Of a DNA stretch of 64,000 bases, positions 1-64,000 are shown piece by piece. The first letter of the stretch is position 1, and the number at the start of each line of letters is the position of its first letter. The notes beneath the pieces are model-generated. The model saw only the letters and a list, made by a program, of their open reading frames with translations. It searched no databases and was not told the DNA's origin. This DNA is from Antedon mediterranea (Eukaryota; Echinodermata; Crinoidea; Comatulida; Antedonidae): positions 18,218,932 through 18,282,931 of the forward strand of contig NC_092679.1 in NCBI RefSeq assembly GCF_964355755.1, written 5' to 3'. The position numbers and the translations under genes are program-made.

Positions 1-570
1 TATTTAAGGTAAGGTAAGTGATCTAAGTATAACATCGAAACTTTGCTGTATAATGTCTAATTTCATAACGTGATTCACTAGTTATTACAAAAGTTAGTAA
101 AAAGACTTTAAAAAAACCAGTTGTTTGTTTGATTTCATCGTAGTGTTACATGAAAAAGGAAATTTTGTAAATATATAATTTTGTGTGTTTTCGCTTCCAT
201 CGTTATTCATTTTGGTTTGATTTATTACAGTTAGGCCTCTAAAGTTAAAGTTTAAAAGTATAGGCACCTACAAAAAGCGCATGATGACACAAGCGCAGTC
301 GGTTACTTGCAAGAAGTTTGGCTAAACAATGACCATTATCTATTAATAACGCTTTTAAGTTAGGCGTTTACCGTCACACAATACACACACACAAAATTCG
401 GTACATTTAAGGATTCTTTTTTTGTAATCGGTAAAACAATAACCGGAGCATGGAGGTCCATGACCGGAGTGCGCGCATCTTTATAAGAGAACCTCATTTT
501 AGGGAATATTACTTATTTCTGAATTTCCATCTGAATTGTTAACTACACTTTTACTGATTATCTACGAACC
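1..570. other. Left-edge intergenic or intronic DNA
   Basis: No supported gene. The stretch is AT-rich and has no long open frame with coding character. If the minus-strand dehydrogenase starting at 2271 is real, this stretch probably lies inside its first intron or between its exons. I looked here for a following Rossmann-fold exon on the minus strand and saw none. Confidence 0.6.
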
Positions 571-1271
571 ATGAACGATTGTATTTGAATGTCGCGAACC
601 CGTAACGGAACAGCAAGAAGGACCGTTTTGCGAAGAGTGTCAGAGATGGCAACATCGTAGGTGTGACTCAGGAGTGAAAAGAGGAGCAGCGTACAGGTTA
701 GCCGTCGAAGAGGGTTTTATTGATTGGACATGTAGAGACTGTGCTCCAGAAAACAACGTCCAACCGGTGCCGCAACTAGAGATTTTTCCAGCCGACCTTG
801 GCGACTTTTTGGAACCAATCGTTCATAGAAGAAGAGGTACTGAATCTTTACCCTGAACCACAACCAATACCAGTGATGCCTGCTGTTGATGATGACATCG
901 TTACTTATCGGCGATTAGCAGGAACAACAAAACGTGGGAATGTAAGTTCTTAAAATATTTATAATCTATTCTTTGTAAATTTTTTTTTTATTATCGCATT
1001 TTCTTGTGAAAACCAACTTAACCTTCTGTTGTTTCAGGACTCGCTTGTAGACAGTCATGGGTACCAATATACAGAGAAGATTGATAAAAGACGGGCAAAT
1101 ACAACATGGAGATGTTTTCTCAGAAACAAGAATGTGACGTGCAAAGCAACAGTGTTGGAGAAGAATGGAGTTGAAACATTGTGGGACGAGTACCGCGAGG
1201 GCCAACGTAGTGTACGTTCTCAAATGCTTGCCGCGAGTAAACTTATCACTGGCGATGCTCGCGTTGAATAG
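571..1271 (+). pseudogene. PHD-like + FLYWCH domain protein, two apparent frameshifts
   Basis: Exon 1 (571-941) opens with ATG at 571 and encodes a PHD-like zinc finger: CIxC spacing, then FCEECQRWQHRRC, then WTCRDC. A short linker ends in TTKRGN. A GTAAGT donor at 942 and an acceptor AG at 1036-1037 lead to exon 2 (1038-1271), which encodes an N-terminal FLYWCH-like zinc finger (DSHGYQY, TTWRCFL, VTCKAT) and stops at 1269-1271. The family's usual terminal His pair is not evident, so the FLYWCH module looks short. Exon 1 is not open in one frame: one surplus T near 584-586 (TTT) and one near 807-811 (TTTTT) each break it, and ignoring one T at each site restores one continuous frame with the expected Cys spacing. 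PHD/FLYWCH combinations occur in transposon-associated or domesticated DNA-binding proteins. It is either a decaying copy or an intact gene with two homopolymer errors in the assembly. Confidence 0.6.
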
Positions 1272-2219
1272 TGCTAATGTTATGTATGTTAGTTAAATTA
1301 GTTAACAAATTAGTAAAAAATCGTATGTTAGTAATAAACATTAAATATAATTTTTAACTATTTGCAAAATACGTTAGTTAAGAACTTTTGTAAAATAACA
1401 TGTTATTGCTAGAAATAAAGTCAATTTTAATGTATGTAAAGAAGTAAGATATTAGTAAAAATCGTATGTTAGTAATAAACATTAAAAAAGATATTGTTTC
1501 ATTGTTACATTTTAAACTATTTGCAAACTATATTACGTATTAGTTAAGTAGTTTTGTAATATAACATGTTATTACTAGTAATAAAGTCAATTTTAATGCA
1601 TGCTAGTGGTTAGGCCTATATATGAAAAAAACAATTATAAATATAAATGTTATATTATATGTTTATTTATAAAATATGGTAGTTAAGTTAATTCGTTCGT
1701 AAATTCTCAAACTTATAACATGTCTAAATAAAAATACAGGAATTGATAATAAATGTGTTAAGATTGTATATAATAAAATAATTTTCATTTTTCTCTATCT
1801 GTGATGAATCTAACTGTATCTGAAAAGAAATCGTAATATTATATACAATAATACAAATGTAGAGAAAAATCGGTAAAGCAATGCACCCCTATTTTTTTAA
1901 TGGAATAAGCCACGGAGATCGCTAATCTAAACAATGCATTTAATATAAACAATGCAAGCAAGCCTGGCGTTCCATACTAAATACATGCGGCCGAACTCGT
2001 TGGCGGCCGAACACGACGGTATTCCTGCTGGCTAGGCTGCAGAAGCCTACAAATCCAACTACTAGAGAGAACAGTATGGCTAGGCCTAACTGGCTAGGTT
2101 TATGACGGTGTCGCGGAGGACTACAAGTCACGCACATTATCCTTATGATGGACCAAGTTGCTAGTCTCTCTCTAGGCCTAGCCTAAAGTTGGAGATTCTA
2201 ATCTTAATTACTTACTTAC
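1272..2219. other. 3' flank of FLYWCH gene and first intron of the minus-strand dehydrogenase
   Basis: No coding exon seen. It holds a diverged direct duplication (1311-1438 and 1452-1603), AATAAA-like signals within both copies, and several TAGGCCTA octamers between 2080 and 2185. Confidence 0.5.
1311..1603. repeat. Direct duplication of about 130-150 bp
   Basis: Two diverged copies, about 1311-1438 and 1452-1603, share blocks in the same order: AAATCGTATGTTAGTAATAA, then a TTTGCAAA-type block, then AACATGTTATT, then AATAAAGTCAATTTTAATG. Both carry AATAAA hexamers, so either could supply the polyadenylation signal of the FLYWCH gene just upstream. Confidence 0.7.
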
Positions 2220-2271
2220 CGGCTATTTTGGTTCCTAGAATTCCACATCCTAAAACAGCTACTTTAACCAT
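2220..2271 (-). CDS. First coding exon of a Rossmann-fold dehydrogenase (3-hydroxyacyl-CoA dehydrogenase-like), partial
   Basis: Reading the minus strand from ATG at 2271, 52 nt encode MVKVAVLGCGILGTKIAG (the last Gly codon is split by the intron) and end at a strong GTAAGTAAG donor at 2219. The pattern hydrophobic-GxGxxG-x3-G directly after the start is the NAD(P)-binding first beta-strand/turn of Rossmann dehydrogenases, and the wording resembles the N-terminus of 3-hydroxyacyl-CoA dehydrogenase-like proteins. The rest of the gene must lie to the left; no further exon was found between 1 and 2219, so most of it is outside the window. Its start is only 284 bp from the CAMKMT start on the other strand. 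Family placement rests on 18 residues; a 6-phosphogluconate-type or other Rossmann enzyme is possible. Confidence 0.55.
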
Positions 2272-2555
2272 CACCTATTTTAAAATCAAACTTAAATAAA
2301 AATAGTGTTTCTAATGTGATTTTAAATTAGCAATTTCCTTGTCGAGTCGTCAAATTGATTGTTTTGAGTTTTCGTTGACATTTGACCTTTGATAGTTGGA
2401 TTTCAGATAGATATTCACACTTGGATATGTATCCTCCATAGTGTTAACTGGTATATTTAAAATTGCTCACGTGTACGTTCAAATAGCCCATACCTAAGAC
2501 ACATAAACAAAAACATTGGATTTTCAAAACGATACGCCGGTGTTATTTTACAAAA
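2272..2555. promoter_or_regulatory. Putative bidirectional promoter between dehydrogenase exon 1 and CAMKMT
   Basis: The 284 bp between two divergently transcribed start codons must contain both 5' UTRs and probably both promoters. It contains a CACGTG E-box (in GCTCACGTGTACG, about 2467-2472). No clear TATA box positioned for either gene was identified. The promoter role is inferred from gene arrangement only. Confidence 0.4.
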
Positions 2556-5500
2556 ATGAATAAGTTTGACAAACAAAAAGCAAGCGATCGCTGGGAAATT
2601 TTACGTCAAGTTAGTTAAAGGAGTTATTTATAATATAGAAGTAATTGAGTATATTTTAATGTGGTTGATTTTTAGGAAACTTGAAAAATAGTCTAGGCCT
2701 AGGCCTAGTTAGGCTACCTAGTAGGTAGGGCCTAACTAGGCCTAGATAGTAGTAGGCCTGGCCCTAGCTACTAGGTAGGTTTACTCACAGATAGATAGAG
2801 CCAGCCTCTCAGACTCTACTACTAGTACTACAAAAAGTAAAATTAGTATTCTAGGCCTTATTTAATTGATTTTGTGCTATAGTTTTAGGCCTGTCTGCAC
2901 TAGGCCTACTCTTTTTTATTTATATAAATAAAGCAAACAGCTTTGCTTGGGTAGTGATTGTGATGGATAAAAAACTTCAGTTCTTCTAATTAAGAGGGAG
3001 AAATAAACAATTTCTGAACTACTATTCTTGTTGTTGTATTTTTTTAAAGTTTTACTTGTTTGATTTCATTTGTTCACATCATATGTTATTATGAAAACAA
3101 TATATTAGATAATCCAAATTTTATTTTCTCCAGGCAATTCTGAAGAAAACCAAAGATGGAGAAAAACACAAAAAGACGTCGATGATAGAATTTGTTTCAT
3201 TCAATTTACTTACAACAGATCAAGTACTTGATAACAATGGTGATGTCTGGCATCAATATCAGTATTCTTCTATTCCATCTTTCAGAGCACGAATCAAGTA
3301 AGCCGAAGTCAATTTTATAAAATAACAAAATAATTTTACCTTTGTTTTTAAGTCTAAATATTTTTACCTATTTTGTTTTCATAATTCTTTATGATAATGA
3401 TGTCCATACCATAAGATAAAGAGAACTGGTTTGATAAAAAGCCAATGAGCTTATATAGATTGGCTGGAGGGCGGTCTCCTCACAGGAAAGTACAGGTCGT
3501 GATAACATTTTGAGTACGCCCTCTAGCCAATCTATATGAGCTCATTGTAAACCCTAATTTGTTCTAACCCTAAGCACTTCCTAACCATTTGGATACAAAG
3601 ATTGATAGATGCCAACTCAGTTCCATACTGATTCATTTATAAGCCCACACAATATATATACATACAGAAATACCATGATTAATCCATGGAGAAAATGATG
3701 AGTTAACCTTAGTACTAAATCAATGTATCTATTCTTGTAAATGTTATCTTTTCCTTTCTTTTAAGGCATATCAGCAAATCTTTTAACCCAGAAGAACTCA
3801 TTGGATTTAATAATACTGGTAATGTATGTAAGTTACAGTATACAACTTTATGTTATTTAATCGGACTATTAATTATAGCATTGGTTGTTTGATTATTGGT
3901 ATAAACAAGATAATACATTTTACTCATTCCTGAATAGACTTTTGAATAGACTACTATCTTCAAATCTTTTTATGATTATAATCGACAATCCGTAATTCTA
4001 TGACTTCTACACATTTTAGTATTGTAGTTTTCATCTCAGTTTTCACAACACTGAGTTTGTCAGAAGATCACAAGCACGTACATCATTAAGTTTCATTAAA
4101 ATTGTCCCAATGTTCTAACTTCATGTTTGCTATAATAATGTGGTTATTATTCAATATGTATTTTTAGGTGTATGGCCAGCAGAAGAGGTTTTAACATATT
4201 GGTGTTTGGAGAACAGAGAGTTATTCAGGTGAGAATTTACAGAATATTTTGTTTTGGGACTGTACTGTAAGACAAAGGACAAACATTAAATCACCCAAAT
4301 AGTCCTGATAAAGAACCGAACAGAACGGTATATACTGCGGTATATACTGGGCTTATATAAATGTGTAGATTAATCTGAATGACTCCTCCCATCAACCTTC
4401 CTGAATCAAAGCTCAATAAAAACACCAAACTTCAGGACTTGTTTGTGTTGGAAAAGAATTTTATTTTGTAATAAATATTTCAAGTAATAGACTGAAATTG
4501 AAATTTGATTATGATATGATACAATAGTATTTATTGTCATTTTTACAACTAGGTATAAATAAAATTTGATTAGGTTTATGTTTCCAATTTGTTTTCCTTT
4601 TTTGCAACCTGCAGAGAGAAGAAAATATGTGAACTTGGAGGAGGAATGACATGTCTTGCAGGGTTAACAGTGAGTATTTACATGATGTCATAAACTAATT
4701 TGCATAATTGGGAAACTCACTTGAACAGAACATGTGATTAGATATTCATATCAACTTTGGTTTAATGATTTTTTAAAAAATCACCCTAGAATTTTGTTAA
4801 AGTAGAGGATTGACTGAGAATGCCCACACATGTGATCATCGCATTCGGTTGAAAAACATTTACCTTGTATAACATCTTGTGTATGTTTTTTTCTTCTATC
4901 CACAGATAGGTACTAGTTGTGAAGCAGAGGTGGTTACGCTAACTGATGGCAATGAGGACTCTGTCCAAAGTATCCTTTAAAACATATTTCATAGCTAGTT
5001 TTACTGTCCTAATGAAATGGTACAGTACAACAAATGTAACCTGACCTAAACTTTTTACTTACATTAGTAAGTTATTAAGTCTATGAAGGTATACAATATT
5101 TTATACCTCTATAGTTTATGATGATAAGGTCAATAACCCATGGTTTGACTCTATCTGGGCCAAAGGCCAAATTGGTTGTAACTTTAGGAAAGATTGTTTA
5201 CTCTTGTTGTGTCGTCCTTCCGATGAGACGTTGATCTGGCTGGCATGAAGAACTTTGTACACATATTTAACAAGAGTAGGAGTTGGCTTCCGGCGTGTGC
5301 TTATCTGGTTAGGCTCTGTACTGCTGAAGTTTTTTTATTAGTGTAAAAGTATTTAAGAATATTATATTAATATATAAATTAAATTATAATCCAATTTTTG
5401 TACCAGATGTAAAGGAGATTTTAAAAGAAAATGATAAACATTTAAAAGCAAGTCAAGTTGATGCAAGGTAATAGAATATTTATTATGTATTTGTATTCCT

Positions 5501-6293
5501 TTTCTCATCTTTTTTTGAAGGTAAAATGTATTTACCAGTATTATTTTGTCCTTCATTGTAGTGTTTTACGCTGGGATAAACCAGAGGAATATAATAATTT
5601 TATGGAAATGTTTGATTTCGTCATCTCTGCAGATTGGTAAGTACATTACAAAGTGAAAAGTTCAGTACAATCTTTATTGCGAACATTGTTATCCACATAT
5701 TATATCTACTATATGATAATTTGTTATTCTTTTTAGTTTGTTCTTTGACCAGTACAGAGAAGATTTGGTTAAAACTATCAACACAATTCTAAAACCAAAA
5801 GTTAGTGAAATTTCATCTTTGCAGTTTGACTAAATTGGAATGTCCATGAGAAGCTTATGTACTTTTTTATATTTAAAACCCTTACTTTTTTTGTAATTCT
5901 TTTAGGGTATATGTATCATATTTGCTCCAAAAAGACACAATACGTGTGAAGAATTCTGTGCAATTGCGAAAAGGAAATTTGAAGTTACAATAGATGAGAG
6001 ATATGATGCTGTAGTATGGGATAAACATATAAAGGTACAGTTTAAATAGATTACCGACTGGACAAACTATCTAATAAACTCACTAATTTAGTAAAATAAA
6101 TCAAGTTCAACATGCGTACTTAGAATTGTTCTAATCTATGGTAAAGAAAATAAGGTAGCCCTAGTGTACAACATTTTTATCATGTATACTTTAGACTTGT
6201 TTAATTTTTTTTCCTTAGGCCTTGGAAAATTCTAGTGAAATCTATGATGAAAATAGACATTATCCACTGAAAATTACTCTGACAAAAACATGA
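2556..6293 (+). CDS. CAMKMT: Calmodulin-lysine N-methyltransferase
   Basis: Eleven coding exons: 2556-2609, 3134-3297, 3766-3827, 4168-4228, 4615-4669, 4906-4969, 5407-5467, 5562-5636, 5737-5800, 5906-6034, 6219-6293 (TGA). All junctions are GT-AG and in phase, giving 287 residues (human CAMKMT is somewhat over 300). The enzyme uses S-adenosylmethionine to trimethylate calmodulin Lys115. Family landmarks: RWEILRQ near the N-terminus; LIGFNNTGNVCVWPAEEVL, which in this family precedes the Rossmann core; CELGGGMTCLAGL (SAM-binding glycine loop, motif I); LTDGNE (post-I acidic residue); VLRWD; FVISADCLFFDQYR (class I DxLF region, here CLFFD); LKPKG and HYPLKITLTK at the C-terminus. The start is the first in-frame ATG and precedes the conserved RWxxLRQ. 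Introns carry a hairpin element (3443-3547) but no disruption of coding sequence. Confidence 0.95.
3443..3547. mobile_element. Hairpin MITE-like element in CAMKMT intron 2
   Basis: Two 31-nt arms (3443-3473 and 3517-3547) are near-perfect reverse complements with two mismatches; the left arm begins CAATGAGCTTATATAGATTG. A 43-nt loop separates them. A short foldback with long arms and no coding capacity fits a miniature inverted-repeat element. No related copy was recognised in the window. Confidence 0.6.
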
Positions 6294-6771
6294 AGCTGTA
6301 GGGTCAAAGGTGAAGTTGATGAATCAGGTGATATTTATTAATGAAATTTTCAGGAAAAAAAATGTCAATGAAAATGTTTTGAAGTATATATTAACAGCCT
6401 TACCATGTTGAATCATCGGTTCTTGTCAGATCAAAGAAGTTAATGAATGATGGACTGGTAATGCTTGGATGGGCTTCTCTGTTGGGATATGAGGTGACGT
6501 TTCAGAGAGAAATATGATGTAATGGTAAAGATATCGGACTTGTATGTGAGAGGTATGGGTTCGTTTCCTGTCTGTTCTACATTACCTGTCTGCTGCAAGA
6601 TACTTTACTTTCGTTTCATTGCTAAATACTTTGGATAGCTGTTGGTCCAAGATATGCGCACTGCTCATCTGTATGATAAACTACATTATTTGAAAACAGT
6701 ATGGGGTCGTCTACCGGATCTGATTGTCCTGTATACTCTAGGAGAACAGGCCTGTGCCAAGGCAATCAATT

Positions 6772-6990
6772 ACCGAGATAGAAACTCGTAATAGTACTTT
6801 GATCTTATGTGTGGCTGCGACAAATACCAACAGTACTGTACTATGGACAGTAGCTGTAAAGGGGTGTTGAACTGATCATGTCGCAGCCACAGATAAATTC
6901 TTTGATCTCCAAACCTCAGCATTCTCTTGTTATTTGCCTTGCTTGTACTGAACAATTCGCCCAGGATAAAGAAAAAATAACCAAGTAGCA
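6772..6990 (-). mobile_element. Interspersed repeat C, copy 1
   Basis: Read on the minus strand, this stretch resembles 63125-63355 on the plus strand over about 200 bp. Shared landmarks in the same order are a GGAGATCAA block, TTTATCTGTGGCTGCGACA (copy 2 TTTATCTGCGGCTGCGACA), TTTGTCGCAG, and AGATCAAAGTACTRTTACGAG. The two GTCGCAG/CTGCGAC blocks are inverted relative to each other inside the element, which suggests a foldback DNA element. The open frame crossing it is not supported as a gene. Confidence 0.6.
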
Positions 6991-7282
6991 AAGATTCAAG
7001 AAACAGGCCATAAATAGCATTGTCGTTTTCAGCATTGACGTAAGATCAATACCTGCATTGATTTACCCACTTCAAGATGACTGTAATGTTTAATCTTTAA
7101 TAATTAATGTAGTTGTTTTTGTTTATTGTGTCTCTTGGCTTGATCTCTAAAACGCTCAATAAGTTAAATTAAACCTTGACGGCACAAAGGTCTATTGTCA
7201 CACACGAGCAACATAATGATTCACACTAACTATTACAATTAAAAATTTGTTAGCTCTAGCCTGATGACGTGTGATGTATTAA

Positions 7283-7288
7283 AATAAA
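7283..7288 (+). promoter_or_regulatory. Candidate polyadenylation signal for CAMKMT
   Basis: AATAAA about 990 bp beyond the CAMKMT stop, followed by a TG-rich stretch (GTTTACTGTGAG, GGTGTGC). A nearer signal may have been missed and repeat DNA lies between, so this is tentative. Confidence 0.3.
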
Positions 7289-7360
7289 TGTTTACTGTGA
7301 GAAAATGAAAGGTGTGCTTTAGAAAAAGCAGTACAGTAAAAGTTAGTACTATGATACACA

Positions 7361-7366
7361 TTTATT
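7361..7366 (-). promoter_or_regulatory. Candidate polyadenylation signal for the 505-residue gene
   Basis: AATAAA on the minus strand about 295 bp after the stop codon at 7660. Together with the plus-strand signal at 7283 it would make the two transcripts overlap slightly in a tail-to-tail arrangement. Confidence 0.35.
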
Positions 7367-7659
7367 GGTATATACACGACAACTTAATCAACAATTTATC
7401 TGAATTAAATTTGTACTTATCTTGATGTGACGAAGAAGATTTAACCATGGACCTATAAATTAAATCTAATTTATACGTCCATGATTTAACACAGATGCTA
7501 CTTTAAAAAATGATTTTTCCTCATGTTTTTATCACGGGAAAGTATCCCCTAAATAGAGGTATCTCAAAGGAATGATTCTACGTGTGTTACATATTATTAA
7601 TTTAATAATTATATTTTTACAATCTTTTCATTCAAATAAATGTTGTGATACACCATTTC

Positions 7660-9177
7660 TTAATTCATTTGAAATTGTCTAACTATAAGAACTGCTCTGG
7701 CTGCTGCCGCAAATTTCTTCAAAGGCTTCCGTTGATGAGTTGCTACTAATTCTGGGATGAATACAGCCATCGGTGTTCCCAATTTAAGAGTTTCACGACC
7801 CAGTTTAGAGTCCGTCTTTTTAAACGATGGTCTTTGTGTGTGAACAACATTCTTCATCGGAATGTCTTTAGTTATGTCTTCTTTGTGTGTTAGGCCTACT
7901 TGTGGATTATCATCTGATTCTGTCATGTTTTTGTCATCTTCCACCATTTCATTATCATCTATTTTACTTTCATTCTTAACTATGTCACAATCTTGGTCAC
8001 GGGTCTCGGGTTTCTCTGTCATTTCTTCTTCACCGTCTTTGACACTATCATTTCTACTTTTGTCTGTTTCTTTTTCGTCAGGTTCTATACTAACTAACGA
8101 TTCTTTACTTTCTTTTGGTTTTTCATTATTTTCTTTAACATTTACGTTGCCAACAATTTCAGTTTTATCACCTACAGCGTCAACTTTATCACTTACAACG
8201 TCAACTTTATCGCTAACAACGTCAATTTCAATCAGTGCAGGCATTCTTTCTTCCAATATCCGTTTGTTAGAAAAAACCTTATTTTCGTGTGGATCTTCGA
8301 ACTTTTTTTTCTCGAACTGGTCAACAGAACCAAACCCAAGCCATGCGTACATTTCATCAGACTTCTTCGAATCCAATAATGCTCTCGATCTCGAAACTTT
8401 TGGCGCAAAATCACTCGTTATAAACGGATTGTGTTTGAGAAATTCTTTTTGATATTTTGTTGGAACTACATTTGGCGGGAGCTTAATAGAGCTGCGACCC
8501 CTTCGTCCCTGTGTGATTTTTCCAAGCTGACCCGTCTCTTTTGAACTCAGTGGAAACGTTTGTGACAGGCTTTCGTTCTTAAATCCTTGCAAAGTTTTTA
8601 TTTCGCCACTCGCTATCAAGTTACTCAGAGATATTCTTCTTTTCAGCTGAAATTCGTTTTTATTTCTAATACCTGTTGGTTGTATCTCAGGAAGAGTGAT
8701 AACTTGTGTTTTTAGGCTTGATTCTTGGTAAAATCCACTATGTGGGGTATTCCCTCTGCTTTGCTCGTGTAACATCTTTAATAATTTGTTCTTCTCGGCC
8801 AATTTACGTTTGATATGCGTTTCTTCTAACTCCCCAAACGATTTGTTAAATAGAACACTGGCCATTTTCCCCTTAGGAAACTTTCTATGATCTTGACGAA
8901 GACCATCTCGTCTAAAACTGTTTAATTTATCAGCTTTTTCTTCAGTAACTTGTAAGCTTCCCTTTTGAGCTTTATTCGTTTCCATCAGATGTTTAAGATG
9001 TTCCATCTTACTTCGCATTTCCTTCTCTTCTCTGCTAATGCTTGCTTCAGTTATCTGCCTAGCATAGTCGAGATGCCTAGCCTCTCGTTCGGCTTCTAAT
9101 TTCACAATCACGAATTTGCCTCCTCGATTTGAAAGCGTATTACGACGGTTGATCATAGCCCTGTAATCCCCCTTCAT
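7660..9177 (-). CDS. Uncharacterised intronless 505-residue charged protein
   Basis: A single uninterrupted frame of 505 codons from ATG at 9177; random open frames here rarely exceed 100 codons, so it is certainly coding. I do not recognise the family. Residues about 25-75 are a Glu/Lys/Arg-rich predicted helix or coiled coil (EREARHLDYARQITEASIS). The middle has a conserved-looking core with aromatic residues (KYQKEFLKHNPF; DEMYAWLGFGSVDQFEKKKF). Around residue 316 there are three 7-residue repeats (VDVVSDK type, from 21-bp DNA units near 8178-8225), followed by about 100 residues very rich in E, D, K, S and N, then a basic and hydrophobic C-terminus (LKKFAAAARAVLIVRQF). There is no signal peptide or membrane segment, so it is probably intracellular. 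The frame on the opposite strand (7862-8452) is a shadow. A retrogene origin is possible because neighbouring genes mostly have introns. Confidence 0.85.
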   Translation of the reverse strand: MKGDYRAMINRRNTLSNRGGKFVIVKLEAEREARHLDYARQITEASISREEKEMRSKMEHLKHLMETNKAQKGSLQVTEEKADKLNSFRRDGLRQDHRKFPKGKMASVLFNKSFGELEETHIKRKLAEKNKLLKMLHEQSRGNTPHSGFYQESSLKTQVITLPEIQPTGIRNKNEFQLKRRISLSNLIASGEIKTLQGFKNESLSQTFPLSSKETGQLGKITQGRRGRSSIKLPPNVVPTKYQKEFLKHNPFITSDFAPKVSRSRALLDSKKSDEMYAWLGFGSVDQFEKKKFEDPHENKVFSNKRILEERMPALIEIDVVSDKVDVVSDKVDAVGDKTEIVGNVNVKENNEKPKESKESLVSIEPDEKETDKSRNDSVKDGEEEMTEKPETRDQDCDIVKNESKIDDNEMVEDDKNMTESDDNPQVGLTHKEDITKDIPMKNVVHTQRPSFKKTDSKLGRETLKLGTPMAVFIPELVATHQRKPLKKFAAAARAVLIVRQFQMN

Positions 9178-10595
9178 TTTCTGGTTTTGTATTTTTTTAA
9201 CTATTTCAGAATATCAGAATAGTTGTATGTTGTCTGTCATTCTTCTGAGACACGCAGTAATCTAAAGTTGACAACAAATAATAAAACAATTTAGTATCAA
9301 GTGTTTCTATGGCCTTAATCAGGTCAAGAAACAGTTGAGATCTCGCGTATTATTAAGAATTGATTATAGAGAATGTCTAATTATTAAATTTCTATTAGAA
9401 CATCATACACTAATTGTAATAATCGATGTTTGGAATTAGTCATAGTAAACTAAAATGAAAGATTGTTACTAATAAGTTATTCATTAATGTGATACAACCA
9501 CATGAATGACGTCAGCAAATATTTTACAGCACAGGTACGCGAAGTGATTAAATATTATTCGGCATATGCGAGTTTGTTTTAATTATTGGAATCGAGCTCA
9601 CCATACGCATTCAGACATCGATAATGATAAAAATGTTCTATATGGTTTTTTTTTATAAACATAATACATTATGTAAAATATATTATTAAACTGTGAATAT
9701 GAGGATATGGAGATGCGTACGTAGGCCGACTATCCATGTACGTTGTACGTTTCATCTGCTATATTGAAGTAATTGGGCCGAAAAGAGGTACACAAATTAT
9801 ATTGTACTTCTAGTTATGTTGTAGTAACTCATGAAGATTGTCTAAACAGAATAAAATTGTAAAAAAGGTTTTAATAAGAAGTTAACAATGCGTGTATACA
9901 GTAGGTCATAGTATTTTTAAACGTCTAAAACATATTGTAAAAGTTTATGGTAGGCCTGCGTTTAGCCTACTTCTTTTAATTAAAAAAAATCTTTTCACAA
10001 AATATGTTATGTAGCACACTTACCTGAACAGGTACATATTGAATATTGGTAATAATATAACGCATCAAATGATTTATGATTACAGAATCATCTCCAAACT
10101 ATGTGAACAGGACGGAGAACGCGGCCCGATATGGTACTGCTGTTTGTATTGATTTGGGTTGCCGTGTGATACGGTACGGTACTAACAAAAAGAACCACGT
10201 AAAAAAAGAGATAATCCTAATCCTTACATTGAGTTGTTTTAATCTTCTAGCAGTACGGTACTGGCTAACACATCTACAATTAAACATATGTGTAACAAAG
10301 ACGTATGTTTTGTTAGTTCTAAATTGGACGCGATAAAGTCATTCTTTCATGTAATAATGTATTTGAATGGTGTTATGCTTAAAAAACAATGTGTCGGCAA
10401 TTTCATATCGTTAGGCTCTATGTCATTTTATTTCGTTGCTAAAATAGTTAATTTACTTTTTGATATTGCGTTATCGTATCGTATCATCGTATGTAGTGCG
10501 TTTTAGAGATAAAAGATATTTAAAAACATTTTTTATCTTTTCTGTATTTAGATTTATTTAGACCTCCATCACAAATGGAAACGAATTGAAGTTTT
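9178..10595. other. Intergenic region between 505-residue gene and GPCR
   Basis: Holds the upstream region of the 505-residue gene and the 3' flank of the GPCR. AT-rich, with short GGTACGG/TACGGTACG runs around 10130-10260 that create small open frames without family resemblance. An AATAAA on the minus strand (10553-10558) lies 38 bp past the GPCR stop. No other gene is supported. Confidence 0.55.
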
Positions 10596-11558
10596 TTAAC
10601 GTCGAATATGAAAAAGTTTTCCAATAGCGTGCCGGAATTTTTTATCTGCTCGAGCGTAGATCAACGGGTTTGCTAACGCGTTTATCATTCCAGTTTGGAT
10701 GAAAACGAGTGCATACACGTTTACAAAGTCATAAACTACAGGAATCGGGAAAACAAGCGTAATGCTAATTACTATAGCTGGTGTTATGCAAAGCAAATAC
10801 ACCCTTAAAATACGACTAGTTGTTTTTGCCGCTCGAAAGTCGATTCGACCCACGTTGACACCTGCTGAAGAAGATGTTGTTGCGGCTATTTGTCGAGAGT
10901 GTCTCTTTGCTTCTCGGTAAACGCGAAAGTGGAGAGCAAGGGTGACGGTGATGGCCAAACCAAACATCACCAAACGAAGAATGATGTACACGGAGTAAGA
11001 AAAGATCAAATTTGTCGGAGTTCCATTTGCAAACACCATTTGCTTTGTAACGTAAAACAAACCACCAATAGAAATCCCCATCACCCAAACTCCTACACAA
11101 AGAATCAGAGCTCTCCTTTTGGTGACTTGTAAATATTTAAACGGTTGCATAATACACCAATATCTGATCAACGCTAATGCTACGATGTGTAGTTGAGATG
11201 TACACCACTGAAAAACAAGAACGTTCCCGATCGGTAATACCAACATAAGGTTCACCGCTGAGGTGGTATCAGAAACTAAAACAATAATCATACACCAACT
11301 GTAAAGTATCCCAGAGATGAAATCCGAAATCGCTAGGCTGGCTAGAAGCATGTAAGAAGGCTCTTGTAATGACTGGAACTTACAGACAACCGCTACAATC
11401 AAGCCGTTACCAATAAGAACGATCGGCAACAGTGTAAAGACAATAACGGAGAATACAATATAGTGGATATGGTAGTCGTGCACCTCTACCGAGTTATTAA
11501 ACAACAGCCTTTCGTTAATATTATCCATTTCTATGTTTCGTAACGTTTTTAATATCAC
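10596..11558 (-). CDS. Orphan rhodopsin-like (class A) G protein-coupled receptor
   Basis: A single exon encodes up to 320 residues; the initiator could be Met1 (11558) or Met11 (MDNINERL). An N-glycosylation site (NNS) precedes seven hydrophobic segments. Class A landmarks: GN in TM1 (LIGNGLIVAVV), LAISD in TM2 (the sodium-site Asp), an Arg at the DRY position in TM3 (LIRYWC), CITP in TM6 in place of CWxP, and NPLIY in TM7 followed by a basic helix 8 (KKFRHAIGKLF). Departures: no Cys is visible at the top of TM3 or in extracellular loop 2, so the usual disulphide appears absent, and Asp of DRY is replaced by Ile. Intronless class A receptors are abundant in echinoderm-like genomes. The ligand cannot be predicted. 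The product is a plasma-membrane receptor; opposite-strand frames here are shadows. Confidence 0.9.
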   Translation of the reverse strand: MILKTLRNIEMDNINERLLFNNSVEVHDYHIHYIVFSVIVFTLLPIVLIGNGLIVAVVCKFQSLQEPSYMLLASLAISDFISGILYSWCMIIVLVSDTTSAVNLMLVLPIGNVLVFQWCTSQLHIVALALIRYWCIMQPFKYLQVTKRRALILCVGVWVMGISIGGLFYVTKQMVFANGTPTNLIFSYSVYIILRLVMFGLAITVTLALHFRVYREAKRHSRQIAATTSSSAGVNVGRIDFRAAKTTSRILRVYLLCITPAIVISITLVFPIPVVYDFVNVYALVFIQTGMINALANPLIYARADKKFRHAIGKLFHIRR

Positions 11559-11973
11559 AGCTTATCGCTGGATATCAGTTTAATCAAATGATGCCAGAAG
11601 TTAATTAATTTTCTGCAGGAGTAAACAAAATGAACGACGAAGCTGTCAATAAAATGTCAAAATCTAAGACGGATTAAAATAATAAACACGTATGAATGAT
11701 AGTGTAGAGAGCAGTGACTAACTTGTAATGGATGGTGATAATATCCTGTGTTTTAAATGTTACCGTAAAGTATTACGTAAGTATTGAGTCTAGAGATTAG
11801 AACATGGTATTCGTATAACTAATTAAGAACGCTAAACTGTCACTAATCTCCAGACATTTTATTTTAATTGTTAAAAAACTTAAACTGTTATAAAAAAAAA
11901 ACGATATACAATTTATGGCTCTACGAAATCTATTTTGGTTGACACTATTTGCATTATATTTCAGTACTGGATC
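11559..11973. other. Short intergenic spacer
   Basis: Spacer of about 415 bp between the 3' end of the fibrinogen-like-domain gene and the GPCR start, both on the minus strand. It should hold the GPCR promoter. It contains a minus-strand AATAAA (11858-11863). Nothing else recognised. Confidence 0.5.
11858..11863 (-). promoter_or_regulatory. Candidate polyadenylation signal, fibrinogen-like-domain gene
   Basis: AATAAA on the minus strand about 110 bp downstream of the stop codon at 11974, a normal distance for a compact 3' UTR. Confidence 0.45.
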
Positions 11974-14176
11974 TTAATTGTTTCGTCCCGCACACTCAAG
12001 ACCTCCCAGCGTAAGAAAAGCTTGTTTGGAGCCAGCAGCATCGCCTAAATAAACTCGTTTAATTGGTAGAACAGATGTATCTGTTATGTAGCCAGCATCT
12101 GTTTGGTCAGCATCGACAGAACTAGGTCCATCACAGTTGCATTTGGTACCAGTTGTGATGCATGAATCTAAAAAAGAAAAGAAGAAAACAACGCTAATTT
12201 AATCTGATTATATCAAAGACAAGAAGCAAAACTACGGTTTGGCAAACAATGATTGAGAAAAGGACAGAGGAAAACCCAAAATGAGACAAATGTCTTGATC
12301 ATCGATGATATAATTACCATCGAAAAATTCTTCGTCATCCTTATCGTCGTCACCACTGTTGTCACTGTCACCAATAGTCCCTGTTACTAATGTCACTAAG
12401 TTCATGTACATTTATTGTCTCCATTGTCGTCATAGTCACTGTACCGCTCCATCATCCTGACGGCCAACAGAACAACTTGTCATCTTTGATGACTTAGTCA
12501 CCCTTTATCGTGAAGTGAAGAGAACGTTACGTGATATCAATATCAGATTCTGCTCAACTAACCTGTAACGCCACATTCACAAGATTTTGAGTTGATGGGT
12601 GCGCCTCCCCAGTTGATTAGAACTTCGTCGTCACGGGAGACAAGCCAACCCCTATGCTTTCTATATCGTTGATTGTATGCAAGAAGCTTCGAACCTTGGC
12701 AGTTATACTAAAATGGTATAAAGAAGTGAGTTATTGTGTAAACGTCCTCTGGAAATAAATATAAGCGCCATGGAAACACACCCTTATTACCAATTTACCT
12801 GAATGTATTGTTGACAAGAATTTGAGATGTTGACCAGTGCTGTCATCTGCTGGAATGTTGGTTCGTACGTAGGCTCGTAGACGTACGATCCTGGACGGTT
12901 GTCTCCGTTAACAGTCAGTGGCATCTCTAACTCCTCGCCAACAAGAACTAATGTCACACCTGATAAAGGTACAATGGAAGAAAGATGCGTCTCAGACATA
13001 CATTGCATAATCTCTATCCGAGATAACCCTACCCTTACATCCTTCAGTAGCAATACATTTTGTCGAACGAAAGTAGATTGATGATTTCTCATTAAGCAGT
13101 AAAGTCTTGTCTAGACTATCAAACTTTATGTGTCAAAAACTGTGATGTGCATATATATGGACATGATGATGTCATATCACTACCACATTTAAGCATAGCA
13201 CTACTATATATGGGCACATAACATTTTTTGACTCATAAAGTTTGATAGTGTAGACAAGGCTTAACTCTAGACATTCGACGGTTAAGAGTAACTCTACAAA
13301 ATCGACTGTTCACGTACCTTGCTCGTATGACATACTGCAATACACAAAGAACGGTTCAAGTTCACCCTCTAAATCTGCATCTATGATGTACATACCACTG
13401 ATGTCAAATCCTTCCTTGTAGATTTCTTGACAAGATCTGAAATAAATCGGGTTTTGGAAACGTGCCACTGGTCTGGTTATTGTAGGACTTGTCATAATTT
13501 GTGATGTTGATGGTGCTCTTGTGCTAACAATGGGTTCTTTTGACTTTGTGGGCGTTGTTACAACAGGTGATGTCTTAATATCTGGAGTTTGTGTGGATGT
13601 TTCTTGATGATCTATGGCTTCTATCTCTGTAGCTGTATCTAAAAAATACATAAAATCATTTTTTTTTTAAATTTTTTTTCAACAAAGTGTGGACGACACA
13701 CTGAAATAAGATGTGACAAGATAGATTGAAAATAAGCACATCTATTACATTCTCGGTAAATTGACATTAGAGAAGGAATGTTTTCTTCCTGAATGATTGT
13801 GTGTATAGTGTCCGAATGTACTGGGCTTCTCGGAAAAAGCTAAACTTCTAGAAGACGATTCTTACTGTCACCACCATTTCAGTTTACGAAGGACGGCATG
13901 GAAAACATAATATTTAGAAAACCTACCTTCTATAAGTTTTTGAATTTGATCCATTTTGTGTTGTCTATGGAGTGTAACTGTATTTTCAACAGACACCAAC
14001 TTTGATTGGATATGCTTTGACGCATTCAATGAAGAAGAATTGTATCTTCCAATCATGTTGCGCATTATATTTCGTTGGGTATTAGATATTTCTATAATGT
14101 TAACGTTTACTTTTCCTTTTCCTTCACTTAATGTTGTAGCTACCAGAAGCAACACGGATTTGTAAATAAGTAACAT
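11974..14176 (-). CDS. Secreted protein with contactin-associated-type fibrinogen-like domain
   Basis: Five coding exons on the minus strand: 14176-13927, 13638-13318, 12959-12799, 12707-12563, 12167-11974 (TAA); all GT-AG, in phase, 356 residues. A splice acceptor just upstream (AG near 14185) implies an untranslated leader exon. Residues 1-19 (MLLIYKSVLLLVATTLSEG) are a signal peptide. Residues about 20-85 are helical with NSS/NAS glycosylation sites; about 85-150 form a Thr/Ser/Pro-rich, probably O-glycosylated linker. The rest is a fibrinogen-like domain of the CNTNAP/neurexin-IV kind: SCQEIYKEGFDISGMYIID, FFVYCSM, CQQYIQYNCQGSKLL, WLVSRDDEVLINWGGA, CECGV, CNCDGP, then a TDTSVLPIKRVYLGDAAG segment. 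There is no membrane segment, so it is probably extracellular, with roles in matrix, adhesion or recognition inferred only. The initiator was chosen because upstream frame residues read through the acceptor. Confidence 0.85.
13102..13262. mobile_element. MITE family A, copy 1
   Basis: Complete small element of about 160 bp with terminal inverted repeats: the left end reads AAGTCTTGTCTAGACTATCA and the right end is the near-complement ending GTGTAGACAAGGCTT. It lies in intron 2 of the fibrinogen-like-domain gene. The interior has no coding capacity but contains repeated ATCACTACCA/TTTAAGCA blocks also seen in the copy at 49082. It serves as the reference copy for the family (others at 37294, 40975 and 49082). 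Confidence 0.8.
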
Positions 14177-15109
14177 TTTGTAATCTATAAAGAGAAAAAA
14201 CATGGTATTTGTTTATCTGTGGTGGCCTACGTAGGATAGCCCGCTAAGGAACTATATTTTCACCAGTTTTCAACTGTTGAAGTTTGTTTACATGGTCATG
14301 TATCAGCTAAACTTTACCGGCTCAATGTTTTACCCAATATGTTCTGGAGGTTTTTTTATAACTTCTCAGTCTCATATAAACTACAAATACATACTGTATT
14401 GTAGTATATATCTATTATAAACAAAGAACCTATGATTTTAATAATGTAATACAGGAAATCTGGCTAGATGTCGACAAGGTCCTACTGTACTAGACAATAG
14501 CCATTCTATGCGGTAGATACCACTATTGTTGCTATATTGGCCTCCTATGCACAACTTTTGAAAAACTCCGACGTACAGAAACGTACGTATAGACCCATGA
14601 CACAGTAGTAGGCCTATTTCAACAATGTGGCATTTAATATAATGTTCTGTGTCAATGTATATGAACGTAGTTATTATACATACATTTTAATAATAAGAAA
14701 TACTTACGTATAAGGTCAAACAGTGTCACCGATCCGTAAATTGTTCCTATCTGTGACCGGAAAAGGCATCACACGTCACGCATATTAATATTATGCTTAA
14801 CTCGATAGGGTGACTTTGACTTTAACAAAATAATTTACCCATTGGGAAACACTGATATCCGTAGGCTATGTTATAGGCGCAAAATACATAATTATGCGGA
14901 TTCAAGGCGGCCGTCTAGACAAATATATCTATATATCCATTAATGTATCGTATCGTACAGAGTGCGTTTGGACCTATTTATATTTTTTATCGCACATGCA
15001 ACTGCCACACGTGCGATTTGTGTTGTTTATCGTACGTTCACGTGCGACTTGATAGGAAGTTTAAACCAATCAGAAGAGAGCAGTCAATGAGGTCCCGGAT
15101 GTAAAAGCT

Positions 15110-15285
15110 TTGCCGCGCTCTCTTTCAAACACGAGGCACTGACCGGACTAGCCTCACCTAGCAGCGCAGGAGGAAAACAAAACCTTTTTTAGAGAAGTAT
15201 TATGTAGGAGAGAAACTAGATTTTTGAAATACAGACAAGTTGTCATTGTTAGTAGATTTGATGCAATTTGGAATAAAGTGGTGAG
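15110..15285 (+). other. Possible untranslated leader exon (plus strand)
   Basis: A locally GC-richer stretch (CCGCGCTCTC, AGCAGCGCAGGAGGAAAAC) is followed by a good donor, GTG|GTGAGTAG, at about 15281-15288. It has no matching coding exon downstream on the plus strand before 39641. It could be a noncoding transcript or chance. Confidence 0.2.
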
Positions 15286-15409
15286 TAGGCCTACTTTTCT
15301 GCGTATTTAAAATAATAAAATTGCCAGGCCAGGCCATGCAAGTTACCCCGAGTGCTTACCGCCGATCGTTCGTATCGACAGTGGTACTGGTAGTCACAGT
15401 GACTAGTCC

Positions 15410-15492
15410 TAAGAAGAACGTGACGATATCGTATATACGGCGGATATATACCATTACTTCACGATCCTATACGATATCGTGACGTTCTTCTT
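15410..15492. repeat. Near-perfect inverted repeat (hairpin)
   Basis: The left arm near 15410-15434 (AAGAAGAACGTGACGATATC, then GTATA) and the right arm near 15468-15492 (ending GACGTTCTTCTT) are complementary over about 24 nt with one G/C mismatch. Each arm contains the palindrome GATATC. The loop is about 33 nt. The arm length suggests a foldback element or a structured RNA; nothing decides between them. Confidence 0.65.
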
Positions 15493-17182
15493 GCCACATA
15501 ATTCGATATCATTTCTGTCTTTGGTTGGCACTTGTTTGACCTCCCAGGTCAAGCTTATGCCCTGGGGTGTAGGTCTAGAAACAGACGCCTATCGTGCGTA
15601 TAAGTCGTATGTTATAAATTGGAGGGGGAGGTGGTTACAACAGCACATTCTCAATAATTGCCCATACATTTTAGGGAATTCATTTTTTTTCTGTCTTGAA
15701 TTTACATTAGCATTTCACCGTGTAGTCCTTTGTTTTGGAAAAAAATTGTCTTTTTTACATACGCATTTTTAGAACCACCGTCAAGCAATAGCACAATTGA
15801 ACGGCAATCAAGTAGTGTGCATCGTATCAATCTTTTAATTCAAGCACCGAATAGCAACCAAGAAAATCCAAAGGATCTTTACATTTATTCATGCAGGCTC
15901 AATACACATTAATACATTAATTTTCTAAACAAATAGATGATAGAAAGTTTCAATATTTATATTCTACACTAGGCCTATACTACATTGATAAATTTTATTC
16001 TACAATTTAATGATATTTATGATAAAACGTCCATCGTTAAACTTTCAGGTAGAATTCATTGAATAAAATACAGTTTTATGTTTGTTTTCCGCTTGCTAGC
16101 AAACTTTAAAATGTTACGTTGGCTCTAAAATATGTGCTGCACATTCCTGTCTGTTTGAATCCATGTCTGACATGTAGAGTATAGAGTATTTAAACACTTA
16201 AATGAATATTTAGATATTTCTGCTTTCTAAAGTGTAATCTAAATAATCATCTAATAAATATCAAGGTAATTTTAAAACTAATTCCATAAAAAAAATTATT
16301 GAAATATTAAATTATAAGAAAGCCAAAAAATGCCATAATAAAAAAAACTGGCATGATATCAAACATTTTAATTGTTATTCATAGCCTTCAATTACATTTA
16401 TTTTATGTATTACAAGATTGGTAAAAACACAGCAAAACATTTAAAATCTAAACTAGTAATTCAAACAATAATAAAAGCCAAAAAATGAGGTCCTGCATCT
16501 ATTGTGAATACAAATGGTTGTGCGTACTACATATCCCCATAGAGTATTTAAGTTTAGGTCTACTTTTACACACCTTGTTAGCAGCCTACAGTGGTAGATC
16601 TCATGAACACATAAAATACAAAATGTATGTAATCTGCCAGGTGAGCTTTATGTGAACATAATGTATTATGTAAAATATGTAATCTGCTAAACTGATACAT
16701 AAATATACTGTAATTGTATGATAATTATACATGCTTACATAATGTAGATCCATCTGTGATTACCAACAGGTTGGTAAATCATACTGTTGGCTTGTAAATC
16801 GATTTTAGTTTTTACGGGATGATTAACGAACCAGTAATTTTAATTACAAATTTATTATTATACTTGAACTAAACATAATTTACCATTTACAGCACTACAA
16901 AACTTGAGAGAAAATACAGAATAAAAAGTTGATTAAACTCAGCTGTCAACAATTACAAATTGTCATTAGTAAAATTTTTTCCAGTTTGCACCATCTAAAT
17001 CATAATTTTAATATATATTTTTTTATAGAAAACATCAAATGTATAATTGGAATAAAGAATCTTTATGAATAATTATTCTATAGTTATGAATGAAAAAAAA
17101 AAGAATCTAGACTAAAGCAACCAATGTATTTATTATTTTACTGTGCTAGATGGTCATCCTCATTATGTGGGCTTCTTGCCAT

Positions 17183-20100
17183 TTATGAATACATGGACAT
17201 TTGGAGAAACTGAAAAATAAAATATATTTATTAGATTTGAAATACCGGAATGGTGTCCGGCGGGGGATAGTTTATTACCATTAGTTAAGGTCAGGGGTCA
17301 GTGATCCATTAGGCGCTATATAAATACTGTTTATTATTATTATTATTATTTGTATGTGCTATTTCATTGCCATGGTGGAATAAATATGAATTCAATTGGA
17401 AATCAGAATTATGCACAGTAAACAAATATACTGTATGGTACACAGTATAAACTATACAACTAAACATTCATAATTGTACTGTACTAATAATATCATCTGT
17501 ATATTACAATAATCAACAATAATTTTTTATTTATATCTTTTTTTTAAAACTTACCTCATCCAATTCAAATTGTGTCTGTTTACCGTTTGGTGCATTCTTC
17601 TTGAATGCATCTAATTCAGGAGAAAGACAAAACAATAATGTTAGACTTGTTGCCAAGGAACACATTTTATAGTAGATGTAATGTAAAGATACTAGTGTAA
17701 GCCAACCCTAGAACATTCAAGTCCACCCTCAAATTTGGAATGTTTTATTTTATTGTAAAATCAATCTCTTTATTCATCTCATTAAAAAAAAACCAATACA
17801 CATAACAAAAAGGAGTAAAACAAATGTTCCTTATTTCCAAACTTTGACCAACTTAAGCAATAAGATTTGAAATAGCTATTATGCAACACTTTTTTAAACT
17901 TAAAATCACAAAAGAAAAAAAAGACAGATTTGAATGCTTACCAAACATATGCTTGAGCTTGATGGTACACTGAATAAAATCATCAAAATCGATGGTACCG
18001 TCTTTTCCTCCGTATCTCAACACCAATGCACTGAATGTCTTTGAACTCACAGTATACCCTAAATTATAATTTATAAATATTAGAATCAATATCGATTATT
18101 TTGCTTACAGTACATTGGTTTTTAAAATAACTTTGATAGTACAAAACTTCTTACCAACACTTCGGAGAGCCATTCGTAACTCATATGCATTAAATGTTCC
18201 ACTGTTGTCGGTATCAAATTTCTTAAAGACACCCTGAAAAAAGAAAAATTACATAAATAAACTGTAGTGAAGAAGAGTAACTTTTTGGGCAAGTTACATT
18301 GTTTTAGTACATTTTTAGTGTATAAAGGAAAAAGATTTACCTTCCATCTTTTGATGTCTCTCCACAAGGCCTTAAATTCATCGAATCCAAGCTTGCCTGA
18401 GCGATCAAGCTAATTATATTAAGGTTAAAGATCATATAGCAGAAAGTTGCGAAGCTTTCATTTCATTACTTAAAAAAAAGTTAGCTTATTAAAAATTTTA
18501 TTTTCCTTTAAGCTCTGTTATTTATTTGTTAATTTCGTAGCTTAAGTTGGTTAAGATGTTTTAAAAGGTACCAAGCTTGATTAGCTCCGGCTATATCTTG
18601 GCTACCTTTTGTATTGATTAATTGTTTGATACAATAAAGAAGAAGACAATGATACAAGATGATAATTGTTTATTATCAACCACCTCTTACTGTAAATGCA
18701 CTAATCACTCCCATACTAAAATACTTCACATAAATTTAAAAAGGATACATCGTTAAGAGCCACCATACTCTTGCAGGATTCAAGGGTGAAACCAGATGAG
18801 CCATGGAGTTCTAAAAAAATAAGTGAACATTCATCAATACATCTTCAAATAGTTTGTTTAAACAAGGAAAACCCATATATTTACATTACTACAATATTTG
18901 TTGTAATAGAGACAATAATGTATATAAAATAATACTATATGTATTTATAAGAAAAAAAGATGCACAAAGGCATATTATTGTCAAATGTAGAATGGTACAG
19001 TACATAAAAAACACTACTTCAAACATTATAAAGCAGTTAAAATACAATTTGTAGTTAGACTTAACAAGACTGAAAACAAAAAGTATCGTTCACACTTATA
19101 CATGATCTAAATAATTAACAATAACATTAAAAATGTAAAAGTATTTTTGAACAAAATTAAATTTAAAGTTTTTCAGTAATACAGCCGACCCTAAAAAACC
19201 CAGTAAGTCTGGTTTTTAGTATGCATTTTAAATGGTAGGAAGAATTTAGGGCCTTTATGACAAATGTTGGTTTAGGAGAACAAATTTCTAGTTTTGGGAG
19301 AATGAATTTCTGGTTTTAGGAGAACGAATTTCTAGTTTTGGGAGAATGAATTTCTGGTTTTGGGAGAATTAGTTGACTTCGGAGAACTAGTTTTTGGATT
19401 TCGGAGTTTCTGGTTTTAGGGAGTACGATTTTAGGGAGTACAGTTTTAGGAAAGTTGACTCTACTACTACTGGTACTTTAAAAAAACAGAAATGATCCAT
19501 TATAAAATATAAATAACAAGTACTGTACAAGAAAAGTAATGAAACAAGCAAGGCTCACTCTACTAATTATACACAGTATGGTAATATGCAATGGTACATA
19601 GATTTAAGAAAATCAAAAGCAAGAAAAAAAGGATAGGACTACACATGATGTATCATCATTAGCTTTGCTTTCTGATGATAGTTACACAGAAACTAAAGAA
19701 AAACTAAGGTAAAACTACAAAAATATATTATTAATAATGTTCTCACCATTCTTGATATCTGATTATATCAGCAAATTATCACCATGCAATGAATAGGATA
19801 TATGTTATAAACAGCAGAGGAGAATGTTATATTAATATTATTATAAAAAATAATTGTTGCTAAGTATCTGTTATTATTACATACAAGTCTTTCTTCAATT
19901 AAAATAAACATAAACTAATCTAAAATTGTAAAAATTCCAGTAATTTACAGATGACAATTTTTTTTTGGATTTAAATGTTATTAAATCAAAATTATTTGAT
20001 AACAACCAAGCATATTAATTGAAGAGAAACATGTATTGTTGTTATGGCAAACATGCTTAATTTCACCATATGGGGTCATTATATGAGGTCAAGCAATATC

Positions 20101-21443
20101 AGTATCTATATCTAGATGTAATTATTTTATGCACTGATTATCAATATATTTCATCCTTTACAAGCCCATAGCCAGGATTTTTACAGGGTGTTCATTTTTC
20201 CACAAAAGGAAAACAAATCACCAAGAGCAAGGCTAGTTCATTAGGCTTATTTACTATCACTGACTGGTCTCTTGGTTGAAAAGGGCACTTCCAGGAAAGT
20301 TGGAGGTTTTCTTGAACTCCCTGGCTATGGGCTTGTATGCATTCCATTCCCATGCTCTCTGACAATCACACTTCTAATACCTTCCCTCCCCAATTCCTCA
20401 AAAATATCTTATTGTGATTATTGTAAAAATATACCAACCATTTTTCAGGGCAGCATTTAAAATATCTTTAAGCTCCCACGCATCTACTTCCATATCCTAA
20501 AACAATTATAAATATTTTCAAAATAAGAATACAAGCAATATTACACCGTAAACAACATGGCTTTAGAGGAAGTGTTGGGTGAGAATAGAGACGGGTTTTT
20601 TTTACTCAATAGCTTTGTATTTATTGTTTTTGTTCCATTTCTGAGGCCTAGATAAAGAGAAGACCCAAAACTCTTGTTGATAATGATATACAATTCTTTA
20701 AGATGTCAACATTACTGGCTTAGCATCTCATTCAGAATATGTTACAGTCACTATTCAGTGGTCACTGAATGGAGAGCAGCCATGTGATTCAAACCCATGG
20801 TGCCCAAAATTAGTATAGTAATTTGTAGTACATACATCTCCAGTAAGTTTCTGGAAGAATTCCCTGAATTTCTCTTCCTGGGCATTAAATGCAGCCTGTT
20901 GTTCTGGAGTCAATGTTGGCTACACAAAAATAAATGTAAACATGATTTTAGTACATCAACAACAAAATGTAAACAGCATTAAATGCTGATGTTGCACTCA
21001 AAATGCAAATTCTAGTCCAGCACTATACAGAATAAAAATTAAATCTTTCTCATAACAACAAATAAAAAAGATAGAAAAACAGACAAATATATTATAGTAA
21101 TTAATATGCAAACATATAGTAGTTCTTAAAATATACTTTAACAATATAATAACAGTATATGCCATGTATATATTTGTTATAATAAATCACCCTTTTTTAT
21201 AGTCTAATAATTGATATTGATATACTTTTGTAGTTTTACTAATTATATACTATTATATAATTATGTATATTTTAATTTACCATACAGTAAGAAACTACTG
21301 TATAATAAATCATAATGTGCACTACAGGCCAAGCAAATGGCAATATCTTTTTATGGCTTGGCTTGGTGAATCATGTAAAAGGAATGTCTTGAGGCAGCCT
21401 AGATGTGTCTAATTTCAAGACAATTTTGTGTATTGCTTTCGTG

Positions 21444-21484
<41 letters not shown>

Positions 21485-24400
21485 AGTTTTACCTTTTATA
21501 CATAATGTATTTATATATTTTTATCAAATTTTGTAAAATACTACTTTTCAGCCTTTTGGCTGCCGTTGTATTTTGATGTCTTTTTATGAATAAATATACC
21601 TAAATGATAAATGAATATGAAGCAACAACTGTGTAAAGCTCACATAACAGTGGCGGATCCAGGATTCTGAAATATGGGGGCCCAGTGTCTAAAAATGGTG
21701 CCAAGTTTAATTTGATGTCCTATCTTTTGCATTATATTACAATTTCTGCGATTGGGCCTAGGTTCTTGAATCCGTTCCTATTACAATCTATGTTATGAAG
21801 GCTTCTAAAGCAGAAGCTAACCGGTTTGGAAAGTTACTGTATGCAGTTCTGTTATGTTTTGCTAGTTTGATTAGTAATATTATAAACAATTTTGATTAGA
21901 TGTTATACCTTTTCCTAAAAAATAAAAATAAACCAGAGAATCAGTTATTCTATTGTTTGTAAAAAGCAAAATATATAATTTCATATTTTATTTAATAACA
22001 TAACATTCCATAGTATTTTAAGTCAATTCCTAATGCCATGCCATATACTGTAGTATTTATATACTGTATGAGTAAACAAGCTATGTGCAAATACCATTTC
22101 CTAAAGGTTTTCAGCATACAGCGTACTAATATATTAGAAATAAGATTAGATAATATCATAATTATTAATTCATCTATGTAAATTATCAGAATTTCAATTA
22201 TGCATTAAATATATAACTTCCCCAAAAAATAAGGATATTGTTACTTAATAATTGCAATTTATTAATTTATAAAAACAAAACACATTCAAACTGAAATTCA
22301 AATGAAACTAAAAAGGTAAATACAACAGAAAATGTGTATAATTATTTAAATTAAAAATGCAAAATTATGCAACAGGCATATAATGCAGAACAACTAAATC
22401 AATCAAACTACCGCTTTTGATGTTGGTGCTCCCGCAGTTGGCTAGAAAGAAGACGCAACATAAATGATTGAAAACAATTTACAACTCTCTACTGTATAGC
22501 AATTCAATGAGACTTACAATTCAATTCATTCCATGTAACAATCTACTGTATTTTCAGACTGTTAGCGTTACCCAGGCATTGCTCACTGTATTAATCATTT
22601 CAAACAAGTTACCCATACTATTACTTTATGTAGGTTTTTGTTTAATTTTTAATAATCACCCTAGTATCAAATTACACACAAAGTACTCAATGTCATATTA
22701 TCAAGTTTTAAACTGGTTTAGTCTATACTATGATGACCGGGTATAGTCTCAGGGGGCCTGGGTATAATATTTGTGGAAATTAAATGGTTGGATTATATTG
22801 TATTTAACAATTGAATTTACCATACCCTTGTTTCTGATCCAAATGATCCTCAATTAGCAGGTGTGATTATACAGTACTTGAGAATGGGATTATACTCGAG
22901 CACAGGATGATACTCGGTCATATACGGTTGTAAATAATAATAGCTTTGTAAGGTATGTTTGGGTTATATTATCAGTATTATTTTATTAAAATTAAGTATA
23001 AAGTAATAAACAATCAATGACTTGCAAATTCAACCATAATAGTGTTTAATGTGAGTATTGGTATATTTATTTGCATACAGTATGTGATCCACCTGTACTG
23101 CATGTTCCAAGTGTAAAATATAAATATATAGTGTAGCTAATACTATATAGAAGAATTTTGTGTTGCACGTTATTATAGTGCCACTGGTCAAGAGTCCTTC
23201 ATGCAGGTTTAGTTTATTCTAAATAAATATTTTTAATTTATTAAAAAAATAAAATATAGTCCATGCAGAAATAATAATAATTTTTAAATATTTTTAGTTG
23301 AATATGCCATTTTAATGTAACATAATAGTTATTCACTTTGACTAAAAATGGATGGGAAAAAAAATAGCTGAAAAAGGTATTTAAAGCAAAAAAATCTTTA
23401 ATTGTCCGTCAGACAATGGGTTTTTGGTTAAATGTAATCGTTTACTTTGTCTTTTACAAGTAAAATTTTTTTTAACAGAAGTGAATAACTTTACTAAAAC
23501 TGCAAAATGGCCTATCAAAAGTATGATTTTATTAATCTTCATTTTTGGGGGACAATACATCTTTAACCATTTACAATTTCATGCTGTTAGTATTTGATCA
23601 ATTTTTCTCCCCAGAAGTATATTGACATTGGTAAAATCGGTTTTGTCATGTACAATGATATTGATAACTGTACTACTGTATAGCCAGAAGAGGGAGTGTA
23701 TAGCCAGAAGAGGGAGAATATACCCCTGGGTGGTAACAGGGCCCTGTTAATACCTTAGTCACAGATTTATTAATGATCTTTAAAAAGAATATAATTAAAA
23801 ATGTTAATTCTAATACTAGTGTATATATTTGTTCCATTTTGACATGCAATAGTAAAAGTCAATGTTAGTTATAAATAAATGTTAATAATATCTTTTAAAA
23901 AGATAAATATTTTTACCTGAGCTTCCTGAATATAGAAAGTTAACAAAAAAATGAATTTACTAAACGGATAATGATAATAAAACAAAATGATACATACAAT
24001 GAAAACACATTAAATAAGATAAATTATAATTGTATATTTAATTAAGACAAACACTTATATGAAAACAATAAGGTTTTGATTAAATGAATAAGTAGGCAGT
24101 TTTGGTTAAGGTATTTCTATATAAGGGTTACTTATTTTCAAAACCAAAAAAAAACCAAAAGAACTATTGGTTTCATTTTGTATTTCAACATTTGAAAATG
24201 TATCATTAACCAAAAGAAAAATCTGTTTTGCCAACAAAAGTATCCCAGTTTATTTAAAGATAATCAAACATAAAAAAGAGTATTAGAGAAAAAAAAGCAG
24301 GTAAACAAACAATGAAAAATGAATTACCTCTTTGGGAAGTTCAACAACACCAGTTTCTTCATCAATATCTCTAAAATAAGAAAAAAAAGATTACTTCTTT

Positions 24401-27400
24401 AAAGAGATTTGGTTTTGTACACAAAACACATCTTGCAATCATCTCGTTGTATATTATGACACTAAATGTACTGAATTTTTAGTACATAGAAACCCTCCTG
24501 TGGGAAACTCCTTAAGGGACACTTTGTCATGAAAGAAACAAGGATAAATGCATGGCTACACTATGGTCAACTCCTATTCAGGGAACACCTCTGAACAAAC
24601 CAAGCCCCTAGCTTCTACTGTATTCATTTCCAAAAAGCAACTATCAACTCACTTGGCCTCTGACTTCTTCAAACTGTAGATTCTCAAAACAAAGTCACCT
24701 TCTTCGTTTGAATTAAATGTTGAAGGTATGATGACATATTCTCCCTTTGGTAGCGTGAAACGTCCACAGATTTCTCTGGTGTTTATGAATGTATTGGAAC
24801 GGGCCTTGGAGGCGTTGTACAAAAAGAACTCCTTTGGCATGATTTCCATGTTTTTGTTCTTCTTGCTTTTTAACTGAAAATTAAAGTTATTGTGAATGTA
24901 ATAAAAATTAAAGTTATTGTGAATGTAATAAAAAAAAAAGAACATCTGAAAGAAATCATACCTATTTTGTGCCCAGCTTACCTGGATAAACCGACAATAG
25001 CCTTTTGCCTCCAAGAGTGAGATATGACTAGTTGAAATTGAAAACCCCTCTCCACAAATGAAAGTATGGTAGTATCTTGAAATGGATGGGACACCAGCGG
25101 AGTTTGGAGGGAAATTTTGTTAAGATGTGTTTTTTTGTTGTTGTTGAGAGGAATGAGATTTGAATTTTGCCATTTCATAAACCTCTGTACAGCAGATTTG
25201 AAACCTTGCATTCGTGTGCAACAATCGGGATACTAAATGGATTGTAATTGTTAGATTAATACCTCATAGATGGCAAAGCCAATTGTCAGGTTGTCAATAC
25301 CCATCCTCTTCTGTTTGCGGCGATGTTTTTGCATGAGACTAACAATAAATGTAGATCCTCCTTCAATCTTGACAGCGTTGTCCTCTTCATCATCGTTATC
25401 CTCATCGTCACTACCATCCTCTTCTTCCAATTTTAGTCGGATTTGTGGGTTGATCCAGAAAGTGTCTTTATTTAAAATTATAATAAATATGTCATTATTG
25501 TATGTTATTTTTCCAAGTAGTAGGTATTACCTACCAAATTAGAGAGATCAAACCTCAGCCTGTTAATCTACTTTCAAGGATACAGTCTATTATGTTTAAA
25601 AGACTGATGGAAGCACAAACGTCTTTCATCAACATATTCCTACAGTATACTGTGCAGAACCTTGTTGAAGTACAGGCGCACATAGATGATGGAATACACT
25701 TAATCCACTACAAGGTAAATTCATGCAATACAATATTGTAAGATGATTTACTAATTTTACAAATTCTTATATTTAGGTCAAACCTGGGAAGTTCCTGCAA
25801 CCGCCTGCAGAACAGTTCTTCTGCCAGCGGCCGTGAGTAGAATTCACATTGTAATTTTTCTTGCTCAACACTTCCCCTGGTGGAAGGTTACAAATGTCCA
25901 ATCGCATGAATTCACGGGTGAAATCACGGAATTCCATCCTGGAGAAAAATTAGGTAAATACTGCATTTCATCTCCTTTATTCATCTTGATACAAGTATTA
26001 ATAAATCAGTGAAAATGTGTTATATTATTGCATTCGTTACTAAGGTTATTAGAGATTAGTTCTTACCAGAATTCTCCATCATCTGAAGTTTCCAGACCAA
26101 GTTGTTTCTTTTCTTGAGCAGAGACAGCTTCCCATTCACGTGATCTGTTTATGATAAAAACAAATTGTCAGAAAATTGGGAACAAATCTAATGTGTTTAA
26201 AATGTGACATACAAGTGGTTAGACTTACTCATCACTCCATGCACCGTTCCATTCTGATTTTCCCCACGGATTACGCACCCTCACAAGACGGACATCTTTC
26301 TGGCGTGAACGAAGATTAACCTGTAAAATAAAAATCAATTAGTAACAAGTACAAGAAAAGTGTATAGCAGAATACTCACTTGAGGGCAGGGTTTATGGAA
26401 TATACCATTATCTGATATGGGATGTTTATCAAATTTTATATATTCGAGTAGCTCTTTTCTTGGAGATAATAGGCTTTATTCAGGTAAATTAGGTACAAAA
26501 TAGACTACCATCATATAAAACTTCATAAAAGATCATACCTTGGTGACACCTGTAATTGTGTAGGCATGTCCACAGATAAGACCATTGTTTTGTTTAGCCT
26601 CCACCTGTCCGGGCACAGCTTCAATGGAACAACCCATCTGAGAGCTTCTCTTGAATGCTGAAATCATGGTCTTAAAGAGTTTCTTAGGAGTCTTTTCACG
26701 AAGGTCGATAGCTTCAGCAACTCCTCCAGTGAAATCAGCCATTGCCTCAACAACGTTGCCTCCTTTTAATGCTTCGTAGGAGCCGTGGAGTCTACAAGAA
26801 ATAAGTAATTCACAAACTATTATGTTACGCTCATAAAATGCACGGTCATTACAGAGCTTCTTTTATTAGTTAAATATTATATTATTATTAATTTTTGTTT
26901 AATTTTGTTTAAACCTTGACCTTCAGAAAACCATTACTGTGTATATTACTTTCCAGTTAAAAAATACTTTAATTTTAAACATACTTAGCATAAGCCTTCT
27001 CCATAAGAGCACTCCAGAACTCAGTCTTCTCCTTGGAATGGACAAACACCAGTTCACCATTGTAAGTTGGAAGGCGATCGTCCACAACCACATCAACCCA
27101 TTCACCATACTGCCAAAACTGAAAGTGGAAGATTCCGGCATAATCTCTCTTGAATGTTTGTTCTGCTGGACAGACTCGGTGAAGGAGGTTCTGTTGGAGT
27201 GAAAGAGATGCAACGGCTGCCAAGAACCAACAGTCACCTAAAAATAATGAATAAATAAACAATAGTTAATAGTCAAAATATCTTTCTTTGTTCTTGGTGC
27301 AATATTAATATTAATCTCTGTGCAGTACATCCTTGTATAGTAATAAGTTTAAATAAGTCATTCCAATTACCTAAATACCTAACATTTTATCTGTGTCAAT

Positions 27401-30400
27401 ATTAGGTATCCACTAATGTGTAATTTGGTTTGTCAGTATTTTGAAACTGTAAAATTTTGAAATAATATGTTTTGATTTATGAACAGCAGGCTGTTGTGTA
27501 CTTACATTTTATAACTGGGTGTTGGAATTTGAATAGCGCCCTAAACAAACCAATGTTGGTGATTCTAAGATCCCTTTCAGAGTATGGATGGTTGAACTTT
27601 GTTTTGTTTCACACATATTTTAATTACTTTAATTTTAATTAATTGTTCTAATAAATAGTTCAGGATTCGTCAGCCTATTTTTGACTTATTAGGCTTGTTC
27701 AAAGAAATAATTCTGAATTCGGCAGCCTATTTTATTTACAACTTATTAGGCTTGTTCAATTCAATAGTACAGCATTCAGCAGCCTCTGGGTTAAAGGAGA
27801 CAGATTTTTGGAATAGCGTGTTAGGTGGTTCAAGGACAATATTATTATTTGTTTGTCTAATATCTTATTATCTTTACTGTATGTAAAGGCTTGTGGCGCA
27901 GTGTATTAGACGTTTGGACTACTGATCATAAGATTATGGGTTCAAATCCAATGCTCGTCCCATTGCTTGTATCCTTTACACTTACGTTTGCCTCTCTATC
28001 CACCCAGGTGTATAAAGAATGGGTACCTGTTATTGATCAAGATACAACTTTGCACTGATTACTAGCTGCATTATGGGAGTATGATTCCATACATGTTTGA
28101 TAAAAAAAAATGGCCGGGATAATATTTGTACAGAGCTTAGAGGTTTGACAACATTACTGTAGGTGCTTTATAAATCCACAGGATATTATTAAAGGCTATT
28201 GAAATACAATGTATTATTATAGCATCGACACTTTTACCTACATTAATACTATTAGCCTGCTCCATTCTTTAGCTTATTGAATCATCTACCGTATACATAT
28301 CATTTTACTACAACTGATAAAAATCATTCATCCATACAATTTCTGTATGGAAATATGCTAAATTGTTATGCTTATATCAAAGCATACCTACTCCTATTTT
28401 TTTCCCATTCATTTCTATTCATAGCCCAAAATACTAAATTCAAATATGATAATTTAAAATACAGTATTATATATTCTTTGCATCAGTGAGCTAAGTTTAT
28501 TGGTCAATTGTTTTGCCCAGGTATGCATGTACTGTATTTATGTAATTATACTGGAGACATTTAGAACACTTGAGTAAACAAATTTGCAATTATAATTCTT
28601 GCAGTAATTATAAGCTTAGAAATCCAGAGAATATAAGGAGGGGAAATGGCACAGTAAGAACCAACATTGAATGAATGATTGCAAGGTATATTATAGCATC
28701 ATTATCTCTAAATTTAAATACTATAGAGCATTCATTAGAAAATAATTGTCATTTAAGTAAATGAGTTATTTCTTTTGTAGTCCTTTCCTAACTCAGCGGA
28801 TATGACTTTGCAGACAGACACACGCTTCAAAATATTTAATTTAATATGGAAATGTCAGGAATTTGAGCAGTTGAACTGTAGACCAGTTAGGAATTCTGTC
28901 TAGTAAGATCACAAGCATGGAAACAACTGACCTAGCAGCACTGGGGATCATTTTACCATCTTGTTTATGTTACATATTTTAGGTAATATTTGGACATCTG
29001 TCTGGCATCATTTCTCATTCTGAGTCATACTTATTTTTTAAAAACACTTTTAAGCAGAGCATGTTCTTTTTTTTTACAATCAAAATAATTTGACTGTAGT
29101 AAAAAGCACCATATCATTATGTTATGTACAATTATTAAGGTCACTAGAGATAGAGTACTCCTTCCTTTAAAAACACAAACAAATGCAAAATGCCCACACA
29201 TTATTTACTTACTTCACTGGAACTTCTTAAGTTCAATCAATCTTTCTTTGAATTAGGACAATATAGCATAGTCCTAAACCATACTATAGTTTCAAAACAC
29301 TATTGTCTACTCCCACTGGTTTACCACAGGCATATAACATTATCAGACAAGCCATTGTCATTGCATGACTATTCTTATTACCCTGTATATACTGTATTTA
29401 TAAGAGATTTACGGAGCAGCCCAAGCGGAAATGTCGGCAGACTTTTCAGCTGAAGGCAGTAATAATATATATATATATACTACTGTATTTGGACTAAACT
29501 AACAATTGCTTTAGATACTGAGTATTTGCGCCACAGGTGAATAAATTGCGCCCCCGGACAACCACCCCCTTAGGATAACTACCCCCCGGTCAACTACCCC
29601 CCCCCCCCCATCCAAAAGTAGACAAATATATAGGACCGGTTTCTGTAAAAATGAAAATGAAATCATCTGTTTTTAACGGGTGTTTCGAAACTAGAGACCC
29701 GAGACCAGAGACCTGACACGAGACCCAATACGAAAAGGGAGACCTATATTTGGGTCTCCCTTTTCGTATATTAGGGTCTCTCTTTTCGTATAGTGTGGTC
29801 TCTCTTTTCGTATAGTGGGGTCTCCCTTTTCTTATAGTGGGTCTCCCTTTTCGTATATTTGGGTCACCCATTTATGAATACACTTTACACTACAGACGAA
29901 GTACACTACAGAGGATTTACAGGGCACAATATATGTGTTTGCCCTTCTTATCTTTAAAAATATTGTTAGATTGGTCTCTGTGTCCCTTTTATATCACACC
30001 TCAGTGTATCATTATCTGATTGGTTAATTTTGTATTGCATGTTGTTCGGTATAACCTTTACTGCACAGTAAAGGTTATATATAATGGTTCTATTTATCAA
30101 ATAGTAGAATTTTGTGAAACATGAGACTACGGACTGTTTGAGACGTTTCTTGTGTGTATAACAGTATAATGTTGTTTATTTGTTATTTTCTGCAGTCAAA
30201 ATCTTAGCCTTTTTAATGCCTGCCTCCTACCTACCATTTTTCAATTCAATTCAATTCAATTTCTTTTTATTTCGGAAATATCATCCATATTAATAAACTT
30301 ATTAACAGAAAAAGACAAATCTAAACTTAAGTATAAAGAATAACTCCCTGATTTGACATAGCTAGAAACCATATACTTTATATTGTCACGCAACTGTGTT

Positions 30401-33400
30401 TTTGCTTTAAATAGGCCAAGAGCATTAGATTTACTGTAGATAACCTGGTATTGTAACAAGCTGAAGTGTATTTGCATTAGTTGCTTTAAAATGCATTGTT
30501 ACAGTATGCAGCATGAGAAGAGAACTTTTCTCTGAAAACAGGACATTGGCAAGACCAATAGTACTGTATCTTGTTTATCTACTGCTGTATTATCGACAAC
30601 CTTACTACTTTATAAGGATATTATACTTGTACTTATTGTTTTATATGGAACAATCATTGTACACCTACAAAACCACAGACACCACAGCAAAGTGTAGGTG
30701 CAAGTTAACAAGCCATTTGTTACCACAAAAGTACTGTATCAACAAATTAAAAAATTTAGAGCCTGTTTCTATCAAAGATTTTCTAACCTGTTGTGGGTTA
30801 TTGTTACAAAAAATATCATTTTATCATGTAATTTTTACAAAGGATGTCGCTATCCACAGACAGTTACTCAAATGTTTGTGCGACCTTCTGAAACCGGTTT
30901 AAAAATCAACCCTTAAACATTAAAATAAAGACACAAAAAATATATTATATTTGATTATTTGTTTTTTTGTGGAAATTCTTAAGGTTACGAATATAGAGTT
31001 TGCTAAAATGAATAGGAGAACAAAAGGTGAGCTCTAATGTGTACTTACCAAGCATACCCTGCTCAATGTCAAAACGGCTCGCTCCTCCTACAAAAAATTC
31101 AGGGTTATCCACAATTTCCTGAAAAAAACAAATCAAGACAAAAATCAACTATTTTTTGTTTCTAAATAAGTATTTTTAAACTAATGATTTTATGCTAATT
31201 AAGTAGACTAACAAAGTATATAGTACAATGTCTATTAAGGGGACCCCCCCCCCCCAATCTGGAGGACCCAACTAGGTACTATGTTCTCTTATCCCCCATG
31301 TTAAAACCTATTGCCTATTGTTCATTCACATTCCCCTTAAAGGTATCTAGTATCAAACAACGGCCTCTACTCTACTGTAATATATAAAATATTTCTGTCA
31401 ACAAAATTTAAAACAAACAATTTTTTTATAAATGTGTAATAATAGTTATTTGCATTATTTATTGCAAATATTATGTTGAATTCTATAATTACTACATATT
31501 TACAAGGTTTTTTCTGTGATGCAAGGATGGAATATTAAAAATAATGCAAACAAGAAAATTACAGTATCAATGGTTCTTACAATTTGCAATTCCTACTTAG
31601 TGTAAAAAAAGAAGCTGTTCACAAAGTTATCATTACGGTACATTGTTAATTTAGCACATATGACTTCATCGGATTTGCCTAGGTGCTACGTTAAAATAAT
31701 ACTGTTTTTATACTAGAACTAAAATATGATTACATATATCAATATGGCCTCTATGTCACACTATGGTGGCCTCTACTTGTCAATGTCCTGTCAGCAATCT
31801 AATCCTAGTGATGTTCAAAGTGTGATGTACCGATGAATTAATTTATAATATGCTGGTCACAATTAGCGCTACAGAGCAGGAAGTCCTTGAAACGCACTGA
31901 TAAACATATAATTCTGCATATACTGTAGCTACATTAAATTTTATATACAAATATCAATTATATATTTCAAATATTTTATTTAGTTGCTTATGTAAAATGA
32001 AGTTTTCACATTTTATAAACATTTAAAACCCATTAAACTGGACAGGTTTAGGCCTAGTGGATCATAAACATCTCGGTGGGAGCTTTTATCTATAGCAATA
32101 TATATCTAGAGTAAACTATACATTTAACTATATTTTATTGCATGTGCAGATTTTACATATTAAACTAATGTAGACATTATATAGGTTGGTGCCGCTTTGT
32201 ATACAGCAATATTACTATATCAATCATATTACTGTATCAATCATATTACTGTATCAATCATATTAATGTATCAATCATATTACTGTACTGTATCAATCAT
32301 ATTACTGTACTGTATCAATCATATTACTGTATCAATCATATTACTGTATCAATCATATTACTGTATCAATCATATTACTGTATCAATCATATTACTGTAT
32401 CAATCATATTACTGTATCAATCATATTACTGTATCAATCATATTACTGTATCAATCATATTACTGTATCAATCATATTACTGTATCAATCATATTACTGT
32501 ATCAATCATATTACTCGTCAATGTTAGTTTTGTCTAAATGTCCATTCCCTGAGCTATACTGTAGCCGCCAGTGATCATTTACATAATTTATAATAATATT
32601 TATTAATTATCTCAAGAATACAAATCATTAATCATTAATTAATAAAATTTTAAGCAATTTACTATATCCATAAGCAAATATATAAATGTATTTTCATCTC
32701 GGTTCAAATGGATAATGAAGTTTTTTATGGTTTTTGTTTACAGTACAGGAAAGTAATCCTTGACGAAAAGGACACCAACCCTGCACAATTATTTGCATAT
32801 TTCTTAGGTGTACACATACTGTATGATGTGTACATTTTAAAGAACAGACATCTTTTGTAATGAGTAGAGGGTTAAACCCTTGAGTATTTTTCTTCAAATT
32901 TGGCCCCTTTTACAGCAGTCAATATGGGCCTGCTGTCCCTGTCCAGATTTAATCCTAGTATAGTTTTGTTTAAGCTGCAAAAGGAATTATCACACCAAGA
33001 AGTTATACAATTTTTGTCGTTAATATATTTGTGATGAATACATAAACATTGGAGCATGTAATTGTCATAGATTTTATGCGCAGTAACCATCCAAACTTTC
33101 TTTTATTTCAGATTATATCAACACACTTTAATTTTAAGTTCCAACCCTAAGAAGCCTCAATTATACCTTCAAAATGTACAGGTTGTACCGCTTGTATATT
33201 GGCCACCCACCCGCTGTAGCCCATCCCAAAGTATTCCCAACTCTTGAAAACTAATCCACACCCTTGCATTTCATAAATTCCTTATACTTTACTATATATG
33301 TATTATCTAGTTTATACTGTTGTACATTGCACTGTAATCCATATTATCTGATGGAAAAATATGGCGCAAACACCCAAAACAGTGGTTGACATAATTTATA

Positions 33401-34782
33401 CACGGTATCAGCCAATCTGGTGCCACGTCCACGATATCATCAGTGTGCAAATATCATAATGAGCAGCGGACAAATATTAACAACACTTTAGCAAAATTAT
33501 AACACGTTTTTTCTATCTTTGTCATTAATTTTGCATAAATTTAATTATGCTAAAAACCAGTGAATGATGTCACAAGGGATGGAGTGAAAGGGATTATGGG
33601 AGATTTAGCACTCTGCTAATTGGTCTGGGATTGATACTGTAATAGCATATATCCGAGAATTATTTGAAATTTTAATAAAAATATTGACTTTATGCATTTC
33701 TTTTAAATACCTCAGGAGAATGTATGAAGTGTTATGAAAAGTTTTGAATTGTGCATCCTTTATAAAAATTCCCATGGTGAAAAGTCTAGGGAAACTATTA
33801 ACAAACTATTGGAGGTTGATATACAGGTTGCAAGTACAATTAATATTAAAAATTAATATGCATACCAAATTAATGAATATGTCTAGTACCTAATTAATGG
33901 ATGCAATAGACAATACTAAATAAATATCAATCATTAATTCAGAATAAGGCAGGGATATACAAAAGCTATTACTGAATCCAATATAGTGAAAATGTTTTTA
34001 ATAAATGCAATGTACTTATGAATATTCAACAGCATAATTATGAATATTCAACAGCATGTTTATTTATTCAACTTGCATGCAGTCAATAACTAATAGATTT
34101 AATATTAAATTTAAGTACTTCAATATTCATTTACTATCAAGGACTATTTTTTATGATTTCAGAAAGTTAAATCATAATGCAAAACAATTCATTCGGCAGA
34201 TGCATCTGTTACCATGCCGATTGATTAGGAATCATTTATTTTTAGCAGCTGGCATGGGTGTTGATTGGTTGTGTAAAGCATTTGACCTTAATAACTAAAT
34301 ATGAGAAAAGATTTGCAGCATAACACAGTCCTGGATAGTATAAATAATGAAAACTTTACACATACTGTACAGTCAGTACTGTCCTGTTGCGAAGTTTCAG
34401 GTATAAAATTTATGTTAATGAGGTTGACCGAGATACATTCATCATTTTAATATGACCCAAAATCACCCAATCAAATGTTTGATGAAAATTATAGATGCGT
34501 GTTATTGGCAAAGATATTAGTTTTTACAATATTTAGTACTAGAGGCCAGAAAAGGAATAACAGTACAATATAGGACAACAAAATGGAATAAGGAAAGTTG
34601 AATTTAAATGGTTTATTCTGACTTACCCCTGGTCGTTGCCAGACAAATGGTCTAGGAGGTTTCTGACTGAAGAACAGATTCTTCTCGATTGCTGGGAATT
34701 CATCATCTTCATACAATGTTCCTTTCTTCAAACATTCATTCTTTAATTTCTGGTAATCCTGGTTTTTGTATGGTTTCGACAT
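17183..34782 (-). CDS. Classical calpain (calcium-activated cysteine protease)
   Basis: Twenty coding exons (minus strand): 34782-34627, 31118-31049, 27237-26985, 26791-26539, 26320-26229, 26144-26067, 25938-25784, 25465-25263, 24873-24653, 24370-24328, 23925-23917, 22441-22412, 20919-20836, 20496-20439, 18810-18749, 18409-18341, 18233-18155, 18058-17942, 17610-17555, 17209-17183 (TAA). All join in phase to 704 residues, the normal calpain length. The catalytic triad is intact: Cys78 in GDCWFLAA, His235 in GHAYTITG and Asn261 in RNPWG; the Cys-His spacing of 157 equals that of calpain-2. The C2-like domain III carries an acidic loop ([17 protein letters not shown], exon 8). A short Pro/Ala/Thr linker precedes a penta-EF-hand domain from about residue 525: DMEVDAWEL (EF1), [10 protein letters not shown] (EF2), DTDNSGTF (EF3), [13 protein letters not shown] (EF4) and a fifth degenerate hand. 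It is a cytosolic Ca2+-dependent protease; the exact paralogue cannot be assigned. The intron 7 donor (GTTTGA) is weak. Confidence 0.95.
17240..17350 (+). repeat. SINE 3'-tail fragment with (TTA)n
   Basis: GGCGCTATATAAATACTG followed by TTATTATTATTATTATT. This type of ending is common for tRNA-derived SINEs, and it resembles the end of the element at 27889-28200 (GGTGCTTTATAAATCC then a TATTATTA run). It lies in calpain intron 19. Confidence 0.5.
18811..20438. other. Calpain intron 14 content
   Basis: About 1.6 kb, AT-rich, with no exon found. It contains a minisatellite of about 27 bp (19258-19450). Confidence 0.5.
19258..19450. repeat. Degenerate minisatellite, unit about 27 bp
   Basis: Repeated GGGAGAATGAATTTCTGGTT / GGAGAACGAATTTCTAGTT units, five to seven degenerate copies, trailing into TTTAGGGAGTAC repeats. 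It lies in calpain intron 14. No function apparent. Confidence 0.7.
20920..22411. other. Calpain intron 12 content
   Basis: AT-rich with a long poly-T run (about 21449-21479) and a fragment starting GTGGCGGATCCAGGATTC at about 21651, a sequence that looks like the end of a nonautonomous DNA transposon. No exon found. Confidence 0.45.
22442..23916. other. Calpain intron 11 content
   Basis: About 1.5 kb between the 30-nt and 9-nt exons. AT-rich, with a tandem duplication TATAGCCAGAAGAGGGAG (two copies near 23680-23715). No further exon seen. Confidence 0.45.
23917..23925 (-). other. Calpain 9-nt microexon (Glu-Ala-Gln)
   Basis: The minus strand reads TATATTCAG|GAAGCTCAG|GTAAAAAT, a proper acceptor, nine in-frame bases and a consensus-like donor. 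Skipping or including it keeps the frame. The flanking exon 10 ends in phase 0 and the next 30-nt exon (22441-22412) begins in phase 0, so both small exons could be optional pieces of the linker between the C2-like and penta-EF-hand domains. Inferred from splice signals only. Confidence 0.5.
24482..24610. repeat. Fragment of the GGGGACAC-type repeat family
   Basis: Contains GAAACCCTCCTGTGGGAAAC, GGGACACTTTGTC and CAACTCCTATTCAGGGAACACC, matching in style and block order the elements at 38459-38625, 38985-39105 and 43070-43200. It lies in calpain intron 9. Confidence 0.4.
27655..27800. repeat. Degenerate tandem repeat, about 60 bp, three partial copies
   Basis: The blocks CAGCCTATTTT and TTATTAGGCTTGTTCAA recur at roughly 60-bp spacing, with a third shortened unit ending at GCAGCCTCTGGG. 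Confidence 0.55.
27889..28200 (+). mobile_element. tRNA-derived SINE
   Basis: The head resembles a tRNA: GGCTTGTGGCGCAGTGTATT as A-box region and GGGTTCAAATCC as B-box 40 bp later. It is followed by a body containing CCACCCAGGTGTATAAAG and GGGTACCTG, a pairing I recall from other invertebrate SINEs, and it ends with GGTGCTTTATAAATCC plus an AT-rich repeat. About 310 bp, in calpain intron 2. Confidence 0.7.
29727..29869. repeat. Tandem array with one inverted unit
   Basis: Five direct copies of GGGTCTCCCTTTTCGTATA-like units (about 24-28 bp period) follow one copy in reverse orientation (ATACGAAAAGGGAGACC), so the left end can fold into a 17-bp stem with a 7-nt loop (TATATTT). It lies in calpain intron 2. 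Confidence 0.8.
30240..30480 (-). repeat. Possible LINE 3' end with (ATTGA)n tail
   Basis: On the minus strand an AT-rich 73-codon frame runs into ATGATATTTCCGAAATAAAA and then GAAATTGAATTGAATTGAAT. A short pentamer tail after an AATAAA-like stretch is typical of CR1/L2-type LINEs. There is no recognisable reverse-transcriptase motif in the part present, so this is weak. Confidence 0.35.
31119..34626. other. Calpain intron 1 content
   Basis: A 3.5-kb intron. It contains a 17-bp minisatellite (32211-32515), a poly-C tract near 31244-31255 beside GGGGACC-type repeat sequence, and AT-rich filler with short duplications (for example TATGAATATTCAACAGCAT twice at 34017-34057). Small minus-strand frames at 32694-33090 lack any family signal. 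Confidence 0.5.
32211..32515. repeat. 17-bp minisatellite
   Basis: About 17 nearly identical copies of TATCAATCATATTACTG, with two units lengthened by an extra CTGTA. Because 17 is not a multiple of three the frame rotates, producing an artificial long open frame (32197-32574) with a 17-residue period; it is not a gene. Confidence 0.95.
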
Positions 34783-34801
34783 CTTTCTTCTTTAGTAACC
34801 T
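34627..34801 (-). other. Calpain exon 1 boundaries and start codon
   Basis: The minus strand shows AATTTTCAG|AGG at 34802/34801, then ATG at 34782 in the context AAAGATGTC, and a GTAAGT donor at 34626. An acceptor upstream of the start means a separate untranslated leader exon exists. Confidence 0.7.
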
Positions 34802-34878
34802 CTGAAAATTAGACAAAAATGTCACGCTCTGATATAATTACAATTTATATAGTACTGTCACATATGTTTTACATTAAA

Positions 34879-34952
34879 GCATTAGTGGTCTAATGGTAGG
34901 GTGCCTGCATACCAAGCAGAAGATTCCGGGTTCGAATCTCAGCTGAGGGTGC
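34879..34952 (+). ncRNA. tRNA-like sequence (Gly-like, probably pseudogene or SINE head)
   Basis: GCATTAGTGGTCTAATGGTA resembles the 5' half of tRNA-Gly; a 7-nt anticodon-like loop (ATACCAA, anticodon ACC) is closed by CTGC/GCAG; the B-box GGTTCGAATC is perfect. However, the acceptor arm does not pair and the T stem has a mismatch, so a functional tRNA is unlikely. It sits in the inferred 5' UTR intron of calpain, on the opposite strand. Confidence 0.45.
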
Positions 34953-35916
34953 TTATTCTTACCTTATTATAATAAATCAGTTCATAAATTGATTTCCTGT
35001 ATAACAGCCATGTATTTTGTAGTTTTTCTATACTTGTAAATTTGCATTATATGTATTTCTTTTAATTTTTTCATTTCTATATTCTATAATTCATATCAGT
35101 TTATTCATAAATTATTTGTAGGCCTATGTATGTCACAGGAGTGAATACTGTTGGTAAATTATAGATAGATGTTGTGCATTATGTTAATATATTTGAAAAT
35201 CCAGACATAGCCATTTATGCAAGTGCTTGTTTACTGTACAGTATACTGTATGTAAATGATATTTAAACATTTATTACCTTATTGTATACCAGGTTTAATG
35301 TATAGATGATAAAATGGGAAAATATGTACATACTAACATACAGTAACTACTAACACTACATACAATACTAACACTTTACTATCAGTTTCAAATATATTAT
35401 TCTACTATTTCAGTTTTATTGGGCCTACAGTACATGAAACTATTGGCGCGCCATAGATATTGGCGTTCCATACCCGAACGAATTATACACCTCTTTTGGA
35501 GGACCTCACACATCCCTTAGCATTCTCATGTATTTAAATGTACTTTTTCTTTCTACCGACCTAATTTTCGAAACAATTATTTTGCGCTTGTATTATAGAA
35601 ATAGCATAGCAAAAGACATAAGATAATTGAAACCATCATAAACACAAATATTAACATTAATGTAAATAAAAATGTAATCTACAATAACAAATTAATAGAG
35701 TAGGCCTACTCGACTCTAGTGCATATGATAAGTGCTTTCTCAGCACATAGCGAAGTCATGCATGCAAAAACAGGTCAATAAAAATACAGATTGCACCCAA
35801 ATTAACACAAATGAATAAGCATGACAACTAGTGCCCGGATATGATTAATACCATAATGAAATAAATATGATATAAATATGTCTAAAAAAGCTGCATTTAC
35901 CCCGACAAAAACTTAC

Positions 35917-36030
35917 CTTTTACACCGGTACCAAAATCACGATACCACTACAGTATACGCTAAGTGCAGTGTAGTAGTGGGTGGTATATCGGGGAGAAAA
36001 CCGCCGCGGTACGTGCCGACGCCCAGAAAA
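35917..36030 (-). other. Inferred calpain untranslated leader exon and promoter area
   Basis: The minus strand carries a consensus donor AAAG|GTAAGTTTTTG at 35917/35916, preceded by a GC-richer stretch (CCGCCGCGGTACGTGCCGAC on the plus strand, near 36001). This is the best candidate for the missing 5' UTR exon that splices to 34801. The transcription start is not determined. Confidence 0.45.
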
Positions 36031-37293
36031 TATCTCATAAATTTGCAATACCGCCATCTATAGTTTACCTAGGAGTATTTTTGTTTTATTGGAGTAAACA
36101 ATTACAATAAACTTCTATATAAAAACAAGTTCACCGTAAAATTATTTTGGTCTAGCAAAGAAAGTGTATGATATTGTTTTCTTTTAAAAGAGTGATTAAA
36201 GAAAATATTCATTAATTAAATAAATAATTCCACGATTATATAATATATACAGTATTTCATTTAATACTTTTACTACTATTTTTTGGTATTCTTACAATGT
36301 ATAACGTTAAACTGCATATAAACAATGATCCGTACAAGTTAATTTAACTTCTATTATTTTTGCGTTCATATTGTTTAATTTAAAATATTGTCCCTACTTT
36401 TGAATTTAATAGACCTACAATTCTGCAGAGAAAAAGCGCGTTAATGATCGATTAACTATCGAAATATCGATTCCTGAAAATCATTTAAACAAATATGTAT
36501 ATATAACATAACAGTTAAAGTGTCTTAATGAAAAAAAATCCCGAGAGAGAAACATAAAGGGTGAAAGAAAGTTAGAAAAGATAGTGAATGGTGTTTAATA
36601 GCCTACTGCGTGACTCATGTCGTGAACCAACTTATAAGGTGTATACCGCCCTCTTTGGCTGTAAGTTTGTACTAATTACATTTACAAAGAAATACTTACG
36701 CGATCCGGTATACAAACTTGTTTTAAAAGAATGTTCTGTCCAGTCCTACCAGCTCAGGAGCAGCCACTAGACTAGTTTACAATCGTTTATAAATTCTAGA
36801 CACTTCGGCTTTGTTTGTGTTAAAAATTTTACAATATTAAATATGGAGCTAGTTGTTCCGGGGGATGGAGCTAGATAAATTGTACTCTAAATGTGACCTG
36901 GATTGCGCTTTAAACTACTGTGGTCACTGTACTTTTGAAAAATTAAAACAATTAAAAACTTAAGCCGTTTACTGAGGTGTATCCGTAGCCCGGGTGTCGG
37001 GGATTAGACTATAGGTTATACCTGTAACTAATGGATGTTGAACAGCACATAACGCACGTTTTTTGAAAAACTAGACTCCGGTTATTTTTAAAGGCTTTTA
37101 ACAAATCTTTAAAAGAGCATTAGGGACCCTGTCTGTAATAAGGTACATCCGGGGATTAACTGTCATATATCAGGGGACTTAACTCGAAGGGTATTAATAG
37201 GTAGGCCTGGTCAAAGAAGGAAAGTCCTAGTGATTCCCAATGTTGAGTCACAACTTGTACCGAATCGGAATGCCCAATTATTTTTCAAATCTG

Positions 37294-37687
37294 AAGCTTT
37301 GTCTACACTATCAAACTTTATGTGACAAAAAAAATGTGATGTGCCCATATATGGACGTGGCTTGGTGGTTATGATGCTTGGCTACCACTCCAAGGGTCCT
37401 GGGTTCAAGTCCTGTCACATGTCAGGATTTTTTCTAAGGACCAAATTCTCCACTCCCAAAGACTTGTAATAAGACTTTGTTTATGTAGAGCATCTTGTGT
37501 ATATGTTTGTCTTGTGAACCTCTGAGGGTCCCTAATGATCAGCAATAGCTGGGTGAATCATCCTCATTAAATATGATTAAAAAAAAAAAAAAAAAAAAAA
37601 ACCTTATTTGGGCATGATCACTGCCATATTTGGGCACATCACACTTTTTTGTCAAACTAGTTTGATACGGTAGTGTAGACAAAGCTT
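37294..37687. mobile_element. MITE family A, copy 2, split by a SINE
   Basis: The left terminal repeat AAGCTTTGTCTACACTATCA (37294) and the right end GTGTAGACAAAGCTT (to 37687) are exact complements over the outer 15 nt. Compared with copy 1 the middle is interrupted by a SINE with an A-run (about 37355-37601). The flanks of the insertion (GATGTGCCCATATATGG and TATTTGGGCACATCAC) are normal MITE interior. Confidence 0.8.
37355..37601 (+). mobile_element. tRNA-derived SINE, family 1, copy 1
   Basis: The tRNA-like head GTGGCTTGGTGGTTATGATG (A-box region) is followed by GGGTTCAAGTCC (B-box, 37401-37412). The body contains GAGCATCTTGTGTATATGTT and TTGTCTTGTGAACC, and the element ends in a run of about 23 A. 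A reversed copy of the same family lies at 49945-50092. Confidence 0.8.
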
Positions 37688-38458
37688 TAGAAAGGCTAAG
37701 CAGGGAAGTATACGCATAATACCTCCCTGGGCTAACTAATTACAAATGCGCTATTATAATCACTAGCTGTTTAATTAAACCAAATACAAGAAAGTTAAAA
37801 ATGCAATTACTAGTTGTACGGCGATAGATATTTCCTCTATCTAAAAGCGGATCGTGTGACGTCACAAATAAATTAATTAGATACTGTCTATTAATGAATA
37901 TTCATACCACGATGTCCTTTGAAGGTTGCGTGTTTGCAACACCTGTCCAGGTACGCACATCATGAATAATTATTATTTACCAAGTTTGTGTTTAATAAGA
38001 TAGATAATTATACAGGTATTGTGTTCGCATTTCTTTTGCGATAAACGTGTTTCGTCATTAATATACGTTGCTCTTGTAACGCAACACTTACTAATTACCA
38101 GGGACCTAATTAATAAGGTTGATGATGTTCTGTGGTATTATACACACTACTCGTGAAAATCTAACCTAATTCCTTCATATTAAAGCATGCCGTTTTGATA
38201 AATATCATACCCGGTTATTACGATTAGGGAGGCCATGAGACGTGTGGGTGGGGAGTGCGGATAAATTCTATATTTTTTAAGTGACGTATTGTTTATTATC
38301 CTTTTTATGTATTTCTGCATTTTTGTATTGTAGGGGTCCTCATGAGACAAGCTACTGCTTCTAGTGGGGGCCCCAGTTGTCAAATAACTGAATAAATGTG
38401 TATAAATTAAGAATTACTGTTTGACAGTGTTTCACCTTTGCAGTGTTTTATAATCTTA

Positions 38459-38625
38459 CAGTAGAACCTCCTTCTTTTCAGGGGACACCCTAAGGTGACC
38501 TCTCGTAAATCGAACAATGTCTTGTGACACTAGGCCAACTCCTACTCCCATGTAAGGAGACACTTTTTGGGTTCCGAAGTTGTCTCCCCCCCCCCCCCCA
38601 ATAAGGGGTTTAACTGCACTATAAT
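38459..38625. repeat. GGGGACAC-type interspersed repeat
   Basis: Starts ACAGTAGAACCTCCTTCTTT, contains CAGGGGACACCCTAAGG and CATGTAAGGAGACACTTTTT, and ends in a poly-C run plus AATAAGGGGTTTAACTGCAC. The end sequences CAGT...ACTG suggest short terminal inverted repeats. No coding capacity. Confidence 0.5.
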
Positions 38626-38984
38626 ACTAGTAAAATGCATTGTTGTTGTTTTCAGCTACTGTATTTATTTTGTTGTTGCTTTGCCAAATGAACTTTAGAA
38701 ACTAGAGTAGATTTATGGACAATAGCCAGGTTAGTGTGCAGGTTTAAATTTTCTATCAATAGTGTTTTGTTTTGATATTATCAATAGCAAAAAGCATTGT
38801 TGTTTTCCCATTTACCTTCTATTCATACGCAGTTATTTATTTTGTTATATTTGGTCCTAAATGAACTTTCAACTGGAGTACTGAAGTTGTTGACACTAGC
38901 TGGGTCAAGGTCAAGAGTATTGTTCTTTTGCAGCAACGTTGGTTTAATCCATGGTTTTACTAACAAACTTGATCACATGATATT

Positions 38985-39105
38985 GTTCAGCAGAACCCCT
39001 CGTTTTGGGAAACCCTCCTACTCAGGGGGATACCCATTTGTGACACTTCCCTGTGAATCAAATGAGGGGAATTTTGTATGGGTATCCCCGTAGGGTTTCT
39101 GTCAG
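38985..39105. repeat. GGGGACAC-type interspersed repeat, fragment
   Basis: Contains CAGAACCCCTCGTTTTGGG, ACTCAGGGGGATACCC and GGGTATCCCCGTAGGG; the two GGGGATACCC/GGGTATCCCC blocks are inverted relative to each other. Confidence 0.45.
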
Positions 39106-39640
39106 TATGATGAAATTTGTTTCGTCGATGAATGAAACATAATTTTTTTTGCAAAATGTCGTAATGCCAAAAATAATGATAGGTCTGGACAATAACGCAT
39201 TAGTTATAATATAGCGATACATAGAATTGCATAATACATCTTTTAATCATTGTTGTTTACAGTGAATACAGATTTGTATTTTATAAATGTAAGCCTACTT
39301 TTGATAAAGATATCCAATCACATGACCAATTGTTAGTGCTGTTACCATAGTACAAGTGTTGTTGTATTATAATAAGCTTATTTTACATTTCTCCATTTAT
39401 TATTAGCCACTCCCTCAAATTATTGCATAAGGAACTTGTATGGTAACAGGAATCCGTGCATCTGATTGGTCGATGCACGTTCAGTTGGAATAAAGGGTTT
39501 TCCTTTGTGTTTGACAGTCATTTAACCTCTCACACAGCTGATCGTCAATACAGTATATTGTTTACAAAAATTGCGGAAGGCTTTAAGCCTATTATCATCT
39601 ATCTTTTGCAAAAAAAACTGTAGAAAATTCATCTTTAGCG

Positions 39641-42600
39641 ATGGAGTCGGACTCGTATATGAAAGAGAATCCACTGAGAGTGAAGAACACAAAGGGTTGG
39701 GTGATAACGGCGTGTACATTTCTTATAATTTTACCAGTAACTGGTGTCTTGAGCTGCTATGGTGTTATTCTGGTCGAGTTGCAACATGAGTACAAAGATC
39801 TTTCAGATACAAAAGCAGGTTTGTGGAACATTTAATTAATATTCGTGTAGAAGAAATATATATATATAATATGTTCGCATGCGAATAACGTTTTTAAATT
39901 TTATTTCAATACGGATGATTTTAGCAGATGTCCAGGAATTAGCTATATTATCAGTCTTTTTAGTTTTAGGCCTATAATAGTTTAATACGACTAATGTGCA
40001 TATTATGGTAGGCCCTACATGTGATTACACAGGTCATTTGACTGACCACCAGTGGATGGTCATAAATATTCATTCCTCCAGACTATTCCAGTGTCCACCA
40101 TGCTGCTACACCTGTAGGCCTAGGATGTCGAAATTCAGAACTGCATTGTGCAATCGTGTTCCTGTATGTTCACTACGATAAACCCACTGTCAACAAAATG
40201 ATTCTGTTGATATAGAATGCAATATATATTACCAGACTATTTGGCACCTCAAACATGTAATTAAACCAATACTAAATGTATACGATGTTAATATTGTTGG
40301 TACCCGTTTTGGGGCATTAATAGCCGCTTTTAGTATAAAGGTCATGCTTTCATTCAGGTAATATGGCAATGGGCAATGTTGTCGAACGTGTCATACATTA
40401 TATATAGGCCTATAGTACAGTAATACCCCCAATATTAACTGTATTATCGCCCCAATTATCGCAGTAGACATAGAATTTAAAAAGACTCGTGTACTTTACA
40501 ATGTGATTTTTTCATGAAATAATACTGTGTATGAGAGATGTTATTTAGTTATAATATATTATTAATATTATATTATTATATATTAATAATATATTAATAA
40601 TCAATGCTCCATAACAGTATTCTATGTGTTCTTCGTGGTAATGGACTTCTTTTGTACTGGTTCTTCATTCCTTATACAGTTGTACAGTACGTATTAAATT
40701 AAATACGTAGGAAAACAATTCGATACGAAGTGAATTAGTTAGCACAATATTCTCTAGTTTATTTGTTGTTTTTTCTGATCAACGAGCCTTTGTTCAATTT
40801 ATGTATGGTTCAATTCAATATATGCTGTATTACATTTCTAATAAACTCTTCTATTCCTTTTCTTAAATTAGTAATTTGGCACTCTAGCTTAGCATGCTTA
40901 CCAGTCCCAAGGTCTTAGGTTCAAAGCCTCTATTTATTCTATCCTATTCATAGCAACAGGATAATCTGTGGCTAAAGCACTGTCTACACTATCAAACTAG
41001 TTTGACAAAAAGATGTCAAAATTTGGTGTTGATGTGACATGATCACATTTTTTGTCACATAAAGTTCAATAGTGTAGACAAAGCTTTAAAACGTTAGTTT
41101 TTTTGTTAATCAATTAAATGTCCCCATACTGTAATTGGCAAGGTATAACTTGCAGATAAAAGATCTATTGTGTTGTGGTTACATAGTGCTGCGAATTCTT
41201 AATTAAATAATTAGTTAGACCTAATAATATGAATACGAAACAATTTGGTTTGTTAAAATTTGGAAAATAAAGATATCTGGTAAAAATGGAAGTAAACTCC
41301 ATTGGTTATGAATATTAAACAAAAATATATTCACTAGGCCTATATATTTCTGTATTTTAGACGATTAAATTCAATGTTGGCTATACTAGATGAAACAGAG
41401 GGAAGGATAGATCGGAGTAAAAAAAAACAAAGATACTGGCAACAAAAATGAATAATTTTTATTTCCATTAAAAATAATAATTAGGCCTAATTTACAAGCA
41501 TTCATACAGAATAATTAGAAGGAAGCCAATTTATACATTATTTCCACTTTATAATATTTTAATGTAATATTAATAACATTTGAGAAAAATAACATGTGAT
41601 GCAGAAAGTAACACTAAACAGTGTGTGTGAAACAACGTGACGAGTATGTTTTTATCACACGATACCTGTCAGGTGAAAGTGTCACCTTTCGTTTTAAAAG
41701 TTACCTAAGACCGTGTTCGTACGGCGATTGAAATACACGTTTATTTGGTTTTTACCCTTGGGGTAAAACCCATACGACGTTCGTACGAATAATCAAAGTA
41801 CCGGTAAGCTGACACGAAACCAATTAAGATCAGAATTCTTAGGTCAAAAAGCGCCCTCTGTGCGTCGACCCATATCAATTGACATGGCGTGTTGACATAT
41901 TCAACTGGATATTGCATGTCGTTTTGTGCGCAAATCGTTCAATTATTATTTTTCAATCGACAACCAGACCTATATATTTATAATACATCGAATACAATTT
42001 ATTTTTTAACTAAATAATGATCGAAAATCCTGCTAACGTATGTTGTTTGTTGACCACGTGTATTTATCGTGCGAGCCGAACTATTGTTGTGGAAATTCCA
42101 TTTAATGTACACGCATTGTACCCCTCTTGTAAAAATCACCACGTGTATTTATCGTGGGAGCCGAACTATTGTTGTAAAAATTCCATTTAATGTACACGCA
42201 CTGTACCCCTCTTGTAAAAATCACCACGTGTATTTATCGTGCAAGCCAAACTATTGTTGTGGAAATTCCATTTATTGTACACGCACTGTACCCCTCTTGT
42301 AAAAATCACCACGTGTATTTATCGTGGGAGCCGAACTATTGTTGTAAAAATTCCATTTAATGTACACGCACTGTACCCCTCTTGTAAAAATCACCACGTG
42401 TATTAATCGTGCGAGCCGAACGGTTGTTGTGGTAAAGTCACAGACACCAGGCTACCACAATACAGAACTCCTTGCCGTTACATGTACATTATAAGCCACC
42501 GATTCGCAAGTTCAGGTCACCGGAGAAAACCAACGAGTTGATTATTTACATATAATTTTACAAAACAATAGATATACATTTGCATTAACGAAAAAGAACA

Positions 42601-45600
42601 TTTTAAACAATAATTGCTAAACAATCAGAAAGCTTATTTGAGGTCGCGATTTGACATGACCCCGTTAACGCTTGATTAATTATACCCCGAGGCAGTGTGT
42701 AATTGGAATGGGATTGAAATAACCAGTAAAGTTGGTGGATTTTTCGTCCAGATGGTTTTCTAAATTTTTATAGCCAGGGGCGTAAGTTAATTGCCACACG
42801 CGACCTCACAGTTGGAAGTACACGGTAGTTTCAGCCCCGTCCGAACGGGCCCTTACAGTAACAAATATTATTTATTGCCCAATAGGGAAATCCTACTTAG
42901 CACAATCAACTGTAAACACACTGCTATTAATATCACTTCAACCGACCTTTTTTTTATACTTTTTTTGGAACATGGTAGTAATATTTTTCCTCAATAAATA
43001 TGTTGAGCCCAAAATAAAATTATTAATTTCTCCTGCTTTGGGAAATCTATCTATACAGTTAATCCAACTTTAACCTTCGACACATTCGGAGATCCAACAG
43101 GTGTTCCCCACCTGAATATGGGTGTCCCTCAAATAGGGTGTCCCCTGATGCAAAATGTCCCCTGAAAAGCGGTGTCCGGCTGGCTGTAGTGACAGGCTGT
43201 AGTGTTAAAAAAAGATGTTTACGGGAAAGTGTCACAAAGGGTTATAATGGTGTGTTATCAATCAGGTTAAAAAGCAACATAACATAAGTGTTTACCAGAG
43301 ACTTTATAGTAAGGAAACATTAAGAAATAGAATCCTGTATGTAGGTCGCATAGGATAATTCCATTGGCCTTTGACTCCAGCACAATGTAACGCGTTTTAT
43401 CGGAATTTAATCCCATCACTGATCCAGGATTATGACAAGCAAGACAATGTTTTTTGAAATCACAGGGTCTAGCATCGAATACCGTACAACAATTACGAGA
43501 TTGCTTGTTATGTTAGTGCTTTAAAAAACGGGATTTTTTGGTTCCCACGCAAGAAGCGCAGTGCAAGTGATTTAACCAATCACTACGCGGATGGATCCTG
43601 ACCCAATGTGTCGTGATTGGTCAAATTACAGTACTTGCGTTGCGCTTACGTCATTGTGCTGCGTCTGCGTTCAAGTTGAGATAATGACCACCATGCATGG
43701 GACCAAAGTTATCTTTTTTAGAGAGCGCTTATAAAAGGTTAAACAAAACGTCGCCCCGGTTGTCGCCGAAACTATCTAGAGATCCATTCAAGTAGACACA
43801 TAAAACATCATGATCGTACAGATACTGTCAACACGATTTTTGTTAGATAACTATTATGTGCCTGCTATATAAACAAAGAAAAGTATCTTTAGGAGATCTG
43901 AACCATCTTGAAATATAAAAATAAAATGTGTCGAAACTAGTGGACATAGGTAGCACACACGACAGACAGTTAACAGAATGATTATACGACATTTATAATG
44001 TAAACAATGTAAACCATATTATTATTCCCCATGCGTCTATCACGAAAGATGTTCGTGGGCTTATAACAAACACATTACCTCATTGTATTGAATATTGTAT
44101 ATCATAAACCGGTGGATTAAATACTATACAATGCTGTACATACACAGTTGACCTGTTGTTGACCTGGTAAGTTTCTAGATGATGCAATTCTACTACAAAG
44201 AAGACCGCCATCACGAGAGATTAAAGAATTATGAATTTTAAAAATGTTATGGTAAAATAAAGAAGTAGTGTTGTATATCCTAAACAATTCGCTATTCATG
44301 GTGACAGGCTGGTTTTCATATACCACTCTTACAAAATTGGGTAGTTGTAGGCCTACATTAGTACAGTACTTAAAGAAGCTTACTTCATGACCTCATTTAT
44401 TACGTCAAAAGATCCCAAATCATGCCACTGTGATAATGTACACACAAATATTGTAGGCCTAAAGACATCTGGTTTTATAAAGTTGTTGCGCAACAAAAAT
44501 TGTTATTTGGAAGTCTAACCGCAGCAGCCAGTAAAGCACATTATTTCATAATACCATGGATGTTAGATGATAGCATATCTTTTAATGTTTAGTATTCAAA
44601 TCCGGGCTAAAGATTGGTTCCCATCGGGGGTACGCAATGCACCCTCGGCCCAAGACATGTAATTTGACCAACCACAAGCAATAGATTATTCCAATTATTG
44701 CTTGTCATGTTCAATTTGCTTGCCTATTCTAACTACTGTATGTAAAGATATAATATTATGTAATGGTCCCTGTTGTTTTTGTCTTCAGTAATAAAATGTG
44801 AATAAATTGTTTCTTATGTGTCAACAACACATGTATTACGTATCAATCGTTCTCCTGTTTTAAGGAACAAATATTTCAACAAATCCGGAAAACGGATAAA
44901 ACGCGAGAGCAATCAGCTGTGTACGCAAATTATGTACAGAAAATCCAAGGTCATTAAATTGAATTGTTTTGTTTTGGTAGTTATAGTACATACAACAACA
45001 ATTATATTGTCACTGTTCTAAACTATGGAACGCCCAAAGCACGAAAAGCTTTGGCGCATTTGAGTTTGCCAAGGGGGGAAATGGTTCTGCCCTATCATAT
45101 TGACGTAGGAATAATTGACTGTATTAGGTACCGTACGACATGTGTGTTATTGTTTTTCAAGTACTACTGCCACTTTGGCCATTCCGATATGATCTAGCCA
45201 AAATACAAGGCTAGTACTAGTAGCGAAATGGCAAAATTAATGGTGCCTCTACTAATTCCATGCTCTATTCGTAATTAAGTGGCAAGTTGGTATTGTGCTA
45301 GTTTTGTTCTACTTGGCATTCCATACATTTTCCATTCTGGATATACTATACACAATTATAGCAGTCATGAATTATTTCCCGGAAGAATTCGATTTCTGAA
45401 AACTTAATCAATCGTTTATTTCCTTAATAAGCTATACTAGTGACAAGTTGGAAGGCCTATTGTTTAGTAGGCACGATGACAGCCATTATGATGTAATACG
45501 CCATGTAAACGGACGTCACTGAGGAAGCCTAGACGTTTTCCATCCGTCCAAGGTTTCTGAATGTTTTGACAACACTAGGGTTAATGACACTTTAAAAATT

Positions 45601-48600
45601 GCGTTCACACTGAGTGCGGATTGTGTGAACGTAGCTTTAAGTTGAATGCGTGCGTCTGCGCTAACGCAATCAAATCGACTCGCGCAGAGCAGTTGCTACA
45701 ATTAAGGAAGGATTGTGCATAGCGTCTTTCTTTTAATTTATGTATAGAGAAATGACATGCGCAGCGCAATTAGTACGTACATTGTTGTACTGTATTATTT
45801 ATTTTTAAATTATTATTTTATTTAAATTTAATCCATATATTTCACTTATGATAATGTAGTTGTATTTATTAATATTATGCGCCTAATTACCTGTCAACTA
45901 TTATGACGCAGGATCAGGGCTCTAACTAACAGCAGCCACAGAATACAGTAGTACAATAGTAAGCTATTATTTCTTTCTATGTAGGCCTACTAATGCATGA
46001 AACTACATACATCGACACAAACAAGTCGTCTACTACTACTAGAGTCTTTGGCAGGTCTTTAATTGAGGTCTTCTTCAGGACTTAGATCAAAGTCTTTTGA
46101 TTCTAAAATTTTCTCTCGCGTCAAAACGAGTCTGACAGTTACCATAACTGTAAACAAGTTAGCTCTATTTGTCCTAATCTTTCTTTAATATTTCTCCTTT
46201 TTTCTATCTTTACAGGATGGATCGGCAGCTTGGCATTCGGTATTATGTTTGCGTCATCTCCACTATCAACAGGTCTTTTCAAACGTTATAGCCACAGATT
46301 AGTAGCGATCATTGGTGTGCTGATGTGCTGTGCCGGTTTGGTGGCGTCATCGTTTGCGTACTCAGCAAATTTCCTCTTCTTCTCGTATAGTCTTGTTTTT
46401 GGAATCGGCAGCAACTTTGTCGACAATACATCTTTGCATTTGATCGGGGTGCATTTTCCAAGGAAAAACAGCGCTAGAGCGACCTGTTTTGCTACTTTGG
46501 GATGGAGTGTAGGTGGGTACAGTGCTTGATTTGTTGGCTTATTAGAAATTGTTAATTTTTATGACAAAGGGGGTTAGGCAAACTGAAACTATCTCTCGTT
46601 TTGGTTTTCTATCAGCCTAACCCACATTTAGTGTCTTATTGTTCCAATAATTTTTTTCTCCATGTTTTCACAAACAAATCCTTTTTTTACACATTTATAA
46701 AATTTTTTTTTTTCTTTTTACGTTCCTATGTGGTTCTTCCCACTAGAAGACGTTTTACAAGGACGTACGCGCAACGAAAATAATTAATTTGACCAATCAC
46801 ATGAAACAGTTCGGATAGTCCTTCGCTTCTGATTGGTCAAATTACCTGCGTTGCGTTCTAGTAGGAAACTAAACTTTAACGATTACTGTCCTCTCATGAA
46901 CCTGCGTGGCGATAACGTTACACTTTGTTTTAAAATGATTGCTTTGTTAGTGAATGATAGACAGTATTTCTAAGTTCTTTGTTGATTACGTCATTATCGA
47001 TAACTTTATTTATCATATTGAGGAATGGATAAGAATTTGGGTGACCTATTAAACTTTCGATGAGTAATTATAACGCTACAATATTCCCAAATCCTGTATG
47101 ATGGTACAGGCTATCTGCAGCTGTCATTAGGTACATCTTAACTGACTATCGCAAGTCATATAGAAGCCAGGTGTACGTTTAATAAACAAGTTATCTCTTG
47201 CGATAGTCGGTTCAGGTGGTCGACCTAAAGCTTGGTTCCCACTAGAACGTAACGCAAGGACGTAAACGCAACGCAAGCGTTTTAACCAATGACAAGCGGC
47301 GTTATAGACAGTTAGCAATCACAAGCGAATAAGCCATCGCTTGTGATTGGTCAATTCACTTGCGTTAGGTCCTTGTGTTGCGTCGCTAGTGGGAACCACG
47401 CTTTACGACAGCTGTAGAAGCGGGTGGCTGGTACAGTGACTGTGAGAACCTCGGTTTACGTATACACCTCAACAACAGTTTGTTGATGATATTTCTATTT
47501 GTCTTTACTGTACTTTTAGCCTTTTTTCTACACAATGATGATACCCTTTGAATTCATTAATAGTAGAGTTGCATATACCAGTGAAATGTATAGGCCTACA
47601 GTAGTACTCTCTATTCGTGTTAGAGGTTGCTGACAAAGAGATTAGTGTTTGCCTTGACCGGGCTAATGCACACTTTACACAGTTATGTTTAATATTATTT
47701 ACATTTGTAATAGTGAAAAACACGCCATGCCACTAGAGTCTCGTGACAAATTTAAAAAAGAAAGGTTTCTCTACAGCAATGTATTAGTAGACCATTGGTA
47801 TAACGTTGCAGTATTACGTAACACGCCTTAGCTGCTTCTGGTCTACTGGCAAGTCAATAAACAAGAAAAGCAAAGGCTGTAACGATATTATCAACTTTTG
47901 AACGCGCGCGTACATTCTTTGAGTAAACTTTACAGTGGTCACCTCTTTGTCCTGGACCTTAGTCCTGCCCTGGTTCTTATCTCTCGTAGAGTAAAAAATG
48001 GTAATTCATCAACACAAACAAACAAACTATTCTACAAGTTGTTAAGATAAACATATCCAGCTTATTCGGTACGTTAATTTTTCCTCGTACGTATAATAAA
48101 AGATTACAGTACATTTAAAGGAAATATTTGCATACAATACCCTGTAAAGCAGTCACTGACCTTTAAAAACCTATCAATCGTCGGCAACCAGCGGGCGTCA
48201 TCGCTATCTGTAAACTCATTCAATATCGTCAGCATTATTTTTTTTTCACACACCTGTAAATATAGTGTAATGACATAATATTGCGAAAGCGCAAGAAATA
48301 AACAATATTAATATAGTGTATATACGTAATACGATTATGATTTCACACATAGTTATAGGAATGTGTGAAATGAATTAAGTGACGACAACGAAATCAAGAT
48401 TTCACAATAATCGGCTACAATCACATTGCTAAAACGTGATACGCCAAACGATATTTTATAATGAAATAATCGGTGAATAGGCCAATGTTATTTATATTTT
48501 CGTTAGGTACCGTACATCTTGACAGACTATCGGAAGTCATATAGAACTCATGTGTATACGTTTAATACATCTTGCGATAGTAACGGCAGCTGCAGTATTA

Positions 48601-51600
48601 TTTAAAAAATGAAATAAACGGTGAATAGGCCAATGTTATTTACATTTCTTTACTTGTACACATTACTATAACATTAATAACCCAGACATTAACTCCCAGC
48701 TTCATTAACGTATGATTCCTGTGAGGTTTTCGTGGTCGCGACGTTTAGGTGTGAGACGTGAGTTCGCTTCCCCTCCATTTCAAGTTACATCGATGACTCG
48801 TCATATAAAGTAGACATACGAATATTATTATAATTAATAACAATGCTGTATTAACGGAACATTTTGCCGCCTTCTTGTTTTCACGTGAGCAGGTGTATTT
48901 ATTTATTCATAAGCAATATTTTCTTAAAGTACCGTATACATACAGAATATAGTGCGACCTTAGTGTGACCCTCAGCCTCTCTTATGTCATAATGATATCG
49001 TAGTCAGTGACGAAATGAGCAAACGCGCACGTCGACGAGCAGAGGCGCGCGAGCTTTACAATCAAATTTCGATCCAACATTATGCTCTGTCTACACTATC
49101 AAACTTTATGTTGACATGATGATGTCATATCACTACCATATTTAAGCACATCACTACCATATTTGGGCACATCACTTTTTTTTTTATCAAACTAGTTTGA
49201 TAGTGTAGTCAGAGCTTTACACACAGTCGATTTTATTTTTTTTTAAGTCTTAAAAGGTATAATATACATTTTGTATTAATATAAAGGCTGTAGGCCTATT
49301 GTTATTTATGATTAGATATTGTTATGTACGGTATACACCTCCTCCAAATGCCTAAATTCATGTCTGTTGTTCCTCGCTGGTTGTCCTAACTAACTCTATG
49401 TTTTTTTATTATGTGACTAGGCCTACGACATATTTTACACAGTATTAATAATTTACAATTTCTGTTTCAGGTGCTCTTGCTATGAACCCATTGGCTGAAA
49501 TTCTTTGCTCAAAATACGGATGGCGTTGGACATGGCGAATATTTGGCGCGTTTACCTTTGTGGTTGGAATTTTGGTTGTAGCGTTCGAACCGAGGACTGC
49601 TCATGGATTTTCCGCGCTGGACGATGACTGTAAAAAACCTGAAACGGAAATTATGGTTGTATCGTCGACAGACGAGAAGAAGCGCCCGTTGGCGCGAAAA
49701 CCAAATCACCAGCAGACGACAACCGAGTATATTAAGACATTTATGAAAGCCCTCCAAGCGCCTGGCATCATATTGTGGTTCATGGGCAACATCTTTTTAA
49801 ATCTTTCGCTCATTTTTCCTTTTGTTAATATGGTATGTATATTTATTGTTTAAAAACACATTCGTTCTATTTCTTAAATTCTCATTTTAGGAAAATTGGC
49901 AAGGATAACCACAAGTGAATTCATTCACTATCCTTCTTAAAGGTGCGTTCACAAGACAAACATACACAAGATGCTCTATAATCATAATGGGAGTGGAGTT
50001 GCAAATTGGCATGAGAAAAAATCCTGACATATGACAGGACTTGAACCCATTATGTCTACAGTTCAGAAATGAGTGGCATATTGAATAATTGATTCTTGTT
50101 TTATAAAATAAGTAATTTGGTCAGTAATGTTACGAAATTGACTGCCTGAAACTATTAAATGTGATGTTTAACCACACAAGAAAAAGGGAAACAAAATAGT
50201 CATGGATAATTTATGCAAAATGAAATTAAGACGAACCCGCAAAAGACAAAAGAAAATAAACTTTCCAAAATTCAAACACACAAGGACCGACTGACAAGCA
50301 GACAGAAACTGTAATTCACCGTTAATTGAAAGAATGCCAAACATTGTTAAATACCGGTAGTGATGTAACGCACATTCAGGAATCAATTTATTATTGCATT
50401 GTGGTTAATTAAACTTGTTAATTCGGAAATAATTAATCATATAAGCTTATACTGCTTTGTTTGGTTATTGAGTTAACATGCATTTATGCGAAATTCCTTT
50501 TTGTAATATCACAGAATGTTGGAACAGAATACAACTTATTGTCTGAAATCAGTGTAAACATTTGCCAAGTGACCGTGTCCCTATTGCCAAATCCCAGTAC
50601 AAATTAACTTAATTTGTATGCCTAACACTGTTTTAAACATTTTCTCCAAAGTGTCAACAATTTCGAAATGCGTATTGAAATTGTTACCTGAATTAATCTC
50701 ATCAGCCAGACTTTTAACTGTCTGGATTTTTGAAATTCATATAATTTTGAATCATAAAAGAGAATTTAAAATAGTTTTTACTTCTTTTCTTTGTGGTAAT
50801 CGGTGGTATTACGGTAGTCAAATTAATCGGTATAGAATTGTTAAGCGACAAATAAAATCCACGACTTGGCAAAATTGCGATTCAAGTAAAGTCTGAAAAC
50901 AAAATGTTTTACAATAATTATATTAGTTTTCATTTCCATTGCTTCGTATTCTTCTGCAAAAAAAAAAAAAAAAAAAAATTATATCGATCACGGTACCTAT
51001 AGGCCTAGATTCTAATTGACCAAAGAATCCTTGATTTTAAAAATGTGTGTTAGAGAAAATATATTAATTAAGACAAAAAAATCTTCATTATTAGGCCTAT
51101 ATGAAGTCTGTTTTGAGTTCCTAATTTTGTAATACTCTATTATTTATATATTTTGTATCTGTGTTTTGAGGATTCACTATAAGTTATGATTTCATTTAGG
51201 CTCCTCCGCTTTATTTAAGTTATTAGTAAAGTGAAATAAATAAAATTAAATGTTCTGAATGAAATTTTAAACTACAGTATAAATATTTGAAAGTTTGGTG
51301 ATCAAATCATAGCAACGGGCACCGTGAAATACGTGCGCGGAAATTGTGTTTTATATTCCACCCGATTTCCAGTGCTGTATCTCCACATACTATATATTTC
51401 CAAAGTATCATAGGATTATTTGGTAATACAGTATCTCATTTATACCACATGTGGTGCCTGTATTATGTAAGATTAAGGGTTAGGTTACTGCTATAATGTG
51501 ATGTTGTATTACTATTAATAAATATTCCTATGCTATTTCGGAAATAGATACATACACACAGTACCGAGAATCAGCTGTATATTCAGTGCTATGCATGACT

Positions 51601-54041
51601 TGAAATGTATAATATAGGCCTAGTTCACCAAATGAATATAGTGTTGTTTTCTTGCAGATGAAATTCATGACTACCAGTGGTATCTCAAAGGCTAATGCTG
51701 CAATGGTGCTCCTAGTCGTTGGCGTAGGAGACTTTATTGGTCGATTTCTCAGTACTGTATTTGGAGATCACATTTGTTTCCCGACAATCTACATCTATCC
51801 TATTTTTTCAGTCATCATGGCGGGTACAACGTATAGTCTAGTTTTTGCAAATACATACGCTCACCTCATAGTGTATGCAATAGGCAAGTATTTCTATATT
51901 TATTTAATAGGCTTTGAGGCTGTTTCTACCGCCACCATACCGCGGTAAAAACTGGTATTTTAAAAATACGGTACTGTTTTTTGTGTTAGCGGTTTCTCAA
52001 AGATACCGTGTTAAAATACCATATTTTATACTCTGAATCATTTTTGGGTCTCTCTTTGGTAAATTATCGGCAACGTTTCTCAATTTATAGGAAATTATCT
52101 CATCTAACGTATCTTCTCTAACTTCCTTTAAGGCATTGAGCAGTCGTTTTTAGTAAGGCGACATTAATTGTATTGGTATTTGGAATACCATGGTCTTTTA
52201 TACTGACTTACAAGATCAACAGCCTTCTGTAACTTTAATAGTTTTAAAATAATCGTTCGTATACGGTCTTTGTCAATAGATATATCGCATATTTTCATTT
52301 TTTTAAATAGCCTATTTGTATATATCGTTTAAGCTGTTCGTTTAAAATCTGACGGAAATAATAAATTATTATTCACTTACACAATGTCAATCTATTACAA
52401 CTCTTTAATTTGCACTTTTGAAGATGATAAATAATCAATAAAGTTCTGTTAATTACAAAGTCCAGTTTTTTATCTGACAATGTTATCATTATTAAAACGC
52501 ACATGTTATCACAATGAATACGCTCATTTATCCTGCGATTGGAATCCTTATCGCTAATTGCTTAACCCTCCTCGAATACACCCCATATCATTGATTGACG
52601 AATGGGGCTGACAGATAAAATAAAACCGTTAATATCATATTTGATTGGATTTTCAATGGTCTGTTTGTTACCTTTTGTAAAACTAGGTCCATCATCAAAA
52701 TATTCATGTTTATTTTTTTTATGACTAACCACTTATAAGTTTATACTTCAAACAAATGTTTATCGGGTCATGAGGTGGTCACAGACAAGAGGTTATACAA
52801 CATTATTGATGTTTCAAGTTAATGTTTACCTTGGTCAAATAACAATGAAACAGGGTACATTTGATTTTAGCAAGTCATTGCGTAATTTCTACGCGTGTTA
52901 GTATATGGCGTTTTGATTTTTGTCTGTGTTTCGATGTGTGCCAAAATGTTTATCTATTTACAAATATTAAGTCAAAACGTTGTCTAGAACCTAGACTAAT
53001 CATCACTTAATTTATTTTTTTTTTTTACAAATTTATTACAGTTATCGGAACATGTACGGGAATTGTAAATAGTATGCTGTTTAAAGCCACGATGGACTTG
53101 TTCGGCAGTAAAATTTTAGCAGAGTCTTGGACGATATCCTTACTGGCTGCTGGTATTGGTGTTATGGTTGGCCCAACTGTAGCAGGTAAGATATACATTC
53201 GATACGCGTATGTAAAAGCTAAAGCGGAAGCTTGGTTCCCACTAGAACATAACGCAAGGACGTAAACGCAACGCAAGCGTTTTAACCAATGACAAGCGAA
53301 GAAGCCATCGCTTGTGATTGGTCAATTCACTTGCGTTGCGTTACGTCCTTGCGTTGCGTCGCTAGTGGGAATCAGGCTTTAGTTCCCACTATGACGCAAA
53401 CGCAATGACTTAAGTTTAACGTAAGCGATTTGATCAATGACAAAAAGTGAGAGTTCTGATAACCCATCGCTTGTGATTGGTCAAATTTCTTGCGGCGCGC
53501 CTACATCCTTGTTGGTTTGCTTGGTTCCCACTAGAGACGCAACGCAGGGACGTACGCCCAACGCAAGCGAGTTGACCAATGACAAGCCACTGTTCGAATA
53601 ATCCATCGTTTATCATTGGTCAAATCACTTAAGTCGTATCAACGCAAAGTCCTGTATTACGTAATCACAAGTGGGAACCAACGACGCAATAGTGCTGCAA
53701 ACATCGCAGGTTTGATGTCACGCAGGCGGGAGGCAAACCCAATTATTATTGTTGCTATATCTACTATCGATTATTCACGTTGTTATAATTATTATTATCT
53801 TATCTTCTATATAGGTCTCTCCTACGATATTACTGGCTCGTTCAATATCGCTTTCTTCATCAGCACCGGTTTTTTCTTGACGGGCTTAGTACTAACTTTA
53901 GCGATTCCGTATTGCCAAAGGAAGGCCGACTGGCGACCTGAACCGATGAAGAAAAACGAACACGTCATTCAGGAAACGGTCGGTATTTTTGCAACGCCAA
54001 AAGACGAAGAGCTCGTAGATCATTACGTAACTGCAGTATGA
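39641..54041 (+). CDS. SLC16 / monocarboxylate transporter-like protein
   Basis: Six coding exons: 39641-39818, 46216-46512, 49471-49832, 51658-51883, 53042-53185, 53815-54041 (TGA), joining in phase to 477 residues. A major-facilitator carrier of the MCT kind, expected to move monocarboxylates or related small organic acids across the plasma membrane; the substrate is not predictable. Landmarks: KGWVITACTFLI in TM1 (a degenerate form of the MCT TM1 motif, which normally has an acidic residue before GGWGW), AGWIGSLAFGIMF after the first loop, YGWRWTWRIFGAF in TM6, a charged central loop (KKPETEI to KPNHQQ), and GDFIGR in TM8 with Asp304/Arg308, the D-x3-R pair essential in MCTs. The C-terminal tail is hydrophilic. 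Intron 4 starts with GC (ATAG|GCAAGT) rather than GT. Introns are loaded with transposon relics. The start is the first ATG after several upstream stops. Confidence 0.93.
40975..41087. mobile_element. MITE family A, copy 3 (short)
   Basis: The left end AAGCACTGTCTACACTATCA and right end AGTGTAGACAAAGCTT are inverted. The interior retains TTTGACAAAAAGATG and TTTTTTGTCACATAAAG but lacks the middle blocks of copy 1. It is in SLC16 intron 1, oriented with the gene or against it indistinguishably because the ends are symmetrical. Confidence 0.75.
42055..42425. repeat. 85-bp tandem array with a CACGTG in every unit
   Basis: CACGTG recurs at 42055, 42140, 42225, 42310 and 42395, exactly 85 bp apart. 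Units share GTGTATTTATCGTG, GAGCCGAACTATTGTTGT and ACTGTACCCCTCTTGTAAAA. Units 1 and 3 read TTGTGGAAATTCC while 2 and 4 read TTGTAAAAATTCC, so the array grew by duplication of a 170-bp pair. The open frame through it (42069-42302) is a by-product. CACGTG is the core site of bHLH-zip factors (MYC/MAX, USF) and of CLOCK/BMAL. Confidence 0.9.
43070..43200. repeat. GGGGACAC-type interspersed repeat
   Basis: ACAGTTAATCCAACTTTAAC start, then GGTGTCCCTCAAATAGGGTG, GTGTCCCCTGATGC and GTCCCCTGAAAAGCGGTGTC, all short tandem-like GGTGTCCC blocks. Reverse orientation relative to the 38459 copy. Confidence 0.45.
43540..43671. mobile_element. MITE family B, copy 1 (diverged)
   Basis: GGTTCCCACGCAAGAAGCGC at the left, TTTAACCAATCAC and TGTGATTGGTCAAATTAC inside, and CTTGCGTTGCGCTTACGTCA at the right: the same order of blocks as the better-preserved copies at 47227 and 53228. 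Confidence 0.65.
46732..46869. mobile_element. MITE family B, copy 2
   Basis: GGTTCTTCCCACTAGAAGAC at the left, TTTGACCAATCAC and CTGATTGGTCAAATTAC inside, and TGCGTTGCGTTCTAGTAGGA at the right. It lies in SLC16 intron 2. Confidence 0.7.
47130..47211. mobile_element. Small inverted-repeat element D, copy 1
   Basis: GACTATCGCAAG (about 47143) and CTTGCGATAGTC (about 47197) are perfect inverted copies around AAGTCATATAGAAGCCAGG. A related copy is at 48505-48595. It abuts a family B MITE at 47227. Confidence 0.6.
47227..47404. mobile_element. MITE family B, copy 3
   Basis: The terminal repeats AAAGCTTGGTTCCCACTAGA and the complement of CGCTAGTGGGAACCACGCTTT define a full-length copy of about 178 bp. 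The interior has AACGCAAGGACGTAAACGCA, TTTTAACCAATGACAAGCG and CTTGTGATTGGTCAATTCAC. It lies in SLC16 intron 2. Confidence 0.8.
48455..48655. repeat. Element D copy 2 flanked by a direct repeat
   Basis: Element D copy 2 (about 48505-48595) contains GACTATCGGAAGTCATATAG and CTTGCGATAGTAACG. It is bracketed by two copies of CGGTGAATAGGCCAATGTTA (near 48471 and 48618) with similar flanks (ATGAAATAA). The direct copies are too long for a normal target-site duplication and suggest a local duplication that included the element's flank. Confidence 0.6.
49082..49218. mobile_element. MITE family A, copy 4
   Basis: The left end GCTCTGTCTACACTATCAAA and the right end GTTTGATAGTGTAGTCAGAGC are inverted repeats. 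The interior has ATGATGATGTCATATCACTA and repeated ATCACTACCATATTT blocks as in copy 1. It lies in SLC16 intron 2. Confidence 0.78.
49833..51657. other. SLC16 intron 3 content
   Basis: A 1.8-kb intron with the reverse SINE (49945-50092), a poly-A tract near 50960-50978 and TAGGCCTA octamers. No exon found; the frame at 50618-50896 has no family resemblance. Confidence 0.45.
49945..50092 (-). mobile_element. tRNA-derived SINE, family 1, copy 2 (reverse)
   Basis: On the minus strand the head carries GGGTTCAAGTCCTGTCATAT, then CAGGATTTTTTCTCATGCC, then TATAGAGCATCTTGTGTATG and TTTGTCTTGTGAACGC, matching the copy at 37355. It is truncated at the 3' side with no A-run. It lies in SLC16 intron 3. 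Confidence 0.75.
51884..53041 (+). other. SLC16 intron 4, GC-AG type
   Basis: Exon 4 ends GCAATAG and the intron begins GCAAGTATTT; the acceptor is TTTATTACAG at 53032-53041. Only this GC donor keeps the frame (phase 1) and joins the transmembrane sequence to VIGTCTGIVNSM. No GT donor near the exon end gives a continuous frame. Confidence 0.75.
53228..53684. mobile_element. Cluster of three MITE family B copies
   Basis: Three copies lie end to end in SLC16 intron 5: 53228-53380 (full, AAGCTTGGTTCCCACTAGAA to GCTAGTGGGAATCAGGCTTT), 53382-53517 (diverged, GTTCCCACTATGACGCAAAC onward) and 53519-53684 (GCTTGGTTCCCACTAGAGAC to CACAAGTGGGAACCAACG). Each carries the internal CCAATGACAAG and ATTGGTCAA blocks. 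Self-targeted insertion or tandem amplification could explain this. Confidence 0.78.
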
Positions 54042-57000
54042 ATTAATCAAACGCCAAATAATTGATACGATATAATTGCCATTATTTTTACGTAAATAAG
54101 ATGAAAAACATTTAAGTAACATTTACGTTAATCAAACATTTGGTAAAACAAATTTGATTTTAACTTTTCTCGTCGATTTTTATAAGTGACGACAGATAGT
54201 TTTACGCGTCTTGAAATGGAAAGACTACAATGGAACTGGTCTAGAGGCCTAAACACGCCGGCGGTTTATGATGTTTAAAGACCAAAGAAAAACAACAGTA
54301 CCAAGATTTTACAAAGCTGCAGAATATCAACGTGTATTTTGTATAGAATGATTTGTTTTAATGATATTTACAACTATACAACCAGTGACATTGGTTATTT
54401 AGTAAATTCAATGTTTTACTCATAAGAAAGGCATATTACGTTTTTACGCGCACTCCTCATTGTAGTGATATCGATACAATTTATATTGTTAATACGGCTA
54501 GCCTAGTTAGCCTAGATACAAATAAGTGTAATTGTGGTGTAATTACTACGGCAAATAATTGATACTTTCATCGTGCACTTTATTAATTACAATTTGTGCA
54601 CGTTATGTATAATAGCTTTGTAATATAATATTTGTTTATAACCTATTTACTAAAGTATATTTGTCTCGGAAGTTTTTTTATGTTTATCTAAGATCATTAT
54701 ACTTCTTATACACCTGCGATTTGAATTCCGATGCTTTTACATTCAGTAGAATAGAAAACGCGTCAAAACATTCATAAAACGCGTGTTATAACAGGTATGG
54801 TATTTTAAGAAAAACGCTTAGTACTGTAGGATAGTTTTATAATGTATATAACTATGTTCATACGAGCTTGATATTTTTTATCTGAAACATTATTGATAAA
54901 TGTCAAATTGTCTCAACTCCTGATGTGTCGTAAAGAGCCGCCAAGCAATATCATGTAAATATATCAAGAAGAGCGTGTTTTCAAATAAGAATGCGTTACA
55001 TTACAATTAAATATTGTATATTACAAAAGATTTAACCTATTAGACACCAGTTTTATATTTATATTAAGTATTTTATCATTTTCAATTTAGTCTACTGTAT
55101 AGATAGAAAGTATAGACGGATTTATAATACACACAACGCGACTACGTGTATACTTATCATGACGTCATGAATACCGGCGATATAGTGTGTACGTGTATAT
55201 TATCGTCAGTGACGTAATAACGAGACGTAAAAGTGACGGTAGCGTACACAAGTTGTGTTCTTATCAACAGCCCACGTCAAATTTGTGTCAGTGACGTGAT
55301 GGGCCAACAGGTCAGTACATAAGATAAGAGGTTGATTGGAAATAATAAGGTGTGCAATTTGTCAATAGAATGTTATGTAGGAATGTAGGATTTTGATATT
55401 TAAATTAGTTTAATGCATGCTAGACCCTACATTAAGGTACTATCTGCACACGTTCATACATTGTTTCACCTGCCAAATCAAGCCGGAGAGAGTACTAATT
55501 TTCGAAATATAGGCCTAGTCCTACTAATAGAGACACATGTAGTTTAGTGATAAGTAAAACTGTTAAGGAATGAGGGGGCGATATGAGTGTATCCCAGCAG
55601 GATTGAAACTGTTTGTCATTGTGTTTTTCTAAACCATATCTTTGTAGAATTAGGCTTAGACATGTATTGCTTTTTATACAACTCATTAAATGATATGTAC
55701 GCACACAACGATTACGTAATCAGGTAATTTAGAACAGTAATAATTAATATTTAATTGTTTTAATTATTGTCCTATCCTTTGAAATTCCCGTTTGTTAATT
55801 AGCCGATTCTGTGTATTGTATCTACAATTTGTACAGTATCGTAAGCAAATGATGTGACGCCTGTATCATACCTAAACTTAACAATACACCATTGCTGATA
55901 ATATGTTACACTGTATTACAGAACATGTCTATGATACTGGACATAATAGTGTCATATGCGATATATTCAAATCGGGTGGTGTTATACAGATAATAAGTAC
56001 CTGTTTATTGTTCATTTCTATTGCGTTTTTATCTATCTGATAACAACTGTTCCTCTGTTTCATAAAGTTCGCATGCAATGTTTGCCCAATGTACACCCCG
56101 TTTCGATGGGTATGTCAATATTTTTTACTTCTGAGAGAGGCACCGGACTTTAGGTCCAAAGGCCATGTCGGAGTAAATACCACTTAATATTATACGTGAC
56201 CCAAAAACCAGCCAGAAAGGCCATACCGTCCTGTAGTTAGTGGTACAGGCCTAGCCTTAACTCAACGCTAATTGCCACAAATATTAGTACTACTGACGAA
56301 CGGATTAATGCCGTTTTGTTAGGACCAAAATATTCATTTACGAGTTCAAATGTCGTACTGCTATATTCTATATTTTTCAATTTGATTAAAAATTAAAATT
56401 GAATGAATTGTGTGAAATATTTTTTATTTATTTCTCTGACTTAAATATTGATTGATTAATATTTGCACAAAGATCGAATACGCGTTCAAAACGGGATATT
56501 TAGTAATACTGTAATTGTTGGAAGTCTCGTGGATTGGTTGGACGGTGGGCGGGCAAAAAAGTATAAACGAAGAAGAGGATAGTAATGATAATAAACCAAC
56601 TCGAGTAAATTGATATTCAAACTTCAAATAATTCACATTAACATGTTACTTTTTTTTAAAAGGACAATCATAATTAGGCCTAATATTTCAGAAATTGAAT
56701 TAGAGCCCTCAACGATCAGTTATTGCAAACTTATTTCAACAGAGAGGGAGCAACAGTGGTTACGAAATATATTTTGCATATTTTTTAGAAATCGGTTGAT
56801 TTAGTTTCGATTCGGTAGTTCGGTTCATTGAGAAATCTTTTATCCGGTTTGTTTTTGTCTTTGTATTATTATGGAGGAAAAATGCTCCTTGGTATTATAG
56901 GCCTGTGTTTTGTTGTTTCCAAAGTGCGTACTAATTAGTTGACTTATGGGTAGGGGTATTACAAGTTTGGCAGAAGATAGTACAGAAAATAATTTTTTTT

Positions 57001-57862
57001 TGTATGCTGGTATAGTAGTCTACTTTGAATACACAGAAGTCGATCTAAATGTAATCGATATGCCTGTAATTTGCCAGGTTGGAATTATTCGGCAACAATC
57101 CTAATCATAGTAATAGTCTTACTTGCATTGTCTTCCGGACAAAAGTGCTCAGAGCAAATGGTGTTTCTTGTAGACGTAATTTGCTCGAGTCAATTTTACA
57201 TCTTATATCTATTGTTTTCTCTCGCTTTCGTTATTGTAAGAAACTAAACGGTCTTTCACACGTGTTTCGGCACGGTTCTGGTCTCGCGCTGGCAAACCAA
57301 AGTCCACGCGACTATGTATGTGCCGATCGATATGTAAAATGGAGAGAGATGTACTATATAGGCATTTTGTCAAAGAAAATGGAGGTTTCTCGAATGCGAA
57401 ACCTTTTTTCTAGGCATAAGGCTAACTAAATCATCATTCTAAAATTTCAGGTCCATTTTATATAGAGTATGGTATATTATAGGCCCTAACATCAGACCAC
57501 ATTAGAAGGAAACTCTGAAAAAACAAATTAGAACCTTTGTTGTTGAATATGAACAATACAAACATGTTGTTGTTCACATCGTGGAGGAAATATAAACTTT
57601 TACGTTTCCTCTAATGATCACAAGACAGTACAAATGAGGTTTACAATTCATGTCGATGGCGATTTACCTATGAATGGTCCTTCGTACTTATTATTGATTA
57701 TTTCATTGTATTTTCTTCCTCTTCTGGTAGTCAAGCTGATGGTTTTATTGTGAGCCTCGAAACTACACGGATAAAAGAAGCTTTTCTTGTAGCCGAGTTA
57801 GAGGCGATGTGGTTTATTTTAGGCCTAGACGTGCCTAAATTTATTGAAATATAGTCTTAGCT
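54042..57862. other. Intergenic region, SLC16 3' end to Shisa-like gene
   Basis: About 3.8 kb. The first part should contain the SLC16 3' UTR, but no convincing AATAAA was singled out. Around 57000-57430 two overlapping plus-strand frames are open for 75-116 codons with locally higher GC; one reads as hydrophobic (WNYSATILIIVIVLLALSSG) but no family is recognised and no splice partner was found. The last few hundred bases are the presumed Shisa-like promoter and 5' UTR. Confidence 0.45.
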
Positions 57863-59887
57863 ATGGCGTTAAGTTGTGATGTAAAGTTGTCGCTATTCTC
57901 TGTTATATTTTATCTATGTTGCGGTGAGTTATTGTGTTTTATTTTATTGCTTGTATTTTACATTTAAAAATACTTCTTCTATATTGCTTAAGTCTGTTAG
58001 TAACACTAACACCCATAATGTAATTGATGTTGCACCCTAAATGATGGATTGAGAACTGATAGAGTAACAAGAACTGTTACTGTTACTATACTTGGGCTAC
58101 TTTTTAGAAGAAATAGGCCCGTTTATGTTAATTGTTTCTACCCACCAAATAGCGATACCTGTGCCCATAAAACCGACTTACCAGAATTAATAAATAAGCC
58201 TAAACGTGACTTTGTTTTACAGCTCACTGTGTGTGTGATTAAAACCGACTTACAGGCCCCCCCCCCCCCTTTACAGCGAACCCCCCCTTAACCGACTGCG
58301 AACCCCCATCCCCGACATGCCCAATACCTCACCCTCATCTCCGAAAATCGTCCAAATACGTGCCCCACAGTACAAAAAGGTATGGGGTGGGGGTGACCCA
58401 AATACTTAGTGTGCGAACCCCCCCCCCCCCCCCCAAACCCCCCCCCCCCCCCCTTGACAGATCCTGGCTACGGCCCTGACTTACCAGGGTGAATAACTAA
58501 GCCTAACGTGACTTTGTTTTACAGCTCCCTGTATGTGTGATTAAAACCGACTTACCAGGGTGAATAACTAAGCCTAACGTGACTTTGTTTTACAGCTCCC
58601 TGTATGTGTGATTAAAACCGACTTACCAGGGTGAATAACTAAGCCTAACGTGACTTTGTTTTACAGCTCCCTGTATGTGTGATTATTGTGATCAATACTA
58701 TGATTCGTATGCTGCAGCGAATTGGGGATTCAGTTGCCCTCGATTGCTCAGCGATGGACCAGATGACGTACATTGCTGTGGATCAGCGTCAACCGGGAAA
58801 TACTGCTGCAATAAGCAAGAAAAGGAGGATTGGTTAAATACAAATGATGATCATGGGTACGTTAGGTCATAGATTATGGTAGTGGTGTTGACCATGGTAC
58901 GTTAGGTCATAGTCGATGATGGTGACGTTGGTCATGTACCAATAATTACCATGGTTAGGTCATGAATGATGGTGTTGTCGATGATGCTGGTGTTGTCGAT
59001 AATAGTGACATTGACAGAGGATTGGTCAACCACACCAATGATGACTATAGGTACGTTTTAGGTCATGGATGATGGTGGTAGTGTCGATGGTGGTTGGCGT
59101 TGATAGGAGGATTGGTCAAGTATCAATGACTACGATGAATACGTGAACTCATAATGATGATGATAATGATGATGAATGTTGTCTGAAATGAACAATTTTG
59201 AGAGGTTGAACTAAGGCTTACCTTGGTCGTTTTTTATACTTACCCCATGATGTAAAGGAATCGTGCAATAGCCAAACAATTTAATGATTCTTTCAGTATC
59301 AATAGCTTGGTAGCAGTGGTAATTGCTTTTATAGTAATAGTTACGATTTTCCTGTTCTTCACTGCTGTTGCGTGGTTTGTCATGCATGCTTCCAGTAAAC
59401 AGACATCTTCAAGAAGACATGCTATAGGTACGTAAGATAAACGGACATTTGTTATTTTTCTTTTAAATATTAAACACTTTATTAACTGATCGGCGACGTC
59501 AAAAACACACACGATTATCGTCTAATTGTGTCTGTGCTAAAATACCCACGAAATATTTACATTAGTAAACATCATTTTTGTACAATTTTATGTATTTTCT
59601 TGTATTTTTATTGTCTTAATTAGAAAAAATGAATTTCCATTTTAAGTGGACCAATACAATTTCTTGAATCTTGAATCTTTAAATTTTTTTTTTCCTGTGT
59701 AGAAGCTAGAGTTAATCCGACGACAAGCACGCAGATTATATCTCCACCACCATACCACATAGCAGCAGCACCAATACCATCCTACACAGAATTATATCAT
59801 GACTCTGGGAATGGTAGATGTTTGAACACTGTGTCAGGACAGTTGCTGGAACCATTTACCACACAACCAGTATTGAATGAAAAGTAA
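57863..59887 (+). CDS. Shisa-like single-pass membrane protein
   Basis: Four coding exons: 57863-57923, 58667-58856, 59297-59427, 59703-59887 (TAA); in phase, 188 residues. Residues 1-20 (MALSCDVKLSLFSVIFYLCC) are a signal peptide. The extracellular part is a Shisa-type Cys domain: CMCDYCDQYYDSY, WGFSCP, then HCCGSASTGKYCC, eight cysteines including the two CC pairs. A transmembrane helix follows (SLVAVVIAFIVIVTIFLFFT), then a cytosolic Ser/Arg stretch and a Pro-rich tail with a PPPY motif (a WW-domain ligand) and PSYTEL, as in the proline-rich Shisa subgroup. Shisa proteins act as trafficking adaptors at the ER or plasma membrane; which partner applies here is unknown. The acceptor at 58665-58666 was chosen because three near-identical upstream acceptors lead to an early stop. 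Confidence 0.88.
58198..58666. repeat. 71-bp tandem repeats carrying decoy copies of the Shisa-like exon 2 acceptor
   Basis: GCCTAACGTGACTTTGTTTT recurs at 58501, 58572 and 58643, exactly 71 bp apart, with an older variant near 58199. Each unit includes TTTTACAG|CTCCCTGTATGTGTGATTA, the same acceptor and first bases as real exon 2. In the decoys the next codon is TAA (GATTAAAACC) where the real exon has GATTATTGTG. Between the old copy and the recent array lies a C-rich insertion (58258-58460). Confidence 0.9.
58258..58480. repeat. Poly-C-rich insertion, likely a transposon relic
   Basis: Several long C runs alternate with CGAACCCCCATCCCCGAC-like sequence, ending TTGACAGATCCTGGCTACGG. The final block resembles the complement of the GTGGCGGATCCAGGATTC terminus at 21651, as if both are ends of one widespread element. 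Confidence 0.5.
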
Positions 59888-59909
59888 ATGTGTCCTATAG
59901 CCTCTTACA

Positions 59910-60270
59910 CCAGATACGAAGGGAATTCGAAATTCCCTTCACAAGACTAACTTGCAGTCAACAGTTTATACACATCTATGGACCAAAATTGTGGAAAGAA
60001 TTCACTTGTAATGGTGGTAATAAACCGGTTATCTTAAAGAAACAAAATAAATGTATAAAAAAACAGGTTAAAAAATACTTTTTATCACTATATGCTGATT
60101 AACAACACCTTTGTTTATTTAAGTTCTATATACTTGTTCTTGTAAAAGGGTCCTACAAAAAAACGAAGCTATAGCTTTTTTATGCAGGATCCCTGTTCTC
60201 AGTTGTACTGTAATTATGATGTACTGTAATTGATGACTAAATAAATGTGGAATAAACATAAAAAAAAAAA
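59910..60270 (+). mobile_element. LINE 3'-end fragment (5'-truncated)
   Basis: Frame 59890-60102 encodes RREFEIPFTRLTCSQQFIHI, then YGPKLWKEF and VKKYFLSLY, which matches the style of the C-terminal end of non-LTR retrotransposon polymerases (the YGPKLWN...LKxHF region). It is followed by an untranslated stretch and an A-rich tail (AATAAACATAAAAAAAAAAA near 60250). The insertion begins only about 25 bp after the Shisa-like stop codon, so it makes up most of that gene's 3' flank. AATAAA signals near 60239-60256 could serve the Shisa-like transcript. Confidence 0.65.
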
Positions 60271-61121
60271 CATAAAAAAACTGACCGTCACGTGGTTGTA
60301 GCCTTCATCTGCGATGCTGCTTAGTTAATGAAAGTTTTACATTTCAAAGAATAGTACAATTTATCGATTGGCCTAATATAGTTTTTTACATGCACACTCC
60401 AAACGAGGAGGTATTCAGTTGTTTATGCCCAATATAATTGGTGACTTCACGAAGGAATATTAAGATCTCGAGTTTTCTTCATCTTCAACATGGGCCGCAA
60501 TATTAAACACCACGCCCTCTATCGCTAACTGAATCTTGCCGACTCGACTATTTCTGATGAGCCGCTTAAAATAATTGATACGGTATTATTATTAAGGCCA
60601 ATTTACACAGACGAGCAGTAATGGTAATAAAAATATTGAATCTATGTAGTTATTCCATATGACCATTTACACACGTATGGGCGGTTTCTGCTGAGGATAG
60701 ATACAAATTGTACACGGAACAAGCTACACGGTTTTCCGCTTACCGTTACCGCTCGTCGTCTGTGTAAACACCACAATTGTGAAATTGTCTGTAACTGTAA
60801 ATATTTGTATCAAATCAAAAAATTTGTATAATTAAAACAAAAATCTCTCATTGTTGTGAGATTATAGTATGAACTCTGGTTTATTGTCACAACTTCAACA
60901 CAGAAAATGAAATACATTAAACGGATACGTTTGATTTATTGATAATTCGAAGAGCAGGGCGTGTATGTGCTCAATTATTCGCCATATTGCTGCCTTTTGA
61001 ACCATACAAAGTGGAAATAGACAATTTCCTAGGATGCTTTGGTTAAAGGGTGTTACATAAAAAGGGAAACCGATGTTGTAAGAGGTGTAACATACGTAGG
61101 CCCAACGAAACAAAACTCACT
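60271..61121. other. Intergenic region, Shisa-like to PLAC8-like gene
   Basis: Contains the inverted-repeat element at 60598-60772 and the presumed PLAC8-like promoter and leader. No other gene seen. Confidence 0.5.
60598..60772. mobile_element. Inverted-repeat MITE-like element
   Basis: The left end GCCAATTTACACAGACGAGC and the complement of the right end CTCGTCGTCTGTGTAAACAC pair over about 26 nt (TTTACACAGACGA core), with TAATGGTAA/TTACCGTTA continuing the match. An inner pair (GACCATTTACACACGTATGG) is a further partial copy. About 175 bp, no coding capacity. Confidence 0.65.
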
Positions 61122-63012
61122 ATGATCAACGGATTATTCGTATCAGGAATTGGTAAGTGATTTGTTTTGATTTTTTTTCTAATTGAACACTTAAATTGAT
61201 AATATTTCTTTCAACTTACAATTTGTGTTGTTAGCCTACACGCTTTAGAATCGATGCTGATGCAGAGGACCTCTGGAGTTCCTTAACAGTTTCAATAATA
61301 ATATGAAACTTTATTACTGTGATGTAAAATAAAATAATATAAAAACGTCACGTTTATAGTGTTTATCAATTAAACTAGTGCGAATTGGAGAGAATCCTAA
61401 AAACCAAAGGTGTTTTTTGTAATTGTTTGTCTTGTTTCGTAGAGGAAACTGGTGTTCCGGGCCATTGCAGATGGAACACTTCAAGTCAAGAATCAGCCGT
61501 GGTAGTACAACAGCCAAGAAAAAGCAAACATAAGGTACATTTTATAAAACATATCGTGCATAAAAAATCTTTTTTTTTTACCATCCGCACGTACAGTAAC
61601 ATCGGCAAAGGTTTGAGGCTCACTCGCTCCATGGTTCTGGTGGTAGAACGAGTCTTCTCGGATAAGGACTATAAACCGTAGGTCCGGTGTACACAATCAT
61701 GTGCACTTTAAAGAACCTTGCACATCTTTCGAGACGAGAGGAGTCACTCTGGTGTACTGCACTAGTACATCACAGCCACTGATCATTGGGCCCTCTGAGA
61801 GACCAGTCTTTGACTGAAGAGATAGCCCGTATAAATAAAAAATATTTCAATTCAGTAAGTGACTGCATTGAAAGATTGCCAATTTACAGTTCCACTTTAT
61901 TAATTGTTTTGCAAACCAATCGAAGATTGACGAACCGATTATCACTAGAATATGTGACTTGTTTATTTCTTTTTTCAATTAATAATTTCTTATAATATTG
62001 TTCAAATAGAGGTTAGTGGAAGACAGTGAAAGAGAATGGAAAACTAGCTTAATCGGATGCGGTGATGATTTTGAATCATGTAAGTCACATTCATTGACAA
62101 AATTACTATAACCATTATCGTATCATACATGTATCAGTGTACATAAACGCATATATACGATCGACACCCGTGTCAATTCCCTACTAATCCAGATGTAAAA
62201 AGGAAATTTATCCTACCCGATCGGTTCTTGAGGTAAAATGACTGACTATTGCAATAATACATAGAAACGAGTCTACGTTTATTTAGTATTTTTAGTACAT
62301 GTTAATCCCTATCATAAGTTCAGACTAAAAAAACTTAGACTCGCTTCTAGATGACTAAGTCAGTCACATTCTACCTGAGACAGGAGCGGCAAAATCAAAC
62401 ATACACGGCACGGGTTTGTCTTTAGCTTGGCAGTGTAAAAAGGGCATTGTTGATGGATTTTTTGGTTGACATTTTTCTTTTTATTTATTAAAACAATTTT
62501 TACCGTCCTCCATATATAATTTGAACTTGAAAAACAAAACCTTTTGAATCATAATTATCAAAATCATTTCTCGGCATCATCATAGTAATATAAATGATTT
62601 ATTATTATTCAGTTTTGCTTTCGGTATTTTGTCCCCTTTGCGTGTCGTGTGATATTGCAAGTCGTATAGGCGAGAACAACTGCATCGCCATTGTACCTGG
62701 TGGATTACTGGCGCTCAGGACGAGAATTAGGACGAAGAAGAATATTAAGGTTAGTAGAACGTGCTTATGAGTATAAACACTTTCTATACAACAAAGCAAT
62801 ACAAGATTATCAATAAGTGTAATTAATTTACAAGGTTAGGACTACTATTACTATGCTAAATTGACAAAAATGTATTGTGTTTTTTGCAGGGTACAATGTG
62901 CGGGGATTGTATGATACAATGTTGTTTATGCCAACTATCTGTAGCACAGATGTACCGCGAAGTAAAACCGAAGGAAAGGCCAAAAAGCGAAGGATGGACC
63001 ATGGAGGTATAA
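61122..63012 (+). CDS. PLAC8 family cysteine-rich protein
   Basis: Five coding exons: 61122-61152, 61443-61534, 62010-62079, 62613-62749, 62890-63012 (TAA); in phase, 150 residues. PLAC8-family proteins are small Cys-rich membrane-associated proteins (relatives include PLAC8, cornifelin and plant FW2.2/PCR metal-transport proteins). Landmarks: REWKTSLIGCGDDFESF (usual W-x-T-G-L-x-x-C start), the signature CPLCVSCDIASRIGE, PGGLLALRTRIRTKKNIKG (usual MRTxYRxxYxIxG), then CGDCMIQCCLCQLSVAQMYRE (usual CDDY-x4-CC-x2-C-x2-CQxxRE). Cys spacing in the first and last motifs departs from the common pattern. The first 40 residues are family-unlike and polar. The start ATG at 61122 is the only one giving an in-phase donor (GTAAGT at 61153). 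Confidence 0.87.
61680..61800. repeat. Probable interspersed repeat in PLAC8-like intron 2
   Basis: GTGCACTTTAAAGAACCTTG, TTTCGAGACGAGAGGAGTCA and GGTGTACTGCAC form a sequence type that I recall from many marine-invertebrate repeats. Boundaries not determined, and no second copy in this window. Confidence 0.35.
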
Positions 63013-63124
63013 TAATGTGTACCTCAATGGATGGACAATGATTTAAAGCAATGCATATCTGCCACTCGAAAAACAGGCCTAAATGGTATATGAAAAAGAT
63101 CGATAATTCATATTTTAACCCGAA

Positions 63125-63355
63125 CAGTACAAGGGCCTATGAGTTATGTTTCAACCAAGGCAGCTTCGGAGATCAAGGGGTTTATCTGCGGCTGCGACAC
63201 GATAAGTTACATGCCACTTATCATCGGACACCGCGCGCCGCGGAGTGAATTTGTACGTACATAAGTACAGCCCTGTGGAATTTGTCGCAGTCAGACATAT
63301 TAAGATCAAAGTACTGTTACGAGTTCCTACCTTGACAAGGCGAGCTCAGTTTCAT
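63125..63355 (+). mobile_element. Interspersed repeat C, copy 2
   Basis: Same order of blocks as the minus-strand copy at 6772-6990: GGAGATCAAGGGGTTTATCT, GCGGCTGCGACACGAT, TTTGTCGCAGTCAGACAT and AGATCAAAGTACTGTTACGA. The frame 63051-63248 crossing it is not called as a gene. Confidence 0.6.
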
Positions 63356-63552
63356 GTAGTTAGATTGCCTATTAAAAACTATTAACTATTTAAAAAAACA
63401 TACTTTCCTAGATAAATTTATATGAGGCAATTAAGGTGTCATAATAATTAGCGCTATAGATGCTATACCAAAACACTGTGTCGAAACTGTATATATAGGT
63501 AATCAAATTACACTTGTTTTAATAGCATTGTATATTTTTACCGGTACCAAAA

Positions 63553-63573
63553 AATAAATATTTTGAAAATAAA
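63553..63573 (+). promoter_or_regulatory. Candidate polyadenylation signals for PLAC8-like gene
   Basis: Two AATAAA hexamers (63553 and 63568) about 540 bp after the stop, followed by a T/TG-rich stretch (GTTTATTGTTTTATTCTTTT). Repeat C lies between the stop and these signals. Confidence 0.4.
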
Positions 63574-64000
63574 ATGTTTATTGTTTTATTCTTTTGAGTT
63601 TCATGAATTGTCTTGTATCAAGGCAACGTTTAAAGATAGGCCTAATAATTATAATTAATTTTTATCAGATATATTAAAATTATGCGTTGTATCTAAAAGA
63701 ATGTGTTCATAACTCTGCAGAACTAGTGACATATTCAGTAAAGTAATTACTATGAGGATGAAAAGGTGAATGAAACAGAGTTACTGAAATCATTTAAATA
63801 GTTGCCCCACGGACTCAAGACGATAAACCAATCAGAGCTTTACTTAGTACTAATGACGTATACAAAATCACCTGCCGTACGAAATATTCAAATTTTCGTT
63901 AGTCAAATCTGGATACCGACTCTGTGAGGTTTAGGAAAGTGAAGCGGCTCTTACCCCACCAGATATCAGGTAAAGTTTGATGGAAGATTACCATTATTTA

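Follow-up and report, generated by a model that had tools for sequence, protein, structure and literature searches.

The window, a stretch of 64,000 nucleotides of the Antedon mediterranea genome, lies on a contig (C10) of an assembly that comprises 18 contigs and 354 Mb, and contains a four-exon Shisa gene at 57863-59887 on the + strand, with a predicted product of 188 residues (Table 1). All junctions of the gene are GT-AG and all are in phase. The domain Shisa_N (Pfam PF13908) was identified in the assembled protein at 28.2 bits against a cut-off of 22, and the same gene scored 31 bits when the genome was searched with Shisa_N. The layout of the protein is that of the Shisa family (PF13908), with a signal-like start, an N-terminal Cys domain (Shisa_N), one hydrophobic, presumably membrane-spanning segment and a PPPY tail (the signal peptide and the transmembrane segment were recognized by eye), and the gene differs from the family solely in the duplicated edges described below. 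The genome search produced one additional match, a paralogue on contig C6, which shares with the gene in the window a phase-1 intron at the same position before the Cys exon (phase judged by eye) and has a single acceptor at this position. The paralogue is too distant for dating the duplication event.

Table 1. Positions in the window of the Shisa exons, the repeat units at both edges of exon 2 and the transposon insertion.
Feature	Position	Strand	Remarks
Shisa exon 1, coding part	57863..57923	+	ATG, signal-peptide-like; phase-1 donor gtgagt
Array unit 1, 72 bp, diverged	58170..58241	+	Inserted base in branch-point-like motif; acceptor before 58223
Target-site duplicate ACTTA, left	58248..58252	.	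Right copy 58479-58483
Internally deleted TIR transposon copy, 226 bp	58253..58478	.	CAGGCC...GGCCCTG; just after unit 1/2 junction
Array unit 2	58479..58543	+	First bases 58242-58252, left of insert; acceptor before 58525
Array unit 3	58544..58614	+	Acceptor before 58596
Array unit 4, joined to real exon	58615..58685	+	Acceptor before 58667
Shisa exon 2 (Cys domain)	58667..58856	+	190 nt; donor GG|gtacgtta
Donor-edge repeat source	58823..58891	+	Last 34 nt of exon 2 + intron 2 start
40-bp sub-repeat	58896..58935	+	Second donor-like ATG|gtacgtta
Degenerate donor-edge copy	59017..59087	+	79%; donor-like ATAG|gtacgt at 59050
Second donor-edge copy, more degenerate	59105..59175	+	72%; donor GT lost
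Shisa exon 3 (transmembrane segment)	59297..59427	+	
Shisa exon 4	59703..59887	+	SPPPYH motif, stop TAA

Intron 1 ends in an array whose unit of 71 bp consists of 52 intron bases followed by the first 19 bases of exon 2, repeated head to tail. In the near units (units 2-4) the intron part reads AAACCGACTTACC...TTTTACAG and the exon part CTCCCTGTATGTGTGATTA. Tandem Repeats Finder reported the segment 58478-58685 with a period of 71, 2.9 copies and 100% matches, in agreement with the initial annotation, which had described 71-bp tandem repeats duplicating a splice acceptor and exon start before Shisa exon 2. The array thus presents four acceptors of the form TTTTACAG|CTC, with exon starts at 58223, 58525, 58596 and 58667; the annotation had correctly ended the last acceptor at 58666, and had placed the ends of the first three one base too high. 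Its count of four acceptors is borne out at the level of sequence by the core CGTGACTTTGTTTTACAGCTC, which is intact in all copies. The acceptor signals of units 2-4 are identical across 66 bases (47 of intron and 19 of exon), and each of these units has a branch-point-like CTAAC, a pyrimidine tract and the AG. Unit 1 differs from the others by six substitutions and one inserted base, and its local alignment with the last unit nevertheless scored 96, a value that none of 300 shuffles reached (mean 15.8, maximum 23). Its branch-point-like motif is CTAAAC and not CTAAC, which suggests that the acceptor of unit 1 may be weaker.

The breakpoints can be read directly. The exon sequence GATTA|TTGTG and the intron sequence to the left of unit 1, CCATA|AAACC, are joined at the repeat junction as GATTA|AAACC, and both breakpoints share TA, as expected of a simple tandem duplication with 2-bp microhomology. 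This is a tandem duplication that spans the intron-exon boundary, as its unit holds an intron end and an exon start. A genome search with the 71-bp array found no second locus, and a dispersed satellite or mobile unit was rejected as the source because the unit was found at the Shisa locus alone.

Units 1 and 2 are separated by a transposon. The core of the insert is shared with at least 40 scored places among 678 genome candidates, and relatives about 1.05-1.44 kb in length have matching terminal inverted repeats. Target duplicates of 5 bp were present in all five of the other family copies that were read at both ends. The family is a high-copy one, with C-runs of variable length near the left end. 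When the insert and one ACTTA are left out, the spacings between the acceptors are 71, 71 and 71, and the far copy is therefore unit 1 of a single four-unit array. Accordingly, the older copy that had been noted near 58199 is a genuine copy, but the idea of a separate old copy is ruled out by the exact spacing; it was split off by the transposon. By the same spacing, the insertion postdates the array. Unit 1, at the edge, is the diverged one, and we infer a later homogenisation or expansion of the other three, although the identity of units 2-4 could stem from selection rather than from recency.

The choice of acceptor would determine the product. Exon 2 would be 190 nt long from the acceptor before 58667, and 261, 332 or 634 nt from those before 58596, 58525 and 58223, respectively. 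Only the last of the four acceptors gives an uninterrupted protein of 188 residues; from each of the other three, the reading frame stops at codon 27, the truncated proteins ending in ...APCMCD* for the near copies and ...AHCVCD* for the far copy. As had been proposed, the upstream copies run for six codons into TAA and would, if chosen, truncate the protein. The stop lies there because the duplication ended there, GATTA being joined to AAACC, and no selection is needed to explain it. It is located in exon 2 with two exon junctions downstream. Transcripts with an early stop and junctions downstream are subject to nonsense-mediated decay, and the use of alternative 3′ splice sites can be coupled to such decay; the array is similar in that the choice of an upstream acceptor would be predicted to give an early stop. 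With 66 bases in common, the near acceptors cannot be told apart by local signals. Exon size and the exon body that continues beyond unit 4 probably favour the last acceptor, while an earlier one could gain from being transcribed first. Inspection excluded the acceptors as recursive-splice (zero-length exon) sites, as the bases after them are CTCCCT or CTCACT rather than GT.

Exon 2 has extra copies of its donor edge as well; they lie within intron 2 and are a new observation, absent from the initial annotation. The better preserved copy (59017-59087) scored 63 against a shuffle maximum of 28, and the more degenerate one (59105-59175) scored 40 against 26. There is in addition a 40-bp sub-repeat with GGTACGTTAGGTCAT at 58856 and 58896, although the case for finer sub-repeats in this intron is weakened because the region is partly ATG-rich simple sequence. 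The donor-like copies that are left, at 58896 and 59050, would, if used, give an 88-residue product by read-through to a stop that immediately follows the Cys domain and precedes the transmembrane segment. Both edges of exon 2 have thus, as read from the repeats, been duplicated outward, and no comparable copies were found at the remaining four edges of the Shisa gene. That two edges of one exon should be affected is mildly unusual. The 12-mer CTATAGGTACGT occurs both at 59045-59056, in the donor-like copy in intron 2, and at 59422-59433, at the exon 3 donor, which may be due to chance.

To place the array against its genomic background, arrays with a period of at least 50 were counted in 160 kb sampled from 20 random places in the genome. 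They formed 17 blocks of 10,487 bases in total, or 6.6% of the sample. With arrays this plentiful, some splice sites are expected to lie within arrays unless selection removes them. No edge-spanning repeats were seen in a small sample of 10 sugar-transporter exon loci and the exon of the paralogue. Two candidates at other exons were rejected on inspection: a near-repeat in L045 (1762-1812/2020-2068), considered as a donor-edge copy, is intronic, as the donor lies upstream of the repeat, and the repeats from 53230, near a transporter-like exon ending near 53186, are intronic as well.

We consider it likely that the array is a boundary-spanning tandem duplication that is tolerated, with the exon-proximal sites being used and stray products degraded. 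The sequence shows that a tandem duplication crossed the boundary of intron 1 and exon 2 and rejoined exon ...GTGATTA to intron AAACCG..., that the unit grew to four copies and that a transposon afterwards split units 1 and 2. The near units are, by their sequence signals, potential acceptors. Exon 1 would most likely be spliced to the last of them, which makes exon 2 an ordinary 190 nt in size, the upstream copies then being just additional intron and any products of upstream acceptors, with their codon-27 stop, being removed by nonsense-mediated decay. The donor edge of exon 2 would have been duplicated likewise into intron 2, presumably earlier given its divergence. The annotation had offered two options, a tolerated recent expansion or a splice-level switch, and the former is the better supported because the near units do not differ from one another, splicing to the last acceptor leaves the gene intact and arrays are common in this genome. 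That the near units were miscounted in the assembly is very improbable: although units 2-4 are identical and could be counted only by reads at least as long as the array, the array is ~210 bp and the assembly chromosome-scale, and the differences peculiar to unit 1, together with the transposon in the repeat junction, independently support at least two tandem copies.

The splice-level option, in which splicing to upstream acceptors in particular cells or stages lowers the amount of Shisa through the codon-27 stop and copy number could tune the dose, is in our judgement unlikely. It would fit the intact CGTGACTTTGTTTTACAGCTC core of all four copies and the same early stop with every upstream acceptor, but that stop is a direct result of the duplication endpoint and does not require selection, and the extra base in the branch-point-like motif of unit 1 (CTAAAC for CTAAC) also argues against it. 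Less likely still is heritable dose control, in which the acceptor array and the donor copies, with a copy number varying between individuals, would set the share of unproductive transcripts. We likewise give very little credence to new mini-exons, although in units 2 and 3 the exon fragment is followed by CTTACCAGG|GTGAATAA, 35 nt from the start of the fragment, such that a donor-like CAGG|GTGAAT in the near units might delimit a 35-nt poison mini-exon and be a step toward a new intron like the one described in potato (see below). This donor-like site is weak, without a G at +5, and lies just 36 nt from the following acceptor, whereas animal introns are usually longer than that; moreover, each such product would still stop at codon 27.

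Under the favoured reading of a tolerated duplication, the Shisa acceptor array is real but a rather ordinary kind of tandem duplication, and as a type of mutation it has already been described. In the potato RdRp gene PGSC0003DMG402000361, a new intron arose when the end of an intron was tandemly duplicated along with the start of the adjoining exon (PMC4974935). The two cases are alike in that the duplication took in the 3′ end of an intron, with its branch site, pyrimidine tract and AG, as well as the 5′ part of the following exon; however, RNA-seq showed that the potato duplication yielded additional exon sequence along with the new intron (PMC4974935), whereas the Shisa array has four copies, of which the upstream ones reach a stop. 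More generally, new splice sites have been documented to arise by tandem genomic duplication (PMC3443670; PMC2891723). In the AGGT model, in which tandem duplication leads to intron gain (see PMC3443670 for a review and PMC2891723 for cases in Drosophila), splice sites are likewise added by the duplication and un- or mis-spliced products acquire early stops, but that model duplicates exon sequence with AGGT, whereas the Shisa array multiplies an acceptor that existed before. We found nothing relevant in the literature on competing duplicated 3′ splice sites. The locus is a clean experiment of nature on acceptor choice by the spliceosome: three acceptors share the same 66 bases, and picking a wrong one would truncate the Shisa protein. 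It also suggests that introns can lengthen at their own ends, exon-edge copies being silent as long as the site beside the exon body stays in use, and here such lengthening is seen on both sides of one exon.

The window also contains other tandem repeats. At 24877-24934, in a gene on the - strand, a 27-bp tandem duplication (TATTACATTCACAATAACTTTAATTTT) lies directly against the acceptor (CAG) of an exon that encodes calpain domain III; it doubles the pyrimidine-rich stretch and not the AG. An array of 85 bp × 4.4 at 42053-42430 is dispersed, with about 40 similar places in the genome among the matches listed, in contrast to the single-locus 71-bp unit of the Shisa gene, and is probably part of a mobile element. 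The array of 17 bp × 17.5 at 32209-32515 (ATATTACTGTATCAATC), which is open as a repetitive reading frame, is probably a plain minisatellite.
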